Source: Rhizophagus irregularis
Lineage: Eukaryota; Glomeromycota; Glomeromycetes; Glomerales; Glomeraceae
Direction of reading: 5' to 3'
Length of the DNA: 64,000 nucleotides
NCBI RefSeq assembly: GCF_026210795.1
Contig: NC_089437.1
Coordinates: 3,596,001 to 3,660,000 of the forward strand
Shown: in pieces, positions 1 to 64,000 of the stretch
How positions within the stretch are numbered: the first letter of the stretch is position 1
Layout: the number at the start of each line of letters is the position of its first letter
Notes under the pieces: model-generated
Told to the model about the DNA's origin: nothing
The model's database searches: none
What the model saw: the letters and a program-made list of their open reading frames with translations, nothing else
Made by a program: the position numbers and the translations under genes

Positions 1-2040
1 ATGTTGTGGAATAAGGGATAAGGGATTGAAAATTTTCGTTCAATTGTATATCATTATTTATATTTGGTAAAACTTTGATTTTAGGATTCGTTCATGGTAA
101 AGTTCATGGTAAAGTTCATGGTAAAAGTTTAATATAATCGTTATGACTATAATATATAGGGAGAATCATTTACAATTGTAACTATTCATTTTTATGTATA
201 TCAAAACTTCAGTCTTGTAAGTCAGGGCATGTTCATACAGAAATCCTGCAAATCGAATAACATTTTATAATGAAATTCTTTCTAAAAAAGTATTCTTTGA
301 TAAAATATATTTTTTACACATATTTATTTTTTTTCTTTATATAAAAAATTTTTTGGTTGCATTTCGCAGGAAAAAAAAGCATGGACCATCTCACAAATTA
401 TTTGTAACTATTCATTTTTTGACATTATTATATACTGGAAATTTCAATAGAAAATTCCGATTATTGTTTTTAAACTACCGAAAATCCATACTTTCGCAGC
501 TGTCTTATGCTTTCTTGCTTTTATTAATAATTTATTTATGCTTTGTGCATGACGAAAAAAAAAAAAATTTTTTTTCACTTTCTTTACTTTCTTTTTTTCT
601 TATTATTTATAAAACCCACGCAAATAACCTAGTTTTTATTATATCTTTATTCGTCAGATTAAAAATCTCTGATTGAAGTACGTAAGACGTTGTTTTATTT
701 ATTTACAATCCTCAAGTTCGGTTACGTTCGGTTAACTTTGGTAAATTAAATACTAAATTTTCTTTAATACTAAATTTTTTTTTTTATCGAATGATTTTTA
801 TAATCCGGAATTACATTTATAATATTAAATTCCGAAATTTATTTATTCATAATTTTCCCAACTTTTACCTTCCTGGTTAAAAATTGACTTGGTGTAAAAA
901 AAACCATCTCCTCATTTTAAAAATAAATCTTCCTAATTTGGAATTTGAAAAATTTTTTTAATAAAATATGATTTTTTATTTTTTAAGTCATTTAACTGAT
1001 TCGCTTTCTGCTTCAGAAAAAAAAAAATAAAGTTATTTTTTATTATTAAAGGAATGATTGTTCTTCCGGAAAGAGAATCTATTATGGTGACTTGTTTTTA
1101 TTAATTATTGTGATGATTTCAAAAAAAAAAAAAGTAGATTTTCACAAAAGTTGGCTAAATTTTTTGTAGTTATAGAAAATGTTGAATAAAACATGTTAAT
1201 TTTAATTTTTTATTTTTATTTTCAACGTGAACAAAGCCACGGTACAAATGTAGTGTTAATTTAAAACTTCTAACTAAATCATCACAAAAACAATTTCATT
1301 AAATACTAGTTTTTTATTATATAACATTATATTAACATTATATAACGATTTTATATATAACTTTAATAGAGTTATAGTTTAAAATCATAAAAAAAAGGGT
1401 AAAAATGTATAGATCTTTTTTATAAAGGGGGGATGGAACTGCGAAGGTGTATCATTATATCATTTTTAAAGGGGTAAAAAATATTGTAGATCCGAATAGT
1501 ATTCTCAAACATCTATGACGAAATGTATATATACTAAAAAAATATGTATATAATATGTATTACGATATCCGCATATAAAACACTAAATTTGGCGTAAATC
1601 CACATTAAATATAATTCAATCTAGGGATTAAAAGAAGGGACGGAGTCAAAAAATTATTAAACTTCTTTATTTGGAAATATAAAAGATTTTAACGAAAAGA
1701 GTTAAGAGTTTCGATTCATATATAATAAAATATTTATCCATATAATAACTGAAAATATATCAATGAGACCTCGTGAACCAAAACAAAAAGATATTTTCAT
1801 GTTTTTTCATATGAATGAGATTAAAAAAGTCGATTCTCTTCCGGAAATCGGAATTATATAATGGTTTAAAAGGATATGGTTAAAGTTATTTTTTACGTTT
1901 ATTTAACTATCATTTTATTATCATTTTTATTACTATTTACTTACTACTGTATTTTTATAGAGTTCATCTCAGAAGTATTTCTTTAAATTTAATAGATAAT
2001 AACTTTATTTAAAAAGATTAAATTTAATATTATGAATATT

Positions 2041-2199
2041 AATTGGGGTGAGTGTTGAGAAAAGGGACCAAATTGAAATTTTTTCAAAAAAAAAAGTTTA
2101 TAAAATAAATGTAGATCTAATCATCTGATCCAGAACATTTGTTATTTTAAAAAAAATTTTTTGTCAATTTGGTCCCTTTTCCCAGCACTCACCCCAATT
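2041..2199. mobile_element. MITE-like palindromic element (AATTGGGGTGAGTG ends)
   Basis: About 40 bp at the two ends are inverted repeats of each other: the left end reads AATTGGGGTGAGTG and continues into GGGACCAAATTGA, and the right end mirrors it as TCAATTTGGTCCC then CACTCACCCCAATT. The homologous spot in copy B (near 20520) reads straight through from GAATATT to TGTGTT without the element, so it inserted into copy A after the two copies separated, or was lost cleanly from B. There is no coding capacity. The target-site duplication is short and cannot be fixed by eye. Confidence 0.8.
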
Positions 2200-2782
2200 T
2201 TGTGTTCCGTTGGTGTTTTAGATGAAGTCGATAGTCGATTAGTGTTTGGGAAAGTAAAAAAAATTTTTTTTTTTTGATTGATGTACGAGAAAATAAACCA
2301 TCAAAGGTTGGTATTAGTATTGTTAATACGATAAAATATTTACGTAACAAAAGTCGGGAAAAATAAGATTGAATTCCGGAAGTAGGTTTCCGGAAAGATC
2401 CTATCAAGATCAATATCAAAAGAGAAAACAATGGACGTTGTAATACAAATGATACGATTAATTACATGACTATATTCATGTTCATTGACCGCGGGTTTTT
2501 AAATAAAACCTATTTAGACTACTATAGATATAAACGCGGAAATTTGTTAATTGTATTCATTGAATAATAATAATATAGCTAGATTAATTACAATGAAAAT
2601 AATAATGTTAAAAAACTCCGGATCTCCATACATTGAGGAGTCTCCATACATTTTAATTGTTTCAAACTATCGAGAAAAATAAAAAAAAAAATTTTTTTGT
2701 TTCACGAGCTTCAAATATTTTTGTCATTGACTCCAAAACATTTTCATCTCTTTTATTGAGAAAAAAAAATAGGTCAATTGTA

Positions 2783-3339
2783 CACTACCTGGACAAAAGT
2801 AGCGGACCCCTAATAACTTCAAATTTTACATAATATTATTGCCTGAAACTCTAATATGTGATCACACAAATTCCAGTAAGCATATATGTATTGAATTTTT
2901 CATTATTAGCTTACAAGTTACTATATGGGTTTATGAAAAAATTGTAAAAAAAGAAAATTTGAACTAAAATTGCAAAAAAAATTATATTATTTCGCATTTA
3001 CTTAAAATTGTACATAATAAAAATGGTTAAATTTTATTCATTTAAAAGCTATTGCTTTAAAGAATTAGCATATAAATTTTTATATCTTTATCTTTTCTAA
3101 AAAATTAGAAATCAAAAAAATACTAATATCAATTGTTTTTTAATTTAACCTTTTTTTTAAAAAAAAATATTTTTTCATTATTCAATTAATGACATTATAT
3201 GAAAGCCAGCAGTATAAAATTTAAATATATGCTTTTGAAGTGTCCATTTTATTACATATTAAAATTTTGAGTAATATTGTTATGTACGTTTTTGAGTAAT
3301 AAATAAAATTTGAGGTCCGCTACTTTTGTCCAAGCAGTG
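2783..3339. mobile_element. Non-autonomous Tc1/mariner-like element
   Basis: The 557 bp element is bounded by terminal inverted repeats of about 25 bp. The left end runs CACTACCTGGAC then AAAAGTAGCGGACC, and the right end is the near-exact reverse complement ending in GTCCAAGCAGTG. TA dinucleotides flank it at 2781-2782 and 3340-3341, the target-site duplication of Tc1/mariner transposons. The interior is AT-rich without a transposase. Copy B at about 21020-21050 reads CAATTGTATGTATATAC, the empty TA site. Confidence 0.85.
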
Positions 3340-5106
3340 TATGTATATATGCTATAAATTGGGCAGAAAAGAGGCTTTTTGCATTTTTCGCAATTAAAAG
3401 ATTATGTATTACGTATATTTTACAATTTTACATGACTTACATGAATAATTATCCACTATAAATAAAAATCAAGCTTTTTATTTTTTCCCAATCCGTGGTT
3501 TTTGTAACGTACATTTTAGTTTACGAAATGCATTTTAAAATCAGGACTAAAGTTGCTTGTCAAAATTAATTTCGTCATTTCGTCATGTCAAAATGACGAA
3601 ACTATTATTACCATTTCGGCAATGACCTTTTTATTTTCCCACTTTAGGCCGTTTTACTATAGCCTACAATCTAGAATATTTTAATTAAAATCTAATTTTA
3701 GTTATAAACCTTTTTTTATACCGTTTTTGTTATTTTTCTTTCTTTCTTTCTTTCTTTTCAATCATAAGATATTTTGTTGATTACCCCAATTCTTGCTAAT
3801 GTATTTCCCGAGTTTCTCAACTTTTCCTCAATCAAGTTGTTTTGCGTTTAAGTTTATTCTTTTAACTTGTAATAATTTCATTTTAAAGTAATAACCCCTG
3901 CATTTTTTTTCTTATATTTCTTAACAAACGCTGTTTACCAATCATGGAGTTTCATTGTCTCAAGAATTTATTACGTATTTCTTTACTGATTTTTTTTAAT
4001 ATGATCATATGCATTAATGCATCAAACTATTTTAAAGCTCTTCCATTAAATCTTTTATTAAATCTTTTTTTTCTAAAGCGAATCAAATAATAATAATGAC
4101 AATAATGATAATGATAAATACGGTAATTAAATTTTAATTATTATTAATAATTATTTTGTAAACATGAATTAATTAAATTCATCCTCACCATTTTTTAAGT
4201 AATAAATTTATTATTTATTTTTCGTTTTGTTTTCCATGTGAAGGATTTTTCTAACAGGAATTTTTTTTTTTTTACAATGAAAGTTTGATAGTGTGCAGAA
4301 TATCTTGACCAGGATGACATAATAAAAAAAAACGATAATAAAAATGATAAAAATGATAAATGTAATAAATGTAATCAATGTAATCAATAATGTAATAAAT
4401 GTAAATTTAGTAAATGTGGTAAATGTGGTGTATATTATATTTTTACATTGTTAACATTACCTAGAATTCGGAAACTTTAGTAATAATTTTAATAATATGT
4501 TTCATTACATTTCATTGTGGTTCATTATGGTTCATTTTTCTTTGAAAAAGAGATGCACGCCAAAAAATTTGAGATATGTGGAGAAATGTAATCTTGATCT
4601 TTTTAGGCAAATAAATAGATATATAAAAAGTATAAAAGTATAGTAGATTTCATTTTTTTTTTTACTAAAAAATAGTACTCTTTTGTTATAAATATATTGT
4701 AAATATAATTTATATTAATAATTTATTTGTCTAATATTTATTAAAAAAGAGAGATTGAGAAAGAATAAAAAAAGGTATCTTCTGCTTTTTTCTTTTGCTT
4801 ACAAATTTTTTTACCAAAAAAAAAGCAGGGTAACTAAAGGTATTACACCGGTTAAACTAATGTTCCACTTTTTTTTTGTAATATTACTATATGTTTTATA
4901 AGAAAAGCGACTTATATCCAAAATCGTAAAGAGATTGAAACTGATTTTTTTTTTTTCACTTTATTTTAATTACCTAAAATTGTGAAACTTATTTTTTAAG
5001 AAAATTCTTTTGCAGATCAAACCATTCAAATTATGCAGGTGATGTTTCATACTGCAAAAAAGATCGATTACATAATACAATTGTACTTGATCATGTAATA
5101 TTATTA

Positions 5107-5325
5107 CAGCAAATTTCAAAATATACGGGACACTTGAGAAATTTGATTGTCGGGTTGTCGGGTAGCCGGGTTACTCGGCAGTAGGTTATTATATAATCTG
5201 ATATACTACACTCGTCACGTGTTATTTATACTTTTCTAATAAACAACCTACTGCCGAGTAACCCGGCTACCCGACAACCCGACAATCAAATTTCTTAAGT
5301 GTCCCGTATATTTTGAAATTTGCTG
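5107..5325. mobile_element. MITE, CAGC...GGGACACTT family, member 1
   Basis: Long palindromic element with arms of about 80 bp, left end CAGCAAATTTCAAAATATAC then GGGACACTTGAG, right end the reverse complement with very few mismatches. The loop is about 55 bp of AT-rich DNA. It is flanked by TA on both sides (5105-5106, 5326-5327). It is absent from the corresponding part of copy B near 23150-23200. Arms are GC-richer than the surroundings (repeated GTCGGG and CCGGG). No protein is encoded. Confidence 0.85.
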
Positions 5326-5402
5326 TAATGTACTTTTCATAGAACTAAAAAATTGTCAAAAATAAATGCGTTGTCCGTGACATCTAATATGCAACATGAT
5401 TA

Positions 5403-5583
5403 CAGCTGATTTCATAATGTACGGGACACTTGCCAAAATTTTTGCCAAGAGTTGTCAGGTTGTCGGGTTTGTCGGTTTAGATAATCATGTGTTCGTTATT
5501 TTTTCAATTTGCCGAACAGGCGACAACCGGCAACTCTCGGCGTAAAAATTTGCCAAGTGTCCCGTACATTATGAAATCAGCTG
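5403..5583. mobile_element. MITE, CAGC...GGGACACTT family, member 2
   Basis: The 181 bp element has inverted ends CAGCTGATTTCATAATGTAC followed by GGGACACTTG and their mirror at the right, flanked by TA at 5401-5402 and 5584-5585. It lies only 77 bp from member 1 and shares the CAGC start and GGGACACTT core, so both were probably mobilised by the same Tc1/mariner-type transposase. Also missing from copy B. A third, more diverged member is at 57290-57487. Confidence 0.85.
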
Positions 5584-6899
5584 TAATCATGTCGGTATCA
5601 CATGCTTCAAGTTTTAGCCCATTTTTTACCCAAAAATATAAATATATAAATAGTTTACTGCGCTTAGACCGTTTAGACGAAAATTTGGCGATGCGGTGAT
5701 GTCACGATGTCTGCTTTTTTTTAAAAAAAAAAAATTTTAGGTTTAAAAATCTTAAAAATTAAAGTGTTTAGGTAACCGATATTTAATCCAGTTGTCAAGT
5801 AGCAAGCGGAAAAACTTACTGGAAATATTTAATTCTCTTTTTTTTTTTCATAAAAAATTGTATTATTGTTTACAAAGTATTGAGATAATGAAAAAAGAAT
5901 GTTCTCATTCTGCTTCAGTAAAGGAATTATTGTTCTTCCAGAAAAAGAAACTATTTTATTAACTCAGTATTGTGGTGTTTTCAAACATTTTTTACTATAG
6001 TATAAACTATAATTATAGTAGTTAATTTTGTGATGATTTAGTTAGAACTTAAAAGTTCATGTTTTATTCGGAATATTTAGGATTTGAATTTACAAGAAAT
6101 GAACTCGGGTTGTACAAGAATGAGTAATACTCTTTTCATTAGACATGGTACCCCTGTAAGATCAACATATTGAAGACTTGGCATCGCTAGAACATAAAAA
6201 AATTGTGACATCTATCTATCAATCTAATGTATGCAAATGCAATAATGTACCCCCACAAAAAAAAATGATAATTTTTTGAATGATGTTGGTATCACATGCT
6301 TTGGCCCAAAAAAAATATTTTTTTTCGGAGACGGAAATTTTTTTTTTTTTACTGCGGCGATGCGATGAAGTCATGCAAAAAAAAAATTTTTAGGTTTAAA
6401 AAATCTTAAAAATTAAGGTGTTTAGGTAAACGGTATTTAAGTTGTCAAGTAGCAAGCGGAAGACTTACTGGAAATATTTAAAGATGGGGTATGAGTAAAA
6501 ACTGGCTAAAATTAAGATAAAAATATGGAGGCTTAAATAAATTTCTCCGAACTTGGAGAATTAGGTTGAACAATATTTACTTTGTGGACGGCTCTTCCAA
6601 TCTTTATGCTTTATTGAAATTGCGAAAAGGCATAACTGGGCTTTTATTGGCTCTTTTTTTTTAAATTGAATAGGCTAGATAATTGTGGCCTTTCTACCTA
6701 AGAAACCTAAGAACGAGCGAGAGAGAGAGGGATCTGGCGACTTTGGCAATATTTGGATTTTTCATGAACAAATACAAATATGCCTAGCCTTATACTTCCC
6801 CATAAAAAATTTCCCGGGAAAAACTCCGATAAATGATCATTAAAGAATATCCGTAATCACAAATGACAATCAACATCTAATAATACTGAAAACGGAAAG

Positions 6900-8611
6900 G
6901 AATCGAGATTCGAGACAATCCTCCGTCTGATGATTTAAGTTCTATCTTCGATGAAGTGGTTATAATAACAAAAACTTCTTGATGAAGCAATCTACAAATA
7001 TATTAGTGGTCGTCAAACATTGACAATGATGGATGATTGGATCGTTAAAAGAAATAATTTACAAGAAGAGAAGAATGAATTACTTGAAGAACGTGAAAAA
7101 ATAATTACTAGTGAAATTAGAAATGAGTTAGGAGGAGATGCTCAAGCATTAGATGATAAGATTAAGATAATCACCTCCAAAATTACTTATATTACTGCCA
7201 AGATTCATTCTTTACATTGCAGCCGAATAAGAAAAATCTGCTGAAAATATGTAGCAAAGAATCTGAAGATAAATCACGAAAGAATAGTATCAAGTCAAGT
7301 AAAATTGAAAAGAAACTTACTTTCATATTGCCACACCTGAAGCATCATATGACGTTGCTGTTCGCATTCTACGAAATTTGGATGAATTTGAAAGTTATAC
7401 AATATTAAAATCCTTCTTAAGGATATTGTAGATCTGAAAACTGGAGATTTGGTCTCGACAAATGACCTTAGAACCAAGATAAGACAATTATTGATTTAAG
7501 AAAAACTTTATTGGCCATGCGAAGAGCTGCAGTTCTTACAACAAGTGAATATGAAAAGAAAAACAGAGAACTTGAGGAAGCTTTACGTTTCGGTGAAAGA
7601 TCATCAAGTCCATCAACTCCGGAAAAGAGAGAATTACAGATGGATGATATTGAAAATAGTACTTCCAATGGCATTTCCTTATTTGATCATAAATTAGATC
7701 AAGCTTATGCAGAAGTCGAAGCTGCAGTATCAGCAGGAACTCTTGGAACTCCTGGTCAAATAGGATCATTATCAAGACGTAATTCATACTTCTTTGACGA
7801 CGATGCAGCTTACTTCTCTTCTTCACCATTATCTGCAAGTCCATTGAATGCTGGTAATAATAGAGCAAGTTTTTCTTCAAGACCACCAATACCACCGGTT
7901 GGTTAAATCTTCAACCGTGTGAAAAAGTACTCGAACAAACTAATGAACGCTGGACGTTCCAACAAATCCAAGAAGAAAATATTCCGGTAATAGTGAATCT
8001 AGTGGTGATAACAATAATAATGTAAAGAGAAAGAGTTCGAATGGTCGAAGATTAAAAAGACCATCTAATGGTCCATCTACACCATCTACACCATCTACAC
8101 CAAAAGATAGTCGACAAAGTAGTTCAACAAGCATGGGTTTTCACTTAGAATCAGGTGGGGATGGTCCACGTGATAGCGGATATTTTAGCAGTGGTGATAA
8201 GCGAAGGTCACAAAGCAGTATGGCACGACGAGCCAAAGATATAACAGCAGCATATTATATGCGACAAAGTTCATATGGACGCAATTCACCCAATAGTGAT
8301 GATGCAGCAAGCGAATACGACCAGTGAACGTGAAAAACGTGAATTAATGTCACATCATACACATACAAGATCGAAACACCGACAGGATAATGTTTTTGAT
8401 CGTTTATCAGAGAGTCAAAGTGTCTGTCTGTCAAACACATTCGAGTACAGCAAAGAAATATAATGGTGAGAGACGTGGTAGTGTCGCTAGTATTATCAGT
8501 GTCTCAAGTGTCACCAGAGGATATCCTGGTGGTGTGGAAGACACATTAGCAGCATTAGAAGGAAGGCGAGAAGAATATGCGAAATCGCCTGAACTAAAAG
8601 TACAAGCATAA
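6900..8611 (+). pseudogene. Decayed 3' end of a kinesin-like (KIF4/21/27-type) gene
   Basis: Several overlapping reading frames continue one another as a coiled-coil protein tail. 6972-7220 encodes a basic/acidic heptad-like stretch including TMMDDWIVKRNN and LLEEREK. 7340-7500 encodes AVRILRNLDEFESYT. 7511-7906 encodes LLAMRRAAVLTTSEYEKK and a Ser-rich segment. 8133-8611 encodes VFDRLSES and GSVASIISVSSVT before a final stop. The order of coiled coil, a KIF7/27-like segment and a Ser-rich tail with VFDRL suggests the C-terminal part of a kinesin; I infer this from remembered kinesin-4 tails and am only moderately sure. The frame changes at least five times, near 7220, 7420, 7480, 7905 and 8330; two of these fall at short A-runs. 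No motor domain precedes it, because the duplicated segment begins directly upstream. It could be a broken gene or a poorly assembled one. Confidence 0.45.
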
Positions 8612-11600
8612 TTTATTATTAATCTTAGAATTTCTATATTAGTTAATAATAGTAGAAATTACATTAATTTTTCTTTGTTCATATTGTAAAAAATTTATTT
8701 GTAGATACTAGATATAAGTGTACTTTTTATTTTCTTTTTTATTATTTTATTTTCTTATTTTATTATTTAATTTCTTCTTTTTCTTCTTACTTTATTCTTC
8801 AACCATAGATAGTAAAAAAAAATTTTTCCTATTACACCAAAGAATTCAGGCTAACTAAAGGTGATATTTACACGTGAAGAAAATTCCAGAAAAGTATATT
8901 ATAATTAGAATTGCTAACAGTTTTGTTTTCCCTATAAATTCATTGTTCGTACGACATATGCAATATGCCCACCAAATAAATAATAGCGCCGATTTTTGGA
9001 TAATAGATAAAAATATCTTTCGGAATAATGAAACCAAATTCGTATAAACTTTGTCATACGATGAAAACTTGGCGAAAGGATTAAAAAATCAGGGGATGAA
9101 AAAAATTTAAAAAAAATTATGTAATCTTCATATTAAAAATGGGGCGTCTACATTTTATTTTTATTTATCATGCGTTAAAAAAAAAAAAATATTTTTTCGT
9201 GTAAATGAACGGGAAGTACCACATTTTTATTTACAAATGCCTAAATTATCTAACAGAAAGAAAATATTTTCCTTTCATATGACTTTATAGTTTTTGTTTA
9301 CAATAATAAAGATTCGGGAATGAATTTTATCATTCTATCTTAACCATCTGCCATGAAGAAGCCCACGCCTTATATAGTAGTTTTTTTTTCCGTTGTTTAT
9401 GTTTATTATGATTAGGTAAAGATAATGTAGGTTATCATTGATCACTAGGATCACAAGATTTTGATCAAATCGTTATATTCGAATCGCTATTCGGAATTCT
9501 AATTTCCTAATATTCCCTAAACGAGATATTTCTTAAAGTTAGCTCACATATGAATTAATTTACCAATAACATTTCCGACGAATCAAAAATTTTTTCTATC
9601 AAAGCTTGGTTCCTTTTATCAATATAAATATGCAAAAATAATGTTTATCTGTGAACAAACAGTGAACCATTCATTTTCCACATCTTTTTTATTTGAATTT
9701 TAAATCAATCGATAAATGAAATCTTTTTGTTTTTTTTCATTCCTAAATGGTGTATTATTGTGATACATAATGTTAATGTTCATTTTCTTGTGTTCATGCT
9801 AGATCCTTACGATATCATTAGCCATTAGGTTTTTTTTTTAGTTTAGATACGTGTTATTTTAAATAATCACCATTATTTATGTTATTTATTGACTTTCCGT
9901 CGGTTCCCGGGTTCCGTTGCTCCGTTATATAGTTTCACTAAATATATATTTATTATTAATAATTCTTTATATAGTCAAATTCATTCTTAAACTAAAAATA
10001 TTTTTTTTTTAGTTTTTAGATGAAAAAATATATTTTTCATTTTTCTCATAAATATATTACGTTTCATTTTTTTTTATTTTAGTTTATTCCTTTAGAGTTT
10101 TGCTAACTTGCCCCCCTGGGTTAAATAACCTGATTTAATCACCCAATTTATGTTATTATTCATTTCACTTTACATAGATTTTATTTATTTAGATATTAGA
10201 GTATAATGACCAATTTTTCTTATATTTTTGACAATGTCTCATTTTTTATTGTAATCATAATTTACATTTTTTTTTGAAAATTTGGGCAAAATTATATAAT
10301 TATATAAAATTTACTAGTAGGCTAAATCACCCAGCTTAAATCACCCTGGGTTAAATTAGTCTTATACATTCCTTTAACCACCACATTTAGATTATAATGG
10401 GAATGGCATACTCTAAAAGTATAGTCATTCTTGCTTAACAGTCAATCCATTATCACGTTTATATGACAAAAATGGATTTGATGCAAATAGGTCAGTCAAC
10501 TATTAGTAATTAATTGGGATACGTAATTAATATATAATTAATAATTTAGCCTACAAACGTTATCTTATAATCTCTGTTATATATGTGCGTTGTTCGCGTG
10601 CAGTATCTTTGGTAAGATTTTAAATTGCATTTTTATCATTTGTATTCAACAAATAATAATAATAGTATTATATTTAAATAGATGCCTCCAGTATATTATG
10701 TATTTATGCCCATTTATTGCTAATAGAGTTAAACTCCACTCATACAAAGAATCGAATTCACGATCACCTCCAAAGTGGTAAAAGAGGATCTAAAAAAAGT
10801 GAATTATAAAATAAATAAAATAAAGATATCTCAAATGTACATTATATTCTCAATTATCTCATTTTCTAAAAAATAAACTTCATTTTTAGGTTATGTACTT
10901 TGCGTAGAGACTTCGTTTATATAAACAGGAACGAAAGGAAAAAATATAATTATACATATTTTAAATAGTTTTCTTTTTAAATTATTTTTTATATTTTAGT
11001 ATTTGGAAATATTTTACTTTTCATAACTTAAAAATTATTTTCTTTCTTGAATTTTATTTATTATTTCATCTTTTGAACTCGGGAAATGTATTTTAACCTG
11101 AGTGACAATGATTAAATAAATCATGCACGTAAAGGTGAGTGGTCCCTACACCGGATTATCCTACTATCCAACTGTATCCGGATAATTTTTAAACGAATGA
11201 TATTCAGATCTGCTAATTTACAAATGAATAAATCCTAGGCTTGGCGCAGATATTATACAATTACATTAATGCATTTATTTATATGATTTAAAACGTGTAA
11301 TTTAATTTATAAAAATTTTTTTATTGTATTGAACTTATTAAAATTCATTTGTTTTACATTTTTAACATGTGAATATTGATATTTGATGATAATTAAAATA
11401 TAATAATGTCAATAAAAATGCAGTACTTTGAAAAAAAAAAATTCACTTTTTGATTTTATTTGACTTTTAAAGATAGCAAAAATAATAAAAAATTATAAAA
11501 TAAATTTTTTTAATTAAAACAAGAGACATCATTCATGGAATTCATGGAGAAGCTGTGAATTTACATTTATGGTTTAATCATCTGCTAAAGAGGAGATGTG

Positions 11601-12138
11601 GTGTCAAATAATGCTTTATAGTTTGAATTGAGAATGTATGGTTATAAATTATTTCTATTTTTTAATCATTTTGTGTAACATTCGAAATTTTAGGAAAAGA
11701 TCCATTTTCAGTTAAAAATAGAGATTTTATTTAATGTCATTCGATGTGAATGAAAAGTTGTCAAATTAATTTTTTTTAAAAAAAAATTGTGAAATACATA
11801 ATTGATTACATAACAACACCCAAAGAGAATTTACCATATATGTTAATATTCCGATTTTTGTGATTTTGTGAATGATGACAAAACGAAAAAAAAAGAATAA
11901 AACGAATTTTGGGAAAGGAATTTCTGATGTAACGAATCAACGTTAAACGAATTAAGTAATATTTAAATCTATCCACAATTTACTACCGATTTTAGTATTC
12001 TATTTATGCCAAAAGTTACGATAAACGATGTGTATTCCCTTTTTATATTTTTTCGTATAAATAAGATTCCGAAAAATTTAATGGTCGACTGCTGTAATAA
12101 ATAACTCTTTCATGACATGATAAAATGTTAAATTGCAA
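8612..12138. other. AT-rich intergenic stretch
   Basis: I see no gene here. It is A/T-rich with many poly-A/T runs. A 12-bp direct repeat CCTGGGTTAAAT occurs near 10117 and 10350. Open frames at 8855-9037 and 10590-10781 are short, lack ATG-anchored coding character, and show no recognisable product. Confidence 0.6.
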
Positions 12139-12669
12139 TTATTCTAAACTTGAGAATCTAATTTCTTCAGCAACGTCAAATTGATTAGATAAATCGAATG
12201 GATCAGGGTCGTCACAAATTGTCATAGTCCAATTTCCTAAATATTCGTAAAGTTGAGATACTGTTGATCTATTAGATGGGTCAACATCTAAACATTGTAA
12301 CATTAATCTAGCGAAAACAAGTGGAGTTCCATTGACTATATTCGGTCTGAGTCCTGAACAAATTTCTTGTATAAGTCGTAAATCATGAGGTCTATGTGAT
12401 AAGGGCGTACACCAGCTGACAACATCCGCTGATCCGCATGATCATGCCGAAGTTGTATATGTCAGACTCTTTGGATAACGTATATCCATTAAGATTTCGG
12501 GAGCAACGAAAGGTATTACGCCGTAAATTTGTTTAAAAGGTATTTGTTTATCAACATGCCCATGTACTAGTCCTGTGTCCGCAATTTTAGCATTTATTGA
12601 ATCCATTTCGTTCTCAACCAATATGTTCCCTCCGTGTATGTATACTTCCGTGAATGAGATCACATTCAT
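12139..12669 (-). pseudogene. Decayed TKL protein kinase C-lobe
   Basis: Read on the minus strand, 12669-12442 gives the catalytic-loop remnant HGGNILVEN, a degenerate DFG region (KIADTGL) and the activation segment IYGVIPFVAPEIL typical of the Rhizophagus kinases nearby. After one frame change near 12440, 12430-12139 continues with the C-lobe: PHDLRLIQEICSGLRPN, a CLDVDPSNR segment (CW-DPNKRP in intact relatives) and a short tail ending in a stop at 12139-12141. The HRD part is lost and no N-lobe is found upstream. It is therefore a fragment and not a functional kinase. Confidence 0.8.
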
Positions 12670-13104
12670 GAATACTATTTTATTTTATTTTATTTTATTT
12701 CAAAAGAGTAGTAATTAAAGTCCATTACAAATACAAGTGCTTAAGAAAACAGTTTATATGTAATAGTTATTTCACGTGTCGCATAAATATCACGGCTGCG
12801 CCGTGAAAATCGATATTTATGTGACCCGTGAAATAACTCTTATCTACAGTATATATCATCAAAAAAATCACTGGCGACCAATTAGTAAACATGAAAATAA
12901 ATAGATGATACCTGGACGATATTTAAATCTTTCTAATTTTTGTAATTACCATCTTAATATTATATTCAACAATTTGATGGTTCTGATAATCTAATTTTAA
13001 ATTTGTTAATTCGTGATCGTGAGTCAACTGCAAAAAATTCATAATTTCGGTGTAGCTCATAGTAATTTTTTTCTGATACCCGATTTTCATTCCTTAAATT
13101 AGTG
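12670..13104. other. Non-coding stretch with a TTTTA microsatellite and a palindrome
   Basis: A TATTT microsatellite lies at about 12676-12700. The palindromic element described separately sits at 12766-12837. Nothing else is recognised. Confidence 0.6.
12766..12837. mobile_element. Short palindromic MITE-like element (GTTATTTCACG ends), copy 1
   Basis: The 72 bp run starts GTTATTTCACGTGTCGCATA and ends with the imperfect reverse complement TATGTGACCCGTGAAATAAC; the centre carries the CACGGCTGCGCCGTG palindrome. A second, rearranged copy with the same arms and centre lies at about 24637-24690. Both are bordered by TAATAG or TTA-type flanks. The recurrence at two loci supports a dispersed element and not a chance hairpin. 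Confidence 0.65.
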
Positions 13105-13400
13105 TTATGATCCGGATGGATTCGTTATCCGTTTAATCCGGTCCGTAAATAAATGAATGATCCGGATGACCATCCGATTGAATTTCGATATAAAAATCCG
13201 GATGACCGATCCGTAAATAACGGATGATCCGAATAACCATCCGAATGGATCCGTTACTATAAAATTTAAGCGATCCGTTGATCCGTCAATCCGCGGATTT
13301 ATCCGATTCGAAACCATCCGGATTGGATCCGGATGAAGATACGAATGATTCGTCATCTGCTATTTCTGTATACAAATCCGGATCCATCCGTTTGATTAGT
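13105..13400. repeat. Degenerate ATCCG/CGGAT repeat block
   Basis: Some 300 bp are dominated by variants of ATCCG, CGGATGA and GGATCC, repeated more than twenty times in both orientations. The open frame on the minus strand here (rich in Ile, Arg and Ser) is only a by-product of the repeated hexamers. It may be a decayed palindromic element similar in style to the GGACC-rich one at 25962-26304. I could not define terminal repeats. Confidence 0.6.
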
Positions 13401-13743
13401 ACTAAATAATGCTCTTTATGTGAACCCATTTAACCCAACATATTCTAATACATAATATTTATCCCAAAGTTTCAAATAGTTTGTTTTTTACAATAATTTT
13501 TTCACATAATTTTCTACTTTTATTTGACGCCACAGATTCTCATTTTTTGCGGATCGTTTGAGTTGACTCGTGGATCACGAATTAAATTTGTTCAATTTCA
13601 AATCGTTTTATTTATGTAAAAAAAAAAAAAATTTACATGTACTATACATATACAATCAATGTTGAACAAAACTATATAATAATACATCTTATTGATAGGA
13701 TCCGAAATAAATAAATCTTTAGGGAAGGTGGAATATTTTACTT

Positions 13744-15514
13744 TTAATCAACAATTGCACAGTCTGAACAATTAGAGTTATAATATTTCGAAAGATTTTC
13801 TGTGTAAGGATTAAGTATTCGAGATGTATAAATAGCTTGCGGATGAATTATTAATTGTTTTCTTTTAAAAAGATTTGCTTTTCGATAATTTTCTACATGT
13901 TCAAAATCATCATTTTTCCAAGAATATATTTGATCACTTATTTCGGTTGCATCTGGTCTCTTATTTGGATTTGAATCCCAACATTTTTTCATTAATTCAA
14001 TATAACACTTTGGTGCCTCCAATTCATTTAATTTAGGTCTAATTCCTTCACATATATCTAATGCCAAAAATTCATCATGCACACGATTAGCAAAAGGTTG
14101 TCTTCCAGTAGCTACAAAATACATAATAATACCAAAACTATATATATCCGCTGCTTGAGTATAAAGTTTTCCTCTTAATACTTCAGGAGCTACATAAGGC
14201 ATAACTCCATAAATTTTTTCTTCGTCAATATTGTCAACTTCTCCACATAATCCCATATCTGAAATACGTGTATAATCGCAAATATCACTAGTGCTAGTAA
14301 AAAGGAATAATATGTTTCCTGTATGAAAATCGTGATGAACCTTCTCTTTTTGATGAATTTCTTTAAGACCATTAATAATATTATTTAATACTTTTATTTT
14401 ATTTGTCCAATCAAAATTTTCATAATTTTTATTGATCCATTTATTAAAATCACCGCCTTCCGCATATTGAAGAACCATAATATAGTTTTTAGTATCTGGA
14501 TTTTGAGATATTCCATATATTCTAAGAATATTAAGACTATCAATTGAGTATTCTTTAGCCTATTAAACAAAAAGAAATGTAATTATTAAATTATTTATAA
14601 TCTTTTTAAAAATCCATGATCTATAAAAGTGTTACCTCATTCAGAAATCCCTCAAATCCCTCATTGATATTTTGAGAACTATGTAAACATTTTAAAGCAA
14701 CTTTTTTATTTATTTCTCTTGTCCATTCCATTTTATTGTCATCAAAACATAACGGACCATCTTCCCATATTGCTGAATATACCGTAGCAAAACCACCTTT
14801 ACCTATTTTTTTAACTTTATTCAACTGACTGTATGGTATCCATTCAAATACTATATCATAATAAAAATTAATTTTTAATTGCATCTGTTGAATGAAATCA
14901 ATAATCTTTTTATTAATTGGCAAATTATAAGACCAATTCGTAAAAAAATTTTTCGTATATTTTTCATAAATTTCAATCATCTTATTAATATGAAAAACTA
15001 TAACATAATCATTCGTATCCGGATTTTGAGATATTCCATATACTTCAAGAATAATCTTATCTTTATCTGTTAAGTATGCTTTGACCTATTAAACATAAAA
15101 AAAAAATTCATATAATTAAAAAAAAACTTTTTTTTAGATCAAAAGTTTAAGTTTCATAACACATACCACGTTCAAAAATTCACTAATCATTAAGCACTTC
15201 AAAATAACTTTTTTATCTGATTTTCTTATCCACTCTTTACTATTATTGTCATAATATAATGGGCCATCCTTCCATGTTGCTGAATATACTGAAGAATAAC
15301 CACTTTTACCTATTTCTTTAATATCATCAAATTTATTGTATGGTATCCATTCAAATACTGTATCATTCCAAATATTAATTTTTAATTGCACGTTTTGAAT
15401 GAAATCATCGATTTTTTTATTACCACTAGTCCAAATTTTAAAATTTTTTTTTATATAATTTATTCGATAAGGCCTACGCCATTTATATATTATCATATTT
15501 ATATATTTTATCAT
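13744..15514 (-). CDS. TKL-type protein kinase with two fused N-lobes (3 exons)
   Basis: Exons 15514-15167, 15085-14636 and 14559-13744, joined by GTATGT/GTAACA donors and AG acceptors, give one open frame of 537 aa. Residues 54-116 are a first N-lobe: EWIPYN, a glycine loop IGKSGYSSVYSA and VILK (Lys106). Residues 117-146 look like the start of a second-exon kinase segment (YGISQNPDTNDY), then break directly into another N-lobe: EWIPY, IGKGGFATVYSA (about 210-220), VALK with Lys248. A complete C-lobe follows: VHHDFHTGN with Asp343, SDMG in place of DFG, VAPEVL, and CWDSNPNKRP. HRD is HHD here. Substrate and regulation are unknown; the family is expanded in AM fungi. The fused architecture could be a real two-N-lobe protein or a partly duplicated gene still transcribed from the last unit; an alternative start is Met152. 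Confidence 0.75.
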
Positions 15515-15849
15515 ACATATTTGAATATCACAATAAGTATTGGTTGAATGCGTTCTAACCTATTTATAAAAGAAAAGATTTTATTATTCGATATTTGAAT
15601 TAAATGTATCTGTTGTGCCTCAGCCTTTGGGTCACGTGCAATTATCAATATATTATTTAGAATAAAAAAAAAAAAATTTTTTTTTGTTATTTTCAAAAAC
15701 GAATACAAAGCATTACATAAAGCCCAAAACTGCTTATTAATATTATAAAAAAAAGCTAGGAATGATTTTCGTGATTAACTGTAGATCATCACGTGTCAAT
15801 ACATAAATCATCTATACCTATTGGTCCAGTTGAAATCCGAGGAAAAGGA

Positions 15850-16060
15850 TCATACCTTATTTAAAAATTCATCAATATCTTTTTGTGAATTGTATAGGTG
15901 TATCAAAACAACTTCTGTATTTGATTTTTCTAGTCTATTTCTCTTTATTATCATCAAAATATAATGGATCATCTTTCCATATTGCTGAATATACTGTAAA
16001 ATGGCTACTTTTACTTCTTTCTTCGATAATATAAAACTGGTTATATGGTATCCACTCATT
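15850..16060 (-). pseudogene. Decayed third kinase N-lobe exon
   Basis: On the minus strand, 16055 onward encodes WIPYNQFYIIEE, a degenerate glycine loop (SKSSHFTVYSAIWKDD) and PLYFDDNKEK. After a stop and a frame change near 15945 it continues as KSNTEVVLIHLYNSQKDIDE and ends FLNKV, the same ending (FLNE/FLNV) as the two N-lobe exons at 14636 and 15167. It is thus a third copy of the same exon, at least three breaks into decay, upstream of the fused kinase gene. Confidence 0.75.
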
Positions 16061-16129
16061 TGTCCAATTAAACATCTATTATAATTTTGTAGCGTTTCTT
16101 TGTTATCAAAGGCCCTTGCTCTCAAAGCA

Positions 16130-17292
16130 ACCTTATTATTATAAGAAAGGACGGAATATAAATAAAAACGGGAGAGAAATAGGAATAATAAAAGTTAGGT
16201 AGCGTCTTTATTTCGTATCCCCACGTAAGATATAGTGGCTTACCGTAGTAACGAGGTCAATTTTTTTTCGTGTGTATGTATGCATATATTCGTTGAAAGT
16301 GTGAAGATGAAAGTAAGAGAAGTAAGAAAGAAAGGAAGAAAAAGAAATAATATAAGAGAAAATATGAATTGTTTTTAAAAATAAATTTTTGTTATAAATA
16401 TAAACGAAAAATATATACAAGGGAATAAATCCGTAAATAAGGGATATCCTTTTTTAATATTATTTACTTGAGAAGATATTTCAAAAGATACTTTGAATGA
16501 AGCAAAAAAAAATTTTTTGAATTTATTCAGAAAAGAAAAAAAAGGGATTCTAGCCAATTAATATAGACGTTTGGACTGGGATTACTAGGATTACAAAAAA
16601 AAAAAAAATATAGAAAGTAATTTTTATATATTAATTAGATCACATGACTTCGTGAAGATCCCATTTTAAAAATCCTAGCGTGAGACCTTATGCACTATGT
16701 ACTATAAGAAACCTTACGCTATGTGTATGTTTGACCGCTCTACAAGTTTCTCAATATATCAAAAAGGATTTAGAATGTCATTGTTGACTTTTATATGTAA
16801 CATATTATAGAGGTGCGGACATAACGCAGAAGCAATAAAAAATAAAACCTAGTATAATATATATACAGTAGGTGGGCTTTTTTTTTTTTTTTTTTTTTGC
16901 ATTATAAACCATTACATTAATTAGCCTTTTTACATTATCCTTTATTATACGAGAAAAGAAGTGTATTTTTTTTAGAGAAAAAAAAAAAATTTTTTTTATT
17001 TTTATTTGATCATGAGATAACCCTTGAAAAAAATGCGTTTATCAAAAATAAAAAAAATGTGTTCAAAGAAAAATATAGAAAAGAAAGAAAAGAAAAAACA
17101 AACAAACAAACAACATTAAGTGCCAATCTCTAAATAAGGAAAGTTATAAAAACGAAGAAAATTGAAATGAAGAAATTGATTTCGCGTTTATTTGAAAATC
17201 GTATAACTATGTAGAGCTAGTTATCGGATTACTATACTAAGAATAGCGCAGTTTTATAGGTAATAACTTGATATCTAGTTAATTTTATTAAT
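16130..17292. other. AT-rich intergenic stretch
   Basis: I see no gene. Homopolymer A and T runs are frequent (for example near 16875-16900 and 16975-17000). Short open frames on the minus strand at 16208-16557 are low-complexity (Phe/Ser/Lys) and are not credible proteins. Confidence 0.6.
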
Positions 17293-18680
17293 GTTGTGGA
17301 ATAAGGAATAACCCTTATTTTAATTACCTTCTTTTTTTTTTATACATATAAATTATAATTTTATATAAATAAAATGTGAGATCTCTATAAAAAGGGGCCC
17401 TCAGCCAAACATTATTATTAACCAATAAAATTTTTTTTTTCAATATTAACATTGGGAATTAAGTTTATATATGTGAAACCAAAAAATGGGATTGTGTATA
17501 TCTGATGTATATCATTATTTATTGTATTTGATAATTAATATATACTATTTTACCTTATCTTTACCTCAATCTCCCTATAATTTTCCGTAAATCAAATGCA
17601 TTAATAATATAGGATTGTATTTATTCATTTATCGTCGCAAGGTTCAACTGTACTATTTCTCTATAAGGTTTAGTCAGTTTTCTCCACATTAAATGAAGTT
17701 TCAACTTACTATTTTATGTTCCTATTATAACTATAAACTTTTCAGTATATAATGTTTATTATCTTTAATCGGCATAACATAATTCACATGACAATTTATT
17801 AGGTAATTATGTTTATTATATAATATATCATTTAAAAATCATTAATAAAATTAAACATTGGTTTGTTACGTCAAAAAGAAATTTTTGTTAAACTTTTTAC
17901 AAATTTGGTAATTGGTAACCCGGCATAAACCCACATTATGATGCGTTTCAAAATTTACATACTTTGATTTAAACATTTATAATGAAATTCCTTTCTAAAA
18001 AAAGTATTCTTTGAATAAAACATTTTTACATACATTTAATTTTTCTTTATATAAAAAATTTTTTGGTTGCATTTCGCAGGAAAAAAAAGCATGGACCATC
18101 TCACAAATTACTTGTCAAAAAAAAATATTCAAGTAAGTGGTAAATTTCAATAGAAAATTTTAAACTACTGAAAATCCATACTTTCGCAGTTTCATAAATC
18201 TTATAGTTCACAGTTAATAGTTTATTCAAAAAAAAAAATACTTTTTTTTTCATTCTGTCGGTAGGTCCGGCACTGTATTATTAAAAATGTTGGTTATACT
18301 TTGTTATACCTCGTGTCTTGGATTTCGTATTGGGTTAAATTAAAAAATAATGAATATATATAGGGAAACAAAATAAATTTAAAAATTATTAATTTATTCA
18401 TGCTTTGTGCATGGGCGAAAAAAAAAATAATTTTTTTCACTTTCTTTTTTTTTATTCTTTATAAAACCCACGCAAATAACCTAGAAGCATAATATCGCTT
18501 TAAAGTTTTTATTATATCTTTATTCGTCAGATTAAAAATCTCTTTTAAACTTTAATTTAAAATCTCACATGTCCTGAGAAGTGCGTAAGACGTTTTATTT
18601 ATTTATAATTCTCAAGTTCGGTTATGTTCGGTTAACTTTGGTAAATTAAATACTAAATTTTTTTTTTATCGAATGATTTT

Positions 18681-18761
18681 ACCCTATAAAAAATTTTTCA
18701 GAAAAATTAGAAAAATGGAAAATGGAATTTTTGAATTTTTTCCAGAATTTTTTTATAGGGT
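18681..18761. mobile_element. Small MITE-like element, ACCCTATAAAAAATT family
   Basis: The 81 bp unit begins ACCCTATAAAAAATT and ends AATTTTTTTATAGGGT, its reverse complement with one extra T. It is absent at the matching place in copy A (about 800). A related unit with ACCCTGTAAAAAA and TTTTTTATAGGGT ends lies at 21634-21813. Confidence 0.65.
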
Positions 18762-21633
18762 CATTTTTTTTTAAAAAAAAATAAATCTTCCTTAATTTGG
18801 AATTTGAAATTTTTTTTTTTTTGGTGATTATACAAACTAATGCAGGTGACAATTAAATAAAACTGATTCGCTTTTTTAAGATCGGTTCAAATAGGAAAAA
18901 TATTCTTTTCTCTCTCTCTCTTTTTTTTTTAAAAAAAAACTGGAAAAAAAAAACTGGAATAATTTGTATTAATGTATATAAAGTATTGAGATAATGAAAA
19001 AGAATGTTCTCATTCTTCAGAAAAAAAAGTTATTTCTTTATTGTTAAAGGAATGATTGTTCTTCCAGCTATAATGGTAGTTATTGTGATTCCTAAATATG
19101 TCTAATAAAACCATGAAAATAATGGTAAAATGCGGTATTTATTTTTAAACAACGTGACGTCGTGACGTGGGTGAATTTAAAACTAACAATAGTAAAATGG
19201 GTAAAAATGTAGTATTTACTATAGCCCTTAAACTGTTTTGCAGCCAAATTTGCCTGCAATTTCGTTTTTTAATTAAAGATACTTTTAAATATCTTAAAAT
19301 ATTTTATTATATAAACTTATATTTTTGTTATAAATTCTATAATATTTTCTAAGTAAAAATCGAAAGTAAAATGATCGATAAATTATAACAAATAGTAGCT
19401 AAATTTTTTAAATTGAAATATCTTTTTATCCATTAACCCTAGAAATATAAAATTACCACCATTTGATGCGTCTTAATGAGAAGAATCTGATAGAAATAAA
19501 ATTGTCCTTCTACAAATATTATGTAACAGGATAACTTATAAAATTAAAATTTTATAAATTAATATAACTTTTTATTTATCAATTTTAGAGTTATGATTTT
19601 ATTAAATGCGCCTTAATAAGAGGAATCTAACAAATATAATTTCATCTTTCTATAATCACTAGATCTTAAGATATTTTAAAAATTCAAAAATTTTAAAATT
19701 AATTTTAGCCCTTACAGTTTAAGGGATAGGTCTAAATATATATAAAGGGATGGAGCTGTGAAGTGGTTGTATCATTGTTTTTTTTTTCTTTAACGATTTT
19801 TTGGTGCACGCCGGACTAAAAAATATTGTAAATCCCGATATTGAAATATGTATATTATGTATTTATGTATATTTTGTATATTTGCATATAAAAAAACTAA
19901 TGAGGTAAATAAATATTAACAGTTAAGATAAATTTGGCGTAAATCCACTTTAAATATAATTCAAACTAGGAAGGACACTATTAAATATCATGTTCACGGC
20001 ACACTTTTTTTTTACCCACTATTTATAATTTTTCAAATATCTTTATTTAGGAATATCAAAGTTTTCAACGAAAAATTTTAAGAATTTCGATTTATATAAT
20101 AAAATGTTATTCATATAATAAAATGTTTAAATTTAAACCAAATCTCGTGAACAAAAACAAAAGATACCAGATTAAAAAATCGATTCCTTTCGGAAATCGG
20201 AATTATAAAAATTTTTATTAATGGTTTAAAAGGATATGGTTAAAATTATTTATTATTTATTTATTATTTAATTACTATTTTATTATCATGATTTTATTAT
20301 CATTTTTATTACTATTTATTTACTACTGTGTTTTTTTAGAGTTCATCTCAGAAAAAATTCTTGTAAATTTAATGGATAACAGATAATAACTTTATTTAAA
20401 AAGGTTAAATTTAATTTTTTTTTGTTCTTTATCGGAAAATGTTACATGTGATTCATTTTTTCCTTTAAAGATCTGAAAAATTGGTAGATCGATCTTGTGG
20501 AATCATGAATTATTATTATGAATATTTGTGTTGCGTTGGTGTTTAGAGATGAAGTCGATTAGTGGGAAAGAAAAAACAATTTTTTTTTGATTGATGAATA
20601 AATCATTAAAGGTTGGTATTAGTGATAAAAAATGATTGTTAATACGATAAAATATTTACGGAAAAATAAGATTGAATTCCGGGAGTAGGTTTCCGGAAAG
20701 ATCCTATCAAACAATGGACGTTGTAATACAAATGTTATGATTAATCACATGATTATATTCATGTTCATTGACCACAGTTTTTAAATAAAACCTATTTAGG
20801 CATTATTCCATAGATATAGTATTCATTGAATAATAATAATTAATTACAATGAAAATCATAATGTTAGGGTCTCCATACATTGAGGAGTCTTTACATTTTA
20901 ATTGTTCCGAACTATCAAACTATCGAAAAAAAAAAATCTATTGTTTCACGAACTTCAAACATTTTCATCATTGACCCCAAAAAACAATCGCAATCTCTTT
21001 TATTGTGAGAAAAAAAATAGGTCAATTGTATGTATATACATATGCTATAAATTGGGCAGAAAAGAGGCTTTTTGCATTTCTCACATTTAAAAGATTATGC
21101 ATTACGTACATTTTACATGACACATGAATAATTATCCACATAAAGTTACTTGTGAATTTCGTCATGTCGAAATTGTCAAAATTATTTTTCTATTTCGTCA
21201 TTTGCATTTTGGTCAATTTTAATAATAGAATAATTTCGTTATTTCGACATGTCGAAATGTCGAAATTATTTTTACCATTTCGGTAATGACCTTTTTATTT
21301 TTCGGCAAGCAACTTTACGTAGGACATCATCCCACTTTAGGTCGTTTTTACTATAGCCTACAATCTAGAATATTTTAATTAAAATCTAATTTTAGTTATA
21401 AACCTTTTTTTATACAGTTTTTGTTATTTTTCTTTCTTTCTTTCTTTTCAATCATAAGATATTTTTGTTGATTACCCCAATTCTTGCTAATGTATTTCCC
21501 GGATTTCTCAACATTTCCTCAATTAAGTTGTTTTGCGTTTAATTTTATTCTTTTAACTTGTAATAATTTCATTTTAAAGTAATAAAAACCTAAACCCTGC
21601 ATTTTTTTTTCTTATATTTCTTAATCATTCATA

Positions 21634-21813
21634 ACCCTGTAAAAAAAAGTCGATCCGTTTTTTTTATTCCATCTTTTTTCCGTAAAAGGCTCATATTTCC
21701 GGAATTAATAACTTTATATCATGGAATTATTTGCATTTTCCGTGAATGGATCCGTGAAAGGCTCATTTTCACGGAGTTTTTACAGAAATAACGGATAAAA
21801 TTTTTTATAGGGT
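21634..21813. mobile_element. MITE-like element, ACCCTRTAAAAAA family
   Basis: Begins ACCCTGTAAAAAA, ends TTTTTTATAGGGT. Copy A reads TTTCTTAACAAACGCTG across the site near 3915-3935, without the insertion. The interior carries sub-terminal repeats of CGGA/TCCG and two copies of an AAAGGCTCATTTTC-like motif. It has no coding capacity. Confidence 0.65.
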
Positions 21814-24028
21814 AACAAACGCTGTTTACCAGGCATGGAGTTTCACTGTCTCAAAGAATTTATTCCGTATTTCTTTACTTACTATTTTTTTTTCTTCAAA
21901 CTACATACATACATACACATGTTACATTTGATTAAAAAGCGATTTCTTTTTTTACGCATTAATGCATCATATGCATCATATGCATTAATGCGTCAAAATA
22001 TTTTGAAACTCTTCCATTAAATCTTTTTTTTCTAAAGCGAATCAACGATAGTGATAATGATAAATACGGTAAACAAAAAAATAAAAAAATAAAAATAAAA
22101 AAAAAAAATTTTTTTTAAAAAAACATTATTTTGTAAATGAATTTATCCCACCATTTTTTAAGTAATAAATTTATTATTTATTTTTTTTCGGTCTATTTTC
22201 CATGTAAAGGATCTTTCTAACCAGATTTTTTTTTTTTTACAATGAAAGTTTGATAATGTGCAGAATATGTACATAAAGTGTGTGACCTGACATAATAAAA
22301 AATGTAATCAATGTAATCAATGATGTAATAAATGTAGTAAATGATAGTAAATGTGGTGTAGATAACGTGATCTTTTTACATTCCAAACTTTAATAATAAT
22401 TTTAATGATGAAAGATATTAAATTAAAAAAGGCAGAATTCAAAACGAACGTTTCATTATGTTTCATTATATTTCATTATGGTTATTATGGTTCATTTTTC
22501 TTTGAAAAAGAGATGCACGTCAAAAATTTGAGAAATGTAATCTTTGATTCGAGAATTAATCTTATTAACACCAAATTCTTTAAAAAAATTTTTTTTGGGT
22601 AAATAAATAGATATAAAAGTATAATAGATTTCATAAAAAATAGTACACTTTTGTTATAAATATAATGTAAATATTATTTATATTAATAATTTATTTGTTT
22701 AATATTTATAAAGGTACCTTCTGCTTTTCTTTTCTTACAAATTTGTTTACCTAAAAAAAAAGCAGGGTAACCTAAAGATACTATATATTGTAATAAAATT
22801 GCCACATTTTATTTTATTTTTTTTTTTGTGATATTACCATATATGATATATCTATATTTTATAAAAAAAAGCGACTTGTATCCAAATTTGTAAAGAGATT
22901 GATAGAATTGACCTGTTTAAAAACCTGATTTTTTTTTCACTTTATTCTAATTACCCAAAATAATTTTAAAATAGTGAAATGAAATTTTTTTTTAAGAAAT
23001 TCTTTTGCAGATCAAACCATTTAGATGTTTATTTATATATATATATATATATAGAATATACGCCAAAAAAATTACTTTTCAACAATTTCGAAACAATACC
23101 ACTGTATATGATGGTTCGATGGTTAATGGTCATGTAATATCTGGTAATATCTGATATATTATTAATTAATGTATTATTTATAGAACAAATCTCGAATTCG
23201 AAAAAAAAAAAAAGTTGTCAAAAAATAAATGCGTGTATGCAATGCAAATAATGTACCCCACAAAAAAATGATTAATGATATTTGGTAAAAAAAAAAATTT
23301 TCATATACTTTAGCCCATTTTTTGCCCAAAATATTATTTCTCATAAACGGTTTACCGTTTGGGAGTTAGGGACGAAAATTTTTTTTTTGCTGCGACGATA
23401 CGATGATGTCACGATGTCATGCTTTTTTTTTTAAAAAGAAATTTTTTAGGTTTAAAATTCTTTTTTTAAAAATTAAAGTGTTAGGCAAACAGTATTTAAT
23501 CCAGTTGTCAAGTAGCAAGAGGAAAAACTTACTGGAAATATTGGAAGATGGAGCATGAGTAAAAACTGGCTAAAATTAAGAAAAAAGATGGAAGCATGAA
23601 TAAATTTCTCCGAACTTGGAGCATTAGGTTGAACAATATTTACTTTGTGGATGGCTCTTTTAATCTTTATGCTTTATTAAAGTTGTAATTGGGCTTTTAT
23701 TGGGCTCTTTTTTTAAATTGAATAGGCTAGTTAATTGTGGCCTTTATACCTAAGAAACCCTAAGAACGAGCGAGAGAGAGAGGGACTTGTCGACTTTGGC
23801 AATATTTGGACCTTTCGGGAACAAATATGCCTTATACTTCCCATAAAAAATTTCCTGGGAAAAACTCCGATAAATGATCATTTTCTAGTTTTTATTCCAA
23901 AAAAACTCCGAATAGGTTTATCATCTTTATCGTCTTCATTGATATCATTAGCAGTCACCATTGCTGCATCTCTCTGCTGTTTATTACAAGTTTACAACAG
24001 AGTGATGCCTATGAAAATTCAATCATAA

Positions 24029-25959
24029 ATAAATTATTTTTTCCATACAACCATTATTTATTATTTATTTATCATGTTTAATAAATGTATAAATTGATAA
24101 TACTTGATATAACGAACCCAGTCAACCCATGATATAATGAACTCTTGACTTACTGAACTTACCAGTTTCACATTATTTAAAAATCTCGATATACCAATAA
24201 CATATACCGCTTATAATAAAGCATATAAAAAAAAATTCGTGATTACGTAATTGGAATTTTCCATAATTTATGTTGGTGGTAATAATTAAAATCTTAATCC
24301 TGGTCAAAATTAATAATTCCAGTTGGTTAATTATTAAATTTTTTCAGAAAGAATATTATAAATATAATTTAAATTTTTTAAAAAAAATCATTAGCCCGTT
24401 GACCGCAGCACCGCAGCAGAATATCTAAAAAAAATTAAAATAAAACGACAATTAGTAATAATTTAATATTACTAATCGCCCGACGCTAAAAGAAACTGAA
24501 GCTATTTACTGTTTAAAAAAATATTCAATTTACGATAAATTCCTCAAATTGTCCAAAAAGTGATGATGCATTTTTTAAAAAATATACAATTTTCGATTTA
24601 ATGGCTTTTTTATAATATACATTAAATAATTTATTTTATTTCACGTGTCGCATAAATATCATGATTTTCACGGCGCAGCCGTGAAATAACTATTACATTG
24701 GAAAAAAACAGAGTTGGCGTCATGAAAATTAGTTTTAAAGTTATGATAATTTTACAGCATTAAAATATAAAACAGATCAAGTCAGAGAATTAAAGGAATT
24801 TGAACGCTTAAATCGATCGATGATGCTAAAATGCAAAATCGAAAAGAAACAACAACTGAAAGTAAACGAAATTTTCCGGTAATCGATAATCAAAATAACA
24901 AAAAAATTTTAAATTTTTTTTTTTTATTATAAAAAATTCCTTATCTATATTTTTTCATAATTTTACGAAAAATTTCTAAAAATTAAATTTGATTTACGAT
25001 AAATTCCTTATTAACCTCTAATAAAATTTTTATATTAAATAAACATTAATAACTGTTACGTAATAGTATTCTTGTTTAAATAGTATTAATTAGTGAAATT
25101 ATTACTATTATTAATATTATTATAAATATATTTATTCGAATAACGCAAAATATATTTATTTCGATTATATCACAGTACTGAAACTTGATCCAAACCTAAA
25201 AGGTTAAAGAACGAAAAAAAAAATCAAAAATTCGGTTTTGAAAAAAAAATTTTTATACTTTTTATTTAAAATCAACGTTCGGATAGCTGTGGTGATAACG
25301 ATCCGCTGGATCACAAGAACGACCGAAAATAAAACCTTTATAATAATAATTAATAAAAAAACTATACTTTCTCCGTTAGTATCATAAGAAAAAAAAATCT
25401 TCACGGATTGGATTGGCCATTGGAAAGCACACCGTACACATGACCCGATACCAAACCAAATTATTTTAACTCTTGTTTATCGCTTAATAATTATTAATTT
25501 TTTGAAATTTTTGATAACAAAAATATTTTAATGTTAATCATTTAGTCAGCGATGTCTGACCGAACAACTGTTGACGCGAAAAAAAAACTATCTACTATCA
25601 TTTCACGATCTTCCGTTCCGAAATAAGAAAAGAATATTATCAATTCTGTCATAAATAGATAAATTTAAAATCAACAAATAATTTTTTTAGTTCATCGAAT
25701 GTGATATTATGTTTTTCTCGATAAGATAAAATTTATAAAAATATTGTTTCATAATTGTCAATTTCGAAATTATTGAAATGTTAATATTAGAACTTTTGCA
25801 TTATATTTGATTGCTTATCTGTAATAGTCGTATAGGATAGAACTTTTAGGCTCTACCATCGTTACCACATCGTAAGTCGCTCTTGTCTAAATCGAGTCAC
25901 GGATCATTTCGTGAGAATTGTGCGATCGTAATATTAAAACTTTTTTTAGTTATGTCAAC
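24029..25959. other. AT-rich intergenic stretch
   Basis: No gene is supported. A short open stretch near 24755-24885 (plus strand) could be a scrap of coding sequence rich in Lys/Glu (KYKTDQVRELKEFERLN), but it has no start, no splice context and no recognisable family. The second copy of the GTTATTTCACG palindrome lies at 24637-24690. Confidence 0.5.
24637..24690. mobile_element. Short palindromic MITE-like element, copy 2
   Basis: Reads TTATTTCACGTGTCGCATA, then AAATATCATGATTTTCACGG and CGCAGCCGTGAAATAAC. It shares the arms and the CACGGCTGCGCCGTG centre with 12766-12837, but the centre sits next to the right arm, as if one arm had been shortened. Followed by TATTA. Confidence 0.6.
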
Positions 25960-25961
25960 TA

Positions 25962-26304
25962 AGGATGTTCATCGGTTCTAAAAGACCGTGGTCCTACGGT
26001 CTTACACCTTAAAAAGACGGACCGGTCCGTCTTGGTGTTGGACTGCGGTCTTTCGGTCCTGTATCGCATATATTAAGATCGTCGGTCTTTTTAAGGACCG
26101 CAGTCTTTTTAAGACGATCAGTCTTTTTTCTTTTTTTTGCAAACGAAAAAATTTTTTATATAAAAATCATTATTATATGAAGAACGGTATGAGGACTGGT
26201 CAGTCCTCGGGACCGGTCCTACTGCGCCATGAAAAATGCAAAACCGCGGTCCGGTCCTACAAGTCCTGGGACCGACTAGGACCGGTAGGACCGATGACCA
26301 TCCT
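25962..26304. mobile_element. GGACC-rich MITE with TA target duplication
   Basis: Terminal inverted repeats AGGATGTTCATCGGTTC (left) and GGACCGATGACCATCCT (right) are mirror images with few mismatches and are bordered by TA at 25960-25961 and 26305-26306, as expected for Tc1/mariner-type insertion. The interior repeats GGACCGGTCC, AGACCG and GGTCCT motifs in both orientations, so it would fold extensively. The 115-aa open frame inside (Arg/Ser/Gly-rich) is a by-product. No transposase. Confidence 0.75.
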
Positions 26305-26702
26305 TAATGCCAACACGTCATGCATAAAAATTTAAATAATTTAAGAATCTTTTTTTTTAAATAATAATAATAATTTCACTATTAATAATATTAATAAAAA
26401 TAAACGGGAATGTTATTAATATTTACTAATATCAACATTTTATTATGAAAGCGCGTAAAACAGCATAAAAATTATTACGCGGCATACACAACAATCCATC
26501 TCCATCCTGTGCCAGGTTCTTTACATTCTCCACATATTCCATATGCTTGTTTTCTTCTTTGACAATTATTGATATATTTGGATAGATTGATCGGTATTTG
26601 CTTACTTTCGCATCATGACATAATGACATCATAAGTCAATTACAACATTTTTTGTATTTATTGTTATTATTAATTTATAAAAAAGTTTGTACAACAAAAA
26701 AA

Positions 26703-26712
26703 TATATAAAAG
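26703..26712 (+). promoter_or_regulatory. TATA box for the gene at 26776
   Basis: TATATAAAAG lies 64 bp before the ATG at 26776, followed by a pyrimidine-rich stretch. Same spacing range as the TATA boxes before the lysozyme, peptidase and repeat-precursor genes in this window. Confidence 0.5.
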
Positions 26713-26775
26713 ACCTTACTCCCTTTTTTTATTTCTTTATCTGTTATTAAAAAATTTCTCATTATAAAATTTTTA

Positions 26776-27385
26776 ATGTCTGAACAACAAAATACAGCTG
26801 AACAGCAAAATACGTCTGAACAACAAGCTAAAAATAATAAATTGAAGCATTTTGACCATCCTGGTTGGAGCGTAAATATTTTAAAAAAATTTTTTTTTTT
26901 AGGAAACAATTTTTTATTTGAAATATAAAAGTTCTAATACAAATGTCATGCAGGGTTTTAGAGACTTATTTTATAGTAATTCGGTTGATATTCGACCCGT
27001 TCCACCGGACCAATATAAGCTCGTGTATGAGATTCCAGGTGATTAATATTAATATCAATCGTTATAATTTTATTTTTTTTTTTGCGGTCTAACACGGTAT
27101 CATTCATTAATTTTAGGATGGAATCTCTCACAGAGAAGCCAGACTACTAGTATGTCTGAACGGATGTTGGAGCAGAATACTAGTAGTATTTGTAAGGATA
27201 AAGAAACACCCAAACTGAAGCATTTTGACCATCCTGGTTGGAATGTGAATATTAAAATTTTTTTAATTTTTTTTTTTTTTGAAATACAAGATTCTAACAC
27301 AAATATAATGCAGGGTTTCAGAGATTTGTTTCATAGTGATTCGGTTGATATTCGAATCGTTCCAACAGAATATAAGCTCGTGTGA
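26776..27385 (+). CDS. Small unknown protein built from an internal duplication (4 exons)
   Basis: Exons 26776-26871, 26954-27038, 27117-27244 and 27314-27385, all with GT-AG introns, keep one frame and end at TGA 27383-27385 (126 aa). The first half reads MSEQQNTAEQQ, LKHFDHPGWS, then GFRDLFYSNSVDIRPVPP and YKLVYEIPG. The second half repeats this: MSERMLEQN, LKHFDHPGWN, GFRDLFHSDSVDIRIVP, YKLV. The intron in HPGW|GFRD is also duplicated, so a genomic segment of about 360 bp was copied in tandem. The second copy is 2 bp shorter near its end and therefore stops earlier. I do not recognise the family. It has no signal peptide and no obvious catalytic motif. The TATA box and conserved splice sites argue that it is real. 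Confidence 0.55.
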
Positions 27386-28751
27386 GATTCCAGGTGATTA
27401 ATATTAATATCAATCTTGTTATAATTTTTTTTTTTTCGCGTTTTAACACGGTTTCATTCATTAATTTTAATAAGGACGGAAATTGAAAAAATAGTCAAGG
27501 GATGGTAAGATGGAATGTTAGGTATATATTATAGGACCTAGATGGTAGGGATGTTAACATCCTCTGCTGGCTGTACAGAAGGCCAGGCTAGCTATATATG
27601 ATAATATAATAAAGGTGTAAAGTATTTTCTAAAGGTATATATATTATGTATATATGTTAGTAACCATGCTAAAAGTGGCGATGCTGAAACCCTTGATCTA
27701 AAAATTTGCGATCATTAAAAAATATCTTCAGCATGATAACGTGCCGATGCGCAGCATCTAGTTGTAATCTTAAAACATTTTTCTTCAAAAAGAACTTGCA
27801 AAATTTTTTTACCGCACAAAGAAGCAAGCAATATAAATCCAACACTGTATTAAAAACTCTAATACTCTTTGTTTGATGTAAGTTGGAACGCAAAATCAAT
27901 ACCTTATTTTTACTAACAATGTCTTCAACTTCTCACAGAAAATGCTTCTTTACACTACGAAATTTTCTGGTTGTAAGTACAAAATCTTCGCCACATTCCC
28001 TTCAACAAAGACACAAACGTTCTTCTTATTGAAATTTTTTTTGTTTTTTTTAAAAAAAAAAGATTAGCCATTGTCTAATAACCATAAACCAACCGGTCGT
28101 CTGTTTTTTTTTAGAAAAAAAAGAAAAATGCTCTAGCTAAATAATTATAAAAGAGTTTAACTCGGATATGCTCAAGTCGAATCGAGTTACACTAGTGCGA
28201 GTCCAAGCTCTAATTTAGCTTTTAGATATAAAGTTCGATATTATATCTTTCGAAAGAAGAAACAGCAAGCTAATGAAAGATAGACTGAAATTGTTCATAT
28301 GAACAAAAGTTGTATTAGTAACATTGTTTAGAAAATGAAAAAGAAGTCGTAATGATTTTGAATCAATAATAATAAGTATTATAAGTTCGAATAAAAATAT
28401 CATCTTCTCCTTATATCACACGTAGCTTTACAATATTTATTATTTATAAACTATTCGATTAGATTATCCTGAATATTTAAATAAAAGTATTCAACCAAAA
28501 TAACCAAAATAAGTATAAGTAAATACAATAATTTATTTATTTAATTGCAAATTATAGCTTTGGACATGATTATAATACAAAATAAAAAAAATGGTAAATA
28601 TAAATACATTTTAAGAAGAAAAGAAAATTGATAGTTCTATAATGGTTAAAGATCAAAATTATTAATATTATTAATAAGAAGAGTATTCAATTTGTTTTTC
28701 TCTCTATGTAATAGAAATAAGTTTCTCATATTAAATAACTATCAAAAAATT
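27386..28751. other. Intergenic stretch
   Basis: The start (to about 27460) is the second copy of the intron found at 27039-27116, left over from the tandem duplication. The rest is AT-rich with no supported gene. A GC-richer patch at 27540-27590 contains a GGATGTTAACATCC palindrome. Confidence 0.55.
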
Positions 28752-29935
28752 TTAATAATATTTTTCTTTTTTGTCATCTTTGTGATCATTCTTTTTGTCA
28801 TCGTATCCGTATTCGTCATCGTACTTATCCTTTCCATCGTAGCTATCGGGGTAGTAATCGTAGCTGTCTTTCTCATCCTTGTAATCTTTTTCCTCGGCTA
28901 CTGCGCTACGTCTGTAATATTTTTCTTTTTTGTCATCTTTGTGATCCTTCTTTTTGTCATCATATCCGTATTCGTCATCGTACTTATCCTTTCCATCGTA
29001 GCTGTCGGGGTAGTAATCGTAGCTGTCTTTCTCATCCTTGTAATCTTTTTCCTCGGCTACTGCGCTACGTCTGTAATATTTTTCTTTTTTGTCATCTTTG
29101 TGATCCTTCTTTTTGTCATCATATCCGTATTCGTCATCGTACTTATCCTTTCCATCGTAGCTGTCGGGGTAGTAATCGTAGCTGTCTTTCTCATCCTTGT
29201 AATCTTTTTCCTCGGCTACTGCGCTACGTCTGTAATATTTTTCTTTTTTGTCATCTTTGTGGTTCTTTTTGTCATCGTATCCGTATTCGTCATCGTACTT
29301 ATCCTTTCCATCGTAGCTGTCGGGGTAGTAATCGTAGCTGTCTTTCTCATCCTTGTAATCTTTTTCCTCGGCTACTGCGCTACGTCTGTAATATTTTTCT
29401 TTTTTGTCATCTTTGTGATCCTTCTTTTTGTCATCATATCCGTATTCGTCGTCGTACTTATCCTTTCCATCGTAGCTGTCGGGGTAGTAATCGTAGCTGT
29501 CTTTCTCATCCTTGTAATCTTTTTCCTCGGCTACTGCGCTACGTCTGTAATATTTTTCTTTTTTGTCATCTTTGTGATCCTTCTTTTTGTCATCATATCC
29601 GTATTCGTCGTCGTACTTACCCTTTCCATCGTAGCTGTCGGGGTAGTAATCGTAGCTGTCTTTTTCATCCTTGTAATCTTTTTCCTCGGCTACTGCGCTA
29701 CGTCTGTAATATTTTTCTTTTTTGTCATCTTTGTGATCCTTCTTTTTGTCATCATATCCGTATTCGTCATCGTACTTATCCTTTCCATCGTAGCTGTCGG
29801 GGTAGTAATCGTAGCTGTCTTTCTCATCCTTGTAATCTTTTTCCTCGGCTACTGCGCTACGTCTGTAATATTTGTCTTTTTTGTCATCTTTGTGATCCTT
29901 CTTTTTGTCATCGTATCCGTATTCGTCATCGTACT
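28752..29935 (-). repeat. 159-bp coding tandem repeat array
   Basis: Seven full and one partial unit of 159 bp (one unit is 3 bp shorter, where KKKDH is KKNH). Units differ at only a few positions, for example ATC/GTC next to TCGTC, and several differences are shared by neighbouring units. This is the pattern expected from unequal crossing-over or gene conversion. The opposite strand is also open for 444 codons purely because Asp/Lys/Tyr codons read as Val/Ile/Phe in reverse. Confidence 0.9.
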
Positions 29936-30162
29936 TATCCTTCTTATCATCATCATAATAATATGTAGATGGTGCGTCACGTTTATTATTCAATTCAACC
30001 TCAGAAATAGGAGCAGCATTAACTAATAATTTTTTTGAAAAAAAAATTTAGTAAATTAATTTCATTTATTTACATAATAATTTCATATTCAAGTTTCTAT
30101 TATTCACCATTAAGAGCCGAAACTCCCAAAGCCGTTAAACAAACAAGAGTTGTGAACTTCAT
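28752..30162 (-). CDS. Secreted Kex2-processed repeat precursor (KEP-like), 2 exons
   Basis: Exon 1 (30162-30108) starts at ATG 30162 and encodes a signal peptide, MKFTTLVCLTALGVSALN. An 85-bp GT-AG intron follows; exon 2 (30022-28752) continues in frame with VNAAPISEVELNNKRDAP, giving 441 aa. After a KR site (32-33) come eight units beginning DKYDDEYGYDD (one GKYDD), spaced 53 residues (159 bp). Seven carry YYRR followed by SAVAEEKDYKDE; RR falls at 72, 125, 178, 231, 283, 336 and 389 (first Arg). The last unit ends in EKYY and a stop, without RR. The protein has no cysteine and is rich in Asp, Lys and Tyr. Known fungal precursors with dibasic sites in each repeat (alpha-factor, Ustilago Rep1, other KEPs) are cut by Kex2 in the Golgi; by analogy this would release several near-identical peptides of about 51 aa. 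Function unknown; signal or cell-surface peptides are both possible. Confidence 0.85.
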
Positions 30163-30252
30163 TTCTTTTTTTATTAATTAGATCTTTTTTATCTCGATCT
30201 TTTTAATTATTTCAGATCGAACTGAAGAAATTTTGAAGGGAAAAAACGAGTG

Positions 30253-30260
30253 TTTATATA
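30253..30260 (-). promoter_or_regulatory. TATA box of the repeat-precursor gene
   Basis: On the minus strand the sequence reads TATATAAA about 90 bp before the ATG at 30162, followed by ACACTCG and a pyrimidine tract. A clear TATA box is consistent with a strongly or conditionally expressed gene. Confidence 0.55.
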
Positions 30261-30263
30261 ATT

Positions 30264-31744
30264 TTTTGAAAATCAAAAAGATTCTTAAAAAGTTCATATA
30301 TTTTTAAATTAAAGAGTAATAATTCCTTCAAATAGAAATCTCATAGTTATATTCAACCAACTCTTTTCAAAAATTGATGATTGAAATTGTATAAAGAGAA
30401 CGTAAAAGGAAACTTCATAGCTATTATATAAAATAACATTTTTATTAATAGATCATTTTAATTTCACAAAAATCCTTTTTCGCGAACAACAAAAAAAAAA
30501 TGAAAAAATTAATTAATTCATTTTTTTTTTATTATAATCAGAAAAAACTATTTGTATATATTTTTAGCTTTTCTTACTTTTTCTTATAAAGAATGGTAAT
30601 TTCATAGATATAAAAAAAAGATTGTTTTCATTGTTCATTTTGTCCTTTGCAATTTTTTATCAGTTTAACTAAAAGTAGAAATAATGATAGTTATGATAGT
30701 CATGCATGCAATTGATCTACAAATCTTTTCAGTCCTTAGTAATTATTTAATTCTGGCCGGTGTTATCAAAAAAAGGAAACTTTTACGTTAATTTTATTCA
30801 ATAAATTCTCGATTACATATAAAGTTATTTCATAAATTATGAACACAATATCAGGAAAAAAAACTTATTTTTTTTAATATATTACTCATTTGACGACTTT
30901 GACGTAATAAGAATAATGAAAATCAAACACAGAAACACAGTATAGTAGTTTTATTATTATCACAATTCTATAATTATAAAATCTTGTACAAACAAAAAAA
31001 AAATCTTGTACAAAAGATTAAACCATAAAAAGTAAATTTATTCGTGATATGAGATTAACACCGCCCGAAATGATTTTCTTGGGATTTTTAGTATATCCCA
31101 GATAATCCCACACGGAAATGAAATTTTTTACTTTTTTAAAAAACTTCGAAAATTTAAATATCTTGAATATTACTAGATATGAACCATAATTTTATTATGA
31201 TATTTATGATATGAAAAAAAAATTATGCTCCGTCATATACGGTAGGAAAAATATAACCAAATCAAAGTAATAAACCGAATTTTTTTATTTCGAATTAAAA
31301 CGATGAATAAAGGATGAAAAAAATAAATTTGCTGTGCCACGGACTGATAAGTATTTTTTTTTTATCTTTTTTTTTCGTTTCTTAAGTTTATATTCGAAAA
31401 TGTTTCACATTGATAAATATATTTTATTAGACTTATTGTTTACATAGATTTTTCCATTTTCATAAGGAACATGGTTTATAAAAAAATTATATTTATTTGC
31501 TTGCCTCGGTGAATCTGTAATTTATTTTTTCACATGTACGGGTGTTGACCCGATTTGTATTTATCTTTTATCTGTATTAATAAAGAATTTATTTTTATGA
31601 CATTTCACGCCATACACACGAAAACACGCACACATGTTTAAAAATCAAAGTAGAGCTTTTTATTATATTTTATGCCGGCTGACTGTTGAAAAGATGTATA
31701 AACTATTAATATCTTTCCGAAAAATATGTCAATAGTAAGGAAAT
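30264..31744. other. AT-rich stretch upstream of the repeat precursor
   Basis: I see no coding region. It should contain the 5' regulatory DNA of the divergently placed precursor gene. Poly-A/T tracts are common; nothing else is recognised. Confidence 0.55.
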
Positions 31745-32640
31745 GTGTTAAAGATCATTTATGGTCCGCAACCCTCAATTGTGTGGAAAATAGCAAAACA
31801 TGGTGCCCGTGGTTTGCAGTTGAAAAACGTCGTACTCGAACGATTAAGATATGAAGGAGTTTGCAGAGAAAAAAGGGGTCTTTGCATTACAAGTAAGTGC
31901 CGTACACTAGCCAGAAAACATGTTATAGAAGACAAAAAATATATCCCAGTCCGTAAACTACGAAATATTATTGATTTTGCAAAAAATATTGCACAAGAGC
32001 GGGTCTTTCAACAGAATATGTTAATTCGACTATTCCAATGCTTTGGAGATGTGGCAAAGGTCATGAATGGGCTACAACCCTTTATCGAATAAAAAATATG
32101 GGAAGATGGTAAGATAGTGTTCACATTGTGCTGGTAATTTCTTTGTGGTCTTATAGAAGCAAAGGAAATCGCTCACAGTAGGGACGGTATGTATTAATCT
32201 GTGTTCCAATGCAATGGATATGTAACAAAGGTCATAGATGGGTTTCAAGTTTTAATTGTATAAAGCACTCTAAGAAATGGTTGCAATGGTTGCTTAAATA
32301 AATATGAAAATCTATGTCATGAAGCCATAATAACATTCTTGCAGATTTCTTGAAAATACATTCTCAAGGATTAGAACTCGATATTTACTATCTACAGTAT
32401 GGATTTGCTATAGAGGTACAAGGCAAACAACATGAGTAACATGTGAAACACTTTCATAAAGATCTGGAAGAATTTGAAAAGCAGTTGATGCGTGATCAGA
32501 TCAAAAAGAAACTCTGTGAAGAGAATGGGATTGCAGTCATTGCACTAAGAAGGTAGTTTGGTATTACAAAGGCCCATATCCAGTTATTCCTGAGTATCTT
32601 CATGAACTTTTTTGTTCGTAGCTTGTAAGGATTATAAGCT
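31745..32640 (+). pseudogene. Broken zinc-ribbon repeat (DUF4379-like) / VSR-like endonuclease gene
   Basis: Across frames, three zinc-ribbon-like modules can be read: CVKDHLWSATLNCVENS with TWCPWF, then WRCGKGHEWATTLYRIKN, then CNKGHRWVSSFNCIKHS. The W-x-C-x2-GH-x-W pattern with a downstream WC is that of the probable zinc-ribbon domain (DUF4379). At about 32340-32560 the frame reads LADFLKIHSQGLELDIYY, GFAIEVQGKQHE and DQIKKKLCEENGI. This fits a VSR-like PD-(D/E)xK nuclease fold with the acidic residues LD and the EVQG core. It has several breaks. Such genes are repeated in Rhizophagus and behave like selfish or mobile-associated genes; this copy is a remnant. Confidence 0.55.
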
Positions 32641-32645
32641 TTGAT

Positions 32646-33480
32646 ATGGCAGTATATTTGGAAAACGCATGTAAATATGTGGGTGCAGATAATTTACATC
32701 GAGAAAAAGCGATTATGGATGTTCTTAAGCTTCATATTTTTCACAATCAAAGGTACAGCCAAGCTATAAAACCACTCCAATACAGCATCGTTCCTTACGA
32801 GTCACAGGAATATTTCACTCCTAGCCATTATAATGAAACTTTTTCTGAAGAGATCAAAATCAACCCATCATTTGAATCTTACCTCGTCTCTGACATCGAA
32901 GATTTTTTTCAAAGAAGAGGGAAATCTTTAGTAGATGTCTTTGTTGATAACATTATCCTGCTCAATATTAATTCATCAGAAATGTGGGCGTAATGTACGA
33001 AAAGAACTTAACAAATGGAAAATTGTCAACAATTTAACCTTCCTTCATGGATCACTTCCACGATGAAATTCGTAACAGTTCCAAATCTATCAAATGCAGT
33101 TCCTTTAGTAATGAAGCTTATCGTTATCGTGCAATCCAATCAGAACCCTGCTCAGGATCAGACTTGGTGCTCTCTCTTGTGGATAATGAGCAAAAGGTGG
33201 TACTGTTATTAGTGAGCTGTACAGTTTCTGGAAGACCTATTGGGCGAAAAAAAGTCGAAAAGCAGTTAATCAAGTCGTGTATGAAATCTCAGTATATAGA
33301 AACCCCGGGAAAGAGAAAAATTTGAACCCGTGAAATTTTCCTCTTATAAAAAACAATTATGCCTCCAAATAGGAATTCCCGCAGCTAATGAAAAGGAAGA
33401 GTATGGACAAGATTTAGACTTTGATGGTGTAGATTACGATTTGAACTACACCGAAAATACCGGGTTCTGATAAAAAGAAT
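32646..33480 (+). pseudogene. Broken gene of unknown family, possibly nuclease-like
   Basis: The 115-aa first frame starts at ATG 32646 and holds YVGADNLHREKAIMDVLKL and YFTPSHYNETFSEEI. A following frame holds FHDEIRNSSKSIKCSSF, SGSDLVLSLVDNEQKVVLL and GRKKVEKQL. The last part suggests a PD-(D/E)xK-like core (acidic residue in GSDLVL, then a strand VVLLLVSC), but that is only a guess. The region is broken in a few places and followed by further scraps up to about 33750. It lies directly behind the endonuclease remnant and may belong to the same decayed repeat cluster. Confidence 0.35.
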
Positions 33481-34443
33481 CATGAGACAATCAAAAATTC
33501 AACGGAGAATCGGAAACATATTTATATTTCAGTGGAATTTCCTCGTGGGCAGAATAAAAGGTCAAAATTGTTTCGATAAGATGATCTCGTGATTATTGTG
33601 GACAACCGTAATATGGAACACGTTTTTGGACCGGTCATTAAAAAGCTAATGGAAACTCTAAGGTGCGTATCTTACACAATAAGTTGGCAGCAAATGCATT
33701 CTAATGTAAGAATTTTTATTCTAGACAAAGATGGAAAATAAAGAAAATTCGATGGATCTAACACTAACAGAATAGCATGATGAAAAAAATATTAGTCTGC
33801 AAAGTAATGTATGCGAAATCACCATATGAACATACACTTGTTAGAGAATTATTTTAGTATGAAATTTTCACATTATTGATTACTAGTAACATAAAATTTA
33901 TATTTGCGAATATATAATAAAACAGCACATCTTTATTTTGTAAATGAGTTATCAATGTAAAAAGTTCAGCTAAACTAACTAAACTAATAAAATATGAAGT
34001 AGCGGAAAGATATTTCAAGGGAGGAATGTGCCCGGTATTGGTGTGGCAACAGCCCACGCGGATAATTGTTTTTTCCTAGATGCTAGTCGTGGATGGAACA
34101 ATCGCGGAGTAAAAAAATGCGAATCTAATCTTACATTGCATAGACCCTAAGAATTTTTCCGATGTCATACCGCGCCTTTCACATGAGTGTTGCGCCCGGA
34201 TTATGATCGAGATACCTTCGGATCGAGTCATTTCTTCGCGTAGAATATCATGGTTCGGATGGTCTATAGGTCCACCTCGGCGGGATTCAGAATCTTCAGA
34301 ATTAGGTGAAATTACTAACGTCTCATTAAATTATAAAAAATTATAACAACTTCTCTTCTTTCTTCTTATTCATATAATAATAATTTTATTAGTACTAATA
34401 ATAATCATTCGTTCCTTCCTCTATCCTTATCTCTTCGGAAACT
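33481..34443. other. Intergenic, with scraps of decayed coding sequence
   Basis: 33500-33720 retains short matches of coding character without a usable frame. 34020-34280 is richer in G and C than the flanks, like other repeat-derived DNA in this cluster. No gene is supported. Confidence 0.5.
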
Positions 34444-36102
34444 CTAAAAGCCTGCCAAGATGTCTTCATCCGTGATTCGAGGCGTCACTTCCTCACGTTT
34501 CGCGTCAGATTCATCGTAATCAGTATCAGAGTTGGGAGAACTTACAGAATTTTCATTCTGGCTTTCTTCATTTGAAGATTCGTAATGGATCTGGTGGTTC
34601 GAGTCTATAGATTCGTCGGAGTCAGAGTCAGAACTAGAAGAACCTGCTGACGTTTCATTCTGGCTTCCTTCGTCCGAAAATTCGCTAGCCTCCGGCTGGA
34701 TACTATTTCTGCATCCTCTTTCGAAAGTTTCATCCCCAGAATCATCATCAAATCTCTTCATAAAAGCGTCGTCGTAGTATGACAAAATGTCTCGGTTTTC
34801 GAAGTCAACTGATTTATAATATGCTGAATTTGAGTATCTTTTAATCCCGAGATAGCACTTGCACTATATGTAACGTTTTGGATCCTGTCTATGCCTACAC
34901 CTCCTTCACCAAAGAGCTTAAGGATTTTTCGAGCTCTCTCAGTTCTCTTACGCAAATTTACATCTGTAATCATGGGTAGAAAAGGTTTCATTACCCTATA
35001 TATTTTCGATCTTGCCGTTTTATACTTAACCTTGCCATCCATTGTAAGGCTTCTGAATCTGTTTTCAAATTCAAGAGAATAATAAAACCAGTATAGGATT
35101 TGTTTCTGGCCTGTTTTTATTGCTTTATCAAATAATTCCGATAATTTTTGTGCGGAGTCCGGGATCATATCTTCCATACAAGACTTACTAATTTCGTTAA
35201 CGAACAACACAAAGTCAGCGCTTAAATCAACCCCTCTATTATTTGATTTTCCGTTTCAGCTACTTCAGTGGTATTATCAGAATTGCCAGTATCAACCTTC
35301 GGCTCAATCTGATCGTGACTTTTTGTCACGGTTTCCACGATTCTTCCCGAATTTTCCGAAATCATCCGATGATTACTCGTTGAGTCCTGAGCAGACGATT
35401 CAAGCGTTTGTTTCTTTTTCCGCTTACTCTGAATCTCACCACTAACGTTTTTCTTTTGCCTTTCAGAAGCTTCGCATGTCTTGGTATTAGCAGCGCTCCG
35501 CGTCTTCACTTGTGACTGCTCACCCACTGTGCGAACCCTGTTTCATTTTCACGGGCATACTCTCAAATTTTCGTTTTAGATTCGACTGTAGACTTGTGTT
35601 CCTGCTCAAGCTTCACAACCTTGTTCTTAAGATCGGAATTCTCAACCTCGAGATTAGCATTTCGAGCTTTAAGCTCGTCAACCTTTTCCTCGTTCAGAGT
35701 AGCGCGTTGCCTCCATGCTTCAGGTTCATCATTCTTAATCTTAAGCGTAGCCTCCAGTTCGAAGATTCACTGTCTCAAACTTCAAGCTTGGATAACATGA
35801 TTGTTTATTTTTATTTGCATCAGGAAATATTCCGGCTCCTTTTCAACATCTGCCCTATCCTTCAACAGCCCAATAATGAGCTACGCCCTCACCCGCTTGA
35901 CGTTTTTTCGTAATTCGGCTGGTTATCTTGAGAAGTCCCGGCCATTAACCTCTTCATTTTCTAAGATTTTGAGAGCTGTCTCGCTAAGCCCTAAGTTCTG
36001 TTCTTTTAAAAACAAGATAAGTTCGCCATACTTTTTAATTTCTAAGCGTCTCATTTCCTGGTGTAGTATGGAAGTAGAGGTGGGTGTGTTAGTTTCTGAC
36101 AT
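34444..36102 (-). pseudogene. Broken member of a repeated Rhizophagus family (SAM-like, coiled coil, acidic tail)
   Basis: The minus-strand start MSETNTPTS at 36102 leads into a SAM-like segment (LEIKKYGELILFLKEQNLGL, ETALKILENEEVNGRDF). Next comes a coiled coil (DELKARNANLEVENSDLKNK, near 35600-35700) and a basic, charged linker (35527-35222). At 35210-34790 there is a conserved domain: NEISKSCMEDMIPDSAQKL, YWFYYSLEFENRFRSLTMDG, TDVNLRKRTERARKILKLFG. It ends with an acidic Ser/Asp-rich tail (34785-34444). I recognise the domain order and the third domain as a family present many times in Rhizophagus genomes; its function is unknown. The copy has at least four breaks. Confidence 0.65.
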
Positions 36103-37379
36103 AGTGATATTTATACGTTGTAAGGGCTCAAGTTCACAGTATATTCGACTCGTTTGGAAACGACCCTATTCCCAGTATAACAATGCTTTATTTAATAAAA
36201 TAAATCGTTGCCGGAAGTAGCAACTAATACATAAAAAATGCGAATATGTCGCTGTTACAACCTGCAGTGAAGTTATGGATGGCATTTACATTTTTACAAC
36301 AATATGAATTCTATCATATGAAGCTGGGTGTTAAAATGCTTAGAAATTAATTCATGTGAGAACATTTCTTCGCAGCCGGGAGCATCCCCATCATATATTG
36401 ACTAAGTTGCGAATCAGTCTTGTGGAGAATAAAGTTGGTAGGAAGAATATTTGCAAATAACGATGGCCCACCGTTCCTTAATCATAGGCCTTAGTTGGTC
36501 AATTTTGTCGTTAAGAGGATCTTAAGTGTGATAATACTTTGTTTAGTGATATTTTCAGGCTCGGTGGAGATAACAAGAACATTAAGACTGACGCTTCGCG
36601 TGGTTTCGGCCATTGTACGCTTCTTCCTAATTATAAAGGCCCATAGCGAATATATGTCCGTTTGTACAGTTGTAAAGATGCTCCGGAACATAATTCTACA
36701 AATAAAAACATAATTTCATACCTTAATTTTTCGCGGGAAGGTTGACTGAACTTCTACCTACGACCAGTCCTTCACGCTTTATATCTTGTTTCTGGGCGAG
36801 TGGAATAATAAATGGCCGAGTTCCGCAGACAGGAAATTGATTAACATTGTCATATGATACCAAGAAACCTTCAAAAGCACACGTGTACGTGAACTTGATT
36901 CCTTTTAGTTTTCTTCCTCGCCAGTTTCTAAGTGGCTTTGTGCCTGACGATCTCAGAATTGCAAAGTCCTCAGCCCTTCATGACATATGCTTTTGACGTT
37001 AATATTAACTTATATGGTAGGTTCAAAGTCGCAACAAAGCAATTTCACATTCTTCTCGCGTTTGTTTTTGGGAAAAGGAGGAGTGTGGGTAAGTATTTAT
37101 TTCTTTCGATTTTTTTTTTGTCGCACAAGCACAGCCAACTCACGTGTCCATTAGAAATCTCCCGAGATGATGATCGTCTCTTTGGAGTGCAATATCTACC
37201 CGACTGGGATTGACTGCCCTCAAATTCTTCGGACGAATCGCTTTTTGTGCTGAATAGTATTATCCTCCAATCTTTTCACTGGCGCACTGGGTTTACAATC
37301 AGATGAATGCTTGTGACCTTCGGTCGGCCGTTATCCTTCCTTCCTTCGATCTAACCGCACGTCTAAACAGATAAATGCG
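36103..37379. pseudogene. Decayed coding region of unknown family
   Basis: The clearest piece is on the minus strand at about 36970-36740: GTKPLRNWRGRKLKGIKFTY, CAFEGFLVSYDNVNQFPVCG and IPLAQKQDIKREGLVVGRSS are open in one frame. Upstream (37213-36960) and downstream (36690-36490) only scraps remain. GC content is well above that of the neighbouring intergenic DNA, as elsewhere in this remnant cluster. I cannot name the family. Confidence 0.4.
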
Positions 37380-38567
37380 TTATATATGCTATATCTTGTT
37401 CAAAAAAAAAAATAAATTTCACCTCGGCCAATTTCCCGGGATGCACGGCCATATGATTAGTTTTCGTCAAAGACTTTGAATGGCTTTGCCTGATCGTAAG
37501 GTACCCACGAGGTCTGTAATTAACTATTGTATAGTTTTGCGCCGGTGAAGTGTTATTATCGGGACTGTGCATAAGTGCTTCACTGGCAATGTTCATAGCA
37601 TTTGATAAATCTTAGCTCCATGCCATTACCGCAAATACTGCTCCAATTTTGCGCAAATGAGAAGGTAATAAGTCATGTTTCTTTAGGAATGTATTTAACC
37701 ATTTAACCCGGGCATACCTGGATCTCTTAACTGTCTTGAAGAAATTGCATTCTGCATCCAAGAAAGTAGCTGGTTAGCACGCTCTTCGCTCTTTCCATCG
37801 ATCTAGGTGAACGTCCTCCTGATTTCGATTTTTTGCATAGCCAGTTACTTTCCCATCGGCTATGCGTAAGTTTTGAGTTCAGCTAGGCGTATACAGAGCA
37901 TTATCATTATATCGGCAAGAACTTGTGTGTCAGGCATTTTTGATGCATCACACCCATCCAATCTCTCCTTAACCGATTCTAACACAAAGTAGTCTGGACA
38001 ATTGATTCCTTCATTCTCACGTTCCAGACGACGCTCCTTCTGCATTTTATTTTATAAGCGGGTTGTCTTGGGATCAAAGGTAGCAGAGATGATTTTTTCT
38101 GATGCATTCAAGTTGCGCAGTTCTTTTCGAAGTTGTGATAAACGCGATAGTCCACTGGTTGCATTGGAAGCTGTTTTGATTAAAGCCTTAGCCATATCTC
38201 TTACTTCCATTTCACTAAGATTCTCCCGGACGATGCGCTGAGCCAATTCTTCGATAGTCTCTTCTTGCGATACTTGGCATACATTCACTGCACCTCCTTC
38301 CGGTAGTGAATCAGAAGTTTCGCCCGGAGGCATTGCGTCTCCACCTTTAGGTCGGCCACTTTTCTGAAAGGGTACCATTATAGACGCTTGCTCTCTACTA
38401 AAGTTGCATCCATTTAGAAGTCATCGACGCACCTGATCTCTTTTTACTTTAACTAAAGAGTTTGTGCAATTCTGGCACAAGTTGGCTAAGTTCAACGAGG
38501 CTCATTTCAGTCTCATTTCTGGATTAAGATTATTCTCTCTCACGAACTTGGTAACGATAGCAGACAT
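37380..38567 (-). pseudogene. Broken Crypton-like tyrosine recombinase
   Basis: Pieces on the minus strand, in order: MSAIVTKFVRENNLNPEMRL (38567), a linker, GRPKGGDAMPPGETSDSLP, ELAQRIVRENLSEMEVRDMA (38378-38052), ERENEGINCPDYFVLESVKE and LADIMIMLCIRLAEL (38045-37860), DGKVTGYAKNRNQED, SWMQNAISSRQLRDPGMPG, LPSHLRKIGAVFAV (37651-37659 is HLR) and ASEALMHSPDNNTSPAQNYT (37596 on). The spacing of an Arg in CIRLAEL (37889-37887), HLR, the His of MHS (37569-37567) and a Tyr in QNYTIV (37533-37531) matches the R-H-x-x-R-H-Y signature of tyrosine recombinases. Fungal Crypton DNA transposons encode such enzymes. This copy has several stops and frame changes (near 38500, 38410, 38048, 37862, 37790, 37690 and 37610). 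Confidence 0.5.
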
Positions 38568-38599
38568 GGTAATACGTAGGCTGTTCGGTAATATGTAGG

Positions 38600-39855
38600 T
38601 TATTCAGTGATACATTTGGAAGGACTCTTTGAGAGGAAGCTTATCCTATTGCTGGCTACCTTATTGCTGGTTATCCAGTCGCTGAGCGTACCCTATCGCC
38701 GAATGCTTTAATGTTTTATATCAACGAAAGAGGTTACTACCGTGTATTAACCTTCCATGATACGAATGTATTTTTTTTAAAAAAAATCAAGTAGATTAAA
38801 TAATGAATTATATTTAAATTGGGATGAAAAACCATTCATTATTTCTTAGAAAATTTCATATGTTGACTAAAAAAAGCAATTTTATCTTTCACTAAAAAAA
38901 GAAGGTTTATTTTTTATTGTTAGAAAAGAAAATAATCAAAATAATAATTTTTTTTCGGGGAATGTTAAAACAAAAAAAAATAAATTGTTTAAATGTTGCA
39001 TTACTTTTGTTGCTTTGTTCAATGAAGCTTTTGTTATCTCAAAAGCAAAGTAACAAAAGCTCAATGCACGTACGTGATAACGTGATATGAATCTATCCAA
39101 ACAATAATGAGTCGATATTTGAAATATTAATTCTCAACTTTGAAGTATTTTTAGACCGATGAATATCACTTATTATAAGTTTTTATTAATATAAATAAAT
39201 ACCGAAGAAGTAATAAAAAATATAAAATAATACAAAATACAAAATATTAAGTATCCGACATAATAAAATGTATCCAAAATTAATTGGTTGTGAATAAAAA
39301 ATTACCGAAAAATAAAGGCTAAATTGAACTCCCATGAGACTTTATAATGTGATCAATAGAATACAATAAAGAAATCTTCTTTGTTTCGATTCAGATTGTG
39401 TCAATAATCTGATGGCACCTAAATACTATACAAATAAATAAATGTATATAAATAAATATAAAATAAATGACGTACAATGTGACGTTATTAAATTAATTAG
39501 TTCAAAACAGGTAATAAATATTTAATTTAAGCATTAAAGGCAGATAGATTGAATTACTCCTTGTTTATTTGTAAAAAAGGTTCTCACTCTAAAAATTTGG
39601 GTGGCACTATTAAGTTATCCATTTTAAAAATGGTTAGTAGCGAATATCGGAGTTCGAACAACCTTCATTATAAATTACTAATTGGCATTATTCTATACAT
39701 CATAGTATGCCAAAGTAATTTGGCACTATTATTTAGAATTTTAAAAATAGTTAGTATGTTTATCTTTTATGTTTTTTAATGAAATCCAATTTTGTTTCTA
39801 TTTGTTAACGATCGTACTGTACGTAAACAATTATGGAACAAATAAGCATATTCTA
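38600..39855. other. AT-rich intergenic stretch
   Basis: No gene is supported. Near 38995-39065 an imperfect hairpin pairs CTTTTGTTGCTTTG with CAAAGTAACAAAAG. The 76-codon open frame at 39549 has no recognisable product and no splice or promoter context. Confidence 0.5.
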
Positions 39856-39952
39856 TGGCCCGCCGTAGTTACAAAAAGGTTGATGAAAAATCATCATGGT
39901 GCAATGGTGCATGATGATTTTTCATCAACCTTTTTGTAACTACGGCGGGCCA
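39856..39952. mobile_element. Perfect 97-bp palindromic MITE
   Basis: Arms of 43 bp are perfectly complementary: TGGCCCGCCGTAGTTAC onward to ATCATCAT on the left, its exact reverse complement on the right, around a loop of about 13 bp. TA flanks both ends (39854-39855, 39953-39954). Perfect arms suggest recent insertion or folding-driven repair. Its ends match none of the other elements in this window. Confidence 0.85.
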
Positions 39953-40123
39953 TAATATTCTCATGGAATAACAAATTCATTTCATTGTCATTTGAAGAAC
40001 CAAATCTTTTGATATAACTTCGTTAATATTTCCATATATTAATTAGCAGTATCGATTATCCTTTGTAATTCTCGTTCATTATTTCCGTATCTTGGTTAGT
40101 AGATTGTAGTAATTCGGATCTTG

Positions 40124-40131
40124 TATAAATA
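40124..40131 (+). promoter_or_regulatory. TATA box of the lysozyme gene
   Basis: TATAAATA sits 74 bp before the ATG at 40198. Confidence 0.5.
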
Positions 40132-40197
40132 TGCCTGCATTACTGAAATAAAATCTCACTTTTTTCACAAGAAGAATTTTATAATAACATTGTCAAA

Positions 40198-40704
40198 ATG
40201 TCACGTAGAATTAATGTCGAAGGATTAAACCTTATCAAAAAAATTTGAAGTATTTAAGGAAAATTTTTACGATGACCCAGTGGTAAGTTCGATTGTACAG
40301 TACGTCGGGTGTGACTGAAATAACATTGTTTATTACATTAGGGCATTACAACTATTGGATATGGTCATAACTGCAAAGCTAATAAAGACAGCGATAAAAT
40401 TAAAGCTCCTATCTCCATTAAAGAAGCTGAAGAATTACTTAGAAAGGATTTAGTCAAGTTTGAAGATTACGTTAATAAACAAGTTCCAGAACTTAATTCA
40501 AATCAATTCTCCGCCGTGGTTTCTTTCGCGTACAACCTTGGCTGTGACAAGCTTAGGACATCCATATTGCTTAAAAAGCTCAAAGCAGGTGATACTCAAG
40601 GTGCTTCAGAAGAGTTTGGCAGGTGGGTACATGCTAAAAGAAAAAGGTTGCCTGGCTTGGTAAGACGTCGCGAGGACGAGAGACAGTTATTTTTGAAAAA
40701 GTGA
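40198..40704 (+). CDS. T4-type lysozyme (GH24 muramidase), 2 exons
   Basis: Exon 1 (40198-40282) starts MSRRINVEGLNLIKK; a GTAAGT donor at 40283 and an AG at 40340-40341 remove a 59-bp intron; exon 2 (40342-40704) continues GITTIGYGH to a TGA. The expected length is about 148 aa, normal for phage T4/P22-type lysozymes. Around the splice the sequence carries a Glu in FEVF, an Asp nine residues later in YDDP and a Thr fifteen residues later in ITTIGYGH, the spacing of T4 Glu11-Asp20-Thr26. SFAYNLG and GRWVHAK are further family motifs. It would hydrolyse bacterial peptidoglycan. As written, the A7 run at 40239-40245 in exon 1 puts the Glu one base out of frame, so this is a pseudogene, a strain allele or a sequencing error. 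There is no signal peptide in exon 1. Likely acquired from bacteria or phage, then given an intron and TATA box. Confidence 0.8.
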
Positions 40705-42551
40705 TGGCTTTTAACTATGAAATATTTTAAATTTGTTATTAATAGTTATAAAAATCAATATTAGCGTCTTATTAAAAGTTTTTATCATATCAATACAAAT
40801 TAAGAATAAATACTGAATACTCGTTTTTTATATAATTATTTTATATATTTATGAATTCACTCCTTAAAATTTATCATATTCAATTAGCAACTAGCATGAT
40901 TTAACATTATAAAAAATAACTTTAAAAAAGTACTAGGAACCTTTATATTCTCGCCGTGACTCGAAGAAACTACAGATTGTTTTTACTTAGATAATATTGA
41001 TGTTGAAATTATTTCGAAAGAAATTTATCTTATTCCTTAAGCGTTTAATTGTAGAACTACCACTAGATGCACTCTCCTTAAAGTGAACCATTCAAAATCC
41101 CAACGCTCACAATCCTGACAAATTACAAACCCGATATCCTGAAATCCCCTATACTCATTATCGCAAATACTAATAATTTTATAAAATTAATTTATATTTA
41201 TTATTATGTATAATTTCTATAGTATTATGCAAAATGGTCGCTTCCATATGTAATGATTTTGATAATCTATTGAGTACCAGAATAATAAATATTGGGCAAT
41301 AAGTGTCAGGCTTTTTATTAGAAAGAAAATAAAATTTTATAGAAAATGATAATAGCGTAATAAGTATTCAAAAAGGAAATGTGAGAGAGGTAAGTAAAAA
41401 ATACAATGTAATTATTATGATATATTTATTGCCTCCTATGTATGAAAAAAAAATTTGTGAACATCTATTAGTAAATAAGAATTTAAAGTTGCAAGTTTTA
41501 ATTTGAATATACCATCTACCCCAAAAACTTGCTTCCCGTGGATCCGGCTAAATCTACGCTTAAAGAAAAAATCAGCAAAATTACCTAAGTTATTTGATAT
41601 CATTGTTCGTTTTATTTATTCTTTCTTGTAGCTTTATAGTTTATATAGATTATAATATTTTCCAAAGTTTATTGTCTAAATGTAAGCATTTGAAACATAT
41701 TCAAAAAAAAAAATGACGAAAAGTTAACATTTTTTTTAAAAAAAATTTGAAGTTTCAAGTAGTCAAACCCGAAATCTTCCTGGAATCCAAAGAATCAGAA
41801 CTGACCTTTATTAAAAACAGATGGATTAAAAAAAAAAATTAAATTAAAGTTTTGATGCTTCTCATTAAAAACTTACTGATCCAAATAGTTACCCGAGGAA
41901 GCCCGATATCTAAAAAGTAAAAGGAAAGAATCATTTAGTTCTTCAAAAGAAAGTAAAAAAAAAAATTTTTTAAAGAAAATATTTTGAAGTGAAACTGAAA
42001 AATGAAAGTTCTGATTTCATTTTCAATTTTGGTCATGATATCGGTTTCATTCTCATAAATAAAGGAAAAATAAGCTTTTTTAATAGTCGTGGAAACAAAG
42101 AATGCCGAAAGGCTTGTACAATGTGCCTAGCTTTTTAATTGTAGTATCGTCTCGCTCGATCATACTAACCAGGGAGGTTACATTCTTTTTATTACTAAAT
42201 TTGTAAACTGATTTAAGAATTATTAATAAGTGTGACAATTTGATTCTTGATTCATAGTTTACATAAAAACCATAAAGAAAAAATTTATAGAATAACTACC
42301 GTATATAAACTGCGACGCGAATAAATTTGTGTATTATCCTTTTAACTGAGAAAAACAAAGCTTTTTTATTTAAATTTTTTATTTGCAATAACAATATTTT
42401 TTACTTTTTTTAATCTACTCGCTCCTTTTACTAATTTGCTTGTAAAAATCGATAATGTTGATTAAAAAATATATATATAAATAAATAAATTGTTTGATAA
42501 TAAATGTAAATAATGTTTGACTCAAAATAATATTTTACAAAGGACAATGTT
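40705..42551. other. AT-rich intergenic stretch
   Basis: No gene seen on either strand. Many A/T homopolymers; the low-complexity ATATATAA run near 42470 is typical of the flanks of genes here. Confidence 0.6.
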
Positions 42552-44842
42552 TTAAACGGAAATTACGAATGTTGCATTTGTTATTTTTCCTTGCTGATTT
42601 TTTGCATAAGCACGAATTTCCATTTGACCAAACGTTAGCGTGAAACTTATTGTTCTCTGAAATCCGAGACGTGGATTCGGGAAATCCAATTTTAATTTCC
42701 CAACTTTTTTCATTCCAGGCTCATCACAATAAGTTGCTTCATTCGCGGTTGTAGAATATATTTCCATCAAAAGTTCTGTTTGATTTGCAAAACTAGGGCG
42801 TAATTCGAATCCAAATTCTTGATCAACGTCAACTTCAACACCTTTTTCAACTAAACGTCTGAATTTAAAGATTCTATTATGCGTTTGTCGTCTTTCCGGT
42901 GGGTCGCCAGGTTTCCTATAAATTTTAATTAAGTTATTCAATACTAAGTCTTTCTTTCTTTTTTCAAAAAAAAAAAGAAAAGAAAAAAAAACAAATCATA
43001 CCATAGTGGAGCCAATTCGATTCCATATGTTAAAGGTAGCCTTCTGGTTTTAATTTTCTTCATATTAAGACCATATTCAAGCGCTTTAATTTTGTAATAA
43101 ATTATTTAGATTTATCAATAAACAAAAATTATAATGCCAATATACGATTACCTCCTCTGAGAGTGGCAGCCGCTGGTTGGGGTGGTACGAAAATATTATT
43201 ATTCTTGACTTTATTCGAAAATTCTTCTCTAATTCTTTTTTGTAAATACTTAGATACACTAAAACCTCCTACCAAGAACATAGCAGAAATGGGACCACTA
43301 TTATTAAGTTGTTCACGTATTAATTTAATAATCTTATTAATTACAGGATCAAACATTCTTTTTACGTCAACAAATTTAAGTTCTATGGTCCAATCATCAT
43401 TTTCCAATTGTTCTAATTTATCACCCGTAACATATTGTTTTATAATTGGACAAACATCTTCTAAATCCAATTCGAAAGTTTTATACTCTTCTTTATTTCC
43501 CGTAAATAAAAACTTTACTTTTTTACAAAATTCTTGAACCATATATTGTAGTTGTCCATGATGTTTTTCTTGAAGCAATGTCAAAACAGAAGGTCCTATT
43601 TTCCCTCCGATAAAAGCAAGAAAACCTTTGTCAACATTAACTCCTCCGCAAAATCCACATGCTCTAATTGTTTTTTCTCCTAATTTGTCATTTTTCAATA
43701 ACTGCCGTGTGGTTAAATCCACTGTGCCACTTCCACAATCAACAGTTAAGAAGTTGGCTAACCAAAATATATTAGTAATTAATTCATACTCTGAAATAAG
43801 CATTAAAAAAATCAAATATACTTACTTCCCACAATATTTAAAGTATGCTCAAACAATTTCATGCAGTATATAGCTTTTTTATTTATTTAATTATTTATTT
43901 ATTGAAAGAAAAACGTTAGATAAATTTCAAATAATAATTTTGAACTTGTTAAAATAGCCTACCGGCTGCCTCAGCTATTGAAACCAAAATGAAAAAGTTA
44001 ATTGATTATTTTATAAATTAAAATCGGATATAAGACGTTAACATTTAATTATAAACTCACGTTCAGTAGTAAACTGTAATTTTTTAGAACTTCTTACGTT
44101 AATTAAACCTGCTTCATAAATACATTCCCTCATTATTGCCTTCGCTTGATCGGAGAATCCTGCGGGAACTGTTAATATGATCAAAACTTGTTTCATGAAT
44201 TTTACATTCGGCCATCTAGTTGTTATTGTCTCCTTGATTAACTATTTATAAAGAAATCCAATAAAAATGAAAAAAAAATTTCAATCAACAAAAAAAGATC
44301 ATACTTAAATAAATACAAAAATGCTTACTTCTCCCATACATTTCAAGTAGTCAGTGATGGCTTTCTTATAATTTATGCCTTTAGGCAAAACAGGTTTCTC
44401 ATTATCGGGAATATTAGATAAATGTAATTTAAAACGCTCAACCGGTTCTGAAACAAACTGATTTTTTGATTTTCCTTTACTTTTTATTGGTTTAGCTAAC
44501 GCTGGATAACCCCATTCTTCGACAAATTTAAAATTTTTGTCATATTTTAATGCTGTATTTGTTTTTAATTGACCGATTTGGTCGGGCCAACTATCATTCG
44601 TGATAATTTCGGGATTTACTGTACGTGCATATGCGAATCCCTAAAAATTTTGCGATGATTTATGAAAATTCAATAGTTTAAAATAAGAAGATTAAATAGA
44701 ATAACTTACAGAATATGTTGTTCCAAAATCTCTTGGTTTGAATAAATGAATTTTTTTAGCAATGATTTTCTAAATAATAACAGTATTTAAAAAATGAATT
44801 TAGATAATTACCAATGGATACTACGACAAGAACATCATCCAT
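42552..44842 (-). CDS. HSPA12-like Hsp70 ATPase, 9 exons
   Basis: Exons 44842-44812, 44729-44710, 44640-44329, 44241-44061, 43974-43963, 43873-43826, 43757-43152, 43083-43002 and 42915-42552 join by GT-AG introns into 551 aa with no break. The actin/Hsp70 ATPase fold is clear: phosphate-1 motif IDFGTTYSGFAYA (from residue 10), ILTVPAGFSDQAK, TTEPEAAAIYCM, phosphate-2 motif VDCGSGTVDLT (207-217), and the adenosine motif MFLVGGFSVSKYLQ. A beta-rich tail (FGQMEIRAYAKNQQ) ends the protein; the classic Hsp70 substrate domain and an EEVD end are absent, as in the HSPA12 group. These proteins are thought to act as ATP-dependent chaperone-like sensors in the cytosol, and are greatly expanded in AM fungi. 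Two exons are tiny (20 and 12 nt). Expression and intactness look sound. Confidence 0.9.
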
Positions 44843-44849
44843 TTATGGA

Positions 44850-44955
44850 AAAAAGAGTCCAGAGAATTCTATCAAAGGAAAAAAAAAAGCAAGAAATGAA
44901 AAAGTTCAACGAATTCTATCAGAGAAAAAGGAAAAACAGAAATGAAAAAAGTCCG
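44850..44955. repeat. Two-unit tandem repeat upstream of the HSPA12-like gene
   Basis: Two imperfect units of about 50 bp share GAATTCTATCA, a run of AAAGGAAAAA and AGAAATGAAAAAAGT. They lie just upstream of the start of the gene on the minus strand and overlap its probable promoter region. Confidence 0.6.
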
Positions 44956-45290
44956 AATAGATAAATAAATAAATAAATACGAATATGTTTAAGATCTGAT
45001 TCGTTCTCGTCACGTTTGTTGTAACACCAAATTTCACCCACGTGACCTAATAATATTCATCACACCCCACTGCGTTTTCAATGTTTATATTTATCTGAGG
45101 ACTTGGTTTTTTTGATTCACAAAATTATTTTTTTCACATCCCCTTAAATGTCATCGGTCACATGGGTAAAATTTTAATTATAAAATTGGTGGTGTTACTA
45201 CTTACTACGATAAATGCAAAATGATTCCGTGTCACATTATACCCGCTATTAACGTTTTTGTCTCTGTGTTATATATCAGCAAGTGATGTA

Positions 45291-46306
45291 CTACAGCATA
45301 GCGGACATCCTTATATCACCTTGCCGATCATTTGCCGATCATTTGCCGATCATATATTTGTATTTTATTAAAAAAACTAATTTTTGAAAGAAATATGACG
45401 AAATAAATAACTAGACAAAATGAAAAGCGTCATGTTGTTACACAGCTCTGAATTATATGACGATTTGCATGATTTTTTAATTTTTACATTATAGATTATT
45501 GATATGTGATTATTTGGAATCATCAACTTAAAATTGATGGCAGAAGCCGAATATTCATGGCAGAAACTTAAAACTTTGTAAAATTACTTCTTATATTATG
45601 TATAACTAGCCGTGACCCGTTGCTCTGCAACGACATACACGTGGTCGGTACGACGGTTAAATGTTATACGCGATTTTATACAGTCTTTCGGGTGCACAGG
45701 TATAAATTCGTAGTCTAAACGTTACGGATACACAGGTATAAATTGTAGTCTAAACGTTACGGGAACACAGATATAAATATGTAATCTAAACGTGACTGTC
45801 ACACAGGAAAACAATTAGTATTATACTGTATAGTAGATTTATGACAAAAATAATGCAATTATATAACCCATAATGCAGAAGTTTTATCAGTAGAGAATTT
45901 AGTGTATAATATTATAAATTTAATAAATAAATATCACGAACTTTAATGATTTAATGCCACAAAATTTATTTACGTAATTAAATAAATGCCACAAAGCTTG
46001 AGCCACAAAATTAAATCAATATTATAAATGCATAAATATACGCTACTAATTATTTTTTTGCTTAAATTTAAATTTATCTCAAATTTACATTAATTTAATA
46101 TTTATTAAATATAAATTTAAATCTAAAAAATGTTAAATAATAATACACAAACTTGTGTATTAAAAGAAGTTTATTTGCAAAATTTGAGCATGTATTATTA
46201 CGCAAAATTTATAAATAACGGTATTATTCTATGTGATAAGATTGAATAAGTGATCGACAAATGATCGTCAAAATTGTGATAAAATGAGGATGTCCGCTAT
46301 GCTATG
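45291..46306. mobile_element. Non-autonomous DNA transposon of about 1 kb
   Basis: Long imperfect terminal inverted repeats of about 60 bp: left CTACAGCATAGCGGACATCC, then TTATATCACC and several GATCATTTGCC units; right its mirror ending GGATGTCCGCTATGCTATG. TA is present outside both ends (45289-45290, 46307-46308). The interior is AT-rich and includes a 38-bp minisatellite (about 45690-45810, three units with CACAGGTATAAAT and GTCTAAACGTTACGG). A CTAGCCGTGACCCGTTGCTC segment at about 45607 could be a nested piece. No transposase. Confidence 0.65.
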
Positions 46307-48551
46307 TACTACAACATTCACATCTTCCAATAAAATAAAGCGAAATTGGTAGTCCGTTAGTTTAAAACTTTAATCTTCACATTAGACGTACTGATATAAT
46401 AATAAGTTTTACAGTTTAGTTATACTTTTTATATAATAATTGTTTGACTGGCGCAATATGATTTTATAAAATTACTAAAATAAGAATTTTAATTTTTTAT
46501 TCTTTTAAATACCCACGCCTACTGATTATTTATTAAAACTAATGATCAATATATTTCAGTAAAACAACTACATTAGGTTTAGATTTTGAAAATATTACAA
46601 GAACTCTACCAATAATAAGGGATAATGTAGATATCAGATATAGTGGTAGATAAAAAATTTGAAAATATGCTTTGTTATCTGATAGGTACGTTTTGTGTAA
46701 TATCTAACGTAATAGACCATTATTCGTTAATTTCTTTTATTTCCTTTGATAATTAAACTCAAACATTAGTGAAGTTTGTTGGATTTCTATTATTAAATTA
46801 ATAATTTAGCTTTAGAGTATCAACTTCTTTCATCTATCGCCGTTTTAAAAACGGTTGAACCCTTTCTTCAATAATTGTTATATAAATCAATTTCTTTTAT
46901 TTAGTGATAAATATTTTAATGAAACAAACGTTAATAGTGAATATTTGCAGACCTGTTACGGCAATAATTATTAAATTAACCGCAACAGATAAAAATTCAA
47001 CAACTATAGCGATAGAATCATTCGGTATTATATATTACATGATGCAATGATAAAGCAACCAAACCAAAATTTTTCCAACTTTATTTCAACGTTTTTATTT
47101 ATGTTTAATTAATGCCTTAATGAGACATGTTACGGATCATCATTCGATATGATGATTAAGCTAAAAAGTTGATTGAGTTTGGTTATTAATGAATAGGTAT
47201 ATTATCAAAGCAATTGTTAGAATTTCGCATGACGAACATATCAATGGAAAAAGACACAAGTATCATTACATATTCCATACCAGTTTTCCCATTCAGCATC
47301 ACATAAAGCAGTGTTGAAGAATTATGAATAAAAGCAAATCTACTGAAGATGAAAAATTGGATTCACAAATCGCAACTCAAGTACTAAAATAGGATTTCAA
47401 CGAGTTGGATATTTAGTATGCACGGATTTATGAGGAAAAGGTGTATTGATAATTAACAAAAAAGTAAGTAAAATTGACTGACTGTATTGTTATCGTTTTT
47501 TTAATAAAATATAATTAATAATTTCTCACGTAACAATTACGGTTAAGTGACTAAGCTTTGTGAAAATAAATGATAGAATTCTTCACTTTAAAAAGTACAA
47601 ATTAAGGTAAACTCTTGTATCTATCTTATTTATCCTAATAAATCATGTATGTAGGGCGTCAGCAATTTTGGATGTAATGTAAACTCAAAAAAGGGTCGAA
47701 TCGTCAATATATGTATTATTGCTGGTTAGTGCAATTTTTTCTTTTTACTAAATCTTTATAATTAATGTAATGCATTGATCCAAGGAATTATGTTATTGGA
47801 ATGCTACAAAAATAAGTAATATAAACAAATGATCTTAAACAAATTAAATTATTTAAATCACGGTGCAAAATTTCTTCATCATGTTAAAAATGCTTACATC
47901 AAAAGGTAAGTTTGTGTTTGTTAAGAAATTCAAGTATAATGAAATTTTTAAGAAATAGTTACAAAATAATAAGCATATTTGCCAGGTTTTCATTAACAAA
48001 TTTTTTAGCGGTAATATTATTAAAATTAAGAAAAAGAATTTTAATTCAACATATTGATTTGAATTTTTCCAGTTTGTACGATAAATTTTTTCAAAATATT
48101 ATTTATATTAATAATGTAATTTAATACGCTTTTATAAACGGTTTCATTTTCAGATACGTTGAAGAACTAAACTTGATTTTTTTTCCATTCTCTGAAAGTC
48201 AATTAAGTCACACAATGTGTAGATATTGCTGCATATCTACTAAAGATCATATTACTTTTTTGCAAAAAAAACTATTAAACGTAGTTTAAAAGATATATAT
48301 ACATGTATAGTAAAAACAGCTACTTTTGAATCTCCTCATATTAACTTTACATCATATGACTGAAAAAAAGGCGTCAAAGATTAAATTTATTAATAATCAA
48401 AATTTTTACTTAAGAACAAATAAATAAAAAACGCCAAATAAATAAAAATAAATAATACAAAAAATATAAAAAAATATAAAACAAATGATGAATATAATAA
48501 AGTATTCTAAAAATGATAGTATTAAATATACGTATATGTATATTAATCTAT
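46307..48551. other. AT-rich intergenic stretch
   Basis: No intact gene. Around 47390-47460 a short scrap (IGFQRVGYLVCTDL) hints at a decayed GNAT-like acetyltransferase but there is no supporting neighbour. The open frame at 47912-48124 is low-complexity. Confidence 0.5.
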
Positions 48552-51500
48552 TTAATTAAACATCTCTTCATTATAATAAGTTTTTAATGGCACGACAGGA
48601 GTAGCAGTGGGTCCCAAACACATCCTATTCTTAAAATCTGAAAGATCAGTAATTATAATATTATCTTCGGACAATATATAATTTTCTGGTTTCAATCTTT
48701 CTAATTTCGCATAAGTATTTTCATCATCTTCTTGATCTTTTTCTTTTGATTCATCATTATCTTTATTTTCCTTCTCTTCCGATTTGTCATTTTCTTTGGA
48801 ATCAGTTGTTGTTGCCTTATCAACAGAGTTATTATCGGTACACTTTAAAGATCTTACATGTATCGATGCCTTTCTAATCTTTGGTGATTTTGGATGAATA
48901 TTAATTTTATAAAACTCTAATACATCATCTTTAGTGATTGTTTTAATTTCTTCAGAATCATCAATATCTGCAAATAATAAATAATAACAGTTAATTGATA
49001 TTATAAAAAAAATAAATGAATTGGATTATCATTATTACTTACCTATATTAAAGTCGTAATAATCATTAGTAATATGATTAGCATATTTAGATGTTTCATG
49101 CCATATATTCTTTTCTTTTTCCAAAAGATTATCAATCAATGATTTCTTTTGTTTTTGATATTCTTCCTCTGACATTTCTTCAATAATTGACTATAAATAA
49201 TGTATATATAAGTTTTTTTTATAAAAATAAAAAAATCATTATTAATTTATTGCAACATTTTTTAAAAAATGTTTACCTGAGCTTTAATTAAAAATGCTTC
49301 AACTCTATTTTCCAAATAAACGGAATCTCTTTCACTTTGTAAATTGATTAATAATCCTATTTCTCCTACTGAACTACTTACATAACTAAATACAGAATAT
49401 CCTAAATGAACGAAAATTTTGTTATTTTTTTAGTTTAACTCATTGTTCATTAAAATAAAAATCTCGTAATTTTACTATTATTTACCTAATTGTTCTTTGG
49501 TTCTTAAATGATCAAAAGTAGCTTCTTCTATAACTTGAGCAATAATTTGTAACCTATTTCTAGCATATTTATCCTTATTATCTCCACATTGTAAATAATA
49601 TTCTATTGCACTATTCAATTCATCTTTATCATGAACATCTCTTTGGTAAACATATTTTTTACCTTTAGGTAATCTAACATTCCTACCTCTATGAATTCTG
49701 GATTTTTCTAATACTTTTGGTTTAAATATTTCTTCAACCATTTTTACCATTTTCATTGCTTCATCCTTTTCCATATTACCAAATACTTGAGCTTCGATAA
49801 ACATTTGTTTAAATAATTCAGGGTAAAATGATTGTACATCTTCTATATTAATATCTTCTAATGCTGATAATCTTTCTTCTGTTGTGTAATATGTTTCATT
49901 AAATAATTGTGAATCGTAAATTGATGCTAACGTATTTGGACTATATAATTTTCTATTATTATAATCTCTCTTTAATCTTTCCTTTAATACTTTAAATCTT
50001 TCAGGATTAATTACGAGATCTTTCATTCTCTTCATAATTAATTCTACTAATATTGAAGCTTTATCATTATATCCCGATACGTTAATGCGTAAACTGTCTT
50101 CTACTGTATATATTGAATAATACAATCCTGCAAGTGATGCATCATACGCTTCTTCTGCAAATGCATCATCAAATACATGGTAGTATAATGCGGTTTTAAC
50201 CAAATTGAACGGTGTAAGTCTAATCAACGGACTGTAAATGTGGTTATTTTTTTTTAGTAAAAAATATATTTAGATATATTGAAAAAATTTTTTATAACTT
50301 TCAATGATAATTATAAAATAGTAAAATATGTTTACGTACGTCTTAAATGCAAATTCAATTCTAACTTTAGGAATCCACCATTTATCATCTTTTTTATACC
50401 AAACGCGACTTATATCATTATCACTAATAATATCTGGACGCGTTTTTGGCTAAAGAAAAAAAAATCAAAATTTAATTCCTATTATTCCTATTAGAAAAAA
50501 AAGATAACTATTTTTTACTCACTGTTACGTTGTCTAACTTGTTAACAGTAAAATTGGTGGGTATGAATTCATTTGGAGGACAAAGTTTAAGATCAGGATG
50601 AATAACCGGATCTTCAAGTTTCTGATTATTTGTAAAAAAATTATTTAGGGATCATTCTAAAATGTATGTCGTTTTGTATATGTCGTTTTACTCACAAAGT
50701 TTACTTACTTTAATCAAGTTTTCATTGATAGGTTCATATTTATATTCGGCATTAAACCATTTCTCTTTTTTATCAAATCCACTCAACAATCTACTTGCGA
50801 GGGTAACAACACAATTTTCGATTCTTAAACAGTCAAGCATTTCGGTAATTAATTTTGGTTCGTATTCACAACTAATATATGGAGCACTTAATATTTCATT
50901 GTGTGGATATGTTTGATGTAATCTGTTTGAGAGCATGCACACATATGAAGATTCCCATGATTTTTCCAAAAATCGCCATGTTATTTGATTTAATGATGAA
51001 ATCTTTTTTCGTTTAAAAAAAAAGGAAAAGAATAAGTAAATATTTCTTTTAGTATTAAATTTTTTAAAAAAAATGGTTTCGTTAAAAATTTCTTACTTCA
51101 TTAAATATCCATTCTTGTGGTCCTTCTCTTCTGAGCATTTCAATATACTGAAATATAATTTCCAAAACATCTTCGTAATGTTCTTTAAAATAATAAAAAG
51201 ATGAAAATTAACGTTTATGTCGTGATTTAATAGTAAATATTTGACAATAAAATACCTAGACCATCTTCAGTTAAATAAACATTCATTGTCATCATATGAA
51301 AATCAACACTAATTTCTTCCGGTCCGGCATAAATGGAAGTAATCCATCCTACAAAGTTTAAAAGAAAATACGTTAAAAATGTTCGATTTAATTGAAAATG
51401 TGAAAATTCACCGCGTGGCGATCATCACCGCACCAGCATTAGCAAATATTAACGGGCGGAGTTTCATGGCATCAATTCTGCCTAAAATTCTATCCTAATT

Positions 51501-53249
51501 CTGGTAAGGCGACAATCAACAGCGGTGATACTCAAAGTTTTAGGAATACTATACCCTTCTTTTTTAGCAAAGAACAAATTGATCCAGTTCCTTCATGACC
51601 AATTAAATGAGCAGCATAATATGCAGCCTATTTTTTTTAGAAAAAGAATAAAAAATAAATAAATAATCATATTACTATAATTATAACAAATAAAAATTTA
51701 TATATTACCTTCGTCTTATAATTTTCTCTTAGACTTGGTATAGGAATATAAACCGCTAAAGTGTGATTATCTTTAACAGGTTTTGCCAAAATTTGTTTCT
51801 TTTAAAATGGAAAGTAATTTAATTAATAAGGTTTTCAACATAAAATCTCCTAATTTTTTTTTTGAATTAAATTATTTTTATCCTTTTTATGCATACCGAT
51901 AATTCTACATCCTTTCTTAATGGAATTTCAACAGGTATTAATGGAGCGACATTTTTATTTTTAATATCAGAGAACTTTTCAACAACCCATTCAGTTAGTT
52001 GTTCCAAAGGATCTAAATTTTTGAGAAAAAATTAGTTTCTTTTTCCTTAAAACGAAGAGAAACAAATGGAGGAAAAAACATTTAATTAAATATATAACAT
52101 ACCACTTCCCAAAACGCATAATTTCATAAGATTGGCAGAATAATACTTTTCATACCATTTAATTAATTCATCCCTAGTATCAATACCTTCTTTTGTAGGT
52201 AGTTCTTTTAAAGTTTCTAAATTTCCAACGGAAAATTTTGACAAGGGATGTTCAGGATTGGAATTGAACTTTTGTAATTGATATAACCTCCAATCATCGT
52301 TTTGAAGATATCCCTTATATTCTATTTTTTAAAAAAAGAATATTTTATAAATTTACTATAAAAAAACATAATAAAGAAGAATCGAAAAATATCTTACCAG
52401 AGTCAACCGCTTTTAATTCTCTATCGGTACAATCAGCATTAAATAACGGAGAAATAAAAAATTGAGCAAATCTATCTAGTGCAGGTTCTAAATGCTCATG
52501 TCCGACTTCAAAATGATAATTTGTATTTTCGGTATAAGTATACGCGTTATACGATCCATTATGTTTATTCAAAAACTGTAAACAAAAAGGAAATTAATGC
52601 TAAGTTTTATTGATAAAAATAAAATATGAGCCAAAACCTAAATTATAGTTTTAGATACCTCGGAATAGTCATTTTCCTTAGGATACTTAAAAATAAAAAT
52701 TAAAAAAAAAAATAAAAATAAGAAATTGTGCACAAATGACAATCACGTGACAAATAGAGATTATACCTTTTCCGTTCCCTAAACAGAATAAGAAAAAAAC
52801 TTTATTACTAAGACCAACTTAATCGAACAAGAATTTTAATTAATGTTATTGCACCAGATTAAAATACTTACCATAAACAACAAATGTTCGCAGTAATGAG
52901 CTAAACCTAATAGGTTATCCTAAAAAAAAAAATTACTTTGTTAATCATTTGTCTTAAACCCTTAGTTTCATACGAATTCATATTACTATTATAATATTAC
53001 CGGATCGTGATAGGATCCAATATTAACATCTAGGGATGCAGCAGCCTTATCAGCTTCAGCATCATGAATAATTAAAGCCTCCAATTCATTGCTTAAGCGA
53101 ATTATTCTATAAGAGCGATCATCGTTACTTGATTTCTCTATTTCTTTATTAAATACAATATAAGATTTATCTTTAGAAATAATAAAATCTTGTGGTAATT
53201 CATTAAAAATTCCGTCAGAATTATCGGATGCTATAATGTGCGGTGCCAT
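48552..53249 (-). CDS. Insulin-degrading enzyme / Ste23-like M16 metallopeptidase, 18 exons
   Basis: Exons: 53249-53001, 52919-52872, 52778-52767, 52685-52659, 52575-52398, 52321-52103, 52012-51897, 51798-51709, 51627-51555, 51348-51256, 51182-51097, 51002-50709, 50621-50523, 50449-50340, 50231-49486, 49401-49277, 49190-49043, 48967-48552. They give 1042 aa in one frame, the normal insulysin length. The inverted zinc motif HYCEH is at 91-95 and the third ligand Glu172 lies in AVDSE, 77 residues after His95 as in human insulysin. Other family blocks: [45 protein letters not shown]-like tail. Family members degrade short peptides inside an enclosed chamber, mainly in the cytosol; yeast Ste23 can trim the a-factor precursor. 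The N terminus has no signal peptide. The tail carries an acidic Lys/Glu/Asp-rich insert (about residues 940-1010). Intact. Confidence 0.93.
51405..51545. other. GC-richer insert in a peptidase intron
   Basis: The intron between 51555 and 51348 (206 bp) is longer than its neighbours. It holds a stretch of mixed composition (ACCGCGTGGCGATCATCACC, then near 51520 CAGCGGTGATACTC) in otherwise AT-only introns. CATCACCGC and GCGGTGAT are inverted. It may be a small mobile element or captured DNA. Confidence 0.4.
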
Positions 53250-53329
53250 GATATTTCCTTTTCAAAAAAAAAATTTCTTAATTTAATAATTTCAAAATTT
53301 TTTTCGAAGGAGCAAGGTTTTTACAGTTG

Positions 53330-53337
53330 TATTTATA
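53330..53337 (-). promoter_or_regulatory. TATA box of the M16 peptidase gene
   Basis: Minus-strand TATAAATA, about 80 bp before the ATG at 53249. Confidence 0.5.
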
Positions 53338-55067
53338 CACCATTTACACTTTTGATCAACGTTATAAATAACTCCGAACAGCATTTCTCCGATAATTTCT
53401 CCGATTAGGAGCTGATCAACTGACCTAACTCAAGAAATGAAACAAGGAAGAAAGTTTCCTGCTAATAACAATTGAGCTCATTTGGTCATAAATCATAATT
53501 ATTAATTATTTGCTTATATACAATGATGAATTATAGTAAATACTCTCATGTGGATATGTGCGACGGCATGTAAGTAAATACTTAACGGCCATTTTTAATA
53601 AGTTTTCAAAGCTTGTATCTTTTCCTAAAAACAGCTTTTATAATAAGTCTCCGTATGTATTAGTTGTATCACATATAATAACGGATTCGCAAAAAGGAAA
53701 ATTCTGCTGAATTTGTGTAACTTTTTTTATATGGGATATTTTTATTATCCGTACAGCCACGGAGTATCTTTAGGTATATCATTCCCATTTACGCATTTGT
53801 GTAATTCTAATTGTGATTTCCATTTACGCATTTACTTGTGTAATTCTTATTGTGATTTTTGTGACATTGTACATTATTATACTTTAAAAAATACACATGT
53901 ATTTGCATCAAATAACTGTCCTTTGACGGAATAATATTATTACTAATAAACCTTCTTTATCCCATATAGATAAATGTTTGGCGATTGTTTTATTTCGTAG
54001 ATACAAGTTATTTACTAGTAATACCTATCGCGCCTTCTCACTAAGATAAAAGATTTCTTATTATACTAATTTTATTTTGCATAAATGGAATAATTAATTT
54101 TTAAAATATTTTTCCGAATTTTGTTATTCTTTGTTTTCATCCCAAAATAAGGTTCATTATGTCCTAAGAATTTTTTATTTCTTAATGTAATATAATGTAA
54201 TATTCGTACTTATTCGAATATATTATGCATTAGAATACTCGAGTTTTATAATGAAAAAAAAATTCCATCGAAATTTTGAAATTATCTCGTTCTTAAATTA
54301 TAAAATCTTACAATTCTTAAAATAAATAAATAAAAATTTTGGAGCCGATTTTGGAAGTTTTTTTATCCAATTCTTACGAAAATACACCGAGTAGGTTGAC
54401 TGACAAAGCATATTCTTCGTTTAAGAGTATTTGCTGCGGCACTAAGAATTTGCTGCGCCACCAAGAAATCCGTTTTATTATTTCAAATACTTTATTACTA
54501 CGATAAGTTCTAATTTAGTTAAGTTGCAGTTCTCACATTTTCCAATTTTTGAATTATAAAGATTAGTTTACTAAAAATAATTTCTTTCATCAATGAACCA
54601 TTTTCATTTTATTTTTTATTCTGTCGGGAGAACTTTTTTTTTGAGCGATCGAAAAAATGGAAAAAAAATAGATATATATATTTTTTCTGTACACCGTTAA
54701 TAAACATATAACATAACAATTTACTTATAAAGAACATCAAACAAACAGTTTAACGGTCCGAAAATTAACCTCCTTTAACTGAAAAGGCATATATAAAACT
54801 AAACAAGGAAAACTTCAATCAAATAATGAAGAAGAAAATTTAAGAATAATCTGATTTTTCTTTTTTGAATGAAAAGAACTTTCTATATAATTATTCCATT
54901 CTTTGTAATATTACTGTTTTCGTGAATGTTACTTTCGGTAACACAGATTGTTATGTACATCTTTCCCATAAATAAAATATATATAAAAAATGAATTCCTC
55001 TGATTTCATAATTTATTATTTCGCAATTTGATTCCTTTTTTTTTTAAAAAAAAAAAAATAATAATAA
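53338..55067. other. Intergenic between the peptidase and the kinase (divergent genes)
   Basis: Contains the upstream regions of both genes. A tandem duplication of about 35-40 bp lies at 53783-53862 (CCATTTACGCATTT and GTGTAATTCT). No gene is supported. Confidence 0.55.
54978..54987 (+). promoter_or_regulatory. TATA box of the kinase gene at 55068
   Basis: TATATATAAA lies about 80 bp before the ATG at 55068. Confidence 0.5.
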
Positions 55068-56599
55068 ATGCGAAATATTCAAATTATGCGATGTGAATTA
55101 ATTACTGCCGCAATTAATAAAGCATCAGCATTAACAGATTTTGATATTCATGATGATATACATAAAATATTCGAATTTAGAAAAAAAATCATTCTCGCTG
55201 ATGAATATCTTACAAAAATTGAGATTTTAGAAGCAATAAAATTATTAAATAAAAGTTATGATCATGATAAAGTTCTTAATAGTGAAGGTATTAGAAGAAT
55301 TTGTGAAAATTGTAAAGAAAAATGTCTAGCCACATTATATTGTGAACTTTGTATTCGAAATTATTTAAAAACAAAATTTTCAAATTGGAAATCTGGAAAT
55401 GATAATATTGATAATTTAATAAGAAAATGTCAAATGGAAACATTTAGACCTGATAAAATTGTAGAATGGATCCCATACAATAATTTACGGAATATTAAAT
55501 ATTTAACTAAAGGCGGTTGCTCTGAAATTTATACAGCGGATTGGATTAATGGAGGTTATGATGAGTGGAATTCTAAAGAAAAACAATTAGAAAGAAAGGG
55601 AAGACACAAGGTAATACTCAAAAGATTGGAAAGTATTGAAAGCGCTAATAGGAGCTGGTTTGAAGAGGTATGTAATTATGTATACATATACAAGTACAAT
55701 ATCTAATTATTTATAATGCTAAATAAAAATTATTCCCTTTATAGGCCAAATCTCATTTAGCTGTAAGTAATAAATGGAATGAAATAGTAGGATGTTTTGG
55801 TCTAACACAAGATCCATTTAATAAAAGTTATATGCTCGTAGTATATTTAATGGATATGGATTTAAGAAAATATTTACGACTAAATCATAGTAAATTAACG
55901 TGGAAAGGAAGATTTGAAATTATTAATAATATAGTCAATGCACTTCATGTTATTCATAGTGAGAATGCAATTCATAGAGATTTACATTCCGGAAATATAT
56001 TATGTTATCAACATATTAATTTTTGGACTATCAGTGATTTTGGGTTTTGTGGACCTGTTGATAAACCATTAAATAGTATATATGGAAATCTTCCTTATAT
56101 AGCTCCCGAAGTTATTGTAAAAATGAAGTATTCTTTTGCGTCTGATATCTATAGTATTGGTATGCTCATGTGGGAAATTTCATCTGGACAACCACCTTAT
56201 GCTAATATTGATCATGATTATTATCTTGCAATGAATATAGTACATGGGATGAGGCCAAAACCAGTTCTAGGAATTCCCTTAGAATACAAAATATTAATGG
56301 AACGATGTTGGGATGCTGACCCAGCAAAAAGGCCTGATATTAATAATTTTAGTCATGAAATTCACCAAATATTAAAATCGTATAATCAAAATGAAAATAA
56401 TGAATACAGCACAAATATTTATAATTCACAATTAAATCTTAGTATAAGTCCTAGTTCCGGTTCTATTAATTCTTCGATCAGGACCTACCTTAGTAAAACA
56501 CATAGTTTTAAATATTTACCTGAACCAAGAAATGCTACTAAAGGTGAATTATTTATTGCATGTTCAAATAATATTTTTGAAGTTTCTATCTTTAATTAA
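55068..56599 (+). CDS. TKL-type protein kinase, 2 exons
   Basis: Exons 55068-55667 and 55745-56599 (GTATGT donor, TATAG acceptor) give an unbroken 484-aa protein. Residues 79-95 carry five cysteines (C79, C82, C86, C92, C95) that may bind zinc. EWIPYNNL precedes the kinase fold, as in the other kinases here. The glycine loop is weak (LTKGGCSEIYTADW); Lys185 in VILK is the ATP-contact lysine. IHRDLHSGN supplies Asp279 and Asn284, SDFG gives Asp298, and IYGNLPYIAPEV is the activation-segment end, followed by DIYSIGMLMWE and RCWDADPAKRP. A Ser/Asn-rich tail follows the kinase domain. It should be an active Ser/Thr or dual-specificity kinase; substrate unknown. Related to the decayed and fused kinases at 12.1-16.1 kb. 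Confidence 0.93.
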
Positions 56600-59500
56600 T
56601 ATTATGCATTCTTTTTTTTTAATTAAAACAGTAGAACAAGAAGGTAAATCATAAATGTTATTAATGCTTGTCTTTAAATATCAATGATTATAAAATTGAT
56701 GAACCCTTTTTTTACTTTATTTTAAAAGCCTATTATAGTTTACAAAATGATCTTAGTCTTCCAGACAGTATGTATACTGTAAATAATATTTAATTTCTTT
56801 TTTACAAAATCCGCATAGACGATGCGGTCTTGCTATATTATTCTGATTTATTATATGCAATATAAAATATTAAAATATTGCAATATATTTGTATAAAATA
56901 CAGGTGTAATTATTCCCATTTTATTTATATAAACAAAAACTTATTCGCTATAATTAAATTTAATAAAATATTTATTTGTACTTATATATACAAATCAATA
57001 ATAATCTTATATCTAAACTTCTAATGAATAAACCATTTTCACGACATTTTATACTTTGAATTGATGATTTTAATAGCAAAATGTACTAAGTAAATTATAA
57101 TCAAGAAACATACCGTAGTAATTTTCGATGTGTAGTGACATTTAGTGTTCGGGTTTTGAGGTGTATTCGAGAGTGTAAAAGTAACGACCCGGATTCGACT
57201 TGACCTGATATAGTCTGACTCGGATAACTCGGATTCGACCCGTCAGGTTGTATTTACTGTAATATAAAAAAAATTTAAATTTTTAGTTACAGCTGATTTC
57301 ATAATGTGTGGGACACTTAGCAAATTTTAAAGAACTCGGAAAGCTTGATATAAAATAAAAATTATACGCTAATTTTGGAGTACTATTCCGAGAATGGTGG
57401 TATAATTTTATCTTATTTTGAACTTTACCGAATATTTCCGAGCTCTTTAAAATTTGTTAAATGTCCCGACCTTTTTGAAGTGAGCTGTAAAAATATTATA
57501 AAAAGATTCGGACCCAACCCCGTGTCTGCTTTTTCCATATATTATTTTTTAGATATATAACTTCATGTATATGACATCTGTGATTCTAATTCCATTCAAA
57601 GAAAAAAAGAAAAAAAATATTTCGTCATAATTTCAAATTTAATATGTTTATCTTCAGTTCGTAAACGAAATATTAAATTTATATGCGTGTATTGATTAAT
57701 ATAGCAATTATGTTATGTTCATGCCGATTTAAACGGTTTACAAACTATTCTTGCTAACGAAACTCTTAATCAAAGGTCTCGATAACACTGGAAGAATGTA
57801 CGGTTTAACGCTACAATTGATACTATAATTTTATTGTAATCATTAGGCTTCTGCCCAACACTATACTCGTGTCATGTGATATTGATTAACTAAATGAGAT
57901 TTCAAAATAAAATGCTAGCAAAGTGATGAAATTATGGTAGTGTACTGTATATTTCCAAAATATTGAACAATGGTCTAATTAAATACATCTCAATTTTTTC
58001 TATCATGTTTCAAAATAAGCGTCGGGTGTTTAGTGTTTACAATTTAGAGAGATTTACAATTATCTTCTTGATATTTAGTTCCTTACTCTTTATCTTCACA
58101 TGCCGTATTATTACTGGAAGACGAGCCGTGTAGACACTATGACAAATCTCTACCGAGCCAAAATTTGATACGTTTCTAATGAATTATCTCAATATCTAAT
58201 AAGTATGCGGACGCCTAACGCAGTCCGTATAACTTTGAAACCCTTAATTCCTTCTATAAGCAAGAGCTCAGCGGGTTACCAAGGTGGTAAACGTCATAGA
58301 ATTTGGAAGAACCTTAATAGCTGCTTGAAAATATTCACTCTTTTTCTTTCTTGGAGGTCCAACTTGCAGGAACCACCCGGGACATAAGCATCAGGCTGAT
58401 CGCGCCTTTTTATTTGACGAGGTCCTTGGCACAGTTGCATTGATAAATTTTTACCACGCTCCTAATCACGTAGTCAATTCCAACTCACCGACTCCTTCAT
58501 CAAAAAGCACAGACACGTAATTTATTTGATTTAACGTCATAATAGTTGAACTACACACCTAAACATTCCATTCCTTTTCTAACCCTAAGCAACCCGATAT
58601 ACACATTAAAGGTAATCCTTCAGCCTATGCTTACCCTAATCATAAGCAACTCTAACATCAAAGTTAACTCCAAAGATATTCAGGTATAGATTTTTAATTT
58701 ATAATTAAACAACTAAATTGATAGAAATTAAGTTAAAATAAAATGTAATATTAATTTAAACACTAAATTTATTCAATTTGTATTTAAGACTAAATAATAT
58801 AATTTACAATGATAAATTATTATGATCTTTCATGTTAATGATATAGTTCGCTTTTTCTAAAAAATTTTCAACATCTTCGATTAATTTAATAATAGTACTA
58901 AACGATTTCTTTGCAACTTTACATTATCAACTAGTTGTTGTTCTTCTGGTTGCATTAATTAGATTGTAGTTGAAATTTTGTTAGTCGAACTGATATTGTT
59001 GCTTACTTAGTAATGTAAGTATAATTCTTGGTTATTGGATAATATACCTTTTAAGAGATTCATACCTACTCCTTTAGTCGTCACTGCGTTATTTCACGTG
59101 ATCACTGTTTGGGAAGTTGATCGCCGGAAACCAAAAAAACAATAGAATTATTCGAAAGATTATAACGGTCATGTAACAATGAGCGAAAAAAATTTTTATT
59201 TTATTTATATTTTATAATCTCAAATCCATATCTCTATATAATTACAAATTAAATCCTTATAAGGGATAAAACCTTAATCTAAGCAACGCCATATCTGTTA
59301 AATAACATTTAATTTTTCTCCTTTAACTTGTTTGAAGAATTAAATATCTATTGTTATAAAATTATAAAAAAAAAACATACCCAGTTAGATAGTTTCGTTC
59401 AATTTAATAAATCTAAATTCTAAACGTTCCAATATTTACAGAAAAACTACATAACCTTCTAAAACCCTTTAATTTACCAAAAATGCTAAATTATTTAATC

Positions 59501-60229
59501 TCAAACATTAGACGAAAGAAACTCAAAACTGTACATAATAAATTGACTTATAACTCAAGGATAAGCTGTAAACAAACCTATTAACGCAATTCTGGCAGGA
59601 AATATATAAACTATATTATTAAAATTTAAATAATATAATTTTATAAATATAATACTAATAAATAGCGCATATTCCGGCTTATATAAAATATGAAGTAATG
59701 CAGAACATATATTAGGTTTAAAATATTCGGTGAATTTTTTTCAATCATGCCATTTTGAATATGTCAATAAGCTAATATTCTACTACGTGGACTTGTCCGT
59801 AATTCCGGAAACTATTATACGATCACGTGTGTGCCGATCCGGTTACTCATTTTCCCGCTGATTAATTTTGATTTTTATATTTTTATCACAGCCGGTTTCA
59901 CAGGTTTTACAGATTTTATGTTTTAAAAAGTTTAATACTCAATTACCTGCGGCATATCTGCATGGTTACATGACCTGCATGTAGATAATTTCTAATATAA
60001 ATCATTAAAAATTCCCTTTCTTTCCAATCTTTCAAAAAAAAAATTTTTTTTTCGATCGTACGATCTGCAAAATTATTGCTTCTTAAGGAAAGTTTTGCTG
60101 CGGGCTGCTCCAAATTATCATATTTCTTTATTACTTAAAATTGTTATTTTATATTCACAAGCCGGAGACAAACATTTAAAAATTCTTTATGGTCTTTTAT
60201 TAACACAATTTATTATCAGTTACCGAAAT
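56600..60229. other. AT-rich intergenic stretch
   Basis: Contains the third CAGC-family MITE (57290-57487). A 57178-57245 block repeats CGGATTCGACCCG-like motifs. At 58200-58440 the base composition is GC-richer and may be decayed coding DNA, but no family is recognisable. No gene is supported. Confidence 0.5.
57290..57487. mobile_element. MITE, CAGC...GGGACACTT family, member 3 (diverged)
   Basis: Left end CAGCTGATTTCATAATGTG then GGGACACTTAGCAAA, right end reverse complement with more mismatches, ending GAGCTG. TA flanks both sides (57288-57289, 57488-57489). The left end is nearly the same as member 2 at 5403, but the arms have drifted and the interior is unrelated, so it is older. Confidence 0.75.
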
Positions 60230-60649
60230 ATGAATTTGCAAGTTCAAATTTCTAACTCTCAACCAACTCTTATTTCCACCCATCCTACCACCTTTTTCTT
60301 TCGGCCACCAAATGATTTTTATCATTATCATGTTATTTGCGAGGAAATCTCAAACGACACTGTTGAGTACTTATTAAATAAATTATTAAAAGAAAGTAAC
60401 GTTCAATCCAATGAAAATGAATGTATTTTCTATTATCAACAACAATATGATAACCGGATTTATCAAGTATCATGCGGAATTGTTTCACCTCTTGTGATTA
60501 ATAATTGTTTGAGTAAAAATTTTCTTGGAATTGAATTTCAACAAAACATGGAACAAGAGCATTTAGTGTTGACTTTAGGTCAAAAAGAGTATCTTGAATG
60601 TCATTTGAAGAAATATTTAAGCCAATACGTATTAGAAATTAAAAATTAA
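60230..60649 (+). CDS. Small unknown protein
   Basis: Single-exon frame from ATG 60230 to a TAA at 60647-60649, 139 aa. The frame is open upstream to about 60095 but has no earlier ATG. The sequence runs MNLQVQISNSQPTLIST, FFFRPPNDFYHYHVICEEIS, VEYLLNKLLKES and EHLVLTLGQKEYLECHLKKY. It looks like a folded mixed alpha/beta protein with normal codon use, not a low-complexity artefact. No signal peptide, membrane segment or known motif is visible. I do not recognise the family. Confidence 0.6.
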   Translation: MNLQVQISNSQPTLISTHPTTFFFRPPNDFYHYHVICEEISNDTVEYLLNKLLKESNVQSNENECIFYYQQQYDNRIYQVSCGIVSPLVINNCLSKNFLGIEFQQNMEQEHLVLTLGQKEYLECHLKKYLSQYVLEIKN

Positions 60650-62462
60650 GTATAAAGATACCCTTTTTAATGTATCACTTTTTGCAGAATTAGCCAATTA
60701 AGTTAGTATGTATTATTTTATTTATTTCTTTTATCTTTGTACTTTTTTTACTAAAAATGTATCAAAATTTTCAACGTTTTTAAATAAAGTGGGAATGTTT
60801 TGTATCTAATCGTCAAAGGTCTATAAACCTTTTTATTTAATTTTTTTCAATACTGCCACTATACGTTCAAAATATTTCTTTTTAAAAGTATAGTGTATGT
60901 CGATCATTTTTCATAAGTGCGCACTGGATTTTGTTAGGTACCGAAAACTTGGTATACAATAGAAAGCAGGTTTCAACCTAGTTTTCTTATAATATGAAAC
61001 GTATTGCGATAATATTTTGTATTTCAAATAAAATAAAAGACATTATTTTATTGATTGTGTGAACATAATAAATTTGGTTATACTGTACTTACTGCTAAAT
61101 AATTACCCTTCCGTTATTTTTCTACAATTAGTCGAAACAAGAAAAAGGCTTAATTAGCTTTCAGTAAGTCAAAGAAGTATTGTCAAAGAAAATTAAATAA
61201 TAAAAACATGTGGAAGCGGAAGGTAATATTGAAATATTTTATGAAATGAGGTAGGGGAATAAGATTAATGAAATTTAGCGAAAATGTGTGTGAAAAATGA
61301 TCCTTATTAAAATTTTTTAATTAAAAAGAAAAGGGAGCGAAATTTAACACAAAATATGTTTGAAAAATAATTCTAATTGAAATTTTTTTAATTAAAACAG
61401 AAAAAGGAAGTGAAACTGGATGTAATTTAACAATAATACGCGTAAAAAATGAGAATCAACGAAATTTTTTATTAAAATAATTTATTTATTAAGAAAATAA
61501 TGGTGATATGGTTAAGAAATAATAACTAATATTTTATTGTTTGGTTTATTATGATATATAGATTACGTTCATCATTAGCAATATTTAATTATTAATATAT
61601 ATGCAAAATAAAATATAATTCATTAACATTAATTGTGTTCTTTTGTTTTTTTAAAATCAATCAATATAAATTTAATCCAAATAATAATTGTTGTCATTAT
61701 TGTACCGGTAAAAATATCCCTTCTCCTCACCTAAAGTGTGAATTCGGTCCGGAAGCTGAATTTTTTAAAATAGAGGTTGGAACCGATCAAAAAAACCTTA
61801 CCCCGATTAATAATCGATTAATATTAAAAATATTTCAAAATTTGCTGGAATATATACTGTATATATTAAGATATCTATCTCTTTCACCATAACTTATATT
61901 ATCCAATTATTATTTATTATATCAATTCTATATATTTATACAACAAAGCAATTAAGCAATATTAATTTACAAGTATTAAACTAAGTACTATCATAATTTA
62001 AATGCAAAATAAGGTATGGTAAAGATCTGAAATATTGAACGGCACTCTTTTGGCGTCGATCAAACGTCTCTTTCTCATGACGATTTTCGCTTAAGTTTTA
62101 TTTATAAGAATTATTTTTCGTCACTATAATGTAAATAATTACAATAAATTGTAAATATTTGAATCATTAAGAAAGAACAAAAAAGTAATAGTCTCTGGAA
62201 AAAATAACTATATGTACAAATAAAGTATAATAATATGCCGAAATATAATGAAAAAAAAATGAACTTGGTATAAAAATCATCCATCTAATCGAAATTTTAA
62301 TTTGAATGTTAAAATGTTAATTGACAAATATAATGGCTCCTCACTAGTTGCCAGAAATAATCATATAAAAATCATTTTAGTTGAACTAAGTAATTCTGTG
62401 AATAAGCATGCTAAATTCCTCTCCATGAAAGTTACGTCTCTGTCCTATTTGCTGCGCTACAA
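60650..62462. other. Mostly intergenic; possible exon scrap at 61670-61892
   Basis: At 61660-61892 a frame without ATG reads NPNNNCCHYCTGKNIPSPH, LKCEFGPEAEFFKIEVGT and ends in a hydrophobic stretch. It could be a terminal exon or a fragment; the upstream exon is not visible. The rest is AT-rich with no gene. Confidence 0.35.
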
Positions 62463-63418
62463 GTCATGCGATGTTGTGGCAATTTAGCCGAGATATGGTT
62501 TTTTTGTTATTATATTCTCGCATAATCCAACATCTTCGTCAGATAAACCGGATATACTTTTTTGTTTCTTTACTTCCAAAATCGTACGGACATAAATGGG
62601 GACAAAAGCCTTCTACAGCATCATCATTATTTAAAACACTAATATCCGGCATATATCCTCCAAGATAAGCATTTTATGGGTGTCCACTGCAGTTACACTC
62701 TTCCATGCTGAACTTGAAACTTTCATCAGTCCATTAAACCATGTTTGGACTACATCTTCAGCTGATTTGCTGTCTGGTCTCTGATTTTTAGTTAGGTACT
62801 CTCGAACAGGTTTGGGAATTTCTGATACTTCATGGGCAGGATATAGAAGCTTTTCTATCATGGCTTGTTTAAAGTTTATACTCTTTTAAACTTCAGACCG
62901 GGTTATGGAATCTATAAAATAAAGAAAATGGTATAATGAGAACAACGACCAACTCCACATAGATATCTCCGAAATACGATCTAACACCTGATTCGAAATC
63001 CGATTTAATAAAATTATAATAAAAAATATCATGACTAAATCAGATTTTACAGTGAAAATTTCTGACAACCCAACAAGTTTCTCAGCCAAAATTTTATGAA
63101 AAAAATTGGAATACAATCCAGATCTGGTCCATTTCATTCGTATCGTATTTTTTTTGAGATATTTTGCGAACTCTAGTACCAATTTAAAACTAATTAATCC
63201 TACGTGGTAACTCTATATAGTCCTGCTGCTAAAGAGAGTTGTCCTTTTGACTTTGTTGCAAAATAGTATCTTCTATTATTGGACTTTCTCTTTTTTGACG
63301 GGACCGATGATGTTGTATTCTCTCCGCATCGTTCATTGCATACAACATTAGTCACGTCTTTTAAGGTATTTTGTTGTTTCCATAACTTACTTACCCTTTT
63401 AGTATCAGCCTTTGCAAA
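62463..63418 (-). pseudogene. Broken coding region of unknown family
   Basis: Minus-strand pieces: KADTKRVSKLWKQQNTLKDV, NVVCNERCGENTTSSVP, YYFATKSKGQLSLAAGLY (63418-63207); an AT-rich interruption; then MIEKLLYPAHEVSEIPKPV, DSKSAEDVVQTWFNGLMKVS and WKSVTAVDTHKMLILE (62861-62640), and further MPDISVLNNDDAVEGFCPH, KKYIRF. Composition differs from the AT-rich surroundings. At least three breaks. Possibly a transposon-derived gene; I do not recognise it. Confidence 0.4.
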
Positions 63419-64000
63419 AAAAAAAGAATAGAAGTGAGAAATAGTACCTCAGATAGTAAAATCAAGTGAAACATATTCGCACATTTGGAACTAATAAATA
63501 TAAGAACTAGGGTAAGTTAATTAGATTTTTGCCAAATCTAAACTGAATATAGTCAATACAACTTCAAACTCGTTTAATTTTCTAAAATTCATCTAGCTTT
63601 CAAGTTAACAATTTTGTAAATATAGTAATAGTTTATAAAAAAGCAAACTCAATTACTATAAAAAGAAATCATAAATCGTAAAAATAAAAAATATTAAAAA
63701 TTTCAAGGATGTGCGAAAATGAAGGTCAGAATGGCTAGATATAGATACATAGACACATTAACTTTTTTGTTATATATAAAGGAATGCACGATGCAGGGCC
63801 TCACCTCCCACCAGGACGAACCCAATAAAGAGCGAAGAGCCTGGTAAAAAGTTACCTTGGCTTCTTACAGAGGATACTGAGCCCACCCTTGTCAGGACGA
63901 ACCCTCCAAGGGGTGTAAGAAACCACTACACTGACCATATTTCTATAGAAATTAACTAACCTTCTTTGTACTCTGCTGAAGTTTTTCAATTTTATTATAA
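63419..64000. other. Intergenic with a GC-richer repeat-like patch
   Basis: At 63783-63940 the sequence is much richer in G and C. A 12-bp direct repeat CAGGACGAACCC occurs at 63812-63823 and 63893-63904, 81 bp apart, with GGTAAAAAGTTACC between them. It looks like part of a dispersed repeat that may continue past the window. No gene. Confidence 0.45.

Follow-up and report, generated by a model that had tools for sequence, protein, structure and literature searches.

The DNA analysed here, referred to as the window, is a 64,000-nt stretch of the Rhizophagus irregularis DAOM197198 genome (contig NC_089437.1, positions 3,596,001 to 3,660,000). The interval 28752..30162, put forward in a preliminary description, coincides exactly with one minus-strand gene from start to stop codon, as judged by translation (Table 1). 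The predicted precursor of 441 aa is specified by a 55-bp signal-peptide exon and a 1,271-bp repeat exon, separated by an 85-bp intron. The 431-aa exon-2 frame contains zero Met residues, and an upstream exon is therefore needed to supply an ATG start. Exon 1 differs from that of a paralogue on contig C18 at one of 55 bases (identity 0.982), and its hydropathy peaks at 2.32 in a stretch of 12 residues, whereas the rest of the precursor does not exceed -1.31. A hydrophobic exon-1 core was found in 9/9 intact genes of the family described below, bearing out the signal peptide claimed earlier, with hydropathy alone as the criterion.

Table 1. Coordinates of the peptide precursor gene, its parts and the duplicated block around it (positions in the window).
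Feature	Position	Strand	Basis or remark
Duplicated block (gene with flanks), second copy on contig C18 at L009 3788-6522	28222..30854	.	Three blastn pieces: 86.5%, 89.6% and 91.0% identity
Exon 1: start codon and signal-peptide core MKFTTLVCLTALGVSALN	30108..30162	-	Translation, hydropathy, C18 paralogue
Predicted phase-1 GT-AG intron, 85 bp, GTGAATAA...ATTATTAG	30023..30107	-	Position and phase common to nine intact family members
Exon 2, whole: leader and repeats	28752..30022	-	Translation
Exon 2 leader up to first Kex2 site (VNAAPISEVELNNKR)	29979..30022	-	Alignment of the leader from ten loci, the broken C20 relative being one
Unit 1, 40 aa, DAPSTYYYDDD... to YYRR	29859..29978	-	Predicted 38-aa peptide, taken as untrimmed
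Unit 2, 53 aa, SAVA spacer, RR end	29700..29858	-	Translation
Unit 3, 53 aa, one Asp-to-Gly difference	29541..29699	-	Translation
Unit 4, 53 aa	29382..29540	-	Translation
Unit 5, 52 aa, shorter by one residue	29226..29381	-	Translation
Unit 6, 53 aa	29067..29225	-	Translation
Unit 7, 53 aa	28908..29066	-	Translation
Unit 8, 51 aa plus stop codon, KEKYY end lacking RR	28752..28907	-	Translation

The translated precursor contains KR once, at residues 32-33, and RR seven times, exactly as had been reported, and its units lack cysteine, the sole Cys residing in the signal peptide. Unit lengths are, in order, 40, 53, 53, 53, 52, 53, 53 and 51 aa. The spacing described earlier as fixed at 53 residues is accordingly nearly but not strictly constant (51-53 aa), and of the eight units called near-identical, seven deserve the term while the first is short and different. 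At the DNA level, the array comprises 7.5 copies of 159 bp with 97% matches (Tandem Repeats Finder). The C terminus of unit 8, KEKYY, equals the predicted end of the other full units once RR has been removed. All 15 Arg residues of the precursor fall in [KR]R pairs, compared with a mean of 4.2 and a maximum of 11 when the residues after the signal peptide were shuffled 5,000 times. KK pairs are common within the units (23, counted with overlaps), and the peptides would be shredded if Kex2 cut at KK pairs too. We assumed peptide disorder from composition.

SAVA stands directly after every RR of this precursor, a spacer that the earlier reading overlooked. In alpha-pheromone precursors, X-Ala/X-Pro dipeptides behind a Kex2 cut make up the STE13 signature (PMC6339444). 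The Kex2/Kex1 step alone predicts a 38-mer and seven peptides of 50-51 aa; trimming of the SAVA dipeptides gives seven peptides of 46-47 aa, predicted as EEKDY...KEKYY. The earlier forecast of products therefore stands for the one 38-residue peptide, and for the seven the predicted length is corrected from about 51 aa to 46-47 aa. Dipeptide trimming is blocked where Pro comes next, a rule coded into our peptide prediction, and the unit 1 peptide was taken as untrimmed because Pro follows its X-Ala (DAP).

Genome searches revealed a family of at least nine intact members and one frame-broken relative among the best candidates scored. A unit query retrieved the paralogue on C18. Searching with the leader brought in seven more long frames plus a short broken one; the same search with queries based on the other two subfamilies yielded no new member. 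Three subfamilies were distinguished: A (C9, which is the gene at 28752-30162, and C18), B (C28, C26a and C2) and C (C16, C17, C7 and C26b). The nine spliced models encode 340-503 residues and have a signal exon and a phase-1 intron of 67-100 bp at the same position, and every intact gene carries a V[NT]AAP leader followed by a first KR-D site. The broken relative on C20 (L038 2464-3171), left out of all nine-gene counts, shares the leader of the intact genes; its units differ, are decayed and extend across two reading frames. A weak match on C21 (E 0.03) appeared unrelated, its frames being kinase-like by eye and devoid of leader or units.

The nine genes together contain 70 [KR]R sites, 8 of them in the window gene, and these sites hold 120 of the family's 121 Arg residues despite 747 lysines. 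X-[AP]-X-[AP] lies behind 61/61 later cuts; this count omits the nine first cuts (DAPST, n = 2; DESPS, n = 4; DSTPS, n = 2; DTTPS, n = 1), which bear no trimmable STE13 signature under the rule used. Every alanine after the first cut (117/117) is at most five residues from a cut. SASP takes the place of SALASP in 7 of the 18 later units of C26a and C2, a gain or loss of one whole dipeptide, and the cores are 40 aa long in 14 of these 18. Two later units have an altered third dipeptide (C2 SALASR, C7 DALASL), with the first two dipeptides intact. All nine proteins have Tyr as the final residue, and none has a [KR]R after its last unit; the last-unit end is identical to the trimmed inner-unit end in three (C9, C26a and C2), but the tails of the other six differ somewhat from their trimmed inner units. 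Core lengths range from 31 to 65 residues over the family and vary within single precursors too, and the number of internal sub-repeats is also variable. In total, 70 peptides are predicted from the nine genes, of which 47 are distinct.

A repetitive wall or surface protein that stays uncleaved, its RR pairs being incidental, would agree with the low-complexity composition of the product. We consider this improbable, given that Arg and Ala are restricted to cut sites and spacers, with the exception of the one stray Arg, and that the spacers differ by whole dipeptides.

The units are under purifying selection. Unit dN/dS (Nei-Gojobori) ranged from 0.04 to 0.18 for units of the same gene and from 0.07 to 0.18 for paralogues belonging to one subfamily; for the leader plus first unit, the ratio was 0.11-0.25 in 8/10 pairs and 0.66 in the remaining 2/10, each of which has 1 synonymous and 3 nonsynonymous changes. 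For neutral evolution we simulated 12 mutations in one C9 unit, with 400 runs for each transition bias; the uncorrected ratio had medians of 0.46-0.91, with 5th percentiles at 0.17-0.31, so one unit pair alone would not prove selection. The comparable uncorrected C9-C18 ratio is 0.21, and in view of the neutral spread the case for selection rests on agreement across subfamilies. Over 61 units, variable sites at codon positions 1, 2 and 3 numbered 30, 16 and 84 (nominal p 3e-13, the units being non-independent owing to gene conversion). Units are closer within C9 and within C18 (dS 0.11 and 0.15) than between the two genes (0.26), as expected from homogenisation within arrays. This pattern is not general to the family: the dS within C2 is 0.44, above the between-gene values of 0.31 and 0.37 for C2.

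The same variation bears on the status of the locus as a gene. Long frames are open on both strands at 28752-30162 and in the C18 paralogue, so that the locus might be a minisatellite, or a hydrophobic 458-aa plus-strand frame (28650-30026) might be the real product. Both proposals are scarcely credible: third positions of the minus-strand frame hold 84 of the 130 variable sites, and nine diverged loci keep 340-503 open codons and a single splice structure. We rejected the antisense frame on the codon-position variation and read it as a by-product of the D/K/Y codon make-up of the repeats.

The genome also encodes processing enzymes. A kexin gene lies on C32, with yeast kexin as the best PDB match of its catalytic exon (E 1.1e-48, versus 4.2e-36 for furin) and with P-domain exons present. 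C5 carries a gene for a DPP4-like peptidase, a candidate Ste13, and C12 one for a DPP8/9-like peptidase. S10 carboxypeptidase matches, candidates for Kex1, were obtained on C19, C2 and C15.

Taken together, these data suggest that the gene probably encodes a multi-copy secreted peptide precursor working like the yeast alpha-factor precursor. The signal peptide would bring the precursor into the secretory pathway, where Kex2 would cut after the KR and each RR, a carboxypeptidase of the Kex1 type would take off the basic pair, and a Ste13-type dipeptidyl aminopeptidase would remove SA and then VA. The cell would thus export one 38-residue and seven 46-47-residue peptides, rich in Asp, Lys and Tyr and free of cysteine, and the eight paralogues would supply the same stream, for 70 predicted peptides altogether. 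We infer these secretion and processing steps from the anatomy of the sequence and the presence of the enzymes. In mushrooms, KEP-derived peptides, some with likely STE13 trimming, were detected by mass spectrometry (PMC9769878).

As to what such peptides would do, peptide length and sub-repeat number are variable and composition and trimming sites are constant, which makes a bulk function at the surface of hyphae or in the extracellular matrix (coating, ion binding) likelier than that of a single receptor ligand; we put this bulk role forward tentatively. A more elaborate version, in which alpha-pheromone-style processing has been turned to bulk output and some 70 peptides coat hyphae or spores as an adhesive or ion-binding matrix, perhaps cross-linked through their Tyr residues by tyrosinases of the fungus itself, appears distinctly improbable.

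A fungal self-signalling hormone or pheromone, in which the trimmed peptides bind a fungal receptor, is rather unlikely. Pheromones are short and strict in length, unlike the present cores, which span 31-65 residues and whose internal repeats vary. Purifying selection on the units would suit such a ligand, as would the STE3-like receptor frame of 619 aa found on C13 (L072, C13:4767083-4768006, minus strand); STE2 had no match in the genome search, but the control genomes gave none either. Le Marquer et al. (2019) speculate on a self-signalling role for STE13-signed KEPs, and the layout seen here equals the one described there for alpha-pheromone precursors (PMC6339444).

Action on the plant, as effector peptides in the root apoplast, is likewise doubtful. 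Kamel et al. (2017) described R. irregularis repeat proteins, including SP7 relatives, that are secreted and carry Kex2 sites, and one group of these proteins is expressed mostly in planta (PMC5293756). In Coprinopsis cinerea, knocking out kep genes produced no phenotype in axenic culture, a result that its authors interpreted as pointing to a function directed at the biotic environment (PMC9769878). Against an effector function, a Pfam scan of the precursor returned no domain.

The core of the preliminary description, namely that an AM fungus encodes a KEP, a secreted repeat precursor for processing by Kex2, is supported: a signal core, near-identical repeats and [KR]R between the repeats are all present. 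With the ascomycete alpha-factor (MFalpha type), to which we liken it by layout, the precursor has the Kex2, Kex1 and Ste13-type arrangement in common, and its last copy lacks a basic pair, as does that of the yeast alpha-factor precursor. The cores here, in contrast, are 31-65 aa long and D/K/Y-rich and are not short pheromones. Rep1 of Ustilago maydis had been named alongside alpha-factor as a model for the layout. Both Rep1 and the present protein are secreted repeat precursors cut by Kex2 (the cutting being predicted here), and a bulk surface role is one hypothesis for our peptides. By the description available in PMC6339444, however, the STE13 signature present here is absent from Rep1. 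The Ste13-type SAVA spacer thus makes the layout alpha-factor-like rather than Rep1-like.

Among other systems, the SP7-like effectors of R. irregularis are, as described, secreted repeat proteins with [KR]R sites (PMC5293756), but SP7 goes to the plant nucleus (PMC11333574). Dikaritin precursors of the ustiloxin type have Kex2-cut repeats and Tyr in the peptides in common with our family. UstYa (DUF3328), on the other hand, gave no match in the genome search, as it gave none in the control genomes, and none in the ten ORFs scanned with Pfam out of the window's 26 ORFs of >=120 aa. By its description, row P-4 of Umemura et al. (2020), the Rhizophagus/Diversispora KEP type, likewise has Rhizophagus members (PMC7329392).

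Counterparts are also known in the species itself. According to Le Marquer et al. (2019), KEPs of R. irregularis are numerous, most are STE13-signed and their peptides are Tyr-rich (PMC6339444), and the locus can hardly be called new-looking, as it was at first. Species, signal peptide, near-identical repeats, Kex2 sites, X-A/X-P dipeptides and Tyr-rich peptides all agree, and a comparison with the descriptions available in that report brought out nothing distinguishing (PMC6339444). The gene and its family are a well-supported instance of this known class, possibly listed in Table S2 of Le Marquer et al. A protein search of 5.8 billion sequences, in which the best 7,994 candidates by shared words were scored, returned none at E 0.001; it missed the own-species copies as well and is thus uninformative on absence elsewhere. 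Six family sequence strings had no match in the main texts of PMC papers, and none of the titles listed in our searches of the AM-fungal KEP/Kex2 literature concerns the nine-gene family.

The finding leaves the known catalogue of mechanisms unchanged. AM fungi associate with most land plants, and to our knowledge few of their secreted signals are understood. What the nine-gene family offers, with its purifying selection and predicted peptides defined at both ends, is a set of synthesizable candidates, with which one can ask whether an early-diverging fungus deploys its STE13-signed KEPs as hormones, as effectors or as surface material.

Several further observations were made. The genome search gave six tyrosinase matches, four of which are tandem open frames of 596-623 aa on C15 (C15:3883445-3900266); these tandem tyrosinases are possible partners of Tyr-rich secreted peptides. 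A published RiTEF primer (PMC9741363) has a single exact match in the genome; with its partner primer, the genomic product would measure 177 bp, as opposed to the 127 bp given for the assay, and an intron could account for the difference. A tRNA scan and an Rfam search at gathering scores both came back empty for the 64,000-nt window. An M16 metallopeptidase exon (PF16187, PF05193; 49478-50269, minus strand), presumably insulysin/Ste23-like by family, lies about 19 kb from the peptide precursor, a nearness that is probably coincidence. The frames at 48552-49025 (no Pfam match) and 50688-51092 may, by eye, belong to the M16 gene. Protein kinase genes occupy 13744-15559 (minus strand) and 55068-56599 (plus strand), with Pfam kinase matches in 13744-14559 and 55745-56599 and adjoining frames that are kinase-like by eye. 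Finally, an open plus-strand frame at 40342-40704 shows a strong match to Phage_lysozyme (PF00959, E 6.6e-35), a possible horizontal acquisition into the fungal genome.
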